A DNA stretch of 64,000 nucleotides from Letharia columbiana. Lineage: Eukaryota > Ascomycota > Lecanoromycetes > Lecanorales > Parmeliaceae. The stretch spans positions 310,001 to 374,000 of the forward strand of contig NW_023501080.1 in NCBI RefSeq assembly GCF_014066305.1, written 5' to 3'. Below are positions 1 through 64,000 of the stretch, piece by piece. How positions within the stretch are numbered: position 1 is the stretch's first letter; the number at the start of each line of letters is the position of its first letter. Position numbers and translations under genes: made by a program. Under the pieces are notes generated by a model. That model ran no database searches. It was given only the letters and a program-made list of their open reading frames with translations, and was not told where the DNA came from.

Positions 1-1
1 T

Positions 2-421
2 GGCACCGTTCTCGCTGTTGGCGTGGTCTTTTTGCTGCTCTTCTGCCCGCAATCCTTGTTTGCTCGGTTGATGAAAAGCCGTTCCCGGAATCGCCGTTTA
101 CAAAGTGAAGAGGTTCCCCTCGAAGAGCTACCTCCTCAGCGTCCAGGCCGGGCGAGCGGTAATGATAGAAGCAGCAACGGAGCAGATGATGCAAGAAGCA
201 GAGGACGGCGCCCGGACATTGTAAAGGGCGAAAGCACTCAACCTCACGGTAGCTATATCATAATCAGCAGGCCCTCAGGATCTTCTGTCATCATCAACAA
301 TAACATTTATATTGACTCGCATGATTACTTGCAACCACTCCCTGGTCTAGATTCTCAACGACATTCAGATCCCGTACCACCATGTAATGGGAGGACCTCG
401 AAGCTCACAGCGGTCTTCTGA
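2..421 (+). CDS. C-terminal part of a single-pass membrane protein (5' end outside window)
   Basis: The reading frame is open from the left edge of the window and stops at TGA 419-421, so only the last 139 codons are visible. The visible start is a hydrophobic stretch (GTVLAVGVVFLLLFCP) followed directly by a basic cluster (KSRSRNRR), the usual pattern of a transmembrane helix with a cytoplasmic tail. The tail is polar and low in complexity, with a short SYIIISRPSGSSVIINNN beta-like segment. I recognise no domain and cannot name a family. The ectodomain, if any, lies upstream of the window. The frame is well supported by length and composition; the function is unknown. Confidence 0.5.
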   Translation, partial: GTVLAVGVVFLLLFCPQSLFARLMKSRSRNRRLQSEEVPLEELPPQRPGRASGNDRSSNGADDARSRGRRPDIVKGESTQPHGSYIIISRPSGSSVIINNNIYIDSHDYLQPLPGLDSQRHSDPVPPCNGRTSKLTAVF

Positions 422-992
422 ATGCCGTGACCCTCAGTTCAGTCCTCCACCGAACGGCGGTATGCCACCACAGAAGACAAGACGCGGTGAACCCCCTGCG
501 CCGCCTCTCAGGGCACCTACACCCGAGCTACCTGGGGGTTTGAGGCTTCTGGAATGTGGGGGACTGGGCCCGCGGCGTTGCGTCAGGACAGTTGACGCGT
601 TCTCCTGTTCGAGGGATGACACACTCGCCAATAGAGTGCAGGGAACAACCTCCGGTCCGTCGGCGTGAAGGATCCTGGGCGCGAGAAAGAGCATTCAATA
701 TTCCAGGAGCTTTCCCGGAAGATAAAGACGCTGGGGAGAAATTTCAACTGGTCACGGCCCCAGCGCGAGTGCACGCGCCCGGTGCACCCACCCATGGGGA
801 CGATGGATTTTGGGTACGAGAAGCGCGGGAAAATCGATGGAGAAGGAGGAAAAGGAAGATCGACGTATGTTCATATTTCGGAGAACACTTCCCCCGATCG
901 AACTCTTGGTTTTGAGCCGCAAGACATGTCTCGCGAGCGCTTTCGACTGTTAAACTTGTCTTATTTCCTGGATAATCTGCTTCAAAGAAGCC

Positions 993-1142
993 ATGCTGAA
1001 TCTGAAATGTGCAGGTGAAAGGCAGGAGAGAGAGGATAGGCGCGAGCGTGACAGGATTGAGAGGGAAGATGGACGCCAAAGACAAGAGAGGGATGAGAGA
1101 AGGGAAAGGCATGAGCGAGAGGATAGGCGTGAGAGGCAGTAA
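993..1142 (+). other. Arg/Glu-rich low-complexity open stretch
   Basis: A purine-rich stretch keeps one frame open from ATG 993 to TAA 1142 and encodes 49 residues dominated by Glu, Arg, Asp and Gln in an ERQERED/RRERD rhythm. The bias is simple-sequence in nature and may come from GAGAGG-type repeats, not from selection on a protein. No splice partner was found with confidence. It could be a last exon of an unrecognised gene. Confidence 0.2.
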
Positions 1143-2966
1143 GGTGATAGATCAGTTCTCTTCGATATAGGAGACTGCGTGGGGGTGCACATGGCTTACT
1201 ATTGGAAACGGTTCAAGAAATGATAAGGGAGAGAGTGATTGGATAGGAGAGTTCGATGGTTACTCGCGCTAAACCCTTGCTAAACCGAGTCACCCCAGGA
1301 GCCAGTACTCTACGTCTAAGGGAAACCCAACATCCGCTCCCAAATAGCGTCTAGATTTGGAAATATACTACGGTTGACTTCATAATGTGTCCAGCTCACC
1401 GGTTTTTGGCCTATCAATAACAAAGACCCTCTAGGTCATTCCTTTGCCTACTTCCAGCACACCAGTTGAACATTCCAGCAGCAGGAAGTGCAGTGGCTAT
1501 CCCTTAAGATCATCAAGCTACCACACCATGGAACGCTTAGCAATACAAATGCTGGTCTAGGAATTTGGCTGACTCGCCCCTACTGACATCCTCAGCCAAC
1601 TTTTCCACGTCACCACAGCTAATTTGACAAGAGACGACGCTCGACGTCGAATCTCAAGTATATGTTTCCAAATCCACAAAGGCAGCCTCACTCGGTAGGG
1701 AAGACTCCGTTCCATTTGCTGATCAGCAACTGTGTGGTGGGGCTCGTCATTGGCATGCAGAGGCCCGGCTACCTACCACAGACGACAATAATCTTCGCGA
1801 AAAGCAAGGACGAGACCAATACAGTGAATACGATTAACATGACGAGGGGCCAGATGTCACCAAGATTGCAGCAGTCGTAGAGCACGACCCACATGAAGGC
1901 TATGGAGGGCACTTGGTTACCATATTCATGCAAGCTCTTGCGTCTTCCGGCCTCGCAATCGAGAGATTCAGATTAGGAACGACGGCATATTGAGGCTTAC
2001 CGACTTGTTCTTCTAACGACGAGGATGGCACATTTCAATAACACCTCGTTATATATAATGATATGCCTTCCTATTAGATCTGCGCCTTGGTGGAGAGATA
2101 CCTCCTGCGCCATCTGATTATTTCTATTACTACCGATACACGTCCTCCCGTTTCTGCATCGAACAACTCGGTTTGGGTCTCTTTATCTTTCTCGTGGAAG
2201 AACCTTGAGACCACTACGGCTGCAGCATATCCACCTCATCCGCGGGACTTGGTTGGCAAGCATCTCGGTATTCGAAGGGCTTATTCCACCTTCTGAAACA
2301 TGCGGGAGCCTTCTGCAATCCCAGTAATGACTGAGATGTGGTTTATGAAAAGGTGGAGAAAGTGCGTCACTTGGGTGTATGGACTTAGATTCGCCCAGCG
2401 CCAAGTGAATGGTGACTTTCTTAAACGTTACACCATGTTGTGTTATGTGTACTGGATATGAGCCGCATGAGCATGGTTGAACACTTTAGGACTTACCGAG
2501 TATTGGAGGTGTTCCTCTACTTGCTATTCGAGGAGCTTGGAAACATTCTTCTTACGTCCATACCTGGTTCTTCATACACATCTTTCAAACAGTTCCCAAA
2601 ATTTCACACTAGGGCCTTCTTCATCGAATCTTGTCAAGAAACACAAGCACTGTAGCTATGTTACTGTCCACGTTCTCCACCTCGAACAATACCATCATCG
2701 TTCAAAGTCCAAAAGCAGCTTTCTCTCCGTTCCCCGAAGACGTCTATGGTGACTGAGGCAAAACACAAGCTCTTGAGGAACGTCAAGGGCCCAGTTGTAT
2801 ACAAACGGTTGAGGTCCCGGTATGGTATGGCTTGGACTATAATACCTGCGCCATGAAGACCACGACGGTCCCATGCTCCATCTATTTTCCAGTAATGACC
2901 TGCCATACTTCGCGTCCTGGTCTAATAAGACCACCACACGGCATATTAGGAACGACCAATCTATAG
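1143..2966. other. No gene recognised
   Basis: Only short open stretches occur on both strands and none has a recognisable motif, good start context or paired splice sites. Because the membrane segment at 2967 needs an upstream exon, part of this stretch probably holds 5' exons of that gene, but I could not place them. Confidence 0.3.
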
Positions 2967-3652
2967 GTAGTAGTTGGCATCACGATCCCCCTTACGATCT
3001 TGATTCCAATCGTCGTGCCATGGGCACGCTGGAAGCTCGGTGCTCCTCGACGTGGTGGGAAGTGGCGTATCAGTGTCCAGCTCGAGAAGAACGGAGCCAG
3101 GAAATCGACTTCAACAGCGACCCCGAGCTTATCATCGAATCTGAAGTCGAGGTCAAAGTCAGCTGCGGTCGCTAAATCTGGTAGTGAAAGTCAGGCCCAG
3201 GCTCCATCTGGCGGACGGAATGCACTGGATCGTCTTCAAGGCAGAAAGCAAGGAGACACAGCCGACACAGCAGGTAAGGATCTCTCGGTCCTAACAAAGG
3301 TCGACGCCTGGCCTATCCGTGTTCAGGTAGCATTCGGACCGTGAACAACATTGATATCAATGCACGGCAGCCAAACAACCCACACGCCCCTACAAAGCAG
3401 CCTCAGCGCTCAGAAGACGCGCCGCTGATGTCTCCCCGAACAGCTTTGGAGACTCTGCGAGCTGATCGCTCTCTGAACTTACCACAGGACCAACCGTGGA
3501 TGCACCAGGACCAGAATGGCAGATGGGTCCCACGGGACGAAGGATATCGGGCAAACTACATTTTCGTACCCCATGGGGATGGCATCTTACAAATCCGTAC
3601 CTCAAATTTGGTTGAGAGGTATGGAAATGCGAGATGGGGTATGAAAATGTAA
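2967..3652 (+). CDS. 3' exons of an unknown single-pass membrane protein
   Basis: The frame becomes open after an in-frame TAG at 2964-2966 that also forms a plausible 3' splice site. It begins with a hydrophobic run (VVVGITIPLTILIPIVVPW) followed by basic residues, which looks like a transmembrane helix and stop-transfer sequence. A clear intron at 3274-3326 (53 bp; GTAAGG donor, CTAAC branch site, TTCAG acceptor) joins frame to frame, giving GDTADTAG-SIRTVNN across the junction, and the second exon ends at TAA 3650-3652. The tail is Ser/Lys/Arg-rich and resembles no family I know. No ATG lies in this frame, so the 5' exons are missing from this call. The last 35 codons overlap a large palindrome at 3543-3665, which may have altered the original C terminus. 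Confidence 0.45.
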
Positions 3653-3665
3653 TTTGCCCGACATC
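3543..3665. repeat. Imperfect palindrome, 32-bp arms
   Basis: The arm at 3543-3574 is the reverse complement of 3634-3665 at 29 of 32 positions, and all three differences are transitions. The spacer is 59 bp. Because of the symmetry, both strands encode a RANYIFxPH peptide. It overlaps the end of the membrane-protein frame and its stop codon. It could be a short inverted duplication or a remnant of a small hairpin element. Confidence 0.75.
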
Positions 3666-4379
3666 TCCAGGATAAGTACTCCGAATTCCACCATTTGTTA
3701 CGCCGACATCGCCAATACCCTGGCGAATTTTCAAAAAGGAAACGAGGATAGAGCTGGCTGGAGAGCTGATTGAGGTGCGGAAGAGAAATGAGCAAGGAAG
3801 AAGAATTGATGACTTCTGGAAGTAGATCCTCGTTCCCCTGGCGACAAAGCCATGGGAGATGTCTCACGGAGTTGAAACCTTCAGAGTGGGACGCTCTCCG
3901 ACCAGCCCAACTTCGAGAGAGCCCCTTCCTCTATCCTCCGATCAAGTCCAACCTCTATGACGAGTCGATGTCATGACCCCACCTGGTCGACCACATCAAT
4001 GTAATATAAGATGAAAGACTCAAGAAAGCTCTCAAAGACTTCCTGCACAAGGTAAGAGCCTGTGGCGGATTTTGGTACTTCGACTCCAAGCTTTGTTATG
4101 GTGCTAGTGACTTTTATGCTCGAGAGAAACCAGGGTCATGAATCGATCGTTACCGCAAATTCTCAAGATCTCGTCACTCCCATCTCCGATGGCTCTCATG
4201 GCTCTGATTGCAATCTCTTGCGACACATCAATTCTAGGGAAGGGTGGTAGAGATTCGAATGCTCTGTATGGGCTAGGGTGAGTCACACGATTCTCCAGAA
4301 TTCCGTCCTTGGTGGGTTGTATTGGAAAAACCCTCTCTACGTTGGCACACCTACCATATTGCCCAGATTTCGTCGGCTC
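3666..4379. other. No gene recognised
   Basis: Short open stretches only. The right part, on the minus strand, continues from the ULD-type pseudogene and may hold its decayed 3' end, but similarity fades below about 4400. Confidence 0.3.
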
Positions 4380-5773
4380 TGAGAGGCAGACTTGAGATTT
4401 CCGTTGGGAAGAGCCACACACTCTTAAATCACTTCCTCTCGGCACGAATCGGTCTAAGTACGTCTTCCGCGGCAGGAAGTTGGAATGGCGGCGAAGATTG
4501 GTTCTAGAGATGTCGAACCAGACGCTGCATGTGGCACTATCAAGGTTAGTTCAGTATTGTAAACTTAGAATAGAATAGAGGAAATGGATAACATCTCCGG
4601 CCTCCGGTAGCGAGCGTGCTGAACTCTCGTGTCTGACATCCCGGCCTCGGATACTTATTTACCGGCTGCTGCTCGTATAGTCCGATTACGAAAGCCATGG
4701 TGATGCTCATGCCAGAGACAAGCGTTCCTAATCCAGAGTCAGATAGTGGTTGTCTTGAGTCGACACCGTTGAAAAGCTCGTATTCGCCACAGGATACTTT
4801 CTCATGAGCAGATCCCACTTTGAATTGGTCAAGTACGATCGCGTTGATCTTCTGTCTGGGTGGTCAGCACCTCGTCCTCTCGAAATTGCAAAGGCCAAAT
4901 ACCCATAGATTGTACTCGGACGGGACTGGCAGAATCCGGCCCAGAGCATCATCGATTTTGATAGGGTTGTTGGAGCCATGTATGTTGTAGGTCTGAAGCT
5001 GAAGTGGTGCTATTTTGCCGCATCAGAATATCTATTATCTGCTTGTCCGTGGTCCATATCTGGCTGACTAGATCCATAAGCATGGCAACTTGAGGCGACA
5101 GACAGCTGCCGTAGCCTTAGAGTAGATATTTTCAATCCATGCGCTATATCGCACCAACTGAGTAGATTGGTGAGCCTCTGCGCCTACCGAACTACTTTCT
5201 TGTGTCACATAGCTCTGAGCTGCCAGCGCACTTGAAACGTTCGAGGCCGCTCTCGCGAATCGGCAATGTGATTCTCCAAAGTCACCTGTTGCTGCGCGAT
5301 CTCCTTGGAGACATGCCAGGACGATGTACTAGATATCCTTAGTATCAATCTTGTCGTACAACAAAGTACTTTCCCGCGCCGCTTACAGATTCAAAGTCGC
5401 CAACCGCATATTCAAGTACCCCACATGCGCAACCCAATAAGCCCGCAAGCTCTGTACCTCTGTTTCCATACTGAACCCCCACTATAGTTTAAGCCGCCAT
5501 AATTTGGACACTCTCGTACCTCCTCAACTTCCCTGCCAAATCATCCAACCGATGATGTGTCGTAAGAGCAGGGACTTTGACAGCATTCACTTCAGTCTCT
5601 TGCTGGGGATCAGCTTGCAGATGTGCAATCTCATCAAGCGCACGCTGTAGTCCGTTCAGCTCGAAGAGGAGCTCTTGATGTTCTGACGTCAACGAGGTCT
5701 GCAGTGTAGATTAGATATTCTTAATTGGAATACCGGCCGCGATGGATTCGCCGACGGAGATTCCGAAGGACAT
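4380..5773 (-). pseudogene. Broken Fungal_N / ubiquitin-like-domain (ULD) protein gene
   Basis: Reading leftward from ATG 5773, the sequence gives MSFGISVGESIAAGIPIKNI, the typical start of fungal STAND/ULD-type N-terminal domains, then TAA at 5713-5711. The same frame continues through SEHQELLFELNGLQRALDEI and HHRLDDLAGKLRRYES to a stop at 5489. Another frame continues with EVQSLRAYWVAHVGYLNMRL near 5440-5370 and is broken by two more stops. Near 4970-4910 a third frame carries KIDDALGRILPVPSEY, and 4818-4620 carries the ULD end (GEYELFNG, LVSGMSITMAFVIGLYE, PRPGC). A CSVWFDIS segment near 4510-4530 resembles the Cys-containing tail. Family knowledge: such proteins are numerous in Dothideomycetes and of unknown function. 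The order is normal, but stops and frame changes make a functional product unlikely; some frame changes could be unrecognised introns. Confidence 0.75.
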
Positions 5774-5894
5774 GTTTAGCAGTATATGTGGCCGTGATCT
5801 ATCATGAATGCTCGTCAGTGATTTTCACCGGTGTGGGCAAAAGCAGCGTAAGAGTCAGTACCAGAGCATCGCAGCCTTGTATACAGATCATGTG

Positions 5895-6090
5895 ACCATT
5901 CGTAGAATATCCACTAAATATTACGTTGATAGGATAAAGCCAACTGGATTAAAGACACTAATTATCAATAATATACTAGAGATTCAAATAGTATCGATTT
6001 AATTAAGACTTTACGAGTACGATAATTATTGCTTACTACTATATCGATAGTATAAAAAATTTCTATTAAAAGATTCAATTTTTTGAATTT
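5895..6090. other. AT-rich, RIP-like patch downstream of tRNA-Leu
   Basis: This stretch is markedly richer in A and T than its surroundings, with many TpA and retained CpG, resembling the composition of the 34.6-64 kb block. It lies 50-250 bp beyond the 3' end of the tRNA gene. It may be a RIP-mutated solo LTR or other short repeat, but I see no clear termini or target duplication. Confidence 0.35.
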
Positions 6091-6133
6091 GGAGTCCTTT
6101 CATCGTTCCCAATATGAATGATGTCTACGGGGG

Positions 6134-6140
6134 AAAAAAA
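6134..6140 (-). terminator. RNA polymerase III T-run terminator of tRNA-Leu
   Basis: Seven T residues on the minus strand begin directly after the discriminator base of the tRNA gene. This is the standard Pol III terminator arrangement. Confidence 0.8.
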
Positions 6141-6260
6141 TGAGAAGGGTGGGATTCGAACCCACGCGGAATTCACCAGATGCTTGTACCAACCTGTTAA
6201 AATCAAGTCGAAAAGTTTTGAAACTTGAGGCACCCGCCATAACCACTCGGCCACCTTCCC
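6141..6260 (-). tRNA. tRNA-Leu (anticodon CAA) with a 39-nt intron
   Basis: The minus strand folds as a class II tRNA. A 7-bp acceptor stem pairs GGGAAGG with CCTTCTC, with discriminator A. The D arm is GCC/GGC, the anticodon stem GGTGC/GCATC, the anticodon loop CTCAAGA after splicing, and the T arm GTGGG-TTCGAAT-CCCAC with a long variable arm. The anticodon is CAA, reading UUG codons. The intron interrupts after position 37 (6223-6185), the canonical place, and contains CTTGA, which can pair with the anticodon region as in other Leu(CAA) precursors. The A box (TGGCCGAGTGG) and B box (GGTTCGAAT) are intact. Confidence 0.93.
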
Positions 6261-6640
6261 AGTAGCTGCCACTTCCTATCTGATTATATATTACTCTAAA
6301 AAAGCTAGTTTCAAAGCTTTCGCCTCCGCGCCGCCCCACGTAACTCAGGGCTGCTCTGAGATATGGAAACTTAAACGTTTTAATATTTAGGCAGCAGTCC
6401 AGCTCCCAGGGCAAGCTACAGAGCCGTTGTTACCGATCAATAATACCGTTAGGGCAACTCCGCATTTCAGGTGCTAAACATACCTACTTTAACAAGTGAG
6501 AAGGCCTCGTAAAACGGCGCTGAGACCATGTGAAATCGGACGCCTTCTCACCTGCACACAAAGTATCCGCGTCAAGTTGCCTCAGTCCCTTGACGTGCCA
6601 AGGTGCCAGTCCCCTTCGGGTTAGCATGCTGACTTCGCAG

Positions 6641-6926
6641 CCACTCTTATCATCGTGCGGTATCACTAAGGGTCCAAACCCTAACCCCGAAGATGAGATC
6701 GAAGATCGCTGTGAGCAGCATGCTGCTTTCTATCGGATGATTGATGGTGAAAAGAACGAGGTTGTGCGACGATATAAATGGTTGGAGCGAAGCATTCCGA
6801 GGAGGGAAGGTTGAGGGAACCGAAGTATGTCGTAGGTCTGATCTTGCAGACATGGAGGGGCGCGTTGAGGAGTTGACGGTGAAGGGGAAGCGGATTGGCA
6901 CTACGTCGGCAGCGTTGGCCGAGTAA
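6641..6926 (+). CDS. 3' exons of an unknown gene
   Basis: A branch site and acceptor (CTGAC, then TTCGCAG ending at 6640) open an exon at 6641 that reads PLLSSCGITKGP and then the charged segment EDEIEDRCEQHAAFY. A 40-bp intron at 6810-6849 (GTTGAG donor, CTGAT, TTGCAG acceptor) would join it in frame to DMEGRVEELTVKGKRIG and a stop at 6926. The product is acidic to basic and probably helical. No family is recognised. The intron is at the short limit for fungi and no upstream ATG exon was found, so this may be a relic. Confidence 0.3.
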
Positions 6927-8468
6927 AGGACAGACTTGCCTCAGTCTGAGAGCGAAGTGCTGCAAATTCTCGTCTTGGTTACTACGACGGTAGGTGGTCT
7001 TTCCTCTAAGAGCTGCCCGACTCGGCCAAATGCAACTACAAACATATACGCTCCAGAAACTCATCAGTATGCGACGAACAACATCGTCGTGATACTGCTC
7101 TGATCTTCAAATGGTAGCCACACTCTCTGTCTGCATGGTTACTTTGGTTCTTATCATTGGACTCAGGTCTATACCGTTGATTTCGAAAGTCAACCCCTCG
7201 CCTGACGTGAGCCACCAATGGGCGTCAAGATCTATGAGTAAGTACAACATACCGCTGGCCCCTTGACCTGGACGCAAGTTTTTGATAGCAACTCTGAGGA
7301 TTCTGTGGGAAGTGGGTTTAGACTTCCCCACTCCGCGGAAGAAGTTCCAATCTCTAGAAATCGGTCTGGACATACTCATGGTTCCGAAGATGCTGTACCC
7401 CTTTCTTTAATACTTTGGGGGGTAAGACGAAATTTCACATAGAGCACGCTAGTGAGGTACTTGAACGCTATGGGCGAAGCAAGCGTATCACCAAGGATTG
7501 GAGATTGAGAGTGATGGACTGAAAACGGGATGATTGACGTGCCTTGTGAGTTCTGAGTGTCCCCTGAAATGAACTTAGATGAAATACTATGAGCAACGAA
7601 TAAACTTTCAAGCCTTGAGAATGGGATAGGAGGTGTCCTTCCTTTTGTACCATAAGCAGGAGAATGTCGAACACTTTGTTCAACGCTTTGCACACCCAAC
7701 ACAGTCCCTTTCTTTCCATGGAAATCTTTCACATCAACATGCTTGACAGACAAACCGTCAGTAAGACAAAATTCCTGTTCATCAATCATAGCAAAGTTGC
7801 AAAAATGAAAATCCTTCACAAAGCTTCTAGGCTTGTTCAAGTATGGCATTTCCATACCATGCTGTCCCCACCTGTAGACCATCTCCAACCATGAAAGTCA
7901 TCCGAATCTGAGGCGTCAAAGCCAGCCTCACCTGTACGCCTTCGACAATAAAGGGGAAAGGAGCTGCCAGAGCGCCGTCACGGGTCCCGTGAGCGGTTGA
8001 AGCCCAAGTCGGAAGGACAGCTTGGTGGTGACTCTCGACAATTCGGTCCGGGAATGGAAGGTTTATGTGATATCTTTGTATCTTTGGTCGTGTGGTTTTC
8101 CGTGGCTTGGTGTTTTGATTGTCTGTTCGTGCTCTTCCACTTTATATCGTCTTCAGGGTGTTGACGAGCCTTTTCCAGTTTGCAACGCTTTTCTTGGTCT
8201 GCGAGTGCTTGGTAGAAATGGTATCGCATTTTGATTGGGGTGGAAAAGCGTCTACGCGTGGGCTCTGCTGGCGGCAAAAGACTTAGCAGTATCTTACTGG
8301 CATCTACACGGTTTCCCGGTCGAATCGCCATTCTACCCGCCTTGAATAACTCGCGCTCTTCAATCCGCTTTCTTTTTCGGTCTGCCTATTTACATTCTTC
8401 AAAAACGTATGTAAATGCGGATGATCATCGAAATATTCCTCGCCCCCGGCAGACAAATCCAACCCGCC
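6927..8468. other. Unresolved stretch; possible decayed minus-strand gene
   Basis: On the minus strand 7882-7376 is open for 168 codons from an ATG. Another minus frame, from about 8070 to 7840, reads PFPFIVEGVQVRLALTPQIR and GDGLQVGTAWYGNAILEQA before a stop. The two overlap and neither has a recognised motif. The second looks more like a real protein in composition. I could not find splice sites that join them. The remainder shows nothing recognisable. Confidence 0.25.
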
Positions 8469-8990
8469 ATGCGTCTGCCCACTGTTCTCTTTTCTTCCCT
8501 CCTCCTCAACTCCCTCCCCATCTCATCCCTCACCATCAACAGCCCCCCCGTCAACCTAATCACTCTCTCCACCGACAACCACAACCTCACCCTCCCCTCC
8601 GCCCTCACCGCAGCAGCCCAATGTGTCAAAATCACCGACCCGCCCATGCTCGGCCTCAACCCTTCAAACTGCGACATCGCCATCCCAATCATCTGCAAGC
8701 GCCTCACCGGCCCCCAACCCGCGCGCCTGGTGCGCGATAAATGGATCTGGACCGAGTTGCCCGGCTGCTCGCTGGGATATTATCTGCCCGACGGGGTTAC
8801 CGTTCCGTTCCTGGGGCAGTGCGAGCGTAGGTTCTCATCGATTGTGGAGCTGTGCTCGACGAATTCGAGGTTCAATGCTGGGGCCATCAATGTGGAGGAG
8901 ATGCCGGATTTTAGCGGGGATGGGCAGGCGATTACGGAGGGAGAGTTGAGGTATGCGATGGCGCCGGAGCGGTTGACTTTACCTGGGTGA
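8469..8990 (+). CDS. Small secreted cysteine-containing protein
   Basis: The ATG at 8469 is preferred over the upstream in-frame one because it begins a good signal peptide (MRLPTVLFSSLLLNSLPISS) of about 20 residues. The 173-residue product has six cysteines after the signal peptide (AAAQC, SNC, IIC, PGC, GQC, ELC), suggesting three disulfides, and one NLTL glycosylation sequon. There is no intron. Third codon positions are strongly C-biased, as expected for expressed fungal genes. No domain is recognised. Size and cysteine content fit a candidate effector or cell-wall associated protein, but that is inference. Confidence 0.7.
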   Translation: MRLPTVLFSSLLLNSLPISSLTINSPPVNLITLSTDNHNLTLPSALTAAAQCVKITDPPMLGLNPSNCDIAIPIICKRLTGPQPARLVRDKWIWTELPGCSLGYYLPDGVTVPFLGQCERRFSSIVELCSTNSRFNAGAINVEEMPDFSGDGQAITEGELRYAMAPERLTLPG

Positions 8991-9106
8991 GGATGTAAGA
9001 GAGGAAAGGGTTGGAGTGAGGGCGGAAAGGGATGTACGAGGCGTTGGGTTTGTTTCATAGACGTATCAGCCCTTGTATCAAGCGCGCATTTCATTAAGAG
9101 AAGCGT

Positions 9107-9645
9107 TTATTGAAGATGCATGAAGCGGATAGATAAGCGGGTGAGCATGCTTTGCAGGACAACAGCCCTATAATACACATTGTCAGCACTGCAGAATTCA
9201 CAATCCTCAAGTGAGCGTACCGTTTGTCTACCTTAAGCAATAAGGTATCTTGACCACTGCCTGCACAAGGCCGTACCACTCACGGTCCGTGTCCACTTGC
9301 AATACCACACGCAACATCTCCGTTTCGTTGCCACTAAGAAGCTCCACCAGGCCCCTGATGCTTGGTATCACGGCGGTCTTTGCGCCAAACCCCTTCCCAG
9401 CTAGGCGTTGCATCACCGCTAGCGATGGCATCCTCGCAGGCCTCATCCTCGGTCCCTGGCTCTTTCTTGGCGCCGGTCTGATAGGGTGGGGTATGAGGAG
9501 GGAGGAGCATGTTCTTGTTGTGGTCCTGCTTCTCGGGCTTGTTGCTGGTCTTGGTGGTAGATTCGGATGGCTCGGACGTCTTGTTCGACACGTCAGGCCG
9601 CTCTGTGGTAATGGTGATCTCGAGGTTCTTGGGTAACGATGACAT
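9107..9645 (-). CDS. Unknown protein, multi-exon, with an unresolved frame change
   Basis: The ATG at 9645 has good context (GTAGCCATGTC) and opens a Ser/Thr/Lys-rich frame beginning MSSLPKNLEITITTERPDVS that runs to 9334. A different minus frame from about 9446 to 9232 reads IPSIRGLVELLSGNETEMLR and DREWYGLVQAVVKIPYCL. It continues across an intron at 9231-9168 (64 bp; GTAGAC donor, CTGAC branch, TTATAG acceptor) into RAVVLQSMLTRLSIRF and a stop at 9107-9109. The two halves are offset by one base, and I found no convincing intron between them. They may be one gene with a frameshift or an unseen intron, or two genes. No family is recognised. Confidence 0.4.
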
Positions 9646-11087
9646 GGCTACGTGCTTGGGATCGTGGATCTGGAGGATGCGTAAACTATTGATGCCGTAG
9701 ATACTGCGTGAGAGGAGGTAGAGAGGTCCGCTTACCCGTCTTTGATTTATCTTGTAAGAGGGTATAGTGTGTAAAGCTGAACAATGAATGCTGTTGGTGG
9801 TAAACCGCAGAGCAGAACGATAAAACCGAGCCTGAAGAATTGAGAAGCAAGTAGTAGGAGACTTACAATCGATCGTCGGGAGATAGGATCGATGTGAGCT
9901 TGCTGATGGTGGAAGCTTGGTACTGATGCTGAACTTGATGGTTGAGACAGAAAGGGTGACGTTTACTAAGGAAAGATGGGATAATGTCGTCTTCCCAGAG
10001 ATGATGTAGTCCCGAAGACGATGGGACAGCTAGTCGGGCAGACCCTCCGTTGGTCACACTCGGCATCTGCACAAGCCACATGCAGCTGTCCGTCTGAGCT
10101 CACAATAGGCCTGAAGAAAGATGGAAGACGATTGATAAATCTAAAGAGATGCTGAAGAAGAGACGGGATGCGGATATCTCATCTTCGTCTGTTTGTGATA
10201 CTCTGATACTCATGAAAGGAGATTTACCGAGCACCACAGAAGTGTGACATGGCTTGACTGACTGAGATTTGAGCTATGTGCATTCCGAAAGCTGTGCTTT
10301 GCCATTGGTGGAGGAATGCGGAGAAGGGCATTCAGGTAGGTCCAAAAATTCCAAAAAATGTACAGACCAACGCCCGGATCTTTCGTTCTACATAGTTGAC
10401 TGCTTGACGAGGGCCAATGCGTAAGCAGCTTCGGGAGTTGAGCTATAGCTGCCTTATCTCGGTGACGTTAGCCCCCAAATAAATGCCTTCAGCAATGCAG
10501 ACGACCACAACGAACTCCGTCCTACAATCATGGCAGCCTTCAGCAACATACAAAGAGACGGAGTAGACATGGTATCAAAGTACCGGACAGCAGTCAATGA
10601 CAAGCGGAGGTTCATCCTTTTATCCCGCGGGCGGAAGCTAGAGACGAGATCGTCATCCCGTGCCTTCCTCCACAAGTGGGAAGTAGGAAGGTTTGTAATC
10701 AATACCATCACTCATACTTCATACCAGCATGCCTTCCTCAACATTTCACTTGCTGTCAGACAGTCGCCGGCTCTTGCAGCAACATCCCTATCACTCGCGG
10801 AACGCTGAACCAGCGCGAGCGGCGTCCAAGTCGACAGTGAAGGCGCAATTGGTTCCTTAATACCTACTTTACTTTACCGGACAATAGCGCCAACGTAGAG
10901 GAGTCCTTCGCCAAAAATCTATCAGTTGCATCATTATTCCTTCTGCCAATTGACTTTCAATGAGACTGCCTCGACTGAGCGCTGTATTAACTTTTGCCTC
11001 TGGCGCTCTTCCTGCCATTTGAGACTCCATTCAACACCAAGAGCTACTAATAGACGACGCAGACTACTTGCTTGCGGCTTCGTGGGA
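9646..11087. other. Intergenic; upstream region of GCS1
   Basis: One 92-codon open frame from ATG 10530 to TGA 10808 (plus strand) has no recognisable features and is not called as a gene. The rest shows no coding signal. The right end contains the GCS1 5' region. No clear TATA box or oxidative-stress element could be assigned by eye. Confidence 0.3.
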
Positions 11088-13281
11088 ATGGGGCTCTTGT
11101 AAGTTCAATTACTTCGTATGCTAGGACTACCCATCGCCCCCAAGCTGATCACCAGCCTCTCATTAGAGCCCTTGGGACCCCTTTGGATTGGCCCGAAGCC
11201 AAGAAGAACGCAGACCATGTCCGCCAATGGGGGATTGAGCAGTTGCTAGCAATATGGAAGCGCGCAAAGGGCAAAGAAAGAGACGCTCTGCGATGGGGTG
11301 ATGAAATAGAATACCTCGTCGTGGCTTTTGAAGAAGAGCGTCGAAAAGTCAGGCTGTCTCTGAGACAAGCGGACATTCTCAAGGCTCTGGCAGAAGATGA
11401 AGCCTTGAGCAAGCAGGGAGGATGCGTACCGGACCTTCAGACTATAAAGAGCACTGGTGATGCAATACCAGTCTTCCACCCCGAGTTTGGTAGGTTCATG
11501 TTGGAAGCGACACCTGGGAAACCTTGGGGGATCGGATTCAAGGACCTGCTGGATGTGGAACCCAACATGAAATGGCGGTTGGTCAATATCACTATTGACC
11601 CTGTCAAAAAGGGTTAGAGCTGACATGTTCAAAGGCGGATCATAGCCAAAGAGCACATGGAATCGAACGAGTACCCAATAACTCTGACGACCTTCCCTCG
11701 ATTGGGCACCAGGGACGACTTCATCGCTCCTTATTACCCACCTTCTGGCGAGAGATTACGGTCACAGTTCCTTCCTGACGAGATTGCGAACCCCCACATC
11801 CGCTTCCCTACATTGGCTGCAAACATTCGATCCCGGAGAGGACGGAAGGTTGAGATCAACGTGCCCATCTTCAAAGACGAGAACACTCCAGTCCCTTTCA
11901 TAGACCCCACAGTCGATTACGATATGCACAAATGGCCCGAGGATGACGATGTACGAAATGGTGCGGCGAAGGATAATCACATTTACATGGACGCTATGGC
12001 ATTTGGAATGGGTAGTTGTTGCTTGCAGATCACTTTCCAAGCCAAGAACATCACTGAAGGTCGAAAGCTGTACGATCAGCTCAGCCCATTGGGTCCTATA
12101 ATGTTGGCACTGACTGCTGCAACGCCAATATACAAAGGCTTCCTTGCAGACACAGACGTGAGGTGGAATCAGATTAGCCAAGCAGTAGACGATCGAACAC
12201 CCGAAGAGCTCGGTGAAGCCGTAAGCATTTCCAAAGCGCACGGCATTGGATGGCCACTGACTTCCCACAGCCAGTAAAACATGACCGATGGCGAGTACCA
12301 AAGTCGAGATATGCTTCAAATTCTACATACATCTCGCAGGATCCTCGGTTACGGAAAGAATACATGGATCCTGACCTTGTCGTGGATGAAGACCTAAAAC
12401 AGCAGCTCATGAACGGCGGAATGGATGCTTTGCTAGCTACACACTTCGCTCACCTCTTCATCCGAGACCCTATCGTCATCTTTGCCGAAGATCTCAAGGA
12501 ACTCGATCTGAATAAGACCGACCACTTTGAGAATCTTCAATCGACAAATTGGCAACACTTACGCTTCAAGCCTCCGCCACACGACAAGGACACTGGGTGG
12601 CGAGTCGAGTTTCGTCCCATGGAAATACAAATCACTGACTTCGAAAATGCCGCCTTCTGTATCTTCATCGTGCTAATCACTCGCGCCATCCTCAGCTTCG
12701 ATCTCAATTTCTACATACCGATACCTCTCACAACAGCAAACATGGAAACGACCCACGCCCGAAATGCAGTCCTTGACCAGAAATTCCATTTCCGCAATGA
12801 CCCTCTTCCACCTCGACCAATGAAAGCGAATGGTGCATCAGGCACTACCACACCAGCTTACCAACCCTCTCGACCACCAACACCCACAGGACCAGTCGAA
12901 GATGAACATTCTCTGATGACCATTGACGAGATCATTAACGGCCAGTCTGGTGAAGGCTTTCCCGGCCTGATTCCACTTGTAGAATCCTACCTCAACAGCG
13001 TGAACATCGACGTCGAGACACGTTGCGAGCTAGCTCGGTATCTTGACTTGATTCGCAAACGTGCTTCTGGTCAGCTATGGACAGGCGCGAAATGGATTCG
13101 GCATTTCGTACATAGTCATCAAGATTACAAAGCCGACAGCGTTGTCAGCGAGGGCATAAACTACGATTTGATCAAGGCCGTGGAAGACATTACGAAGAAC
13201 GAGGGTAAGAATGGAATGGGCGAGGAGATGCTAAGGTCTGGATGGGTAGATATGCCTAAAGGTTCAGCTTGCGGCGCATAA
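11088..13281 (+). CDS. GCS1: Glutamate-cysteine ligase (gamma-glutamylcysteine synthetase)
   Basis: This cytosolic enzyme joins glutamate and cysteine in an ATP-dependent reaction, the first and rate-limiting step of glutathione synthesis. Four exons are joined: 11088-11098, 11167-11577, 11635-12220 and 12271-13281, giving 672 residues, the usual fungal length. The start MGLL-ALGTPLDWPEAKKNADHV is created by splicing a tiny 11-bp first exon to the second, exactly as in fungal homologues. Conserved segments include WGDEIEY (residues 47-53, metal and substrate binding), PEFGRFMLEATPGKPW, MGSCCLQITFQA, LTAATPIYKGFLADTD, DRWRVPKSRY and WRVEFRPMEIQITDFENAA. All three introns have canonical ends and are 68, 57 and 50 bp. 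A proline- and threonine-rich loop near residue 500 (TTPAYQPSRPPTPTGP) is a usual variable insert. The gene looks intact. Confidence 0.96.
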
Positions 13282-13547
13282 CCAACGACAAGCTCGGATA
13301 TCAATCACCAGCATACTATTTCTGCATACCGCTTTCCCTCCCTTACGGCAGCTTGTTCTCGCATTTGATCGATCCATCTCATGGTCTCCTTCTCTCGTTG
13401 CTCGCTTGCTGAACGCACATCGCGTACATGCAAGTACGAATCCTCCAAGTCCGTGCTTAAAAGCGATATCCCATTCTCTTCAAGTCAATACTATCTCAGA
13501 CACACAAGACTGCTTTCTGAACAATTTGAACCCTTTTGCCCATTCAT
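13282..13547. other. Intergenic between GCS1 and a small secreted protein gene
   Basis: Contains the GCS1 3' region and the promoter of the next gene. The pyrimidine-rich stretch before ATG 13548 is typical of fungal promoters. No further feature seen. Confidence 0.4.
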
Positions 13548-14221
13548 ATGTCTTTTACGCAGACATTTCTACCACCAATCCTAGCGCTCTTGCTAGGAAT
13601 CGCTTCGCCAGCTTCATCTCCAGCTCCTGTTCAAGCGTCAAATCCCTTCACCAACAACAACAACAACAATGACCTGGGCTGGACTACGAACCTCCCCGCA
13701 TCCATGCAACCGCCTCTCCCCCAATCCCCACCCAACACAACCTCCCCTCGTTCCCAATCCCTAACCGCCATCCTCCATCACGACATCCCCGTCTACGGTT
13801 CCCGCCGCGGCCCCGGCGCCACTCCCCTCTTCATCGACCTCACCGCGGACCCCCTCCAACCTCACCCTCCCGAACCAGTCCCTCCTCGTCTGCAGCTGGC
13901 AAGTCATCAACGGCACCAATCGTTGCCGACGGACACGGACCTCGGCCTCTACGCCCTCACGCCGGGTTTCTTCGGTCGCGGTAATGCCTCGAGGGAACCG
14001 TTTGTTTATCTCGGCGCGAGATGTGTCTGTCAGTCGCCGCCGTCGGAGGGGAGGATGGTATGGGGTTGTTCATATCTTGCTTTTCTCTTTTTTTGACGTT
14101 CACATCCTTTGAGACTGTTTTCTTCTTCTTCTTCTTCTTCTTCTTCTTCTTCTTCTTTCAACCTTTCAACCGTCACGGTGTCAGACAGGTCGACGGCTAT
14201 CTGGCGACCGTGTTGAGGTGA
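13548..14221 (+). CDS. Small secreted protein with a possible internal double frameshift
   Basis: ATG 13548 starts a signal peptide (MSFTQTFLPPILALLLGIAS). Exon 1 runs to 14057 and joins exon 2 (14189-14221) across a 131-bp intron (GTATGG donor, GACAG acceptor) that contains a CTT microsatellite as its pyrimidine tract. The product has 180 residues. In exon 1 the frame reads YGSRRGPGATPLFIDLTAD. For about 60 bases the codon bias and sense then favour the next frame (NLTLPNQSLLVCSWQVINGT), before the first frame resumes with DLGLYALTPGFFGRGN and GARCVC. A run of five C at 13850-13856 is the likely slip point. No family is recognised. Confidence 0.55.
14120..14158 (+). repeat. (CTT)n microsatellite inside an intron
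   Basis: About 12 perfect CTT units follow a GTTTT run within the intron 14058-14188, where they would act as the pyrimidine tract before the acceptor. Confidence 0.9.
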
Positions 14222-14872
14222 TTGGGCGAGTGGGCGCTGCGGAGCGGTGGGTTGCCCGAGAGGGGGGGTTTTTTGGGTGGGGAAGATGGGCGTGCAGGCG
14301 TTTGTGAGGGAAGGTTTTTTTGTCATGCGGATGGGGTGGGGGCTGGGGGTGTGGTTTCTATAGGCGACGGGGAATGTGGAGGCGTGGATATTTTGTGAGG
14401 TGGGGGGGTGGGAGAGGCGTTGTGTGCTGTGTTTTCTTGGGTTTATGGATGGGTTCTTCATCTATTCGACGCTTGTTTAGATGAAGTCGGGCTGGTAATC
14501 TTCCCAGAGTTGTATGGTAAGGCTTCACAGTGGGCAGTTTTGGTAGAGTCGAGGCATATTCGCCCCGGGGACGTGTGTTTGTTGACGCTAATGCATCGTG
14601 GTGGACATTATTGCGCCTTCCCGAGGAGGAATATGAAATGGTCATTTTGCGTGAATCTGTACAACTGCTACCCTTCATTATCCCAGCGGCGTGGCCCATC
14701 CCACCTCACTTATCGTAGCCTTCGTATCCAAGATCAGGTAACATTTCGTAAGCGTGGCCTCGCACAAGCGCTATGCTGAAGCAGAAACCCCCATCGCTAT
14801 GCGTGCAACAAATATTCAAAAGCTTGGTTTTGTTCTAGCAGATAGATTCCAACCCATGTTGATGAAAGCGGA
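14222..14872. other. G-rich stretch and unresolved open frames
   Basis: Positions 14260-14420 are rich in G runs on the plus strand (several GGGG and GGGGGGG tracts). From 14530 a plus frame reads SWWTLLRLPEEEYEMVILRE and QLLPFIIPAAWPIPPHLS, ending at TAG 14718, with another plausible frame overlapping it. A GTAAGG donor-like site lies at 14518. This could be a short unrecognised gene or its last exon; I could not build a model. Confidence 0.25.
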
Positions 14873-17692
14873 TCAAAAACTAAACAAACCGCTTCTTCTC
14901 TTTCCAAAAGGATAGACAACGAGAGCACTCATGAACAGACCCACCGTGATTCCAATCGCGATTTGAATCATGCTGTATGCGACATTGAGGACATCACTGT
15001 TGACGTTGACAGTTGAAGCGCTGGTTGCGTTACTGATAGTGGTCGTCCCGTTGCTCGCGGTGCCATTGACCGTTTGTTTCGTAAGCTGATTTGCGGACGT
15101 CAGCCCGCTGATCAGACTGCCTCCTGCGGCGAGGCCCGAAGGCACTTGCACGAATATGGCTGGTAGCAGCGCGGCTGCCGCCAGGCCATGGCGGAGACGA
15201 CTATATAGGTTTCCGATGACACCGATGGCGAGAGCGCCGAGCGTGTTTGCTATCTGGGCGTTCGAAGAGAAGCGGTTGGCCGAGAAGTGGTTGACGATGT
15301 ACCCGGCAAAGGCGATGACGAGCATTATCGGCATTTGCTTGTACCTGCCCTGGTTGATGACGATGAGACAAAGCGTGAAGGGAGGCACGAAGATAAATTT
15401 GAACCAGACCGGCATGGCTGTCATGCAAGTAGTGTTGTTGGTCGCGTTTTTATCGATAGCACCAAAAATCGCGGTGCCAATCGTGATGCCAAAGCCAAGA
15501 AACAAAGAGTATATTACAGCGTAGATCATACGTACGGAACCAGCGACTATGTTCCGCGACTGAAGCTCAAGAGAGCCACAAAGGATTGTGTAGCCAGGTA
15601 GAATCAAGGCGATGGAGGACTGAGCGAGAGCGGAAAAACAGAAGAGTCGGCCACCCCTAATGGAACCAAAGGCTCGAGCGAGGAAGCTGGTCAGGACGGC
15701 GGCAGAGATTTCGAAAATGTTCGAGTAGAGCTCCGATCGCGGGGCAAGTATGAGTTGCATGACTCCCAAGAGACAGCCTAGAAAGAAAGCTATGGGCATG
15801 TCGATCGGACGAGCACCGAAAGCGAACGGTCCAACACACATGCTGGCGAATCCATATATAATCACGCGGAACCACGGACTATAATCATCCTTCTTGCGTA
15901 TGATCTCGTCCAGACGTTCCATCGCTTCCTCGACGCCTATCGTATCGTGGACCACCTCTTTGTACACCTCATGAGTATCGCGAAGCTTCCCAAGGTTGAC
16001 ACCTTGTGTAGCACGGACTATTTTGACCTCTGTCGTATGCGTTGATTGATCGTCAAAGGAGACGATCATACAGCCGGGAATGTAAAGGAACTGGCCGTCA
16101 ATTTCAAGTACTCTAGATGACATACGCATATACTCTGTGTAACTGTGTCAGCAGCGGAAAAGTCTTGCTTTGCAACGATACGCACCTTCGAGCCGATGTG
16201 TCGGTGCTCCATATGTCATAAGAGCCCTGCAAATCTTAATAAGATAGCCTTGCCTTTGCATTGTCTCTGCAATGTGTACTTGGATCCGGATCGAGTCGTC
16301 ATTTCTGTGGCCCTTCTTTTTCTTGCCCATAACGGTATCCAAAGCCTGAGCGCTCAACGGTCTGTGCTTCGCTTTTGGTCTGATAGCCTTTGATGTCTGA
16401 CTGGAACCGGTTGTTGGCTGAGCAAAGACAGTAGATGAGCTAACAAGATCTGACAAAGCCCCAGTAGACTGGCTCTGAGAGTTCTTATAATACCACTTCT
16501 GATGCTTTGCTTTCGGAGTAGTAGCGCCGGAAGATGTTGGCGAGCCGGCCGGTGACGTTCTTGGGGTCTGTGCAGGCGTTGTTGCTCCTGAAGCTGTTGA
16601 TCCATTCAAAGACTGGGCGGCACTGTCGCGTCGATGTGCTGCTCGAGTAATGGCATCGTGACCAGAAGGTATATGAGACAGAGCAATTCCAGCTCCCTGC
16701 TCATTGTAGAGTTTTAGGAGTGAGGAGAGGTAACCTTCACGGTACTCCTTGGGCCTGGGAACGTAGTGGTTGGGATCACGTTCATACATAGGTGTTTGGA
16801 CACCTGAGGCCGTCCCGGGCGGCGTCTCGGCGTGAAGTCTGAACAATCGTGGTATCTGTGGTGACTTATGATGCGCAATCAAACGAGCAGCCCTAGCGTA
16901 GTATCGACCTGCCCTCTGTTTCCCTTTCTTCAATGACAAAGTCTCGGCTTCCTTTTCATCGTCTTCATCCGTGTCGTCTTCTATCCCAAACTTCCTTCGT
17001 CTGGTTTCTAGCCTTTCCAGGTGAATGTCGCTCAAATCCAGCCTCATTTGCCTTGCTGTTTCGGGAGGCGGAGATGGAGGTGGAGATGGAGGTGGTGATC
17101 TGGCGACTGTCCTCTGCGGTCTTTGAGGAGACGCAAATCTGGAACCAGGGGCAGAGTGACTGCCCATCATACGGGAAAGACGTTCGGCCCTGTCCTGTGC
17201 CGTCTGCTGTGATATAGCTTTTCCCACTGCTTTCTCGTCCTCCTTCCTTCCGTCTTCATCCTCCTTGTTTTCCTCATCATCAGATTTGGTGTCACTGTCT
17301 TCCGGTTCTGAGTCACTTGAAGGCAGTCTCATTATCGAAGGTTTGGGTCTGGGGATTGGTGCTTTAGCAGACGATTCCGTGATGTCCAAAGACTTCTCAG
17401 GGTTAGGCGCAGGGGCGCCTGAATATGAACTGTTTCTTCTCACTGTGTTAGACCTTGTCCTGGGTAAAGGCTTCGGCCTGGGAGGTGGGTTGGTATCATC
17501 TCGAAGATCGAAAGCGGCCCTCTTGTTTGAAGTGTCCAATGACTCCCCTCCTGGCGTGAAGCGTACATTGTGCCTTTTCTTGGGTGGCCTTGATCCTTCT
17601 CTAGAATGTTGCTTGCTGGACTCGGCACTTTGATCTCTGGAGCTTTCTTCTTCGTGTGAGGCTGGTGTATGGGACTCTTCTGGGGACGGCAT
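14873..17692 (-). CDS. PRM10/ThrE-family multipass membrane transporter
   Basis: The model uses exon 1 17692-16186 and exon 2 16134-14873 with a 51-bp intron (GTGCGT donor, TTACACAG acceptor), giving 922 residues. Splicing restores the family hallmark APTHRLE-EYMRM. The N-terminal half (residues 1-460) is disordered, rich in Ser, Pro, Asp and Glu, with a PPPSPPPSPPP run. From about residue 460 (QGYLIKICRALMTYGAPTHR) the DUF1212/ThrE domain begins, followed by about ten hydrophobic helices forming the DUF1212 and ThrE_2 halves (DSYSPWFRVIIYGFAS-type region, FFLGCLLGVMQLIL, ILPGYTILCGSLELQS, AIGITVGLFMSALVVYPF). Bacterial ThrE exports threonine and serine; yeast Prm10 is pheromone-regulated and of unclear role. 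Substrate here is unknown. The first in-frame ATG is used. It reads toward, and so converges with, the small secreted gene to its left. Confidence 0.92.
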
Positions 17693-19103
17693 GTCTATGT
17701 CGTAAGTAGTACTGATCAATTGATTATATCTGTTAGGAATAAGTCATAAGAGACGAAAGCCTGTTGGAGAAGGCAAGTAGAAGCTTGGCGTGAGAAGGTT
17801 CTTTGTTGCCAAGTTAGACAAGGTCTCCCAATGCCTACGGGGCAGTTGGGGCGCCGGAGAGAGAGGGAGAGGGAATTACATAGGAAGAAAGAGACAGAGC
17901 GACAGAGGGAGAGGATGAGCAGGTCATGGCATATGAATAGCAATTGATCTATAAGCATAAAGAAGTGGAGAGAAGAAGCGATGAAACCTTGTGTCACGGT
18001 GGAGAAGATTCATAACTGCTCACATTCCTAGCCTACCGGACGGATAATGCCGAGCGCAAACGGACCAGAGAGGCGATATCTGACGTCTGATTAAACGAGA
18101 CACCAACCAAGCTAGCGACAGGTGCAAAGTCAAAGACATCCTTTGAATGTTTGTTTGTTGTGCACCTTTCGTGCTTTTTCATCAATCATGATCAAGATAC
18201 ATAGAGGCAGGAAGATGAAATTGTTGTCATTGGGAATTGCCAAAGACGCTTGACCGAATGGCGCAATCTCGGAGCATCTTATCGCCGACTGCCTAAATTT
18301 AGCCCTATCAAATTTCCTTCTTCCTCGCCGCCACGCTTTCTACTGGTGATGCATCCATCTTGGCTTGGAGGCTAGATGGAAAAAATAATGGCTCAGGGTC
18401 TCAGGGTCAAGCTCTAGGAGCCGCCGACGTCGACTTGCTTCAGCTCCACAATGATTGATAGGAGACTGCCGGCACCAGTCAGTAGCTGCTCGAAGCATTT
18501 AGCAAATGTCAGGAATCTACGGTCTGTTGATCTCAGTACTATACTCATGCCACCACCTCGAGCGAGGTGCAATGATGGTCTTTAATAAAACGTATTTGGG
18601 GTCCGGATATCTCGTTCTATTGTGCAAGTCGTGCGATTATTAACCCTATCCAACATCTTGCTCAAAAGTCGTCCCGAGGCATATGTAATCTTTTTCACGG
18701 AGAGACAGACCAACGCAGGTACGACGGGCATCAATGAGGGTCGAGGATGGTCCTGGAAAACCCGTCGAACCAAGCTTACAATGTCGTTCGGCTCGGACCG
18801 TTTGTAGGCCACGTACTATACGTCCCTACTCTGGAACCGTTGCATGTAATTGTCCCTGGTACTGGATGCCTTTCAAAATTCCAGTATTGAACCGCCCCTC
18901 CCGCTCCTCTGCTATGCACGCAGTGTCGCGTTTCAAGTCATCTGCAGGGACTGCTACCGAGACGCGGTCGTATGACCATCGATACCAAGCGCCGCAGCAG
19001 TCCTCGCTACTTAAGAACAAGGGGCTCGAGCGCCTCCTCCGTTCGTGCCGATTTTCCAACTCTACAGGCACTTTGATCGTCTCCGATTTCGAAGAAATCA
19101 CGT
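17693..19103. other. Intergenic, promoter region of the PRM10-like gene
   Basis: On the minus strand 17997-17716 is open without motifs and probably lies in the 5' leader. A GAGAGGGAGAGG purine stretch sits near 17855-17905. The rest shows no coding signal that I trust. Confidence 0.35.
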
Positions 19104-19472
19104 ATGATGCATTTCATGCCTACTACCTCGATCCCCCTCCTTTTCAGCCTCGTTGTACACACTCTCGCCGTCCCCAGGCCACCACGCGCACCCGGCGGCT
19201 CACTCATCTTTCCAGTAGAGGCCGACCAACAATGCGATAAAGTGAGCTGCCCGAGTCCATATCACTCGGGTGCCGCTTTCTGCAGGAGCCTCAATCGAGG
19301 CTGCTATCTTTGCGCACCGAACCCCCGCGCGCTGGCGCCGTTTTACACGTTCGCTTGCATGGGTGACTGGCAGGTGGAGCGGCCATTGGAAGTGTTTGGA
19401 GCGGCCAATATATCGACGAATCGCTCTACAGCCATCAATGCCTCGGACGTCGAAACGGCCGCTCATTGGTAG
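19104..19472 (+). CDS. Small secreted cysteine-rich protein (candidate effector)
   Basis: The frame starts at ATG 19104 (MMHFMPTTSIPLLFSLVVHT) with a signal peptide ending near LAVPRPPRAPGG, and gives 122 residues. The mature part has six cysteines in a compact region (QQC, VSC, AFC, RGC, YLC, FAC) and two NxS/T sequons near the C terminus (NISTNRST, NASD). No family is recognised. A GTAGGC...ACGTAG pair at 19469-19501 could form a 33-bp intron that would change the last residues to HCNKTGITSLEDFL, adding a seventh cysteine, but this is shorter than normal fungal introns. Effector status is only inferred from size, secretion and cysteines. Confidence 0.6.
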   Translation: MMHFMPTTSIPLLFSLVVHTLAVPRPPRAPGGSLIFPVEADQQCDKVSCPSPYHSGAAFCRSLNRGCYLCAPNPRALAPFYTFACMGDWQVERPLEVFGAANISTNRSTAINASDVETAAHW

Positions 19473-20955
19473 GCAGGTTACAAAACGGATTGACTACGTA
19501 GCAACAAAACGGGGATCACAAGTTTGGAAGACTTTTTGTGATCCATCACTCAACCACTCTGAGCACCCTGATCACGGATATCCCGCCCTCCCCGCCCTCG
19601 CCCCACCCATCGCACCCCCTTCTTGTTCGGAAGCCTCAGCACCAGCACCGGCCCCAGCATTCGCTTTCGCATTCGGATCAGTCGTCCGACCATCATCATC
19701 GGCCAGTCTGCGGTCCCACTCCAACACTCGCGTTGTTTGAATTCGGATCACCGGCTGGTTCGGGGCCAGGAGGCGGCGTGAGGGCGCCGGGGGCTTCGGA
19801 GCCGGTCATCATGCGGCTGTGGATGTTTCGTGGTTGCAAGTTAGGTTTTCAGGTTGCGGTGGTACTGGGGCGCAGAAGGTGAAGGAGACGAGGAGGAGGA
19901 TAGCGATAAGGCAATGGTGGGGCTACATTATTAGTTGGTCGACTATTCGAATTGGAAGTGAGATTCATAGTGTTGGTTGATTAAATGTGCTGGATTGTGG
20001 TAAGGAGTAGTGAGGGTATTAGATGGAAACCTGCTCGAGATTACGAGTTGATTCTCGATTGTACTCTCGTAGTTGAGTAATGATTCATAGGCTCACGAGC
20101 TACTTATATCAGTTTTGGAAGGCGAAGCTCGTGGCAGCCCAGCATGGGAAATCAGATGGATAGAGGCTGAGTGCCAGTGAAGGATTTTTCCTGGGCCGCC
20201 TTGGACGTCTGGTAAACTTAATGTTTGAGAGACAAGGCAGACGAGTCAGAAAGGCTGTAGTGAAACTTGTAAAGGAGCTGACGCTCACATTTTTCGAACA
20301 TCTTGACTCAAGGACTAGATAAGACGTCATCAAGATAATAGCGACATCATGCGCCAACGGAGCGGTAGCAGCTGCAGGTCACCGTCTTCGACATCGGATT
20401 TCAAAATAGATCTCATCGTGAAATTCGTGCCGGAGATGAACCACGTGGACTATGGTACCTACACACTAGCACAAAGGTGTTTCGATCTTGGGAAACCCCG
20501 AGCACATCGTGGGGCAAACGTGGGGTGCATGACATTCAAATTCTATCTCAAGACAGGAGGCTTCAGATCTGATCATCGTGATGATGCAAATCGTGATCAC
20601 TAGACCTGCAATGGAGGATCTGCGCTCGGATGCGAGTTGCTGAAACCAAACGGAGCTGGAACGTCTAGGGCTTTGGTGCAACCATTGCTCAGAGAGTAAG
20701 CGACAAGCGTCACAAGAGAATCTTTCGTCAGGGAGGACACCAGTATGGAACTGACATGGGAGAGGAGAAGATAAAAATTATGCCTCTAATTTGTTGTCTG
20801 TGACTACACGATTACGTGCTCTGATATTGCGTTCCGATCGATAGGTGCGTTGACGTTCGGCCTCATGGAACCCCTTTCTTCGCATTCATGATCAATCGAT
20901 TGGTGGGAGATATTTGGATCTTGTTGTAAAGCCCAAGAAGTCTTTCATCAGATCC
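19473..20955. other. Intergenic, with a short hairpin
   Basis: A 9-bp inverted repeat (GGATCACAA at 19513-19521, TTGTGATCC at 19536-19544) lies 40 bp beyond the preceding stop codon and could act in 3' end formation. Open frames at 19538-19882 and 20349-20603 have no motif and biased composition. Nothing else seen. Confidence 0.35.
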
Positions 20956-21759
20956 TCAACGCAACGGTCCTGAAACCCTCTTTCTTCGACGAGCGGTCGC
21001 TCTTCCCTCGGTAGTCACGTTGACGACCTGAAAACCGGCAATCGCGGTCCTGTTTCCTTGCACCAACCATCCGTCCCACCATGGGACTTCTGTTTCCAGC
21101 CTGCGCATGCGTGATTCAGCAATCGCAAATTTCTCTATACGATTCGCAATCACGAAATGGTAGCGAGAGTGCACCCGGCTTAAAGCATCTATCTCAGCGT
21201 TCCGCAGGAAGAACGCCAACTGTGGGTCATAGTCTCCAGGAAAAGCATGCGCGGTTTGGCGATTGCTCACCGTGAGGGTGAGAAAAGCTGTGGAGTCGGG
21301 GTACATCCGAGCATCGATATTCGATGTTGGATCCGTGACGAAGTCCACCAGTCCTTGGATTTTTTTCGTGACAAATCCTCCCACTCCGTAACGCCCTAGA
21401 CATTCATTGGCGACATATGCTGCCATTCCTCTTATGTCATTGGGCACAACGTTGATTCTGCTGATACTGACGGGTGAGGCGACGTCGACGGATATCAACA
21501 CACTACCATAAAATTCTAGGAATGGCAGTTCATACGCCGGTCGCAGTACCGAAACATTCGCCGCGAGACCATCTATTTCTGGTCCCCCAACAGAGTACGT
21601 GACAGGCAGCGTGCCTTGTGGGAGTAGACTACCAGCTTGCAAAGCTTCACGACGTGGCAGGCCGGTTCCATAGGCGCCATTGCAGAAAACAAAATTTGGT
21701 GCCACAGGCGGTATTGGAATAGGGGGCGTGTATGAATCGAGGTTCACAAGATTGGTCAT
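20956..21759 (-). CDS. Uncharacterised fungal protein, 5' end uncertain
   Basis: The minus frame starts at the first in-frame ATG (21759, MTNLVNLDSYTPPIPIPPVA) and gives 267 residues. The middle region (VASPVSISRINVVPNDIRGM, AYVANECLGRYGVGGFVTKK, LVDFVTDPTSNIDARMYP) and PGDYDPQLAFFLRNAEIDAL have the look of a conserved globular domain. The style resembles an uncharacterised secreted family of Dothideomycetes as I remember it, but I cannot name it. No signal peptide is present in this model. The frame stays open about 50 codons further upstream before a TGA near 21825, so a first exon with a signal peptide may exist in 21830-22031. There the minus strand encodes KRSVLLIACGVFPQVVG and a GTAGGC donor, but the frames do not join cleanly. 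Confidence 0.6.
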   Translation of the reverse strand: MTNLVNLDSYTPPIPIPPVAPNFVFCNGAYGTGLPRREALQAGSLLPQGTLPVTYSVGGPEIDGLAANVSVLRPAYELPFLEFYGSVLISVDVASPVSISRINVVPNDIRGMAAYVANECLGRYGVGGFVTKKIQGLVDFVTDPTSNIDARMYPDSTAFLTLTVSNRQTAHAFPGDYDPQLAFFLRNAEIDALSRVHSRYHFVIANRIEKFAIAESRMRRLETEVPWWDGWLVQGNRTAIAGFQVVNVTTEGRATARRRKRVSGPLR

Positions 21760-22251
21760 GATGCACAATATAGCCGGCTCAGTAGGTTTCTCTTGATGTT
21801 GTTGGAGGAATCTCGACGAAGGTCATGTTGTCCAATTCTGGCTATGGCTGAGTCATGTGAAGACGAGTGACCGTTTGATGTACTGCCGAGATTATGGGAG
21901 CAGTCGTCGCCTACAACTTGGGGAAAAACACCGCATGCGATGAGTAACACCGAGCGCTTCCGAGGCCATAGCGTCCTTGTAGAAGCCCGAAACCTGATTA
22001 CGAGACTGGACGTTTCGAAGTTGCAAAGCAAGGTGCTGGTGAGAAAATAACACGTGCTGTCACTAACTTAGCTCTGGCTCGGATGTTTACTGCGCAATAT
22101 TCGAGAGCTTGGACTAATTCTCGCTCCGCTGGTCGGCTCTAGTTTGGCAGAGGAAGCGCTGCACTGGGGTTTTTTGGATACCACGCAGCAAGTTTCCTCC
22201 TTTAGCAGGTCACATCCTTTCAGTGGCATAACGCCGTCGTGATGCAACGTC
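21760..22251. other. Intergenic or unplaced first exon
   Basis: The minus strand at 22031-21756 is open and contains a hydrophobic segment that could be a signal peptide of the gene at 20956-21759. No consistent splice joins them. The right part is the 3' region of IMP4, which reads leftward into it. Confidence 0.3.
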
Positions 22252-23192
22252 TCATAAGTAATCTTTCTTTCTACTCGTCCTTGTATACTGATTCATGTGC
22301 CATTCCGTGTCCCCGCTCTTGCTCTCCAATGTCCCTCCCCTAATCTCAAACAGTCGCATCGTCATTCGAGGGCCCACCTCCGCCAATTCGACACTTTGAT
22401 ATCCTGTCCGCACGAAGACGTGATGTCTTACTTCTATACTGTCCTCGATGTTTTTGAATGTCACCACTCGGTTGCCCACCTTCTGATTGGTAGTTGCAGC
22501 ATCTCGGGGCGGGAAAAGGTGCTTCAGTATCTGCGCCACTCGTTTACCAAGAGGACTATTGAAATTTTCGAAGATGAGGTGCGGGTAGGATTCGCTGACT
22601 GTGCCCTTTGAAGCGTTGGGGAGGTCGTGACGCAGGAAGACGTTATGTAGCGAAAAAGACGCCGTGGGGCCGTGAGGCAGATGAGAAATTGTCAGGGCTG
22701 TGGGCACGCCGCGGTGTTCGTGGAGAAGAAGTAGGTCCGTCAAGGAAGAGGCATTGGCGCTAGAGACGAGATTGGGCAGAATGAGGGTACCTCTGTTGAG
22801 ACGAATGGAGGTAGGAAGTAGAAGCCGAATCTCTTTAGCAAAGGCAGATAGTCGAGTGGAGGGTGAGCGTGAGGTTGTGACCAGGGGTCGGGGATCTGTG
22901 ATGCCAGACAGATGGGCGTATTCATCATCGATGTCATTGTGGGCTTCGGCGCTTTCGTCAAACTTGTAGTCTTCACGTAAAGTCTTATCGTTGGCAATGG
23001 CAGGGTCCAGAGGCTTTCCAGTCGCCAGAGAGGCTTTGAGCTTTGCACGCTTCTCAGCAGTCTCTGCTTCGCGGAGAGTGAGGGCGCGGCGGTGGAGATA
23101 ATCTCTCCTCTGCCGGGCTTGTCTTCTCTGGTAGAGCGAGATTAGCAAAGAGTAACCTTACAACTATAGAGAGTCGGGGCACGAACAATCAT
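22252..23192 (-). CDS. IMP4: U3 small nucleolar ribonucleoprotein IMP4
   Basis: Imp4 is a Brix-domain RNA-binding protein of the nucleolar U3 snoRNP that, with Imp3 and Mpp10, helps U3 pair with pre-rRNA during 18S rRNA maturation. A two-codon first exon (23192-23187, Met-Ile) is spliced to 23127-22252 over a 59-bp intron (GTTCGT donor, GCTAATC branch, TACCAG acceptor), giving MIRRQARQRRDYLHRRALTL and 293 residues, the usual length. The Brix domain is clear: SGITDPRPLVTTSRSPSTRL, FAKEIRLLLPTSIRLNRG, LHEHRGVPTALTISHLPHGP, SFSLHNVFLRHD, LIFENFNSPLGKRV, GPRMTMRLFEIRGGTLE and the C-terminal KKDYL. The tiny first exon is easily missed by gene finders. The gene is divergent from UPF1 with 387 bp between the starts. 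Confidence 0.97.
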
Positions 23193-23579
23193 CTTGAAAC
23201 TTGTAGAGCAAGGAGCGAGCTCTTTGCTCCTGTGAATGATATTTTCTTTTACACTGGCCGTACCTGCAGCGAAGAAGAATTTTAGTGGGGGGGCCGCACC
23301 TGCCAAGACCCAGCCCGAAAAGCGGCCTTCTTTTCGCCGATCAAATCCCTCCCTTCCCACCCACCAACACTTCTCACATTCTATTCTAGTTCCCTTGCAG
23401 GAGCCTCTCCCTTTCCTTTGTGGTGGCGGAGTCAGATGAATTATTCTTTCAGTCTTACCAAGAGCTTCTCGCATACGACAAGTTGCCGAAAGCCGCTGTG
23501 ATTAGTCGCAAGGGCTGGCTCATTGAAGCTTCTTGACCTGCCAGGTACTATCTCGCCTTACACAACATCCTAAGGCGCT
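23193..23579. promoter_or_regulatory. Shared IMP4/UPF1 divergent promoter region
   Basis: The 387 bp between the start codons of IMP4 (minus) and UPF1 (plus) must hold both promoters and both 5' leaders. A CT-rich stretch near 23370-23420 is typical for fungal promoters. No TATA box or defined factor site can be assigned by eye. Confidence 0.6.
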
Positions 23580-26500
23580 ATGGAGGGAGCTTTCACACAC
23601 CTGGGAAATCATCTCATATCAGATTCAGCATCTACAATAAACGCTGGAGACGATCTCTCCACCATCGACCCCGACGAGAGCATCTTAGATCGCGAATATG
23701 GGAGGGGCAATTTGACTGGGGGACCTAGGAGACGTCGACATGATGATGAAGATGAGGGTACAGAGGCATTCGACGATGATGACACGGAGAGCATGGTCAG
23801 CATGCCAGTGGATGGTATCAACGGCAAGCCAGGCATAAGAGCTGAGGAGGAGAAAGAATTACCACCACATGCTTGCGCGTAAGCTTATCATAAGCCTAAA
23901 CGGGCCTCAACGCAGCTACTAATATTTGATTCCTTGTCCAGATACTGCGGTATACACAATCCAAGTTCCGTCGTTCGATGCCTGGCTTGCAGCAAGTGGT
24001 TTTGCAGCGCTCGCGGCAATACCTCTTCCTCCCACATTATCAATCATCTAGTCCGCGCTCGCCACAAGGAGGTACAGCTTCACCCTAGTTCATCTTTGGG
24101 AGATACTGTACTCGAATGCTACAACTGCGGTACTAAGAATGTGTTCTTGCTCGGCTTCATACCAGCCAAGTCCGACACAGTGGTGGTGCTTCTCTGCCGT
24201 CAGCCTTGTGCATCTATGCCGTCCTCGAAAGACATGAACTGGGACGTATCACGTTGGCAACCCTTGATCGAGGACCGATCATTCCTGGCATGGCTGGTAT
24301 CTTCACCTTCGGACCAAGAGCAACTGCGCGCACGCCACCTAAGTCCCCAAATGATTGCCAAGTTGGAAGAGATGTGGAAGGACAACGCTTCTGCCACAAT
24401 TGCAGACTTAGAGAAAGGCGCAGGTGTAGACGACGAGCCAGCACCAGTGCTGCTACACTATGACGATGCCTACCAATATCAGAACGTCTTTGGGCCCCTG
24501 GTAAAGATCGAAGCAGACTACGACCGGAAGCTGAAAGAGTCACAATCGCAAGATGGATTGGTCGTTCGCTGGGACTTTGGCCTGAACAACAAACACCTTG
24601 CTAGCTTTGTGTTGCCGAAGCTCGAGCTCGGAGACGTCAAGCTGGCTGTTGGAGATGAAATGCGCATCAAGTACACTGGAGAGCTCCGTCCGCCATGGGA
24701 AGGGGTTGGCTATGTGATCAAGATCCCCAACAATCAGTCAGACGAGGTCACCATCGAGCTTCGTGCAAAGGGCGACCACAAGTCTGTCCCGACTGAATGC
24801 ACTCACAATTTCAGCGCAGACTATGTGTGGAAAGCTACTTCTTTTGACAGAATGCAGCTTGCTATGAAGACGTTCGCTGTTGACGAGATGAGTGTATCAG
24901 GATACATATTCCATCGACTCTTGGGCCACGAAGTTGCGGCAGCACCGATGAAAACCCAGATGCCCAAGAAATACAGCGTACCTGGACTGCCAGAGCTTAA
25001 CGGCAGTCAGATCAATGCCGTCAAGAGTGTCCTTCAGAAGCCTCTAAGCTTGATTCAAGGCCCTCCGGGTACCGGAAAGACCGTCACCTCGGCCACCATC
25101 ATCTATCATCTTGCCAAGATCAATGGTGGACAAGTTCTTGTCTGTGCTCCGTCTAACGTGGCCGTCGACCAGCTGTGTGAACGAATCCATAAGACGGGAT
25201 TGAAGACCGTTCGTGTCACGGCCAAGTCTCGCGAAGATGTCGAGTCCCCGGTCGGCTTCCTCTCTCTTCATGAGCAGGTTCGCATGAATGATAGCAATAC
25301 CGAATTGGTTAAGCTCAACCAACTCAAGAGCGAGCTTGGTGAACTGTCGAGTCAAGACGAGAAGAAGTTCAAGCAGCTGACTCGAAGTGCCGAGCGTGAG
25401 ATCTTGACCAATGCGGACGTCATTTGCTGTACTTGCGTCGGAGCTGGCGATCCACGTCTTGCTCGCTTCAAGTTCCGCACTGTTCTGATCGACGAATCGA
25501 CTCAATCCGCAGAGCCTGAGTGCATGATTCCATTGGTGCTCGGCTGCAAGCAAGTCGTTCTTGTCGGTGACCACCAGCAATTGGGCCCTGTTATCATGAA
25601 CAAGAAAGCGGCAAAGGCAGGTCTAAACCAGTCGTTATTCGAACGTCTTGTCATTCTTGGATGTGCTCCTATTCGGTTGAACGTACAGTACCGTATGCAT
25701 CCATGCCTATCAGAGTTCCCGTCAAACATGTTCTACGAGGGTTCACTGCAGAACGGCGTAACGATGCAGCAGCGCCTACGTCGCGATGTAGACTTCCCTT
25801 GGCCAGTAATGGACTCTCCGATGGTGTTCTGGTCGAATCTCGGTAATGAGGAGATTTCAGCCTCTGGAACATCATATCTCAATCGCACTGAAGCATCCAA
25901 TGTCGAAAAGATCATCACTCGCTTCTTCAAAGCTGGTGTTCAACCCAGTGATATCGGTATCATCACGCCTTACGAAGGCCAGCGAAGCTATGTTGTTAGC
26001 TCCATGCAGACTAATGGGACGTTCAAGAAGGAGAATTACAAAGAGATCGAGGTGGCCTCCGTTGACGCTTTCCAAGGCCGGGAGAAAGACTTTATTGTAT
26101 TATCCTGTGTGCGCTCCAACGATCACCAAGGCATTGGCTTCTTGAGTGATCCTCGCCGTCTTAATGTCGCGCTTACTCGAGCCAAGTATGGTTTGGTCAT
26201 TTTGGGCAACCCCAAGGTCTTGTCGAAGCATCCATTGTGGCATTATCTTCTTTTGCACTTCAAGGAGAAGAATTGCCTGGTCGAAGGGCCGCTATCTAAT
26301 CTGCAGATCTCTTTGCTGCAGTTCAGTCGTCCCAAACAATCCTACCGCGGGCCCCAACGCTACCAGATGTCTTACCAGCGGGCTTCCGATTTGAGCAATG
26401 GCATGGCCAATGGTCGCAATGGCCCTCGTCAAGAGTACAACGATGCTGGGTCCCTCGTCGGCTACATTCCGGATGATGTATCATCCGTGCATTCATCTTC

Positions 26501-26918
26501 CGTTGGCGGCGGTGTCGGTGTCCCTTCTACTTACCCACCAATGTTTTCTGGATTCCAGGACACTTGGCCTACCCTGAACGGACGTCGGATGAACGGTGCG
26601 AAGAGCCGAGCTGGGACCGAGAGCATTGCTGGCGAGTCTGTTGCTGCTAGTGAGTCGGACATCAATGGTCCCGCTAGTACCGTCGATGGCAAAGGAGGAG
26701 TTAGTCTGGCTGGCCTCAGCATCAATGATGCAAAGCAAGCCAGTATTAACCAATCGGATCGTCTGAAGCGCTACGTGGAATCTGGTGGACGTCCTGGCGA
26801 TGGCAGCGTGTTCGGCGGAAGCTCTGCCGGCGGCCGGGTCCCGCGTGGAGATGATGACGATGCTCGAAGCGTCTCTACAGCCTTTGCCAGCCAAGTTGGG
26901 CTGGGCAACTACGATTGA
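23580..26918 (+). CDS. UPF1: ATP-dependent RNA helicase UPF1 (nonsense-mediated mRNA decay)
   Basis: UPF1/Nam7 is the cytoplasmic SF1 helicase that drives nonsense-mediated decay with Upf2 and Upf3. Exons 23580-23878 and 23942-26918 join over a 63-bp intron (GTAAGC donor, CTACTAATAT branch, GTCCAG acceptor), restoring HACAYCGIHNP; the product is 1091 residues. The Cys/His-rich zinc domain starts at C99 ([20 protein letters not shown]) and includes HHxx-type segments and [10 protein letters not shown]. The helicase core has Walker A GPPGTGKT near residue 473, the motif II DEST near 617, [15 protein letters not shown] near 682, [10 protein letters not shown] and [10 protein letters not shown]. 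The N terminus is acidic; the C-terminal 180 residues are Gly/Ser-rich and lack a recognised domain, as in other fungi. All catalytic motifs are intact. Confidence 0.98.
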
Positions 26919-28463
26919 TCCGACATCCGAAGGCTGACTCGGAAACATGGTGGTTGATTAATGGAATTCAGTTGACAAGACCAGATACAACACGACGACA
27001 AGGCTAGATGCTCCTGCATGCGCTTGGGTACTCCGAGCAGTCATGGCACTACTCGAGAGACTCCGGGTCTTGATGAGCGACGCGAGGCTTCGGAGAAAGC
27101 TGCAAGGCTGATACGCCAGCCGCAGAGATGCTCATGCATGCGAAAAATTGCAAGTCGGGAGGAAATGAATTGCCGTCATGGAGGCGAGGTGGAAAGCGCA
27201 ACTGTCTCTACGGCATCATGTCAGATAATGTTGCAGCTCAGTGGTGGTTGTCCGTGGAGGGATGGCGATTGTTCTGCGCCGTTCCGGGTCTTGCCCCGTC
27301 GAATCAAGTGATGCCCCGAGCGGGTCCGCAAGACACGGCAACGTGTATGCAGTTGCCGGTCCATTTGGGATTTGCAGCATGTGCAGCACTGACTTTCCTT
27401 TCTTCATCATGCGTTTGATAGATCGTCGGATTGTGAATGCAAATCCCGTCTCTACCTTGTTTGTGGTCCCACTCTCCTCGAAACCGGGACATTGCGCGAA
27501 AAAGCTGGCATAGCCACGCCCAGCAGATTTCCGATGCGCGTGGTCGTCTCGTAGATAAGTAGAGTATTTGGAAGGATCTTGCAGGGTTGAGGTGCGTCTG
27601 CAACTCTGCATTGCTGTGTAGTGTGCACGCTCTCTTTGCCTCGGGGCTAACCGAATCTTGACGCGATCAGTCAGGAGAGATGGCGATCGGATTTTCCATC
27701 ATATGCGTTCCAATCTCCTTTGCAGGCCCACTCGTTCCCCGAGATTGCCAGATTGTGGGTCAGGATAGCCGTTGGGAGTAGAATAAATATGTACCTACAT
27801 TACCGTACATAGACATGTGCTTACATCCCACGTTGACGGACGTTGATCAAAAGTATTATGCGCCGCTTAACGTACCTTACCCTTGTTATGTGATTCATGC
27901 AGGGCAGCGCCCCGAGGGAAGGAGATTAGGGGAAAGTCAAAGTACCTTAGACATGGAGTTCGTCTGAATGGGCTCTAGTGGAAACCAGGCAAGAAGCCAC
28001 ACTTCATCCGCAAGAAGTAAATGATCAACACGGGGCGGCGCAATCAGAGCGCTTGGCGTCATTCTTGTCTTGGAATCTGACCATTAAGGAAAGAGCAGGC
28101 AGACTAAAGGGAAGAAATGGAAGAAATAAGGTAGACTTGGATCTAATCGGCTGATGATCGTATCCCTGATCATGCCTGTTCCATCCCCTGCTCATCCTTA
28201 TTTTCCCTGGTCCATCAAACTTGGCATTGGTCTGTCTTTCCTTTTCCTTTCTATTTTCCTTCCCAACCACGGGCTACCAATTACCAACCATACGAGTAAT
28301 GAGACGGTAAGATTACTTGACCTTAACAATCTGTCCGGGGGTGCCTAAGTCAAAACAGCTTCGATCGTCTTCGCCTACATCAATTAGTCTCCAACAATCT
28401 CCTGATGCTGCACTTTTAAATCTATTCATGTCAGCCGCCACGATCACACTACCGTAAAGTATT
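26919..28463. other. Intergenic; no gene recognised
   Basis: Open frames on both strands are under 135 codons and show no motif or start support. The UPF1 3' region lies at the left and the promoter of the peroxiredoxin-like gene at the right, where pyrimidine-rich runs occur near 28180-28270. Confidence 0.4.
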
Positions 28464-29711
28464 ATGGAGTCGTTCGTTTCAGCATCTGCTCCGCCATGGC
28501 CTTCAACCTTCCATTCTTTTGTCTCTTTCTTCTCTTTGTTACTCTCCAACCCCACCATCATCGCCATACTACTCACCCTCACTCTCGTCCCCCTCGTCCT
28601 CTGGATTGACACCATCGGCAAAAATCCTGGCTCTTCTCTCAATACCATGCCGGGGAAAGACCCTTCCGCTGACTTCAAGGGGAACATCAAAGTCAACAAC
28701 AATCCCCCTACAAAAGAAGATCTCGAGAAAATCGCGGACCTGCCTGTGCTAGACAAGGATGGGAAGAAGTGTACGTTCAAGAGCTTGTATGCCGACAATG
28801 AGAATGGACCGCGCCGGGTTCTGATAATATTTATACGGCATTTCTTCTGTGGGGTATGGAACCCGATTAACCCCTTCCTGGCCGTGAAAGACGCTGACAA
28901 ACATCCACAGAATTGCCAGGAGTACCTCCGTACCTTCGCATCCTCCATTACCCCCGAGTCCCTCTCCTCCCTCTCCCCTCCCACCCAAATTGTCGTCATC
29001 GGCTGCGGCCAACCGCACCTCATACCCATGTACATTCAAGAAACCGGATGCCCCTTTCCCATCTACGCCGACCCTACACGGAAATTATATCATCTCCTCC
29101 GTATGACGAGCACCCTGACTCTGGGCAAGACGCCCGAATACATGCAGCGCTCTATCCTGTCCATGGCTGTGAGGAGCTTCATTCAAGAGCTGAAGTCGGG
29201 CAGAAACATGCTTTCCGGCGGCGATTTCCGACAAGTGGGTGGAGAATTCTTCTTTCAAAACGGGAAGGTGACCTGGTGCCGTCGCATGCGGAGTACGAGA
29301 GACCATGCGGAGATCCCCATTGTAAGACAACAGCTGGGACTGGACGACACGCCAGCGCCACGGAGGAAGAGGTGGAGCGCTGCCGGTATAGGTGATGGTA
29401 TCACCAGGCGATTGAGTAATCGAAGACCCATGAGTTGGGCGGGAGGGCCGAGAAGTAAGAGCGGGAATAGGCTGGAGAGACCCGCCAGTGGGATGGACTT
29501 CCTCAGAGAGGAGGATGGGGAGAAGTTGATAAACGGGAATGGGGTTGCAAGTGGGCATGATGTGGGTGCCAATGGCGCCGCCACGAATCGTGTTGCTACC
29601 AACGGCGCTGCCACGAACGGTACGGCCAACGGAGCTACTGTCAACGGATCCGGCAATGGTGGTACCACGAACGGCCGCGCAATCTTGGAAAGAATCAACT
29701 TCGATACGTAA
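28464..29711 (+). CDS. Peroxiredoxin-like (AhpC/TSA, PRXL2/AAED1-type) membrane-anchored protein
   Basis: The thioredoxin-fold domain is of the AhpC-TSA_2 type found in AAED1/PRXL2 proteins. Exons 28464-28853 and 28911-29711 give 396 residues. The 57-bp intron (GTATGG donor, CTGAC branch, CCACAG acceptor) is a multiple of three and has no stop, so the unspliced frame is also open, but only splicing restores the family sequence RHFFCG-NCQEYLR with a C129-G-N-C132 motif. A hydrophobic helix at about residues 27-48 (TIIAILLTLTLVPLVLWI) suggests a membrane anchor. Downstream family segments are VVIGCGQPHLIPMYIQETGC, FPIYADPTRKLYHLLRM and GGDFRQVGGEFFFQNGKV. The last 45 residues are an Asn/Gly/Thr/Ala repeat. 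A redox role is inferred from the fold; the substrate is unknown. Confidence 0.9.
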   Translation: MESFVSASAPPWPSTFHSFVSFFSLLLSNPTIIAILLTLTLVPLVLWIDTIGKNPGSSLNTMPGKDPSADFKGNIKVNNNPPTKEDLEKIADLPVLDKDGKKCTFKSLYADNENGPRRVLIIFIRHFFCGVWNPINPFLAVKDADKHPQNCQEYLRTFASSITPESLSSLSPPTQIVVIGCGQPHLIPMYIQETGCPFPIYADPTRKLYHLLRMTSTLTLGKTPEYMQRSILSMAVRSFIQELKSGRNMLSGGDFRQVGGEFFFQNGKVTWCRRMRSTRDHAEIPIVRQQLGLDDTPAPRRKRWSAAGIGDGITRRLSNRRPMSWAGGPRSKSGNRLERPASGMDFLREEDGEKLINGNGVASGHDVGANGAATNRVATNGAATNGTANGATVNGSGNGGTTNGRAILERINFDT

Positions 29712-30107
29712 GGCGTCTGATTGGGTCGTCAATGCTGAATTTTCCCGATACCCTGGTACTTTGCTATAGTTGCACGGCTTTGGTCCATTTGTACAGCACA
29801 CAATCATGTAAATATTTGATGAAACCTGAACGCATTGGCTGTGCTCACAGTCCCATGTTGATCGCGTCCTCTCCTTTGCAACAACAGCGCTCCGCATATG
29901 GCCAATACACACGCGACCCGTTACCATTCAACCTCCCTCCCTCCCTCACTCACCCACCCACTTCCATCCCTTGCACCGCCCCATTCACCTCGCCTCCCCA
30001 ACTCCCCCCACCCCACATCGAAAGCAGTAGAAGAACTGTACGGTTTGTTGAACACGGGCTTTCTATCTCGCACTTTGGGTTCGGATCCATGAACCGTGTC
30101 TTACCAC
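29712..30107. other. 3' flank of the peroxiredoxin-like gene
   Basis: Contains the 3' untranslated region and a C-rich CCCTCC/CACCCAC stretch at 29930-30015. No gene seen. Confidence 0.5.
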
Positions 30108-30402
30108 AGAAAAGAAGAAAAAAAAGAAGAAGAAGAAAAGAAGAGGAAGAGAAGAAAAGAAGAAGAGAAGAAGAGAAGAAGAGAAGAGAAGAAGAGAAGG
30201 AGAAGAAGAGAAAGAAGAGAAGAAGAGAAGAAGAGAAGAAGAAAAGAAGAGAAGAAGAAGAAGAAGAAGAAGAGAAGAAAAGAAGAAAAGAAGAAAAGAA
30301 GAAGAGAAGAAGAAGAAGAAGAAGAAAGAAGAAAGCGAAGAAAGAGAAGAAAGAAGAAGAAAAGAAGAAAAAAAAGAAGAAGAAAAAAAAAAAAGGGGGG
30401 GA
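30108..30402 (+). repeat. Polypurine (GAA/GAAA/GAGAA)n tract
   Basis: About 290 bp consist of A and G only on the plus strand, mainly GAAGAA and GAGAAGAAG units, ending in an A run and a G run. All three frames are open as Lys/Arg/Glu strings, a by-product of composition, so the long frames here are not genes. Such mirror-symmetric purine tracts can form triplex (H-DNA). Confidence 0.95.
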
Positions 30403-30616
30403 TCCGGTGGATGGAAGTAATAAAAACCTCGAGGAGGCAAGTCCACACCCAGCGGGCTGCATTTCGAAGGCTGCTCATCGTCATCGTCATCGTGGCCGTC
30501 ACTCCATTCCATACCCCCTCTCTATCTTTTGTGTCGATCAAGGAAAGAGTCGGTCTATATGTTTTGGGATCGGATACCGTGGTCCCGGCTCGAATTGTGG
30601 CGCTTTTTTGTTTATG

Positions 30617-31090
30617 GGAGAAGGGATGGGGGATGGGGGGGGATGGGGATGGGGGGGGGGGGGGGGGGGATGGGTAGGGGGATGGGGGGTTGGTGGGGGA
30701 TGGGTTGTCGGGGAGGGGTAGGGGGGATGGTGGGGGATGTTGGGGGAATGGGTAGGGGGATGGGGAGGGGGATGGGGATGGGGATGGGGAGGGGGGATGG
30801 GGGATGGGTAGGGGGGATGGGTGGAGGAAGGGGGGATGGGGAGGGGGGATGGGTAGGGGGATGGGTAGGGGGGGGAGGGGGATGGGGGGGGGGGAGATGG
30901 GGGGATGGGTTGGGGGATGGGGGATGTGGATGGATGAGGGGATGGGGGGATGGATGGAGGGATGGGGGTGGGGGGATGGGGGGATGGGGAGGGTGGATGG
31001 GGATGGGGGATGGGTTGGGGGATGGGGAGGGGGATGGGGATGGGGATGGGGGGATGGGTAGGGGGATGGGGAGGGGGATGGGGTGGAGTT
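30617..31090 (+). repeat. (GGGGAT)n-type G-rich minisatellite
   Basis: Roughly 470 bp of irregular GGGGAT, GGGGGAT and GGGTAGGGG units with an almost pure G/A/T plus strand. It contains dozens of runs of four or more G within short distance, so G-quadruplex formation is very likely. The long Gly/Met/Trp frames across it are artefacts of composition. It lies in the 3' intergenic space between two convergent genes. Confidence 0.95.
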
Positions 31091-31135
31091 TTTACACGTT
31101 TGGGTGGATGGGGGGAGGGGGAAATAGAGTGGGTT

Positions 31136-31241
31136 GGAGAAGAAGAAGGAGGAGAAGAAGAAGAAGAAGAAGAAGAGGAGAAGAAGAGAGAAGAAGGAGA
31201 AGGAGAAGAAGAAGAAGAAGGAGGAGGAGGAGGAGGAGGAG
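31136..31241 (+). repeat. Second polypurine (GAA/GGA)n tract
   Basis: About 105 bp of A and G only, moving from GAAGAA to GGAGGA units. Together with the two tracts to the left it gives one purine-skewed zone on the plus strand. Confidence 0.95.
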
Positions 31242-32334
31242 CGAAACCGCATACGTCGATGGGCTCGGTCTGGCTTCTGGTCCGTACGATACATGAAGGC
31301 GTGGTGGGCCGCCGTGAGGAGGATGAGGGTTGGGGTTGGGGTGCTTTGAGGGGGGGGAAGGGGGTGAAGGGGGCGAGTGAGTGGCTACTGTTGTTACTGT
31401 TGTTGGTGGGGGAGGAGGGGAGGGGAGGAGGAGGGGGCAAGGGGGAGAGAGGATGTTCAGTGCTGGGGGGACGATTGTAGGCGTCGTGGTGGTGGTGGGG
31501 AGGGGGGTGGGATTGTTGTTGTTGTTGATGATGACGATGATGATGGCGGTTTTGAGTAGAGGAGGAGGAGGAGGAGAAGAGGAAGGAAGCAGTGTGAGAG
31601 CGCCGTGCTGGCTTTCTATCCCTTTCCATCCCCGGCGGAATGGCTGTTTCGACATGTGTACTAATACATGGAAGTACAAGATGGGTTCGTCGTTTAGGAT
31701 ATAATCTTACATACGTAGGTGAAGCACTCAGCGGGTCCATCGTCGTCACGTTGCTCCGTCGCATCTAAATCGAGGGTCATCCCTCGTCGCTTCTGTACTA
31801 GTACTTCACCTACATACTTCTACCCGAATCGACTTGGGCGAAGAAGGTCTTGGTCTGATTCTTCCGGGTTGGTTAAGATGCTCCTCATTCATCTAGATAA
31901 GGTAGATAGACTGTGTGTGTGTGTTGCTCTCAGCGACGGGGGGCCCCTTTCCGAGCTAATTTCTGTGCGGTCAATGTAGTTATGGGTCGGGGTGGCGAGA
32001 TGGGGAGTTGTCGTGTGAGGATTGCTTTTACCGGGTTGATGGTCAATGGACTTGCTGGTTTGTGTGTTTGGTCGAGGGCGGGATTGTGCTAGGACTAGAA
32101 GTATGTTGGGGTTGATGGGGGTTTTGAGATCCTCCCCCTTCACAATCTCTTGCTCTTTCGATGGCACTGGGGTAGCTGAACCTAGGGAGGCAATGTGCTT
32201 TGCAACCCAACGCGGCACCTTGTCTATAGGATGCATTTCAGCCGTGTGTGAGTTGTTCTATTTGACGCACATTATGCAGGCTTGTATATTTGGAGATCCA
32301 TGATTAAGACTGTGGAAAACGACACGGACGGCTG
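31242..32334. other. Intergenic with GTT/GAT and GT simple repeats
   Basis: Further G-rich sequence continues to about 31510, followed by GTTGTTGTT and GATGATGATG runs near 31514-31545 and a GTGTGTGTGT run near 31911-31922. No gene is supported. The right end is the 3' region of the monooxygenase gene. Confidence 0.5.
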
Positions 32335-33810
32335 TTACGTGGAGACTTTCTCAAACTGCAACCCATCCGTAATGTTTCCGAACTTCGCACCCCACAGATC
32401 CGAAAAATACGTGCTCCTCGGCATCCACGGCGCCTTATCTCCCGTCCTCGGCAGCTCCTTTGCTCCCCTCACCACGTATGTCGACGAGAGATTCAGGGCC
32501 GGCACAGACTTCATGCCTTCGCTATGCTCCCGTCGCGGCACTGCTGAAGTCACCCCTTTGGCCTTCATAGACTTCAGCAGCCTGGTCACCAGCAGTGCCG
32601 TCGCGTCAGCGCCGAGCGTCCACGATGCATTCGTGTACCCAATCACGGTCGCCACGTTCGGCACGTCCTGCAGCATCACGCCTTTCCAGAGGAGCTTTTC
32701 GCCAATGGTAACGGGAACGTTGTCCACGGAGATACGTGCTCCGCCTGCAACTTTCAGCTTCAGCCCCGTCGCTGTGACTATGATGTCGGCGTCAAGCGTC
32801 TGGCCTGAGGCTAGCCGAATGCCTGTTTCCGTCACGGTGGTGATGGTGTCGGTGACGACGGAGGCGTTGCCGGCGCGCATGGCGCGGAAGAAGTCGCCGT
32901 CGGGGCAGAGACACAGGCGCTGCTCCCACGGGTTGTAGCGCGGTGAGAAATGAGGGTCGTGTGGTATGTTGTCCGGTAGCTCTTTCAGGGTGGCCTTTTT
33001 GATTAGGTTCCGGGCCGCGAGGGGGTAGAATGTGCAGAATTTGATGAAGAGGAAGCCTAGGATTAAGAATTTTAGCCGTGTGATGCGGTAAGCTATCCAG
33101 TCTGGGAAGAGCTTTTGGGCCCAGTGCCCGAAGGGATCGATCGCTGGCCGCGCGAGGATATAGCTGGGGCTCCGTTGCAGCATAATGACATGGGAAGCTG
33201 TTTCTGCGAGCGAGGGGATCAGAGTTATGGCCGTTGAGCCACTGCCGACGACGATGATTTTCTTGTCCTTGTAGTCGAGATCTTCGGGCCAGAACTGGGG
33301 ATGGACGACAGTCCCGGTGAAAGCCTCGATACCGGGGATATGGCTGCTCAACGCTTCGTCATAGTCGTAGTATCCGGTACTAAGGATGACGAAGCGTGCG
33401 TAAAAGTGTGTTTTTCGACCCTCTTCATCGACAAGTAAAGCCCAGGTTTGTTGGTCCGAGGACCAGTTGGCCGAGACCAGCTTGCGGTGAAATTTCACCT
33501 TCTGATCGATACCGTACAATGCAGCGGACTCGTGGATGTACTTGCGAATGGAATCGCCGTCCGCGATGACTTTTGGCTCTGCCCATGGCCGCCACGCAAA
33601 GCCGAAGGTGTAGAGGTCGGAGTCGGAGCGGAAGCCTGGATACCGGAAGAGATCCCATGTGCCTCCCATGCCGCCGCGCGCTTCGAGAATGGTGTAGCTG
33701 GCTGATGGTAGCTCGGTCTGGATTCGATAGGCGGCATTGATGCCAGAGATACCGGCGCCGACTATGATGATGTCGAAGAGGTCGTTGCCCGCTTTATCCG
33801 TGGAGCCCAT
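32335..33810 (-). CDS. FAD-dependent (Baeyer-Villiger-type) monooxygenase
   Basis: Flavin monooxygenases of this class use NADPH and O2 to oxygenate ketones or other soft nucleophiles. The first in-frame ATG at 33810 (MGSTDKAGNDLFDIIIVGAG) gives an intron-free product of 491 residues, normal for the family. The FAD-binding GAGISG is at residues 18-23. GGMGGTWDLFRYPGFRSDSD follows. The Baeyer-Villiger fingerprint reads FTGTVVHPQFWP at residues 164-175, the NADPH-binding GSGSTA is at 189-194, and ATGLK lies further on. A membrane-like segment (FLILGFLFIKFCTFYPLAA) sits near residue 265. The substrate cannot be told. It is the last gene before the RIP block, about 0.8 kb away, which makes silencing or subtelomeric-like behaviour possible. 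Confidence 0.93.
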   Translation of the reverse strand: MGSTDKAGNDLFDIIIVGAGISGINAAYRIQTELPSASYTILEARGGMGGTWDLFRYPGFRSDSDLYTFGFAWRPWAEPKVIADGDSIRKYIHESAALYGIDQKVKFHRKLVSANWSSDQQTWALLVDEEGRKTHFYARFVILSTGYYDYDEALSSHIPGIEAFTGTVVHPQFWPEDLDYKDKKIIVVGSGSTAITLIPSLAETASHVIMLQRSPSYILARPAIDPFGHWAQKLFPDWIAYRITRLKFLILGFLFIKFCTFYPLAARNLIKKATLKELPDNIPHDPHFSPRYNPWEQRLCLCPDGDFFRAMRAGNASVVTDTITTVTETGIRLASGQTLDADIIVTATGLKLKVAGGARISVDNVPVTIGEKLLWKGVMLQDVPNVATVIGYTNASWTLGADATALLVTRLLKSMKAKGVTSAVPRREHSEGMKSVPALNLSSTYVVRGAKELPRTGDKAPWMPRSTYFSDLWGAKFGNITDGLQFEKVST

Positions 33811-34640
33811 GGTTACCTCTTCTTCTGATCCAGTGGACCTATCCTTTGGTGTGCGCTGTATATATATACTCAATGCTTGTGATGACTGTTCATTGTTGCT
33901 GATGTGCTTCTGTGGGAGGTTTGTAGGTTATCAACACTTACTTGTATGTTGTTGTTTAACTCTCTAGATCGCGCTCATTGCGACCTTTCTTATTGAAGTT
34001 CTATTGAACTTTGAATCTTAGAAGCTGACGACCAAAACATGGAGCGAGCATTAATTTGCATATACCAAGCGAATACTGATGATATATAGGAAACGCAGAG
34101 CTATCGGTTGCCACCTTGGGCTTGTCAAGGCCTGGCGCCAAACATTACCTCGGTCTGGGCGTCCGAAGACAACAAATCCACTTAGCCAGCGCACAGCCTA
34201 GTTCAGGTAGCTTATCAGTGCACGTACCCACTACCCCTTGAGTCCTTGACAAAGGGCCCTGAGCTGTTATGTATGGGGAACGATGCCCCAGGTACAGTAT
34301 ATGAGTACCTCTTACTGTCCATCATTCCAGTAGCCTCCATCCTTCTGGTTAGGGTAACAGCTCTACGGTCACTAATGGATCCCGTTACAGTCATCGCGTT
34401 GCGCACGCTCTTTTCTTCGACGTCTTTGACAAATCGAAATATATGCTGGGGCACGGGCTTTCTAGTAGTGGAAAGCTTGTTAACATCGTGTGAAGACTAA
34501 GGTACTCACCCCTTTCTATATAATTTATCACTAAATCAATCTTGACGAGTACTGGTTTTTGACTATTTGATTCTCAGGGAGATTCTCTAAAACCTCTCTG
34601 TGAGGGCGTAGTCCACTGGCGGTCAGCTAGCGGATATCAG
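33811..34640. other. Promoter of the monooxygenase gene and edge of the RIP block
   Basis: Base composition is still normal to about 34.5 kb. At 34570-34620 a stretch with partly self-complementary CTCTGTGAGGGCGTAG and CACTGGCGG sequence precedes the first repeat. No gene is supported; open frames at 34215-34500 lack motifs. Confidence 0.4.
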
Positions 34641-34649
34641 TATAGATAA

Positions 34650-35217
34650 CAGAATAAGGTAGGGCTGAGCTTGAAAACCTTGAATTTGTATGTGCAGCCA
34701 ATTATAAATTTAGATTCTCTACACTTTTTGATTAGATCGGCTAAGTTATCGCGGATAAATAAATTAATATCTATAACTATTAAAATCTCACCCTTTTACG
34801 TCTCTCTTATTAAAAAATAGATATATATTATTAATATATAGAATAACTTTTTTTATTTCTATTAAATTTTTAAGATTTTTTTTTAATTATAGAGCGAAAT
34901 TAGAGCTTTTAAATAAAAAAAGAATAGTTAAATTTAATCTTATAACTATTAAAGTATAAGAAATTTAAATATCGCTTATTAAAGTTCGCTCGATAATCGA
35001 ATAGTCTTAATTAGATATAGATTATTTAATTTTAAAATAATATTTTCATTTTCTATTAAAATTTTAAGATTTTTTTTAAATTATAGAATAAAATATAAGC
35101 TTTTAAATAATTTTTTTTTTAAATATAATCTTATATTTATTAAAGCGTAAAGAATTTAAATATCGCTTATTAAAGTTCGCTTATTAAAGTTTACTTATCT
35201 ATTTACTCGATAACTCT
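34650..35217 (+). repeat. Repeat C, copy 1 (left part)
   Basis: Sequence beginning near 34650 recurs at 40311-40460 plus 55646-56125, at 57265-57715, and inverted near 39540-39870. Inside this copy a unit of about 200 bp is repeated twice in tandem (34815-35010 and 35020-35217), each with AGATATA...CTTTTTTATTTTCTATTAAA and CGCTTATTAAAGTTCGCT. The first 130 bp are much less mutated than the rest. The class of the element is unknown. A solo LTR interrupts it at 35218. Confidence 0.7.
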
Positions 35218-35383
35218 TATTAGAATTAATATAGATATATTAAATAAGATAATTAGATATTAAATAACTATATAAATAGAAGATATTAAATAATAATAGA
35301 TATCTCTATTAAGATACGCTAGACTCTAATAGATTATAAAGCTAAATAATATATTAAGAAAGATATAAAATACGCTCGTAATA
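35218..35383 (-). repeat. Solo LTR of family B
   Basis: The 166 bp match, in inverted orientation, the LTRs of element B and of the deleted B copy at 36198-39145 (ends TATTAGAA and CGTAATA). The flanking five bases are ACTCT on the left (35213-35217) and GCTTT on the right (35384-35388). They differ only by transitions and fit an original GCTCT duplication, which is present undivided in the repeat C copy at about 55837. Confidence 0.75.
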
Positions 35384-36197
35384 GCTTTAATTAAAAAAAA
35401 ATTATAAATTTAATTTATAAATCTTTACTCGTAGACTATTCGATAAACTTCGACGTCGAGATAATAAATTTAATCGAGATTCTTCTCTTATATTTAATAG
35501 CTTTCTTATTTTAATTATTAAATAACTCTACTATTAATAGTCTAATATATCTTAAATTACTACTCTATCTACTTTTAATAAAAACGAATTAAATTAAGTC
35601 TTAAAGTAGTAAAAAAAAGTTATAAAAACTAGTAAGAGATAGATATTTCTTAAAAAACGTAATAATCTTCTTTAGCGTATTCTACTACTTTTAGAGTATT
35701 AATTAATAATAATTAAATATCGAATAGCTATTAATTATCTTTTAAGTAATCTATTTCTTACTTTACGTATTATATTTAATCTTATATAAACTACTATTAT
35801 CTAGAAAATACTTCGAGATAATATTAATTTATATATCTCTATTTAAAGTTCTCGCGATTCTTATTAATACTCTATAATGATATCGAAGCTTAAAATCTTC
35901 GTCGCTATTATAATCTATATGAGAATCTTTTACTTTCTTATTATTTATAACTGCTAAAGAATTAATAATATCTATTCTCTAATAATATCTATCGAGTAAG
36001 ACTAAATTCTCTCTCTATCTCTATACTATTAAAGATATTACGAGATAATTATAATTAATAAAATTTAAAGACTATTTAAGCGTATCTTATATATTATAAG
36101 AATATTTAAAATCGAGATTTTAGACGAGAGATTAGTAGAAATAGAAATAATGCTTTTAAGATATATAAGAAATATAAAGTATATTAAATCTTATTAT
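35384..36197. other. Repeat C end and unclassified AT-rich sequence
   Basis: To about 35430 this is the right end of repeat C copy 1. From there to 36197 I see only RIP-mutated DNA with no recognised coding remnant or terminus. Confidence 0.5.
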
Positions 36198-39145
36198 TAT
36201 TAGAACTAGTATAGATATAATATTAATATAAATAAGATAGAATAGAATAAGAAGACTATCGAACTATATAGATGAAAAGAAGATATAATATAATAGAGGA
36301 TATCTTCGTTAAGGCTCGCTAGTTATAGAGTTAAAAAGTATATTAAGAATACGCTCGTAATATTATCTCTCTCTCTTAAATAGCTATAGTCTTTATAGCT
36401 AATAAATCGAAGATATAGATTTATTACTTATCTTATATCTTTAAATATCTATAATTCGTATAGTTCTTAATTAAAGAGAATTGAGATTCTAAAGATATAG
36501 CTATATCTTATCTACGTATTAATAAGATTCTTTAAATTCTTCTCTCGTCTAGCTTATTTATTATAGACCTTCGAAAGAATTAAATAATTTTATTATATAT
36601 ATATATATTATACTCGCTGAAAATTTATAAAAATAAAGAACTTTTAATATTCGAAATTTTTAATATAATATTTATTTTTAGCGACGATAGTAGTAGTATT
36701 AGGCTTTATATAAATTCCCGTATTAAACTTATCGCTAGCTAGAGATATAGCGAGTATAGAAAGTCTAATTTAATTAAAATCGATAAAAGAATAGATAAGT
36801 AATAATTATAACTATTTTAATAATCTATAATAACTCTCGAGTTAATATTTTAGCGTAAAGGATATTAATAAGATAATGCGATATAATTAATCGAGGGCTC
36901 TCGAATCGAATTAAGTCGTAGACGCTAAAAACTCTAATCTAATATTAAATAAGTTTCTTTATAAGATATTAAATAATTAATATTAATAAGACTATTATCG
37001 ATAGAGATAATAAGATCTATAAATAATATATTATAACTTTAAAAGATCTTTATATATATGATAATAAGAGAAGCTCGTCTAGTAAATTTAATATAAGATA
37101 GTTATTAAGTAATATAGGTCTAAGAAATCGATTTTACGAATATAAAAAATAAGGCTATTCTAAAGATATCGAATAATTTTAATTCATTTAAAATTACGAT
37201 ATCCGAAGTATTATCGAATCGTATATTGATTTTAAGCGTATTATCTCTACGTTTATAGAAAGCCCTAATAACTAAGCTCGTATACTTCGTCGAAATCTAT
37301 ATCGAATTCGAAGTATTTATTATACTTTTATATATAAGCCTAGTTTTTATTTATAAGATTCTCTATCTTAATAAGACTTAAATTCTATATATTAAAAGTA
37401 AGGCGAGTTATAATCGAGTATTTACCCTTCTTCGCATTAGCCTCGATCTTTACTTTTACGTATTACTTCGCGAATCTTTTAGCCTTCTTTTTAATAAATT
37501 TCTTAATAGATTATTAATATTTAAGCTATATTTTTATAATATATTTCTTTAACTAAGACGCAGTTTAATTTCTTATTATTAGACGAATTAAGTTATAGAA
37601 ATAAAATTTCGATTTCTTTTATATATTATTTATTAGACTATTATTTCTAAGATTATTAAAACTATTATTTCTAAAATTATATTTAATATACTTAATAAGA
37701 TTATTATAGAATTTAAGAAATAATTAACTTTCTTAACTTATTTTATTATAAGTATATTAATAAATTTCCTTAAGAATAAATAAGAGTATCTTATATATAT
37801 TACTTAAATAATTTAGAAGATTATCGACTATAGAGTATAAGCGATATCGTTATCTAATAGATATATATTAATTAATTTTCTCTTTAAGTCTCGCTATAAT
37901 ATAGATAATTTTAAAGATATCGATAAGAAAATAATTATTATTATAAATAAGCTTATCTTAAATTCTTATTTTTTAATTATCAAATAATATTAAATTAATA
38001 TCTATAAAGATAGATAAATCTAATAGTCTTAGACTAAGTTATTATTTAATTTATAATAAAATCGATTAATATCGATTTACTCTAAATATTTTAAAATCTT
38101 ATAGAGTAAATAATAATAGAAATAAAGATAAAGGCGGAGTAGAGATATTAGACGAGTTTTAATTTTATATTTTACTTAAAGCTTCGTAATATCGCTAATA
38201 TAGATTCTTAGTAAATAGAGATCGCTATATACGTAATATATAAAGTTATAGCGAATTTAAAGATAAATATCTTATATATAAATCTTTATAAGTAAGATAG
38301 AACTAGCTATAATATATAGATAATCGATAATATAAAGATATATATCTTAATATTAATATAGATAAATTTAAGTTAAAATTTATAATATATTAAATATAGA
38401 TAAAAATAAGACGAAGAAAATAAACGTAAAAGTAAAAATTTTAGCTAAGCTTCTCTATCGAGTAAAATAAAGAGATCTCTAGAACTTCGATATTATAAAG
38501 GCGTATACGAGTCGAGAAAGATAATAGATCTCTATATCGAGTGTTGAATTTTAGCTATAACGTTCGAAATAGTATTATTTCTTCGCGGGGGTCTATAATA
38601 CTCGTTTTTTAATTAATTAAGTTATTATAAAGACTATAAATACTCTAAATAATATTTTTTCGAATAATAGAAAGTCCGCCGAAAATATATTAGCCGGTAA
38701 TAGACTTTTTACGAGAAACGAAGCGGAGAAGAATTTCTTATTTTCGATATAGGGAACTCGTTTTTTTAATAATTTAAGCTATCGTTAATAGTATAGACTA
38801 TTTAATATAGATTCTTTCGAATAATATAGATATTTAATAATTTAAATATATAATAAGACTTCTATATAATAGAAATATCCAGCGTCTTCTTTATTAGACT
38901 CGATCGCTTACTTCGAGTAAAAAGTAAAAAACTTATTAATTCTCTTCGTTGAGAAATATATAAAGAAGTCTTATTATAATATTAGAATTAGTATAGATAT
39001 AATACTAGTATAGATAAGATAGAATTAGAATAATAAGACTATCGAATTATATATATAAGAAAGAGATATAATATAATAGAGAATATCTTCGTTAAGACTC
39101 GCTAGTTATAGAGCTAAGAGGTATATTAAGAATACGCTTATAATA
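36198..39145 (-). mobile_element. Internally deleted family-B LTR retrotransposon, minus orientation
   Basis: Two inverted B-type LTRs, 36198-36362 and 38980-39145, bound 2.6 kb of internal DNA, too short for gag and pol. The internal sequence near 36850-36960 is the reverse complement of B's 3' internal end near 53820-53940. The part near 38570-38750 resembles the reverse complement of B's 5' internal region near 47200-47330. The middle, including reverse transcriptase, is absent. The five-base flanks (ATTAT, CTTAT) match at four positions only, so the target duplication is doubtful. Confidence 0.7.
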
Positions 39146-40310
39146 CTTATATCGTAAAGAGAATTACGTAAGATAATTTTATAAAAGAAATAATATATTA
39201 AACTCTATATAATAGATTTAGATTATACTTATTAAATTATATTAATATAATAAGATAGTAATTAAAATAATAGTATAGAGTGCGAAGAAAACAATTTATT
39301 ATCTCTCGACGTTTATCGAATAAAAGATATAGAGTCGTTATAGAATTTAGTAATATATTTAATAATAAAATTAATCTTTAAAGAATATTAAAACTTTAAA
39401 ATATATAAAGTAGATTTATATTCGCTAAACTTCTAAATATATAAGATATATTATTAAAATTAAACTTTAAAAGAAGTCTTAATATAATATATATAACGAG
39501 TAAAGGCCTATAAATTAAATTTATAATTTTTATTTAAATTAGAGCTATCGAGTAAATAGATAAATAATCTTTAATAAGCGATATTTGAATTTCTTACGCT
39601 TTAATAATTATAAGACTAAATTTAAGAATTCTTTTTTCTCTAAAAGCTTATATTTTATTCTATAATTTAAAAAAAAATCTTAAAATTTTAATAGAAAATA
39701 AAAAGGTTATTCTATATATTAATAACGTATATCTATTTTTTTTAATAATTACGAACGCTAATTTATTTATTCGCGATAACTTAGTCGATCTAATTAAAGA
39801 GCGTAGCGAATTCGAATTTATAATTAGCTATATATATAAATTTAAGATTTTTAATTTTATTCTATTATATATATTAATATTAACGTTTTAATATAAATAG
39901 CGCTGAAATTTATAATAGTATTAAATTTAATAATTATCTTTTCTTCTAGACTTTAATTTTTAAATATTTAAATAAAAATAAAATATTTATTAAAAAATCT
40001 TTAAACTCTAATAGAGAAATAAGAGAAAAGAGTTAATTTATTATAATATTATTTTAATAACGCGATAGAATTAATTATTACGCGTTATAAACGCGCTATT
40101 AATATATTATATAATAATATTAATATTACTCTCGAGAATAATATTACTTTTATAATATTAATTAATATTAATTTATAATAAATCGACGCGCTTAATATTA
40201 GCGTTTTTATAGCGTTAATTAATAATCTCTATAGCGAATAATAATAAATTTAAAAATTTATAATAAAATTTTAAAATCTTAATAGATAAAAAGAAGATAA
40301 AAGAGTTTCT
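39146..40310 (-). mobile_element. Inverted fragments of element A and repeat C
   Basis: Positions 39330-39500 match the reverse complement of part of the A LTR. Positions 39540-39870 match repeat C inverted. Positions 39880-40310 match the reverse complement of the A LTR edge and of A's 3' internal end at 55010-55370. These are pieces of an older minus-oriented A copy broken by later events. Confidence 0.6.
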
Positions 40311-40465
40311 TTATTAGTATATATAATAGAATAATAAGATAGAGCTAAATTAGAAAACTTTAAATTTATATATATAGCTAATTATTAATTCGTTAGATCT
40401 ACGCTTTTTAATTAAATATCGTAGATAAATAAATTAATATTTATAATTATTAAAAAGATAGATAT
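40311..40465 (+). repeat. Repeat C, copy 2 (left of element A)
   Basis: Matches 34650-34800 and 57265-57420. It ends in GATAT at 40461-40465, the left target duplication of element A; the copy resumes at 55646. Confidence 0.7.
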
Positions 40466-40741
40466 TATTAAGTCTAATACTATTATAGACCTTAACGCTA
40501 CTTACGCTAAGGCGCCGATATCATATATATTATATTAGAGTTCCTTTTAGAATTTAGTTTTAATAATATATCTTATATATTTAGAGACTTAACGAATATA
40601 GATTTACTTTATATATCTCGAAGTTTTAATATTTTTTAGAGATTAATTCTATTATTAAATATACTATTAAACTCTATAATAATATTATATCTTTTATAAT
40701 CTATATTCGCTAACTAATTATTAATAAACTACGTCTTTATA
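40466..40741 (+). repeat. Element A 5' LTR
   Basis: 276 bp, matching 55371-55645 and 58451-58725 in direct orientation and 57960-58234 inverted, with differences mostly by transitions. Confidence 0.9.
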
Positions 40742-41129
40742 ATTCTAATCTCTCTATCTTTTAAAGAAAAAGACTTATTATTATTATAATATTAGATTTA
40801 TCTTTAAATTATATAATAAAAAACGAAGATAATATCGAGAGTCGCTATAGCGTTAATAATAAGTTTAAGAATTTTTTATTAGTAAAAGATCTTACTATAG
40901 AATAACGTCTTATAATTACTAAGATCGAAAATTATTATTTAAAATAAGAATAAGAATTAATTATATTAGAGGTCTATAATCGCGAGTTTTATAATATTAG
41001 CTTATTATCTATAGCTAGCGAGAGTTTATCTATATCGATTACTATTATATTTTTAATAAATATATTAATTAAAGCGAAAATACTTCGTCTTAAAAGAATA
41101 TATTCTTATAAGAATATTAATAAGAAAGA

Positions 41130-41830
41130 GTATCTACGCTAATTTCGCGAAGTCGAAATTAAGTTTTTTATAAATTCTAAATATTTTACTATTAATTAAA
41201 TAAGAATTATTTATTATATATAATTCTTAAAAGATAATCTTAATACTTAATAATATAAATACTATTAAATCTATAGTCTAAGAAATATAACTTTTAAATA
41301 CTTTAAATAGTTTTTACTTAATTTAATAGCGAATCTAATAAATTATTATCTTCTTATTTATAAAAAGTAAGAGAAGATTAAATAACGCTTTAATTAGAAG
41401 ATATCTATTTTTAAAATTTATCTAAAGAAATTAGAGATCTATTTATCTTTATTTTCTAAAAAATATTAAATTAATTTCTTCTTAGCTAAGCTTAGATTAA
41501 AGCTTAAGAATAAGATTTTAAATATTAATAATATATCGAAATAACGAAAAGAAATTCTTATCTAGACTATTATATAGAAAAAGATTTTAGAATATATACG
41601 CTTCGATGGCGGTTTCTATTTAAAGTTTTCGAGGGGGTTTATTAAGAATAAGTCTTTAAAGAATTAAATTTCGAAATCTAAATTAATTTTAAACGATAGC
41701 GCTTACGTAGCGCGTATTTAAGATAATAATATAAAGTATAAAATTAAATCTTTTAATCTTAACTATAAGAAGAATAGTTATTTTTATTATAATAAGTAAG
41801 ATTATTAAATATCTAAATATCTAGATCTTA
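41130..41830 (+). pseudogene. Element A gag remnant with zinc knuckle
   Basis: Translation through the stops shows a retrotransposon gag-type region (FKYFKQFLLNLIANLINYYL near 41310, NFFLAKLRLKLKNKIL near 41500). Near 41760-41822 is a CCHC zinc-knuckle relic in which the cysteines now read tyrosine (SYFYYNK...DY). Cys-to-Tyr is the change expected from RIP of TGY codons. Confidence 0.75.
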
Positions 41831-42859
41831 ATAAATTATCTATTACTAATATCGATATAGTATTAATAAAAAAGATTAAGTCTTATAATCGTCTTAAAAG
41901 CGAGATAAGAATAACGATTAATAGAGATAATCTCTTCTATTCTTATAAAGAGATAAATAAAGCTTTAAAATAAATAGAGGTAACTCGTTACTCTACTCGA
42001 TATTAAAGCGTATATTAATTTAATTTTATAAAAGTTTATAGTTTAATAGAATTTAAAATTTTATATAGAGGTTTATATCGAAAGTTCTATACCCGCTAAG
42101 ACTCTTACGCTTAGACTTCGAATAACGCTCTATCTAAAGGGCTATCTAAATAATATATCTAGAGTTCTTCGAAATCGCATCTAATTCTAATTAGGTTTCG
42201 AGACTTAATATCTCTATTAAGTTAAAAGAAGTACTTAAAGTTCTATCCATACGCTATAAGAAGATATTTCTAAGCTTTCCCTCTATAGAGTCGCTTTTCG
42301 AAAGTAGAGTTAGAGCTATATTAATACGAGTATAGAACTTTCGATATAGATCTCTATAACGTTATTTTATTATAATTAAAGACGCTAAGTAATTAAAGTA
42401 TATATTACTATAGCGCGTATTAACTAAACTATTAATTAATAGATAGTTAAGATTAAAGTAGAAAGTATAATATATTCTTCTATATTATTAATTAAAAAGA
42501 CTTTAATATTATATTAAATATATTTAAGTTAAATTAATTATAAATATTATTAAATTTAATAACGAAGTAATAGCGATTTAAAGTTAACGCTAATAAATTA
42601 TAAATTAAAGAATTAATTAAATTTATCTAGACTATCGAATAAGAGTTAAATATATTTATAATTATATATATCGCGATAGCGTAAAGCGAATTAAAAAACG
42701 AGTATAATCTAAAACTCTCTTAGAAGTTATTAGAGTTTAATAATATTTTTTTAAATAAAAAAGTAAAAATCTTATTTACGATTAAATAAGAGAATTATAT
42801 TATTAAGATTAAAAGCGATAAAAAATCGTTATATAGTTTTTTATATAATTTATTTTAAA

Positions 42860-45015
42860 CGAAATTAGCGAAGCTATAATATTATTTAAAGAATTTTCTT
42901 TAAAAAGATTAGATTTATTATTCGACTTTCTTAGTTAAAATATTAATTCTTTTTATTTTTAAAAAGAATAAAAAACTTTATTTTTATATTAATTATCGAA
43001 GCTTAAATATAATAATTATTAAAAATCGATATTTATTACTTCTAATTATTAAGACTCTAAATCGCTTATATAAATTTAAGATCTTTACGAAGCTAGATCT
43101 TAAGAATATCTATTATTAAATTTAAATTAAAGAAGATAATAAATAGAAAATAGCGTTTCGTAATCGCTACGACTATTTCGAATATTTAATTATATCTTTT
43201 AAACTTATTAATATATTAATAACTTTTTAAATATATATTAATAAAACTCTTATAAGTTTAATAAATATAATATATATAATATATTTAAATAATATTCTAA
43301 TTTATAATATTAATTTAACGAAGTATTAATAATATATTAAATAAGTATTTAAGCGTTTACGCTAGTTTTAACTATATATTAATTTAAAAAAGTATTAATT
43401 CTATATTAAGCGAGTTAAGTTTCTAGAGTTTATTATATTTATTAAAGATATCGCGATAAATTAAGAATATATCGCTATTATTAAAAAGTAGCTAAAATTA
43501 AAAAGTTATTAAAATATATAAATCTTTTTAGATTTTATTAATTTCTATTAATAATTTATTTATAACTATTTTAATATAGTAATATTACTTACTAACTTAT
43601 TTAAAGAAAATAAAAATAATAAGAAATTTAAATTATTAAAATAGATAAATAACGCTAAACTAGTATTCTAATAGCTTCGAAATACTTTTATAACTATATT
43701 ATTTCTACGTTATTACAATTTAAATTTAAAGCTATATCTTAAAATCGACGCTTTTAACTTCGATATAAGGGCTATACTTTTATAATCGAATAAGAATAAT
43801 TACTAATAACTAGTAATATTCTAATCTAGAAAAATAATTTTTATAAAGTAAAATTATAAGATCTATAATTAAGAGCTACTCGCTATTATAGTATCTATAA
43901 AATAATAATATTACTATTTAAAAGATAATACGTTTTATATTAAGATTTTAACGAATTATAATAATCTTAAAAACTTTATAAAATAAAAGAAATTAAACTC
44001 TAAATAAGCTCGTTAAGCGCTAAAGTTAGCTATTTATAACTTTAAGATTTTTTATTAAATAGATAAATTAAATTCTATTAACTCGCTATCGCGACGCTTT
44101 AATTATAAGAGAATTTTACTATTAAATATTAAACTACTATTAAATGAACTCGTACTTTAAATTTATAGCGAGTAGTTATAAAGAAATAAGAAAATTATAA
44201 TAACGATAGCGCTTATATTTCGCATTATCGACGTTTAAATAATTATTTCTAAAAGAGAATTTAAGATCGTATAAGAGATTATTTATAACGTATCTTAAAG
44301 ACTAATAAAAATATTAATTTAAAATTTATAAATCTATAATAATTAGATAAGTTCTTTTCGAATTAATATTAATAAGTTAATAGTTAAGTATTATATATAT
44401 AATTAAGTATAAGTCTTAGACTCTAAGAAACTATTAAGATATAATAATCGCCTTTATATCTCTAAAAATAAGATTTTAAGAAAAGAGCTTATTAGTAAAT
44501 ACTATAATAATTCGTTATTTAGATACTTTAGCGCTATAAAGATATATAAACTACTTACTTATAAATATTATTAGAATAAAAGCTTAAAGTAAGTTATCGA
44601 CTATATTAAGACGTATAACGTTTATTAGCGAATTAAGACTCCGCGATATCGTCTTTATAACGAGTTAAATTCGCTTTTCGTCGCTATTAAGCTATAAAAG
44701 AAAATTTCTATAAACTTTATTATCGACTTATTAATAAGTAAATATAAGAGTATTATTTATAATACTATTCTAGTTATAATAAATCGATTTATAAAAATAA
44801 TAAAATATATTTCTATATCTACTACGATCGATATCGCTTAATTAATAAAAGTATTTTATTTTAAAATAGTATATCGCTATAATATATTAAACGATATTAT
44901 TAATAATAGAGACTCTATATTTACTAATAGCTTTTAATTCGTTATTTACTTTTATTTTAAAATTAAGTAGCGTCTAAATATCGTCTTTTATCTATAAACT
45001 AATAAATAGATTAAG
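42860..45015 (+). pseudogene. Element A pol remnant (reverse transcriptase, RNase H, integrase)
   Basis: Near 42965-43310 the frame shows the gypsy reverse transcriptase, with IKNRYLLLLIIKTLNRLY, KIFTKLDLKN and the catalytic YLDD changed to YLNN near 43282. RNase H follows at about 43740-43930 (IDAFNFDIRAIL, YKIYN.ELLAI). Integrase lies at about 44540-45010 (INFIIDLLISKYKSIIYNTI, VINRFIKIIKY, NNRDSIFTNSF). Many in-frame TAA and TAG codons replace CAA, CAG and TGG. Confidence 0.88.
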
Positions 45016-46687
45016 TATTAAAATTAGATGCTAGAATACTTTTTATATATATTTACTAATAATAAGTAAAACGTTTAGACGAAATAACTATTAATAATAG
45101 AGTTCGCTTATATAAATAGTTAATATTTCTTTATTAAAACGATATTATTCTTTCTAATATATAGATATTATTTTAAAATTCGTTAAAAGATTAAAAATAA
45201 CTTTATCGAGAAGAAAATATTCGCTATAAATAATAAAGTAAAGAAGTTATAAGTATTAAGAAATAAGATAATAGAGTATCTTTATAGCGCTATTATAACT
45301 TAGTCTAAATATTATAATAAAATATATTAATTTTAAAGCTATAAAATAGATAATTTAATAATATTAGCGATTAAGAACTTAAAGTAGAAACGTTTAAATA
45401 AGAAGTTATTTTATAAATTTATAGAATTATTTTAAATTATAGATAAGATAGAAGCGTAAATATATTATCTACTTTTATTTTCGACGTATAGAATCTATAA
45501 TATCTTTTATATATCGTTATTTAAGTTTTATTATAATCGCGATTACGATAATATAGCGAATATCTTTATATAGATTTTTAAGCTTATTAATAATAATAAG
45601 CTTTAAAAGATTAAAGAAATTATTAATAAGATTAAGTATAAGAAAGACGTTTAATATAAAATTAAATTAATTAATTAAAGTAAAGAGTATAATTAATAGC
45701 TATTAGATAATAAATTTATTAATATTAATAAGCTAATTTAAATTTATAAATAAGCGAATAATAAGCGAAAGTATTAAGTAATAAATAATAAGTCTCTTAT
45801 TATTAAAGAGCTTAATTAATTATATAGATTAATAGCGAGTAAGTAAAGATAATAAAATAAGATATAACTATTAATTAGATTAAATATATTTCTAGATAAT
45901 ACTTATACTACGCGCGTACTCCTCTATATTTATTATTATTAAGATATAAATTAATAAAATAATTATATTATTTAGCTATCTACTAAACTCTACTATAAAG
46001 AAAATTTATTATATTAGAGTATATACTATTAATATAGATATATTTTTATTTAAGATAGCTATTAAAGAACTATTTAAGAACTTTACGCTAACGCTATTAT
46101 TAAAAAAAGATCGTTATTTAAATATTCTTTACTATCTTAGCGTTAAATCTTAAATTAAGTTTATTAATCTAATTCTCTAATAAGAAGATAATTAAAGTAT
46201 AGTCTTCGAGTTAATATTTATCGATATTCGCTATATATCGATAAAGGCTCTTAAGCTTCTTCTTTAATAACTTATTTATTCTCTTTAATTTTATTATATA
46301 CTTATTTATCGCTATAAGCTAATCTTAAAAATCTATAATTATAATAAAGATAATCGAAGTCGTTATTATTATATATTTCTATAATTTACGCTATTAGATA
46401 ATCTTCTTATTAAGCTTAACTCGTCGATAAAATAGCTTTTAAGATTATTTAACGCGATAATAGTATTATATTAATTTTCTTATTTATATTTAAAGATATA
46501 AAGAGATTTTAATATAGCGGCTAATATCGCGCTTTTCGATTTTATAGTTATTATAAAAAAAAGACTTATCTTAAATATATAAATTATCGTCTTAATAAAA
46601 GTAAATTCTATATAATAAATTAGATATTAGAATTTATTAATAGTTATATATATAAAGCGATAATAATAGAAATAGTTAAGGATTAGT

Positions 46688-46869
46688 TATTACGAGCGTA
46701 TTCTATCTTCTTAATATATTACTTAACTCTCTTATCTATTCTAGTCTAGCGTATCTTAATAAAGATATTATTTATTATTTAATATTTTTCTTCTATTTAT
46801 ATAATTTAATATCTTAGTTATCTTATTTAAAATATCTATATTAATATTATATCTATACTAGTTCTAATA
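46688..46869 (+). repeat. Element B 5' LTR
   Basis: 182 bp, direct match to 54281-54463; inverted relatives at 35218-35383, 36198-36362 and 38980-39145. Confidence 0.88.
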
Positions 46870-47859
46870 CTATAACTAAGATTAATTAATTTATTTTATT
46901 TATATTAGTAAATAAATTTAAAGAAATACGCTAATAAGAGCTTTAGTAAGAAATTAAGTTAAGTTATTATATTTCTAAATAAGTCTATTAAATAGATAAT
47001 TCGATTTTAAAGCGAATTAAACTCGATAAATAATAATTAAGAGATAAATAAGATATTAGATTATTTATATAACTAGCGAATCGAAAGAAATAGCTAACTT
47101 TAATAAAATATTATTTATAAATTTCCTCGTATATAACTTCTTTATAAGATAAGAAATTCTCTAGATAGAGTAAGTATACTCGAAAGAATACTATTTAAAG
47201 TATTTATAGTCTTCTTAATATCTTAAACGATTAAGAGATAAGTATATTAAACCCTCGTAAAGAAACACCCCTTAGACTTTATAGTGAAAATTTTTATTCT
47301 CAATATCGAATAATTTCGACGCGCTTTAAAGAAACTTTACTATTCTCTAATATATCTAGTATTTCTAATACCTATTCTTTCGAAGTATTTAAACTTCTTT
47401 TTACTTTATTTTAAAATCTTCTTTTTTATAATAAAGTTTAATATTAAAAGAATAAATTAAATTAAGATCTTACTTAAGTAAATTAAATTCTAATAGATAT
47501 TAGTTTTATTAAATAATATAGTCGACGATATAGACTCGATAAATATATCTTAGAATATTATTAATAATTTATAACTATAATATTAGACTAAGTATTAATT
47601 CGATAAATTTATAATTATATTAAATAAAATTCGTTAGAAGCGAGATAATTTCTAAAAGATTATTACTCGATATCACGCTGTTATAATAAAAAAGAATTTA
47701 ATTATAAATAATTTATATTAGACTTATAGAATAATCGAGAAGATAAACTAACTAGCTCGAGATTTTTAGAAGAATATAACTTTCTTATAGCGGAAAGTTA
47801 ATAACCTTAATATATAGTCGATAAAGGATTTATAACTACTCTCGATTAACGAAGAATAT

Positions 47860-48610
47860 ACTTCTAGATATTTAAAAGAGAAATTAATTAAGATCTTAGA
47901 CTTATCTCTATTTATCGATAGTATTAACTCTATCTAAAACGACTAGTTTTTTAAAATAGAATAGAAATTTAAAGCTAATAGTAATTATTATCTTATTAAA
48001 GACTTTAAGATAGTTTATATAGTCTTATAACTCGATAATAAAACTATATAATATATTATATATAGAAGACTTCGAAATTCTATTAACTTATATTAGTCTT
48101 TTACTAAGATTATAAATAAATTAATTAATATCTACGAGAATTTAGATTAATATAATAATATATAGCGTAATATATATACTCTATAGTAAGAAATTTAACT
48201 CTTTATTAACTTTTATTTAGACTTTATTTAACTAAATATTATTCTTAATATTAATAAAATCGTTATAATAGAATATTATCTTTTAAATAAATTAAGAAAG
48301 AATCTAAAAGATTTATAGAAGATTATAAAAGAATTTACTATCTTAAAGACTGTAAAGAAATATCTTCGAAAATTAAATAACTTATATCGTGCTAGATCTA
48401 AAGATATAGAGTCTATAAAGACTACTATTAAGTTGATTATTATATAAATCGCGATTAATATATATTTTATATCTATTATTAAAGCTATAATCGCTATATC
48501 TCTAAATATTAAAATTAATTTAAAATTAAGAGAATCTATATACTATAATTATAATAAGAAAGGCTACTATCGAAGTATCTATATAATAACTATTTAAATC
48601 GAGATCGATA
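47860..48610 (+). pseudogene. Element B gag remnant with zinc knuckle
   Basis: The clearest part is at 48541-48590, where YYNYNKKGYYRSIYI corresponds to a CCHC knuckle whose cysteines and histidine have been replaced by tyrosine. Upstream charged segments have gag-like length and position, but the similarity is weak. Confidence 0.6.
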
Positions 48611-49809
48611 AAAAGATCTTTGAGGAAGTATAACTTCACGCGATGGAAATAAATAAAGAATTCGAAATTAATAACGTTAATATCACGAATAGTAACGATA
48701 TTTTATCGAATTCGAGAAATAAATAGTCTCTTTTAAAGTTATAATAAGAGATACTTATAAAGTATATCTAATAGATATCTCTAATAACGCTCTAGCACGC
48801 CATCCTTTTCATATATAAGTTACACTTTTCTTATAAGAAAAAATCTATTTACTTAAGAACTCTCTTATAAATAATAAATATATCGATACTTATATAATTA
48901 TAAACGAGTTCTTAATTCTAGTAATATATAAAGTCTTATATCTAAAATTACTTCTACTATTACGATGTAAACTATTAAGAAATTATAATAGCTAGATTAT
49001 AAAATAATTAATTATATACTATTTACTCTTTATAATAATAATAAAAAACTATTAAGAAGAAATATATTTAATATTAATTATACTATTAAAATATAATATA
49101 ATAATTAAAAAATCTTAGATAAATAAATACGAGGTAGTTCTTAATATATTATAAAATAAGATACTCTTTCTATCTAATCGATATAATTATAATAATAATT
49201 AGATATTAATAATAGACGAACTTTCCTTTCTATTAACTTCGAAACTTTAGTTACTTATATTATTTATCTTTTTATCTATTATATTAAAATAATAAAGCTC
49301 TCTTTTATTTACCTACGATAATAAGACTAATTTAAATATTTTCTTATTAAATAAGAATAAGAATAGTAAGAAGTTTAAGTTTATTAATATCGCTAAAATT
49401 AATATAGCGATTTATTATTAACTAGCCCGTAAAAAAAGTAATAAACTATTTATATTAATAATAAATGAGATCTATAAAAATACGTTAATATTATATATAT
49501 CTTTTATTATACGAATATCTCGCGATTCTCATATATCGATTAATAAACTTTATTCTTATAACTTAGAAAGAAAGTATAAAAGATATTATAATTTTAATTA
49601 TTCTATTTAGATTAATAGTATCGAAGAGGTTAGTTCTAAAAAGATAAAATATAAGCTATCTATAAAGTATTACGATTATTTTAATATTTTTAATAGAATT
49701 AAAATAAATATACTTTCTTTATATTATTCTTATAATTATAAGCTAGAATTTAATAATAGCTTTAATAAAACGAAATTTTCGAAAAATAAGATTTATTTAA
49801 TATTAGAAT

Positions 49810-50560
49810 ATAAGCTAAAATAGATAAAGAAGTATCTAGACGAATATCTAAAGAAGGGATTTATAATACTAAGTTATATACTATTTACCTTACTTATTCT
49901 ATTTATAAAAAAGCTAAATAAAGAATTATATTTTTATATAGACTATCGAAAGCTAAACGCTATTATTAAAAGAAATCGATATTTAATTTTATTAATAGAT
50001 AAGATTTTAATAAGAATTTAGAGATATAAATATCTTACTTAATTAGATATTATAATCGCGTTTAATAAACTACGTATATATTTTAATAGCGAGAATTTTA
50101 CTACTTTTATTATCTTTCTTAAAATATATAAATATTAAGTTCTTCTCTTTAATCTAACTAACGATCTAGTTATATATTAATAATATATAAATAATATTCT
50201 ATTTAAATATCTAAACGACTTCTATTAAATCTATCTCGATAATATACTTATTTATAGTAAAATAAAAAAGAAATATATTTAATACGTTAAATAAATTCTC
50301 TAGAAATTAAAAAACGTCGGTCTTTAGATAAATATCCTTAAATACGAATTTTACGTTTAGAAAATTAAATTTCTTAATCTATTAATATCTATAAATAGAT
50401 TACGAATAAACTCTATTAAAATTTAGACTATTATCGAGTAAACTATATCTATTAACCTTAAAGAGATATAAACCTTTATCGAATTTTATAATTTTTACTA
50501 GCGATTTATTAGAGACTTCTCTAAAATAGTTAAATTTATAATAAAACTTACGATAAAAGA
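49810..50560 (+). pseudogene. Element B reverse transcriptase remnant
   Basis: Reading through stops gives ELYFYIDYRKLNAIIKRNRY near 49925, YKYLT.LDIIIAFNKLRIYF near 50030, and YLDNILIYSK near 50231, where the catalytic YLDD has become YLDN. The sequence is of Ty3/gypsy type but clearly different from element A in this region, so B is a separate family. Confidence 0.85.
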
Positions 50561-51529
50561 GATTATATTTAATTAATCTCTAGTATATTAAGAGATCTTT
50601 TATTTTCTTAAAGTCGCTATTATTAAAGTTTTAGTTCTATATTATTTCGATAGAATAAAGAAAGCTATTCTAAAGACTAACTCTTTTAACTATATTAATA
50701 AAGATATTCTTTTCTAATACGATAATAAGAAAATACTTTACTCGATAGTCTTCTATAATAAAAATCTTACTTTAGTAGAGTATAACTATTAAATTTATAA
50801 TAAAAAGTTATTAACTATTATTCGCTATCTAAAATACTAATATTCTAAATTAAAATATATCGATATTTTTATTAAGATCTTTATAGATTATAAGAACTTA
50901 ATATACTTTATCGAAGAAAGAGATCTTAATTATCGCTAAGCTCGCTATTTAAATATACTATTCGAATTTAATATAAAGATTATTTATCGATCTAGATCTT
51001 AAAATATTAAGATAGATATACTTATACGAATAGCTAAGTGTAAATTAATTAATTTTAGAGATTAATAATTACGTTAATAGTATTAAATAATTCTTACTCT
51101 TAATTAATTAGAATTAAATAATAAATATATCGATATATATATAATTAATAATCTTATCTACTATAAGAAAGTAGAGACTAATAAAGAAAACGACTATTAT
51201 ATAAAAATTCGTAATACTATCGCTAAGAATAAGAATAAGTTTCGAGAGATTACTTTTAGTAAATATTTCGTATAAAATAAAGTACTTTATTATAAGAATT
51301 ATTTATAGATATTTAATAATATATATATCGATATTATTTAAGAGATATATAATTAATTATTCTACGACTATTTCGAGATAGTATATATCTATAAATTACT
51401 TAAAAGGAAGTATTATTAACGAGAAATAAAGGCGATAATAACTATCTATATTTAAAATTACTATATCTATTAAAGAACTAAAATACTTCGAGATCGAGAA
51501 TATAGTTTACTCTAGTCTCTATCGATTTT

Positions 51530-51960
51530 ATAAAAACGATAATAAGATATATTAATTAACTTTATTATAGACTTACTTATATCTAATAATTATAATATTA
51601 TTTAAATAGCGATTAATTAATTTATTAAGAAATATTACTATATAATCTATTTCGATATCGATAAAGATACTATTACTAAGAAGATAATTAACTTATTACT
51701 TAAAGAAGTATTTCATCTATATAATCTATTAATCTTAATAATATCGAATTAAGACTCTTAATTCATAGCTATTATATAAAAATTCTTTTATAAATAATTA
51801 AATATTATAGTTAAGCTATTAATAGCTTTTTACTCTAAAATCGATAGATAGACTAAACGAGCGAATTAAGATATAAAGCGTTATCTTCGAATATATTATA
51901 ACTATATATAGAACGACTAGATAAGATAACTATTTATCACCGAGTTCGCCGATAATAATA
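51530..51960 (+). pseudogene. Element B integrase core remnant
   Basis: Frames show FINFIIDLLISNNYNIIQIA, INQFIKKYYYI, KEVFHLYNLLI and KIDRQTKRAN, matching the DDE integrase core with its TDGQTERAN end. Stops and substitutions are RIP-type. Confidence 0.8.
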
Positions 51961-52843
51961 CTATCTCAGCGACTACTAATATCTTATCTTTTCTTATAAA
52001 TAAAGAATTTTATTCTTAAATAAGTTTTAGCCTAAATATTATTAACTATAAAATTACTTATAAGCGTCTTAATACTACTCGAATAGAGAATATTATAAAC
52101 TATATAAAATAGATTTTTAAGTATATTAGAAGTAATATAAATCGTACTTAGAAGATTATAATTATATAAGCTAATAAGTATTAATAAAAGATTATCTTTT
52201 AGATAAATAATAAGATCTTTTTAAATAATAAGAATATTACCTTTAATTACTCTTCTTATAAATTAAATTATAAGAGACTTAATCTATTTAAGATTATAAG
52301 TCTTATAAAAATCTTATATCGTTTAAAACTTTTATTAAGTATAAGGATTTATAATATCTTTTATCTTAATCTATTAAGTCTTATTACGAATAACCTCTTA
52401 CTAGAATAATTAAACTTATCGCCGAAGTATATAACTATTAATAGTCGAATCGAATAGATTATTAAAGAAATACTTATATTTAAGTTAATTAATAGTCGTT
52501 TTAAGTATAAAGTTAAGTAAAAAAATCTTAATAATAACCTCGTTTAATATAATACGAATAGCGATAAATTCGAAAATTATTAAGATCTAGTAAACGACTT
52601 TTATAAACGATATTCTAAAGAGTCTTATCTATAAAGATTAACTTATAAAATATCGAAATTATCTTAGATACCTCGTTTTTAATCGAATTAAAATCGTCTA
52701 ATATCTTTATAATAGCCTTTTTTTTTTAGAAGCTAAGAATCGATTTCTTAAGTCTATATCGATTATAAATTATACTATATAGAACCTCCCGTATAGAATC
52801 CCCTTACTAATAAATATCTAAGCATCTTTCGAAGTTATAATAT

Positions 52844-52969
52844 TGTTAGGAACAGTCCCTACGGGGGCCCTACGGGGCCTCTGCGGGCAGGTATTTAGGT
52901 TCAAATAGGGGTGTCTGACTGTCAAGCGCAGACACCCCCGGAACCAGCTTTTTAGCTGAGTTGCTAACA
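52844..52969 (+). repeat. Element D 5' LTR
   Basis: 126 bp. It contains a perfect 10-bp inverted repeat GGGGTGTCTG (starting about 52908) and CAGACACCCC (about 52929-52938). It differs from the 3' LTR by one T/C change, an AGC/AAA-type change and one extra T. Confidence 0.93.
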
Positions 52970-52972
52970 ATA

Positions 52973-52986
52973 GTGTCTGCGCTTTG
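52973..52986 (+). promoter_or_regulatory. Presumed self-priming primer-binding site of element D
   Basis: GTGTCTGCGCTTTG begins three bases after the 5' LTR. Its reverse complement shares 12 contiguous bases (AAGCGCAGACAC) with 52924-52935 inside the LTR. No TGG-type tRNA primer site is visible at the LTR edge. Tf1/sushi-group fungal elements prime from their own folded transcript with just this arrangement. Confidence 0.65.
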
Positions 52987-53184
52987 TTTCCGGGTCGGTA
53001 GCCTAAAGAATCTGGCTAGCCACCCCGGAGCGACACTAGCCATGCCGAGGGTGACACGCTTAGTCATTATTTGAGGGTCGGGGGTTCGAGGACGCTTGGA
53101 TCCCCCATCAAAAATCAGAAACATGATTTTTTCAGAGGGTCGCTCGGGTAATAGTCACGCCGAAGGCGGGCCCCGAAGCCGAAT

Positions 53185-53276
53185 ATTTTCGGGCAGGACG
53201 CCCTATTCCAATGAGGACATTATTTTCGGGCAGAACAGCCCTATTCCATTGAGGACATTTCGGGCAGAACGCCCCA
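53185..53276 (+). repeat. Tandem repeat inside element D
   Basis: About two and a half units of 37-40 bp built on TTTTCGGGCAGAACGCCC, TATTCCATTGAGGACATT. The units differ by a few bases. The function is unknown. Confidence 0.8.
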
Positions 53277-53631
53277 GGGCAAAAGCCCAAGCAGACGCCC
53301 GGGAAAGAAACCCCGAGGCTGGCCAAAAACAGGCCTCAATTTGATTTGTGTGCGCTAAGGCGGGGTCACAGGCCCGGAATACAGCCCCATTCCCGCATTG
53401 TACCGGTGCGAAGGCGGGCCAAAGGCCTTTCACTTGGTAGCCCCGTGGGCAAATACCCCAGTGGCAAATTTCAAGCCCCGCAAATGAGCGGGCATTTAGA
53501 AGTCTTCGGGGGAGTAAACCCCGGAGCACAGGGCATGTTGTCCTTAAGATCGTGGATCTTTCGGGGAGTGACTCCTCGGAACATTGCGATTTTTGCACTG
53601 TCTGTCTTCGGAGCTCGAGGACGAGCCCCCT

Positions 53632-53645
53632 AGAGGGGGAGGCAT
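53632..53645 (+). promoter_or_regulatory. Presumed polypurine tract of element D
   Basis: AGAGGGGGAGGCAT lies directly before the 3' LTR, the place of the plus-strand primer. It overlaps a CCCCC/GGGGG inverted repeat with a four-base loop. Confidence 0.55.
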
Positions 53646-53772
53646 TGTTAGGAACAGTCCCTACGGGGGCCCTACGGGGCCTCTGCGGGCAGGTATTTAG
53701 GTCCAAATAGGGGTGTCTGACTGTCAAGCGCAGACACCCCCGGAACCAAATTTTTTAGCTGAGTTGCTAACA
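53646..53772 (+). repeat. Element D 3' LTR
   Basis: 127 bp, nearly identical to 52844-52969, with the same TGTTAG and CTAACA ends and the same internal hairpin. Confidence 0.93.
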
Positions 53773-54280
53773 AATATATTATCTATAAATCTTAATATCG
53801 CCGTTAATAGCCTCTATTAATATCGGTTATATAGTATTCTATAAAGAAACTCGTTAATATTAAATTAGAGTTTTTAGCGTCTATAGCTCGATTCGATTTA
53901 ATTTAATTTAAAAGCCCTCGATTAATCATATCGCGCTATTTCATAAACCTTTTATTCGCTTAGATATAGATTCGAAAATTATTACTATTTACCTCTACGC
54001 TTATAGATACTATTTTTATTATACTATATCGATTTTCTTCTAGCTAGACTTCTTATATACGCCTATATTTCGACTAGTAACATCGCTAGAGTATAAGTAT
54101 AAAGAGCTACTATCGTCTCTAATATCTTTTATAAAGAAAGATATAATAATATAAATTCCGAATACAATTATTTCTTTACTACTTTTACCATTTTTCAGAC
54201 GTTAAGCGTATATATATATTCATTTTTCTATCTTTCTACTTATTAATTATAGAATATAATTTTATAAAGAAAAGAGATAG

Positions 54281-54463
54281 TATTATAAGCGTATTCTATA
54301 TCCTTAATATATTACTTAGCCCTCTCACTCATTTAGGCCTAGCGTGTCTTAGTAGAAACATTTATCTACTATTTAATATCTCTCTTCTATCTATATAATT
54401 CGATATCTTAGTTATCTTATTTAAAATATCTATATTAATATTATATCTATATCGATTCTAATA
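54281..54463 (+). repeat. Element B 3' LTR
   Basis: 183 bp matching 46688-46869. It is less mutated than the 5' LTR in places, keeping CCCTC and GGCC runs. Confidence 0.88.
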
Positions 54464-55370
54464 TTAATAATCGCGTCTATAGAGCGACTATATACTTATT
54501 ATTAAAGTTATTATTATTATTAAAAAAGAATATTATAAAATTATTAGCTTACGTATTAATATAATTAATAATAATAAGATATTTATAATAAAGAGAAGTA
54601 GATTATTAGTATAATAAGATATATTATATTTACGTTAATATTAATATCGACGTTATAACGCTAGAGTAAGTACTTATAAGAGAGACGTTAGAAGTTATAA
54701 AGAATAAAAATAAATAATTTAAAGAGAGTTTTTATATTTTTTATTATAGCGTTATTACTAGTAAATAATACTTAATAATATAAATAGTAACGACGTAATT
54801 ATATTTCGCTATTATCTATAAAACCGCGTTATCTAACTATTATTATTATTTTTATTTTTATTATTAATTAATAATTAAGAATATTATAAACGCGTCGCTT
54901 TATTAATTACTCTCTTCGAATTCTTATAATAAAGATTATTATTACGTTACTTCGCTATAAACGTAATACGCTATAGAAATAACGTTATTTATAAAAAAAC
55001 TCTTCTCCCTTCTTTACTTATTAAGTTTTTAAGATTTTATTATAAATTTTTAAATCTAATATTATTCGCTATAGAGATTATTAACTAGCGCTATAAGAAC
55101 GCTAATACTAAGCGCGTCGATTTATTATAAATTATTATTAATTAATATTATAAAAGCGATATTATTCTTAAGAGTAGTATTAATATTATTATATAATATA
55201 TTAATAACGCGCTTATAGCGCGTAATAATTAGTTCTATTATATTATTAAAACGATATCGTAATAGATTAACTCTTTTCTCTTATTTCTCTATTAGAGTTT
55301 AAAGGTTTTTTAATAAACGTTCTATTTTTATTTAAGCGCTTAAGAATTAAGATCTAGAAGAGAAGATAAT

Positions 55371-55645
55371 TATTAGATTTAATACGTTATAGACCTTAAC
55401 GCTATTTATATTAAAGCGCCGATATCGTATATATTATATTAAAGTCTCTTTTAGAATCTAGTTTTAATAATATATCTTATATACTTAGAGACTTAACGAA
55501 TATAGATCTACTTTATATATCTCGAAGTTTTAATATTTTTTAGAGATTAATTCTATTATTAAATATACTATTAAACTTTATAACGATATTATATCTTTTA
55601 TAGTCTATGCCCGCTAGCTAATCGTTAGTAAACTACGCTCTTATA
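55371..55645 (+). repeat. Element A 3' LTR
   Basis: 275 bp matching the 5' LTR at 40466. A purine-rich run (AGAAGAGAAGATAA) lies directly before it and fits a polypurine tract. It is followed by the GATAT duplication. Confidence 0.9.
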
Positions 55646-56125
55646 GATATATATTATTAATATATAGAAAAACTTTTTCGTTTTCTATTAACTTTTTAAG
55701 ATTTTAAATTTTAAATTTTAGAGCGTAGTCTACGCTTTTCGAATTTTTAAGAATTTTAAAATTTAGTCTTATAATTATTAAAGCGTAAGGAATTCAAATA
55801 TCGCTTATTAGAGTTCGCTCGATAGCCGAACAGCTCTAATTAAAAAAAATAGATATATATTATTTAATTTTAGAATAACTTTTTTATTTTCTATTAAAAT
55901 TAAATTTTTTTTTATTTAAACTATAGAGTATAATATAGACTTTTAGATAAAAAAAGAATTATTAAATTTAGTCTTATAGATATTTAAAGATAAGAAATTC
56001 AGATATCGCTCACTAAAGATCGCTTATTAAAGATCGCTTATTAAAGATCGCTTATCAAAATTTACTCGATAGCCTCGATTAAAAAAAAATGATTATAAAT
56101 TTAATTTATAAATCTTTACTCGTAA
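55646..56125 (+). repeat. Repeat C, copy 2 (right of element A)
   Basis: Continues the C sequence broken at 40465, starting with the duplicated GATAT. It contains the same 200-bp type units as copy 1 and then a short repeated AAAGATCGCTTATTA motif near 56010-56050. Confidence 0.7.
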
Positions 56126-57260
56126 ATAATATTATTTTTATAATATACTATATTAATAGCGAAGTAATATAATAAATAATCTTTATTATAAGTATTTAAA
56201 AAGTATAATTAATAGAGTAATACGTTTATAATAATACTTTTAATTATTAATTAATAATAATAAAATAATAATAATAGTTAGATAACGCGATCTTATAGAT
56301 AATAGCGAAATATTATTATATCGCTAATATCTATATTATTAAATATTATCTACTAATATTAATACTATAATAAAGAATATAAAAATTCTCTTTAAATTAT
56401 TTATTTTTATTTTTTATAACTTTTAATTTTTTTATAAGTACTTACTCTAGCGTTATAACGTTAATATTAATATTAATATAAATATAGTATATCTTATTAT
56501 ATTAATAATCTATCTCTCTTTACTATAAATATCTTATTATTATTAATTATATTAATATATAAATTAATAATTTTATAATATTCTTTTTTAATAATAATAA
56601 TAACTTTAATAGTAAGTATATAGTTATCTTATAAACGCGATTATTAATCTTTAATTATTTTTATTATTATTACTTTATATATATAATTATTAATAAATCT
56701 TAATATCTAATTTATTATATAAAACTTATTTTTATTAAAATAACGATTTATATATTTAAAATAAATTTTTTTTATAATAATTATAAAATCGAAAAATATA
56801 ATATTAATCGCTATATTAAAATCTTTTTATATCTTTAAATATAGATAAAAAAAATCGATATAGCGCTATTATCGCGTTAAATAATTTTAGCGAATATCTT
56901 ATTAACGAGTTAAGCTTAATAAAAAGATTATTTAATAATATAAATTATAAAGATATATAATAATAACGACTTTAATTATCTTTTTTATAATTATAGATTT
57001 TTAAAATTAATTTATAGCGATAAATAAATATATAGCGAAATTAGAGAAAATAAATAAGTTATTAAAAAAGAAGCTTAAGAGTCTTTATTAATATATAGCG
57101 AATATTAATAAATATTAATTCGAAGATTATATTTTAATTATCTTTTTATATAAATAATAAATTAATAGATTTAATTTAATATCTAATATTAAGATAATAA
57201 AGAATATTTAAATAATAATCTTTTTTTAATAATAATATTAATATAAGATCTCTAGATAAT
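56126..57260 (-). mobile_element. Inverted 3' fragment of element A lacking element B
   Basis: Read on the minus strand, 57250-56650 matches A at 46060-46687 and 56640-56130 matches A at 54469-54980. The two parts are contiguous here. It therefore represents A sequence before insertion of B. Arms at 54469-54980 and 56130-56640 form a large inverted repeat. Confidence 0.8.
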
Positions 57261-57264
57261 TAAT

Positions 57265-57715
57265 ATATATAAAAGAATAAGATAGAGTTAAATAGAAAAT
57301 CTTAAATTTATATATATAGTTAATTATAAATTTAGAGTTACTACGCTCTTTAATTAAACTCGCTAAGTTATCGCGAATAAATAAATTAATATTTATAATT
57401 ATTAAAATCTCCCTCTCTCGCGTCTCTCTTATTAAAAATAGATATATATTATTTATAATAGTAATAACTTTTTTATTTTCTATTAAAATTTTAAACTTTT
57501 TTTTTAAATTTTAAAACGCTATTTATACTTTTCGAAATTTTAAGAATTCTAAAAATTTATCTTATAATTATTAAAGCGTAAGGAATTTAAATATCGCTTA
57601 TTAAAGTTCGCTTACGAAAGATCGCTTATCTATTTACTCGATAGTTTATTAGACTCTAATTAAAAAAATAACTATAAATTTAATTTATAAGTCTTTACTT
57701 ATTCTTTAATAACTA
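57265..57715 (+). repeat. Repeat C, copy 3
   Basis: Matches copies 1 and 2 but is shorter, with only one of the 200-bp type units. It ends in the same AATTTAATTTATAAGTCTTTAC sequence region. Confidence 0.7.
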
Positions 57716-57959
57716 TTTTAAATTAAAATATATCTATATTAATAATTTATATTTCAATATAATATACTTTCTTTTTAATAGAGTCTAGTAAATAATTAAG
57801 TAATATAATTATTTAATTAATCTATATTTTAATAATAATAAGTATAAAGAAATATATACGTAGTAAAGTATTATCTAGAAATATATCTAATTTAATTAAT
57901 ATTTATATCTTATTTTATTATCTTCGCTTATTTATCGTTAACTTATATAATTAATAAAG
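57716..57959. other. AT-rich sequence, partly like the 3' end of element A pol
   Basis: The stretch near 57830-57910 resembles the reverse complement of A at about 45840-45920 (TACTATTATTAAG- and TATTATCTAGAAATATA-type segments), so it is probably more of an inverted A copy. Boundaries unclear. Confidence 0.4.
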
Positions 57960-58234
57960 TATAAGAGCGTAGTTTACTAGCGATTAGCTAGTAAATATAG
58001 ATTATAAAAGATATAATATCGTTATAGAATTTAATAGTATATTTAATAGTAGAATTAATCTCTAAGAAATATTAAAACTTCGAGATATATAAAGTAGATC
58101 TATATTCGTTAAGCCTCTAAATATACGAGATATATTATTAAAATTAGATTTTAAAAGAAACTTTAATATAGAATATATAATATCGACGTCTTAATATAAA
58201 TAGCGTTAAGGCTTATAACGTATTAGATCTAATA
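57960..58234 (-). repeat. 3' LTR of a minus-oriented element A copy
   Basis: 275 bp, reverse complement of the A LTR. To its right, 58235-58450 is the reverse complement of A's internal 3' end including the purine tract, which identifies this as the 3' LTR. That copy is interrupted at 58450 by element A2. Confidence 0.82.
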
Positions 58235-58450
58235 ATTATCTCTTCTTCTAGACTTTAATCTCTAGACGCTTAAGTAAATAGAATATTTATTAAAAAATCT
58301 TTAAATTCTAATAGAAAAATAAGAGAAAAGAGTCGATTTATTAAGATTATAATATCGTTTTAATAATATAATAGAATTAACTATTACGCGTTATAAGCGT
58401 ATTATTAATATATTATATAATAATATTAATATTATCTTCGAGAATAATAT

Positions 58451-58725
58451 TATTAAATCTAATACGTTATAGGCCTTAGCGCTACTTACGTTAAAGCGCC
58501 GATATCGTATATTCTACGTTAGAGTCTCTTTTAGAGTTTAATTTTAATAATATATCTTATATATCTAGAGACTTAGCGAATATAGATCTACTTTATATAT
58601 CTTAAAGTTTTAATATTTCTTAGAGATTAATTCTATTATTAAATATATTATTAAATTTTATAATAATATTATATTTTTTATAATCTATATTCGCTAGCTA
58701 ATTATTAATAAACTACATTTTTATA
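58451..58725 (+). repeat. Element A2 5' LTR
   Basis: 275 bp matching 40466-40741. Confidence 0.88.
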
Positions 58726-59089
58726 ATTCTAATCTCTCTATCTTTTAAAAAAAAAGATCTATTATTATTATAATATCGAGTTTATCTCTAAATTATATAA
58801 TAAAAAATAAAGATAATATCGAGAGTCGCTATAGCGCTAATAATAAGTTTAAGAATTTCTTATTAATAAAAGATCTTACTATAAAATAATATCTTATAAT
58901 TATTAAAGTCGAAAATTATTATCTAAAATAAGAATAAAAATTAACTACGTTAAAGGTTCGTAATCGCGAGCTTTATAATATTAGCTTATCGTCTATAATT
59001 AGCGAGAGTCTATCTATATTAATTATTATTATATCTTTAATAAATATATTAATTAAGATAAAAATACTTCGCTTTAAAAGAATATATTC

Positions 59090-59810
59090 TTATAAGAGTA
59101 TTAATAAGAGAGAGTATCTACGCTAATTCCGCGAAGTCGAAATTAAGTTTCTTATAAGTTCTAAATATTTTACTATTAATTAATTAAGAATTATTTATTA
59201 TATATAATCTCTAGAAAAAAAAATTAATATCTAATAATATAAATATTATTAAATCTATAATCTAGAGAATATAACTTTTAAATTTTTTAAGTAGTTCTTA
59301 CTTAATTTAGTAGCGAATCTAGTAAATCGCTATTTTCTTATATATAAAAAGTAAAAGAAGATTAAATAACGCTTTAATTAGAAGATATTTATTTTTAAAA
59401 TTTATTTAAAGAAGCTAGAGATTTATATAACTCTATTTTCTAAGAAATATTAAGTTAATTTCTTCTTAACTAAGCTTAAATTAGAGTTTAAGAATAAGAT
59501 TCTAAATATTAATAGTATATCGAAATAATAAGAAGAAATTCTTATCTAGATTATTATATAGGAAAAGATTTTAAAACGCGTACGCTTTAACGACGATTTT
59601 TATTTAAAATCTTTAAGAAGATTCGCTAAGAATAAGTCTTTAAAGAATTAAATTTCGAAGTCTAAATTAACTTTAAATAGCGGCGCTTATATAGCGCGTA
59701 TTTAAGATAATAATATAAAGTATAAAATTAAATTCTTTAACTCTAATTATAAGAAGAATAGTTATTTTTATTATAATAAATAGAATTATTAAATATCTAA
59801 ATATTTAAAT
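59090..59810 (+). pseudogene. Element A2 gag remnant
   Basis: Same gag and zinc-knuckle order as in A; the knuckle relic lies at about 59740-59805 with tyrosines in place of cysteines. Confidence 0.7.
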
Positions 59811-60569
59811 CTTAATAAATTATTTATAATTTATATCGACGTAGTATTAATAAAAAAAGATTTAATCTTATAATTATCTTAGAAGCGAGATAAGAATAAT
59901 AATTAATAGAGATAATTTCTTTTATTTTTATAAAGAGATAAATAAAGCTTTAGAGTAAATAGAGATAACTCGTTACTCTACTCGATATTAAAATATATAT
60001 TAATTTAATTTTATAAAAGTTCGTAATTTAATAAAATTTAAAATCTTATAATATTATTTTATTATAATTAAAAGCGCTAAGTAATTAAAGTATATATTAT
60101 TATAGCGTATATTAGCTAAATTATTAATTAGTAAATAATTAAAATTAAAATAAAAAGTATAATATACTCTTTTATATTATTAATTAAAAAGATTTTAATA
60201 TTATATTAAATATATTTAAGTTAAATTAATTATAAATATTATTAAATTTAGTAATAAAGTAATAATAATTTAAAGTTAACGCTAATAAATTATAAATTAA
60301 AAAATTAATTAAATTTATTTAAATTATTAAATAGAAGTTAAATATATTTATAATTATATATATCGCGATAGTATAAAATAAATTAAAAAATAAGCGTAAT
60401 CTAAAGCTTTTTTAGAAGTTATTAGAGTTTAATAATATTTTTTTTAATAAAAAAATAAAGATCTTATTTACGCTTAAGTAGAGAGATTATATTATTAAGA
60501 TTAAAAGCGATAAAAAGTCGCTATATAGTTTTTTATATAATCTATTTTAAATAAAATTAGAGAAACTAT

Positions 60570-62720
60570 AACGCTATTTAAAGAACTTTCTTTAGAAAAA
60601 TTAAATTTATTATTTAATTTTCTTAGTTAAAATATTAATTTTTTTTATTTCTAAAAAGAATAAAGAACTTTATTTTTATATTAATTATCGAGATTTAAAT
60701 ATAATAATTATTAAAAATTAATACTCGCTATCTCTAATTATTAAGACTCTAAATTATTTATATAGATTTAAAATCTTTATAAAGCTAAATCTTAAGAATA
60801 TCTATTATTAAATTTAAATTAAAAAAGATAATAAGTAAAAAATAGCGTTTTATAATCGCTACGACTACTTCGAATATTTAATTATATCTTTTAAACTTAT
60901 TAATATATTAATAACTTTTTAAATATATATTAATAAAGCTTTTATAAGTTTAATAAATATAATATATATAATATATTTAAATAATATTCTAATTTATAAT
61001 ATTAATCTAATAAAGTATTAATAATATATTAAATAAGTACTTAAGCGTTTATACTAGTTTTAACTATATACTAATTTAAAAAAGTATTAATTCTATATTA
61101 AACGAGTTAAGTTTCTAAAGTTTATTATATTTATCGAAGATATTATAATAAATTAAAAATATATCGCTATTATTAAGAAGTAGTTAAAATTAAAAAATTA
61201 TTAAAATATATAAGTCTTTTTAGATTTTATTAATTTTTATTAATAATTTATTTATAGCTATTTTAATATAATAATATTATTTATTAACTTACTTAAAGAA
61301 AGTAAAAATAATAAGAAATTTAAATTGCTAGAGTAGATAGATAGCGTTAAGCTAGCGTTTTAGTAATTTTAAAGTACTTTTATAATCGCGCTATTTCTAT
61401 ATTATTATAATTTAAATTTAAAATTATATTTTAAAATTAACGCTTTTAACTTTAATATAAAAATTATACTTTTATAATTAAATAAAAATAATTATTAGCG
61501 ATTAGTAATATTCTAATTTAGAAAAATAATTTCTATAAAGTAAAACTATAAGATTTATAATTAAGAGTTATTTATTATTATAGTATTTATAAAATAATAG
61601 TATTACTATCTAGAAGATAATATATTTTATATTAAGATTTTAATAAATTATAATAATCTTAAAGACTTTATAAAGTAGAAGAAATTAAACTCTAGATAAA
61701 TTCGTTAAACGCTAAAGTTAGCTATTTATAACTTTAAGATTTTTTATTAAATAAATAAATTAAATTCTATTAACTCGCTATTATAACGCTTTAATTATAA
61801 AAGAATTTTATTATTAAATATTAAACTTTTACTAATATTATAAAATAAATTTATATTTTAAATTAGCGATAAGTAATTATAAAGAAATAAGAAGCTTATA
61901 GCGATTATAGCGTCTATATTTTATATTATTAATATTTAAATAATTATTTCTAAAAGAAAGTCTAAGATTATATAAGAGATTACTTATAATATATTTTAAA
62001 GATTAATAAAAATATTAATTTAAGATTTATAAGTTTATAATAATTAAATAAACTCTTTTTAAATTAATATTAATAAATTAATAATTAAATATCGTATATA
62101 TAATTAAATATAGATCTTAGATTTTAAAAAATTATTAAGATATAATAATCGCCTTTATATCTCTAAAAATAAGATCTTAAAAAAAGAGCTTATTAATAAA
62201 TATTATAATAATTTATTATTAAAATACTTTAACGCTATAAAAATATATAAGCTATTTATTTATAAATATTATTAAAATAAAAATCTAAAATAAGTTATTA
62301 ATTATATTAAGATATATAATATTTATTAGTAAATTAAAGCTTCGCGATATCGCTTATATAGCGAATTAAGCTCGCTTTTTATCGCTATTAAATTATAAAA
62401 GAAAATTTCTATAAACTTTATTATTAACTTATTAGCGAGTAAGTATAAGAATATTATTTATAATATTATTCTAATTATAATAAATCGATTTATAAAAATA
62501 ATAAGATATATTTCTATATTTATTATAATCGATATCGCTTAGCTAATAAAAGTATTTTATTTTAAAATAGTATATCGCTATAATATATTAAATAATATTA
62601 TTAATAATAGAGACTCTATATTTATTAATAGCTTCTAATTTATTATTTACTTTTATTTTAAAATTAAGTAATATCTAAATATTATCTTTTATTTATAAAT
62701 CGATAAATAGATTAAGCGAT
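60570..62720 (+). pseudogene. Element A2 pol remnant
   Basis: Reverse transcriptase at about 60662-61010 (LYFYINYRDLN, KIFIKLNLKN), RNase H at about 61440-61620 and integrase at about 62255-62705 (INFIINLLASKYKNIIYNII, VIINRFIKII). It is more heavily mutated than element A. No intact frame remains. Confidence 0.82.
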
Positions 62721-64000
62721 AAAATTAGATATTAAAATATTTTTTATATATATTCGCTAATAATAAGTAAAATATTTAGATAAAATAATTATTAATAATA
62801 GAGTTCGCTTATATAAATAATTAATATTTCTTTATTAAAATAATATTATTCTTTCTAATATATAAATATTATTCTAAAATTTATTAAAAGATTAAGAATA
62901 ACTTTATTAAGAAGAAGATATTCGCTATAAATAATAGAATAAAGAAGTTATAAATATTAAGAAATAAGATAGTAGAGTATTTTTATAGCGCGATTATAAC
63001 TTAATTTAAATATTATAATAAAATATATTAATTTTAAAGCTATAAGATAAATAATTTAATAATATTAATAATTAAGAATTTAAAGTAAAAATATCTAAAT
63101 AAGAAGTTATTTTATAAATTTATAAAATTATTTTAAATTATAAATAAGATAGAAGCGTAGATATATTATTTACTTCTATTCTTAATATATAAAATTTATA
63201 ATATCTTTTATATATTATTATTTAAGTTTTATTATCTTCGCGATTATAATAATATAGCGAAAGTCTTTATATAAACTCTTAATCTTATTAATAATAATAA
63301 GCTTTAAAAGATTAAAGAAATTATTAATAAGATTAAATATAAGAAAGATATTTAATATAAAGTTAAATAGACTAATTAGAATAAAGAGTATAATTAATAA
63401 TTATTAGATAATAAACTTATTAATATTAATAAGCTAATTTAAGTTTATAAATAAATAAATAATAAATAAAAGTATTAAATAATAAATAATAAGTCTCTTA
63501 TTATTAAAGAGTTTAATTAATTATATAAATTAATAATAAATAAATAAAGATAATAAAATAAGATATAATTATTAATTAGATTAGATATATTTCTAGATAA
63601 TACTTATACTACGCGCGTATTTCTTTATACTTACTATTATTAAGATATAAATTAATAAAATAATTATATTATTTAACTATCTATTAAACTCTACTATAAA
63701 GAAAATTTATTATATTAAAATATATATTATTAATATAAATATATTTTTATCTAAAATAGCTATTAAAGAACTATCTAAAAATTTTATACTAACGCTATTA
63801 TTAAAAAAAGATTATTATTTAAATATTCTCTACTATCTTAATATTAGATCTTAAATTAAATTTATTAATTTAATTCTTTAATAAGAAGATAATTAAAGTA
63901 TAATCTTCGAGTTAATATTTATTAATATTCGTTATATATCGATAAAGACTCTTAAGCTTCTTCTTTAATAACTTATTTATTTTCTTTAATTTCTTTATAT

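Follow-up and report, generated by a model that had tools for sequence, protein, structure and literature searches.

A multi-copy, probably self-primed TRIM-type element in Letharia columbiana and its palindromic derivatives

The window analysed in this study is a 64,000-nucleotide stretch of the Letharia columbiana genome (NCBI RefSeq assembly GCF_014066305.1, contig NW_023501080.1, positions 310,001 to 374,000 of the forward strand). Its left half carries genes for a UPF1 helicase and a glutamate-cysteine ligase. The interval 30001-32000 is strongly asymmetric between its strands (GC skew 0.67 and 0.53) and contains several open frames that overlap, on both strands, and near position 34500 the GC content shifts from about 50% in gene-bearing DNA to about 12-22%. 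Excepted from this AT-rich landscape is the 929-bp element D at 52844-53772, with 56% GC versus 19.1% (51001-52000) and 20.8% (54001-55000) in the adjoining 1-kb intervals. Direct reading and a repeat search reproduced to the base what had been described for D, namely its length, LTRs of 126 and 127 bp, TGTTAG/CTAACA ends and an AATAT target-site duplication (TSD). Its main parts are as follows:

52839..52843, no strand: left copy of the TSD AATAT, the same as 53773-53777
52844..52969, plus strand: 5' LTR, 126 bp, TGTTAG...CTAACA (direct reading, repeat search)
52973..53645, plus strand: non-coding interior, 673 bp (direct reading, open reading frame list, Pfam)
53187..53274, plus strand: short direct repeats of 17 and 22 nt, spaced 34-38 nt (repeat search)
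53632..53642, plus strand: polypurine tract AGAGGGGGAGG, followed by CAT, ending 3 nt short of the 3' LTR (by eye)
53646..53772, plus strand: 3' LTR, 127 bp (direct reading, repeat search)
53773..53777, no strand: right copy of the TSD AATAT (direct reading)

The two LTRs are 97% identical over 112 nt in register, and their full alignment gives 123/126 identical positions plus one gap position. The proposed lack of coding capacity was confirmed, as the single open reading frame of at least 120 amino acids within D (53203-53727, minus strand, TTG start) gave no match in a Pfam search.

Searching the genome (52.2 Mb in 161 contigs) with D returned at least 53 matches, fragments included. The 20 best copies were fetched and 19 of them gave both ends (L018 lacked the 5' end), with lengths between 794 and 1025 bp. 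Based on a script, the TSD agreed at 5/5 positions in 11 of these 19 copies, at 4/5 in four and at three or fewer in the remaining four (L006, L007, L008 and L011). The score of 1/5 for L006 arose because the script misplaced its 5' end; by eye, CTATT stands on both flanks. Four lone LTRs read by eye showed a 5/5 duplication in three cases (ATTAG, GTAGT, CGAAG) and 4/5 in one. Among six copies measured, the LTR pairs were 97-100% identical over the aligned bases with at most 10 gap positions, and the LTRs of L004 were identical at 127/127 positions, which indicates recent movement. Judged from coordinates only, three LTRs and two interiors lie in tandem at C2:1776128-1777850 and C142:17306-19028, and two copies are found about 0.85 kb apart at C36:117951-119009.

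The search for further copies with 5-bp duplications thus revealed several independent insertions. The assignment of D to the TRIM (terminal-repeat retrotransposon in miniature) type was borne out by its multi-copy nature, short length, polypurine tract, TSDs and lack of mobilisation proteins, and these results support that it belongs to a TRIM-type family with multiple copies in this genome. TRIM or SMART elements are reported from plants, ants, bivalves and cestodes (PMC10886601, PMC6934838), and among fungi, TRIMs have been annotated in Cochliobolus heterostrophus (PMC4112212) and in Venturia (PMC4646964). D resembles them in that it is shorter than 1 kb, has 126/127-bp direct terminal repeats with TG...CA ends, a 5-bp TSD and a polypurine tract, lacks coding capacity and occurs in many copies. 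It differs in that its primer site matches its own LTR instead of a tRNA 3' end, and in the palindromic derivatives of its family described below; the two fungal papers (PMC4112212, PMC4646964) do not speak of self-priming or primer binding. D works like a TRIM and is a variant rather than a classical member if a tRNA primer site is held to be defining.

The region around the 5' LTR boundary contains four features that bear on priming:

52892..52897, plus strand: TATTTA box, 32 nt ahead of the predicted RNA start (by eye)
52924..52935, plus strand: predicted R start and self-primer AAGCGCAGACAC (complementarity and fold; RNA start inferred)
52970..52972, plus strand: ATA spacer separating the LTR from the primer site (pattern search)
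52973..52984, plus strand: primer-binding site (PBS) GTGTCTGCGCTT, complementary to 52924-52935 (repeat and pattern searches)

The PBS begins three nucleotides after the 5' LTR and forms an inverted match of 12/12 with 52924-52935, as originally noted. Among 2000 shuffled versions of the LTR, none had a contiguous stretch of 12 bases complementary to the 20 nt following the LTR, and two had one of 11. The pattern AACA-NNN-PBS, allowing up to two mismatches, had 45 genomic matches vs 19 for a backward control, and all 17 exact matches in the genome carried the ATA spacer. Across the 19 copies, the PBS formed 12/12 pairs with the 5' R (G-U allowed) in 11 and had one mispair in five. Three mispairs were scored in L016 and L020, where the placement of R by the script is doubtful; in L012 the script looked at the wrong place, and the actual site, located by the pattern search, pairs at 11/12 positions.

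Folding of the first 67 nt of an RNA starting at 52924 gave a predicted energy of -28.8 kcal/mol (z -6.2), and none of 200 shuffles was as good. The predicted structure, a 12-bp R/PBS stem enclosing a U5 hairpin, is Tf1-like; in Tf1, a U5 hairpin lies inside the self-primer stem. When 15 nt of upstream sequence were added the stem was mostly retained, and with 30 nt another fold was preferred, so that the R/PBS structure would depend on a transcript start near R. Based on the spacing of the TATTTA box, the 12-nt match is predicted to be the 5' end of the RNA; in five palindromic relatives the box lies 32-33 nt from R, with 48-59 nt of sequence upstream of it. A check for a tRNA primer site of the 3'-end type was also run: TGG is absent from the 24 nt that follow the 5' LTR of D, so that D lacks a primer site for a tRNA 3' end. 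Taken together, the 12-nt match, the Tf1-like predicted fold, the box and this absence make self-priming of D, as the original prediction had it, a well-supported reading of the sequence.

Were D primed by an internal tRNA fragment, as described for certain Copia lineages and the fungal Helenus (PMC10886601), its LTR match would be incidental. We consider this highly improbable for D, given that no shuffled LTR attained the match, that R and PBS are conserved, that the fold departs so far from its shuffles, and that palindromic relatives are joined at this very R/PBS match.

The self-priming LTR elements of the Tf1/sushi kind include Tf1, Tf2 and Tj1 (PMC7175516, PMC4600332, PMC6934838) and, as listed in PMC6934838, Maggy, Skippy, Boty, Grasshopper, Cft-1 and Afut1; self-priming has been demonstrated in Tf1 and implicated in others (PMC7175516, PMC6934838, PMC4600332). 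D would share with this group that the first 11-12 nt of the RNA, predicted in its case, are complementary to the PBS. In contrast to these elements it is non-coding, and its family includes palindromic insertions, which the accounts of Tf1/sushi elements consulted here do not mention. Helenus and Ajax (TRIMp3) are, like D, fungal TRIMs with 5-bp duplications; they have tRNA- or 5S-like LTR sequences and tRNA primer sites (PMC10886601). The LTR of D differs from Helenus in being devoid of tRNA-like sequence: neither ARAGORN on the window nor Rfam on 52700-53900 gave a tRNA-like or 5S-like match in D. Fungal GalEa Copia elements also combine the lack of a tRNA primer site with an inverted match adjoining the 5' LTR. 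In their Conserved Hairpin Site both matching sequences lie after the LTR, and the GalEa authors state that a U5-inverted repeat complementary to this site was never detected (PMC5445492). In D, by contrast, the match joins LTR to leader, and what follows its LTR differs from the GalEa hairpin site.

Some of the genomic LTR matches showed an unexpected arrangement, in which LTR-ATA-PBS is followed by the inverted complement of U3 in place of the D interior. A search for this junction pattern returned 12 sites, including four perfect matches, against eight for the backward control, so the count by itself proves little. Ten of the 12 sites were read in context and contain LTR matches, detected by BLAST in eight and by eye only in two (L085, L086); the other two, C10:63105 and C53:139572, were discounted as chance matches in AT-rich DNA, judged from their letters alone. 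Using the LTR of the related L082 as a query yielded further opposite-strand LTR pairs, of which eight were fetched. An inverted LTR pair is also listed among the matches at C8:593508-593662. Grouping by flank gave five independent insertions (P1-P5), all outside the window, in addition to one larger complex (P6):

C86:126708-127131: P1, 424 bp, TSD AAATT, retains 91 bp of interior
C81:53075-53319: P2, 245 bp, TSD TATAT, RIPed
C8:905382-905619: P3, 238 bp, TSD TGAAC, recurs within copies of a host repeat
C22:211663-211863: P4, 201 bp, TSD GTGGG, lacks its centre, likewise within a host repeat
C67:228306-228508: P5, 203 bp, TSD CCAGG/ACAGG, part of one arm missing
C22:370861 to about 372692 (L083, L084): P6, larger palindromic complex (by eye)

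Each of P1-P5 has a U3 end at its start and at its finish, and the 5-bp TSD is perfect in four of the five; that of P2 sits in AT-rich DNA and is weak alone. The flanks of P3 recur on both sides in L081, L087, L090, L092 and L093 and on the left side in L088, and P4-like flanks were seen by eye in L094-L096. P4 and P5 lack a whole junction; palindromes commonly lose their centre or part of an arm. The 12-nt PBS/R junction is common to P1, P2, P3 and P6 despite their differing LTRs. The palindromes suggest that R annealed with a copy of the PBS in the course of DNA synthesis, a step that does not by itself prove minus-strand self-priming. Precise U3 ends together with 5-bp duplications favour insertion of the palindromes by an integrase.

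P6 is built differently. It consists of LTR-ATA-PBS with an inverted element, 20 bp of inverted left flank and a second such junction, which forms the centre of a 1.4-kb palindrome; AT-rich (RIP-like) sequence starts part-way through, and no TSD was seen by eye. Both the inverted flank and the missing TSD of P6 would fit an origin of the palindromes in the chromosome, by fold-back of a broken end or by nested inverted insertions and unrelated to reverse transcription, as would an inverted LTR arrangement at C14:444325-444872 (coordinates only) whose junction is other than the primer site. For the palindromes in general such an origin is distinctly improbable, since it is at odds with the paired U3 ends and duplications of P1-P5 and with the joining of four palindromes with differing LTRs at the same 12 nt. 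Some inverted structures may nevertheless form in the chromosome, as exemplified by P6.

The explanation that we consider probable as a whole is that of a self-primed TRIM family mobilised in trans, whose palindromes arise when a PBS copy anneals to R. According to this model, D would be a short non-coding LTR retrotransposon for which the enzymes of copying and insertion are made elsewhere. Its RNA most likely begins at 52924; the first 12 nt would pair back onto 52973-52984 and, once nicked, prime minus-strand synthesis in the manner of Tf1; in the Tf1/sushi group, this primer is cleaved after nt 11. The strong-stop DNA of the plus strand would then end in a copy of the PBS, complementary to the R of any LTR of the family. 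As we infer from known mechanisms, this match to R exists in self-primed and not in tRNA-primed elements, and the palindromic by-product would likewise be open to the former and not to the latter. If the 3' end of the PBS copy annealed not to the minus strand but to R, on its own plus strand or on a second one, and was extended through U3, the product would be a palindrome of the form LTR-ATA-PBS-inverted U3 with a U3 end at each side, which integrase could insert with a 5-bp duplication. A hairpin made from one molecule has one free end, so a two-ended insertion would require two molecules or a second synthesis step; two molecules priming each other would yield two free ends. We rejected the LTRs of P1 as proof of two template molecules, because its two full LTRs are nearly identical (124/125, plus five gap positions). 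Whether self-primed elements generate, as a scar of self-priming, palindromic mini-elements with two U3 ends and a 5-bp TSD that are inserted by integrase is in our judgement an evenly balanced proposition.

The same TRIM family could also give rise to palindromes via a 5'-extended RNA primer, a route that does not exclude the preferred one. Here, a transcript started upstream, with U3 ahead of R, would be nicked after AGACAC and prime the minus strand; the plus strand would copy the PBS and continue into the unremoved U3 RNA, again giving LTR-ATA-PBS-inverted U3. Two free U3 ends would arise directly, the terminal 20 nt of inverted upstream flank in P6 resemble, by eye, a read-through transcript, and the self-primer of Tf1 is said, in one report, to stay on the cDNA. 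The exact ends of P1-P5, however, would require RNAs starting at the first base of U3, and the TATTTA box indicates a start at R, which leaves this route unlikely.

Element D had further been described as free of RIP. This holds for the D copy itself, which differs from the majority of eight related copies by four C>T and three G>A changes in total, but not for the family. Dense RIP-type change was found in the first ~256 bp of 7/19 aligned copies (L009, L010, L011, L013, L016, L017 and L020) and to a lesser extent in an eighth (L019), and a RIPed query brings out further relatives of D. In the seven RIPed copies, C>T or G>A changes occur chiefly at CpA (78/105) and CpC (72/133). A hand count of the listed positions, summed over the seven, gave 226 G>A changes up to base 256 and 55 beyond. 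The 3' LTR is less changed in each of them, with L017 and L020 retaining much C>T there (12/34 and 11/34, respectively). The affected zone, equivalent to 52844-53099 of the window, covers the 5' LTR together with primer site and leader, and in the seven copies, at different sites, it stops at about the same point. This boundary lies just after the B-box-like motif GGTTCGA at 53083-53089, and beyond it little G>A change is seen. As the 5' and 3' LTRs differ, the 5' change would be later than insertion. Spread of the zone by retrotransposition of a RIPed copy was excluded on similar grounds, as the two LTRs would then agree, and no sequence was found that could act as a RIPed partner homologous solely in LTR and leader. 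Recoded as purines and pyrimidines, the window yielded nothing above background beyond D itself, as assessed by reading.

In order to locate an autonomous partner, matches to RVT_1, RVT_2, rve and gag (the best 150 for RVT_1 and RVT_2) were compared by hand with LTR matches from the best 40 candidates of each LTR search. Among the matches listed, no reverse transcriptase, integrase or gag match was bracketed by related LTRs; the mobilising gypsy element that had been proposed is thus not supported as stated, and the Ty3/gypsy assignment derived from the known distribution of self-priming and not from the sequence of D. Open reverse-transcriptase frames are present at C5:571501, C6:826043, C10:222609 and C86:141825. 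The candidates near LTRs (for example C86:141825 with an LTR at C86:144683, C6:826043 with an LTR at C6:832656, and places on C44, C22, C14 and C2) were on the wrong strand, were unsuitably spaced or had no second LTR among the matches listed. C57:52349-57374, at first sight a 5-kb element, has RIPed D interior matched near both inner ends and from its match coordinates probably represents a D copy interrupted by about 4 kb of inserted DNA. L046 was discarded as a partner interior: its D part stops at about base 268, and the adjoining DNA belongs to an abundant ~180-bp repeat. In L043, D sequence breaks into a T-rich stretch. The ~180-bp repeat (L046:220-400) gave 774 first-look candidates, of which the best 40 were scored, and it also matches the RIPed part of the window at 55931-56124 and other stretches.

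Titles and abstract openings in the literature on fungal TRIMs and self-priming revealed no self-priming TRIM, and titles and abstract openings, in which subscription journals are thinly covered, described no palindromic TRIM or LTR insertions. The D family has kept no more than its LTRs, the primer site, a leader and the polypurine tract, a set that may suffice for mobilisation in trans. The palindromic derivatives are the most informative addition to the initial picture of D. If our reading of them is true, they would provide an independent test of self-priming that needs sequence only and can be run on any genome, and they would represent both a genomic signature for self-priming and a new class of LTR-derived fold-back element. 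They may also account for some of the fold-back repeats that have been filed as DNA-transposon debris, and would point to a cost or a recombination route peculiar to self-primed elements.
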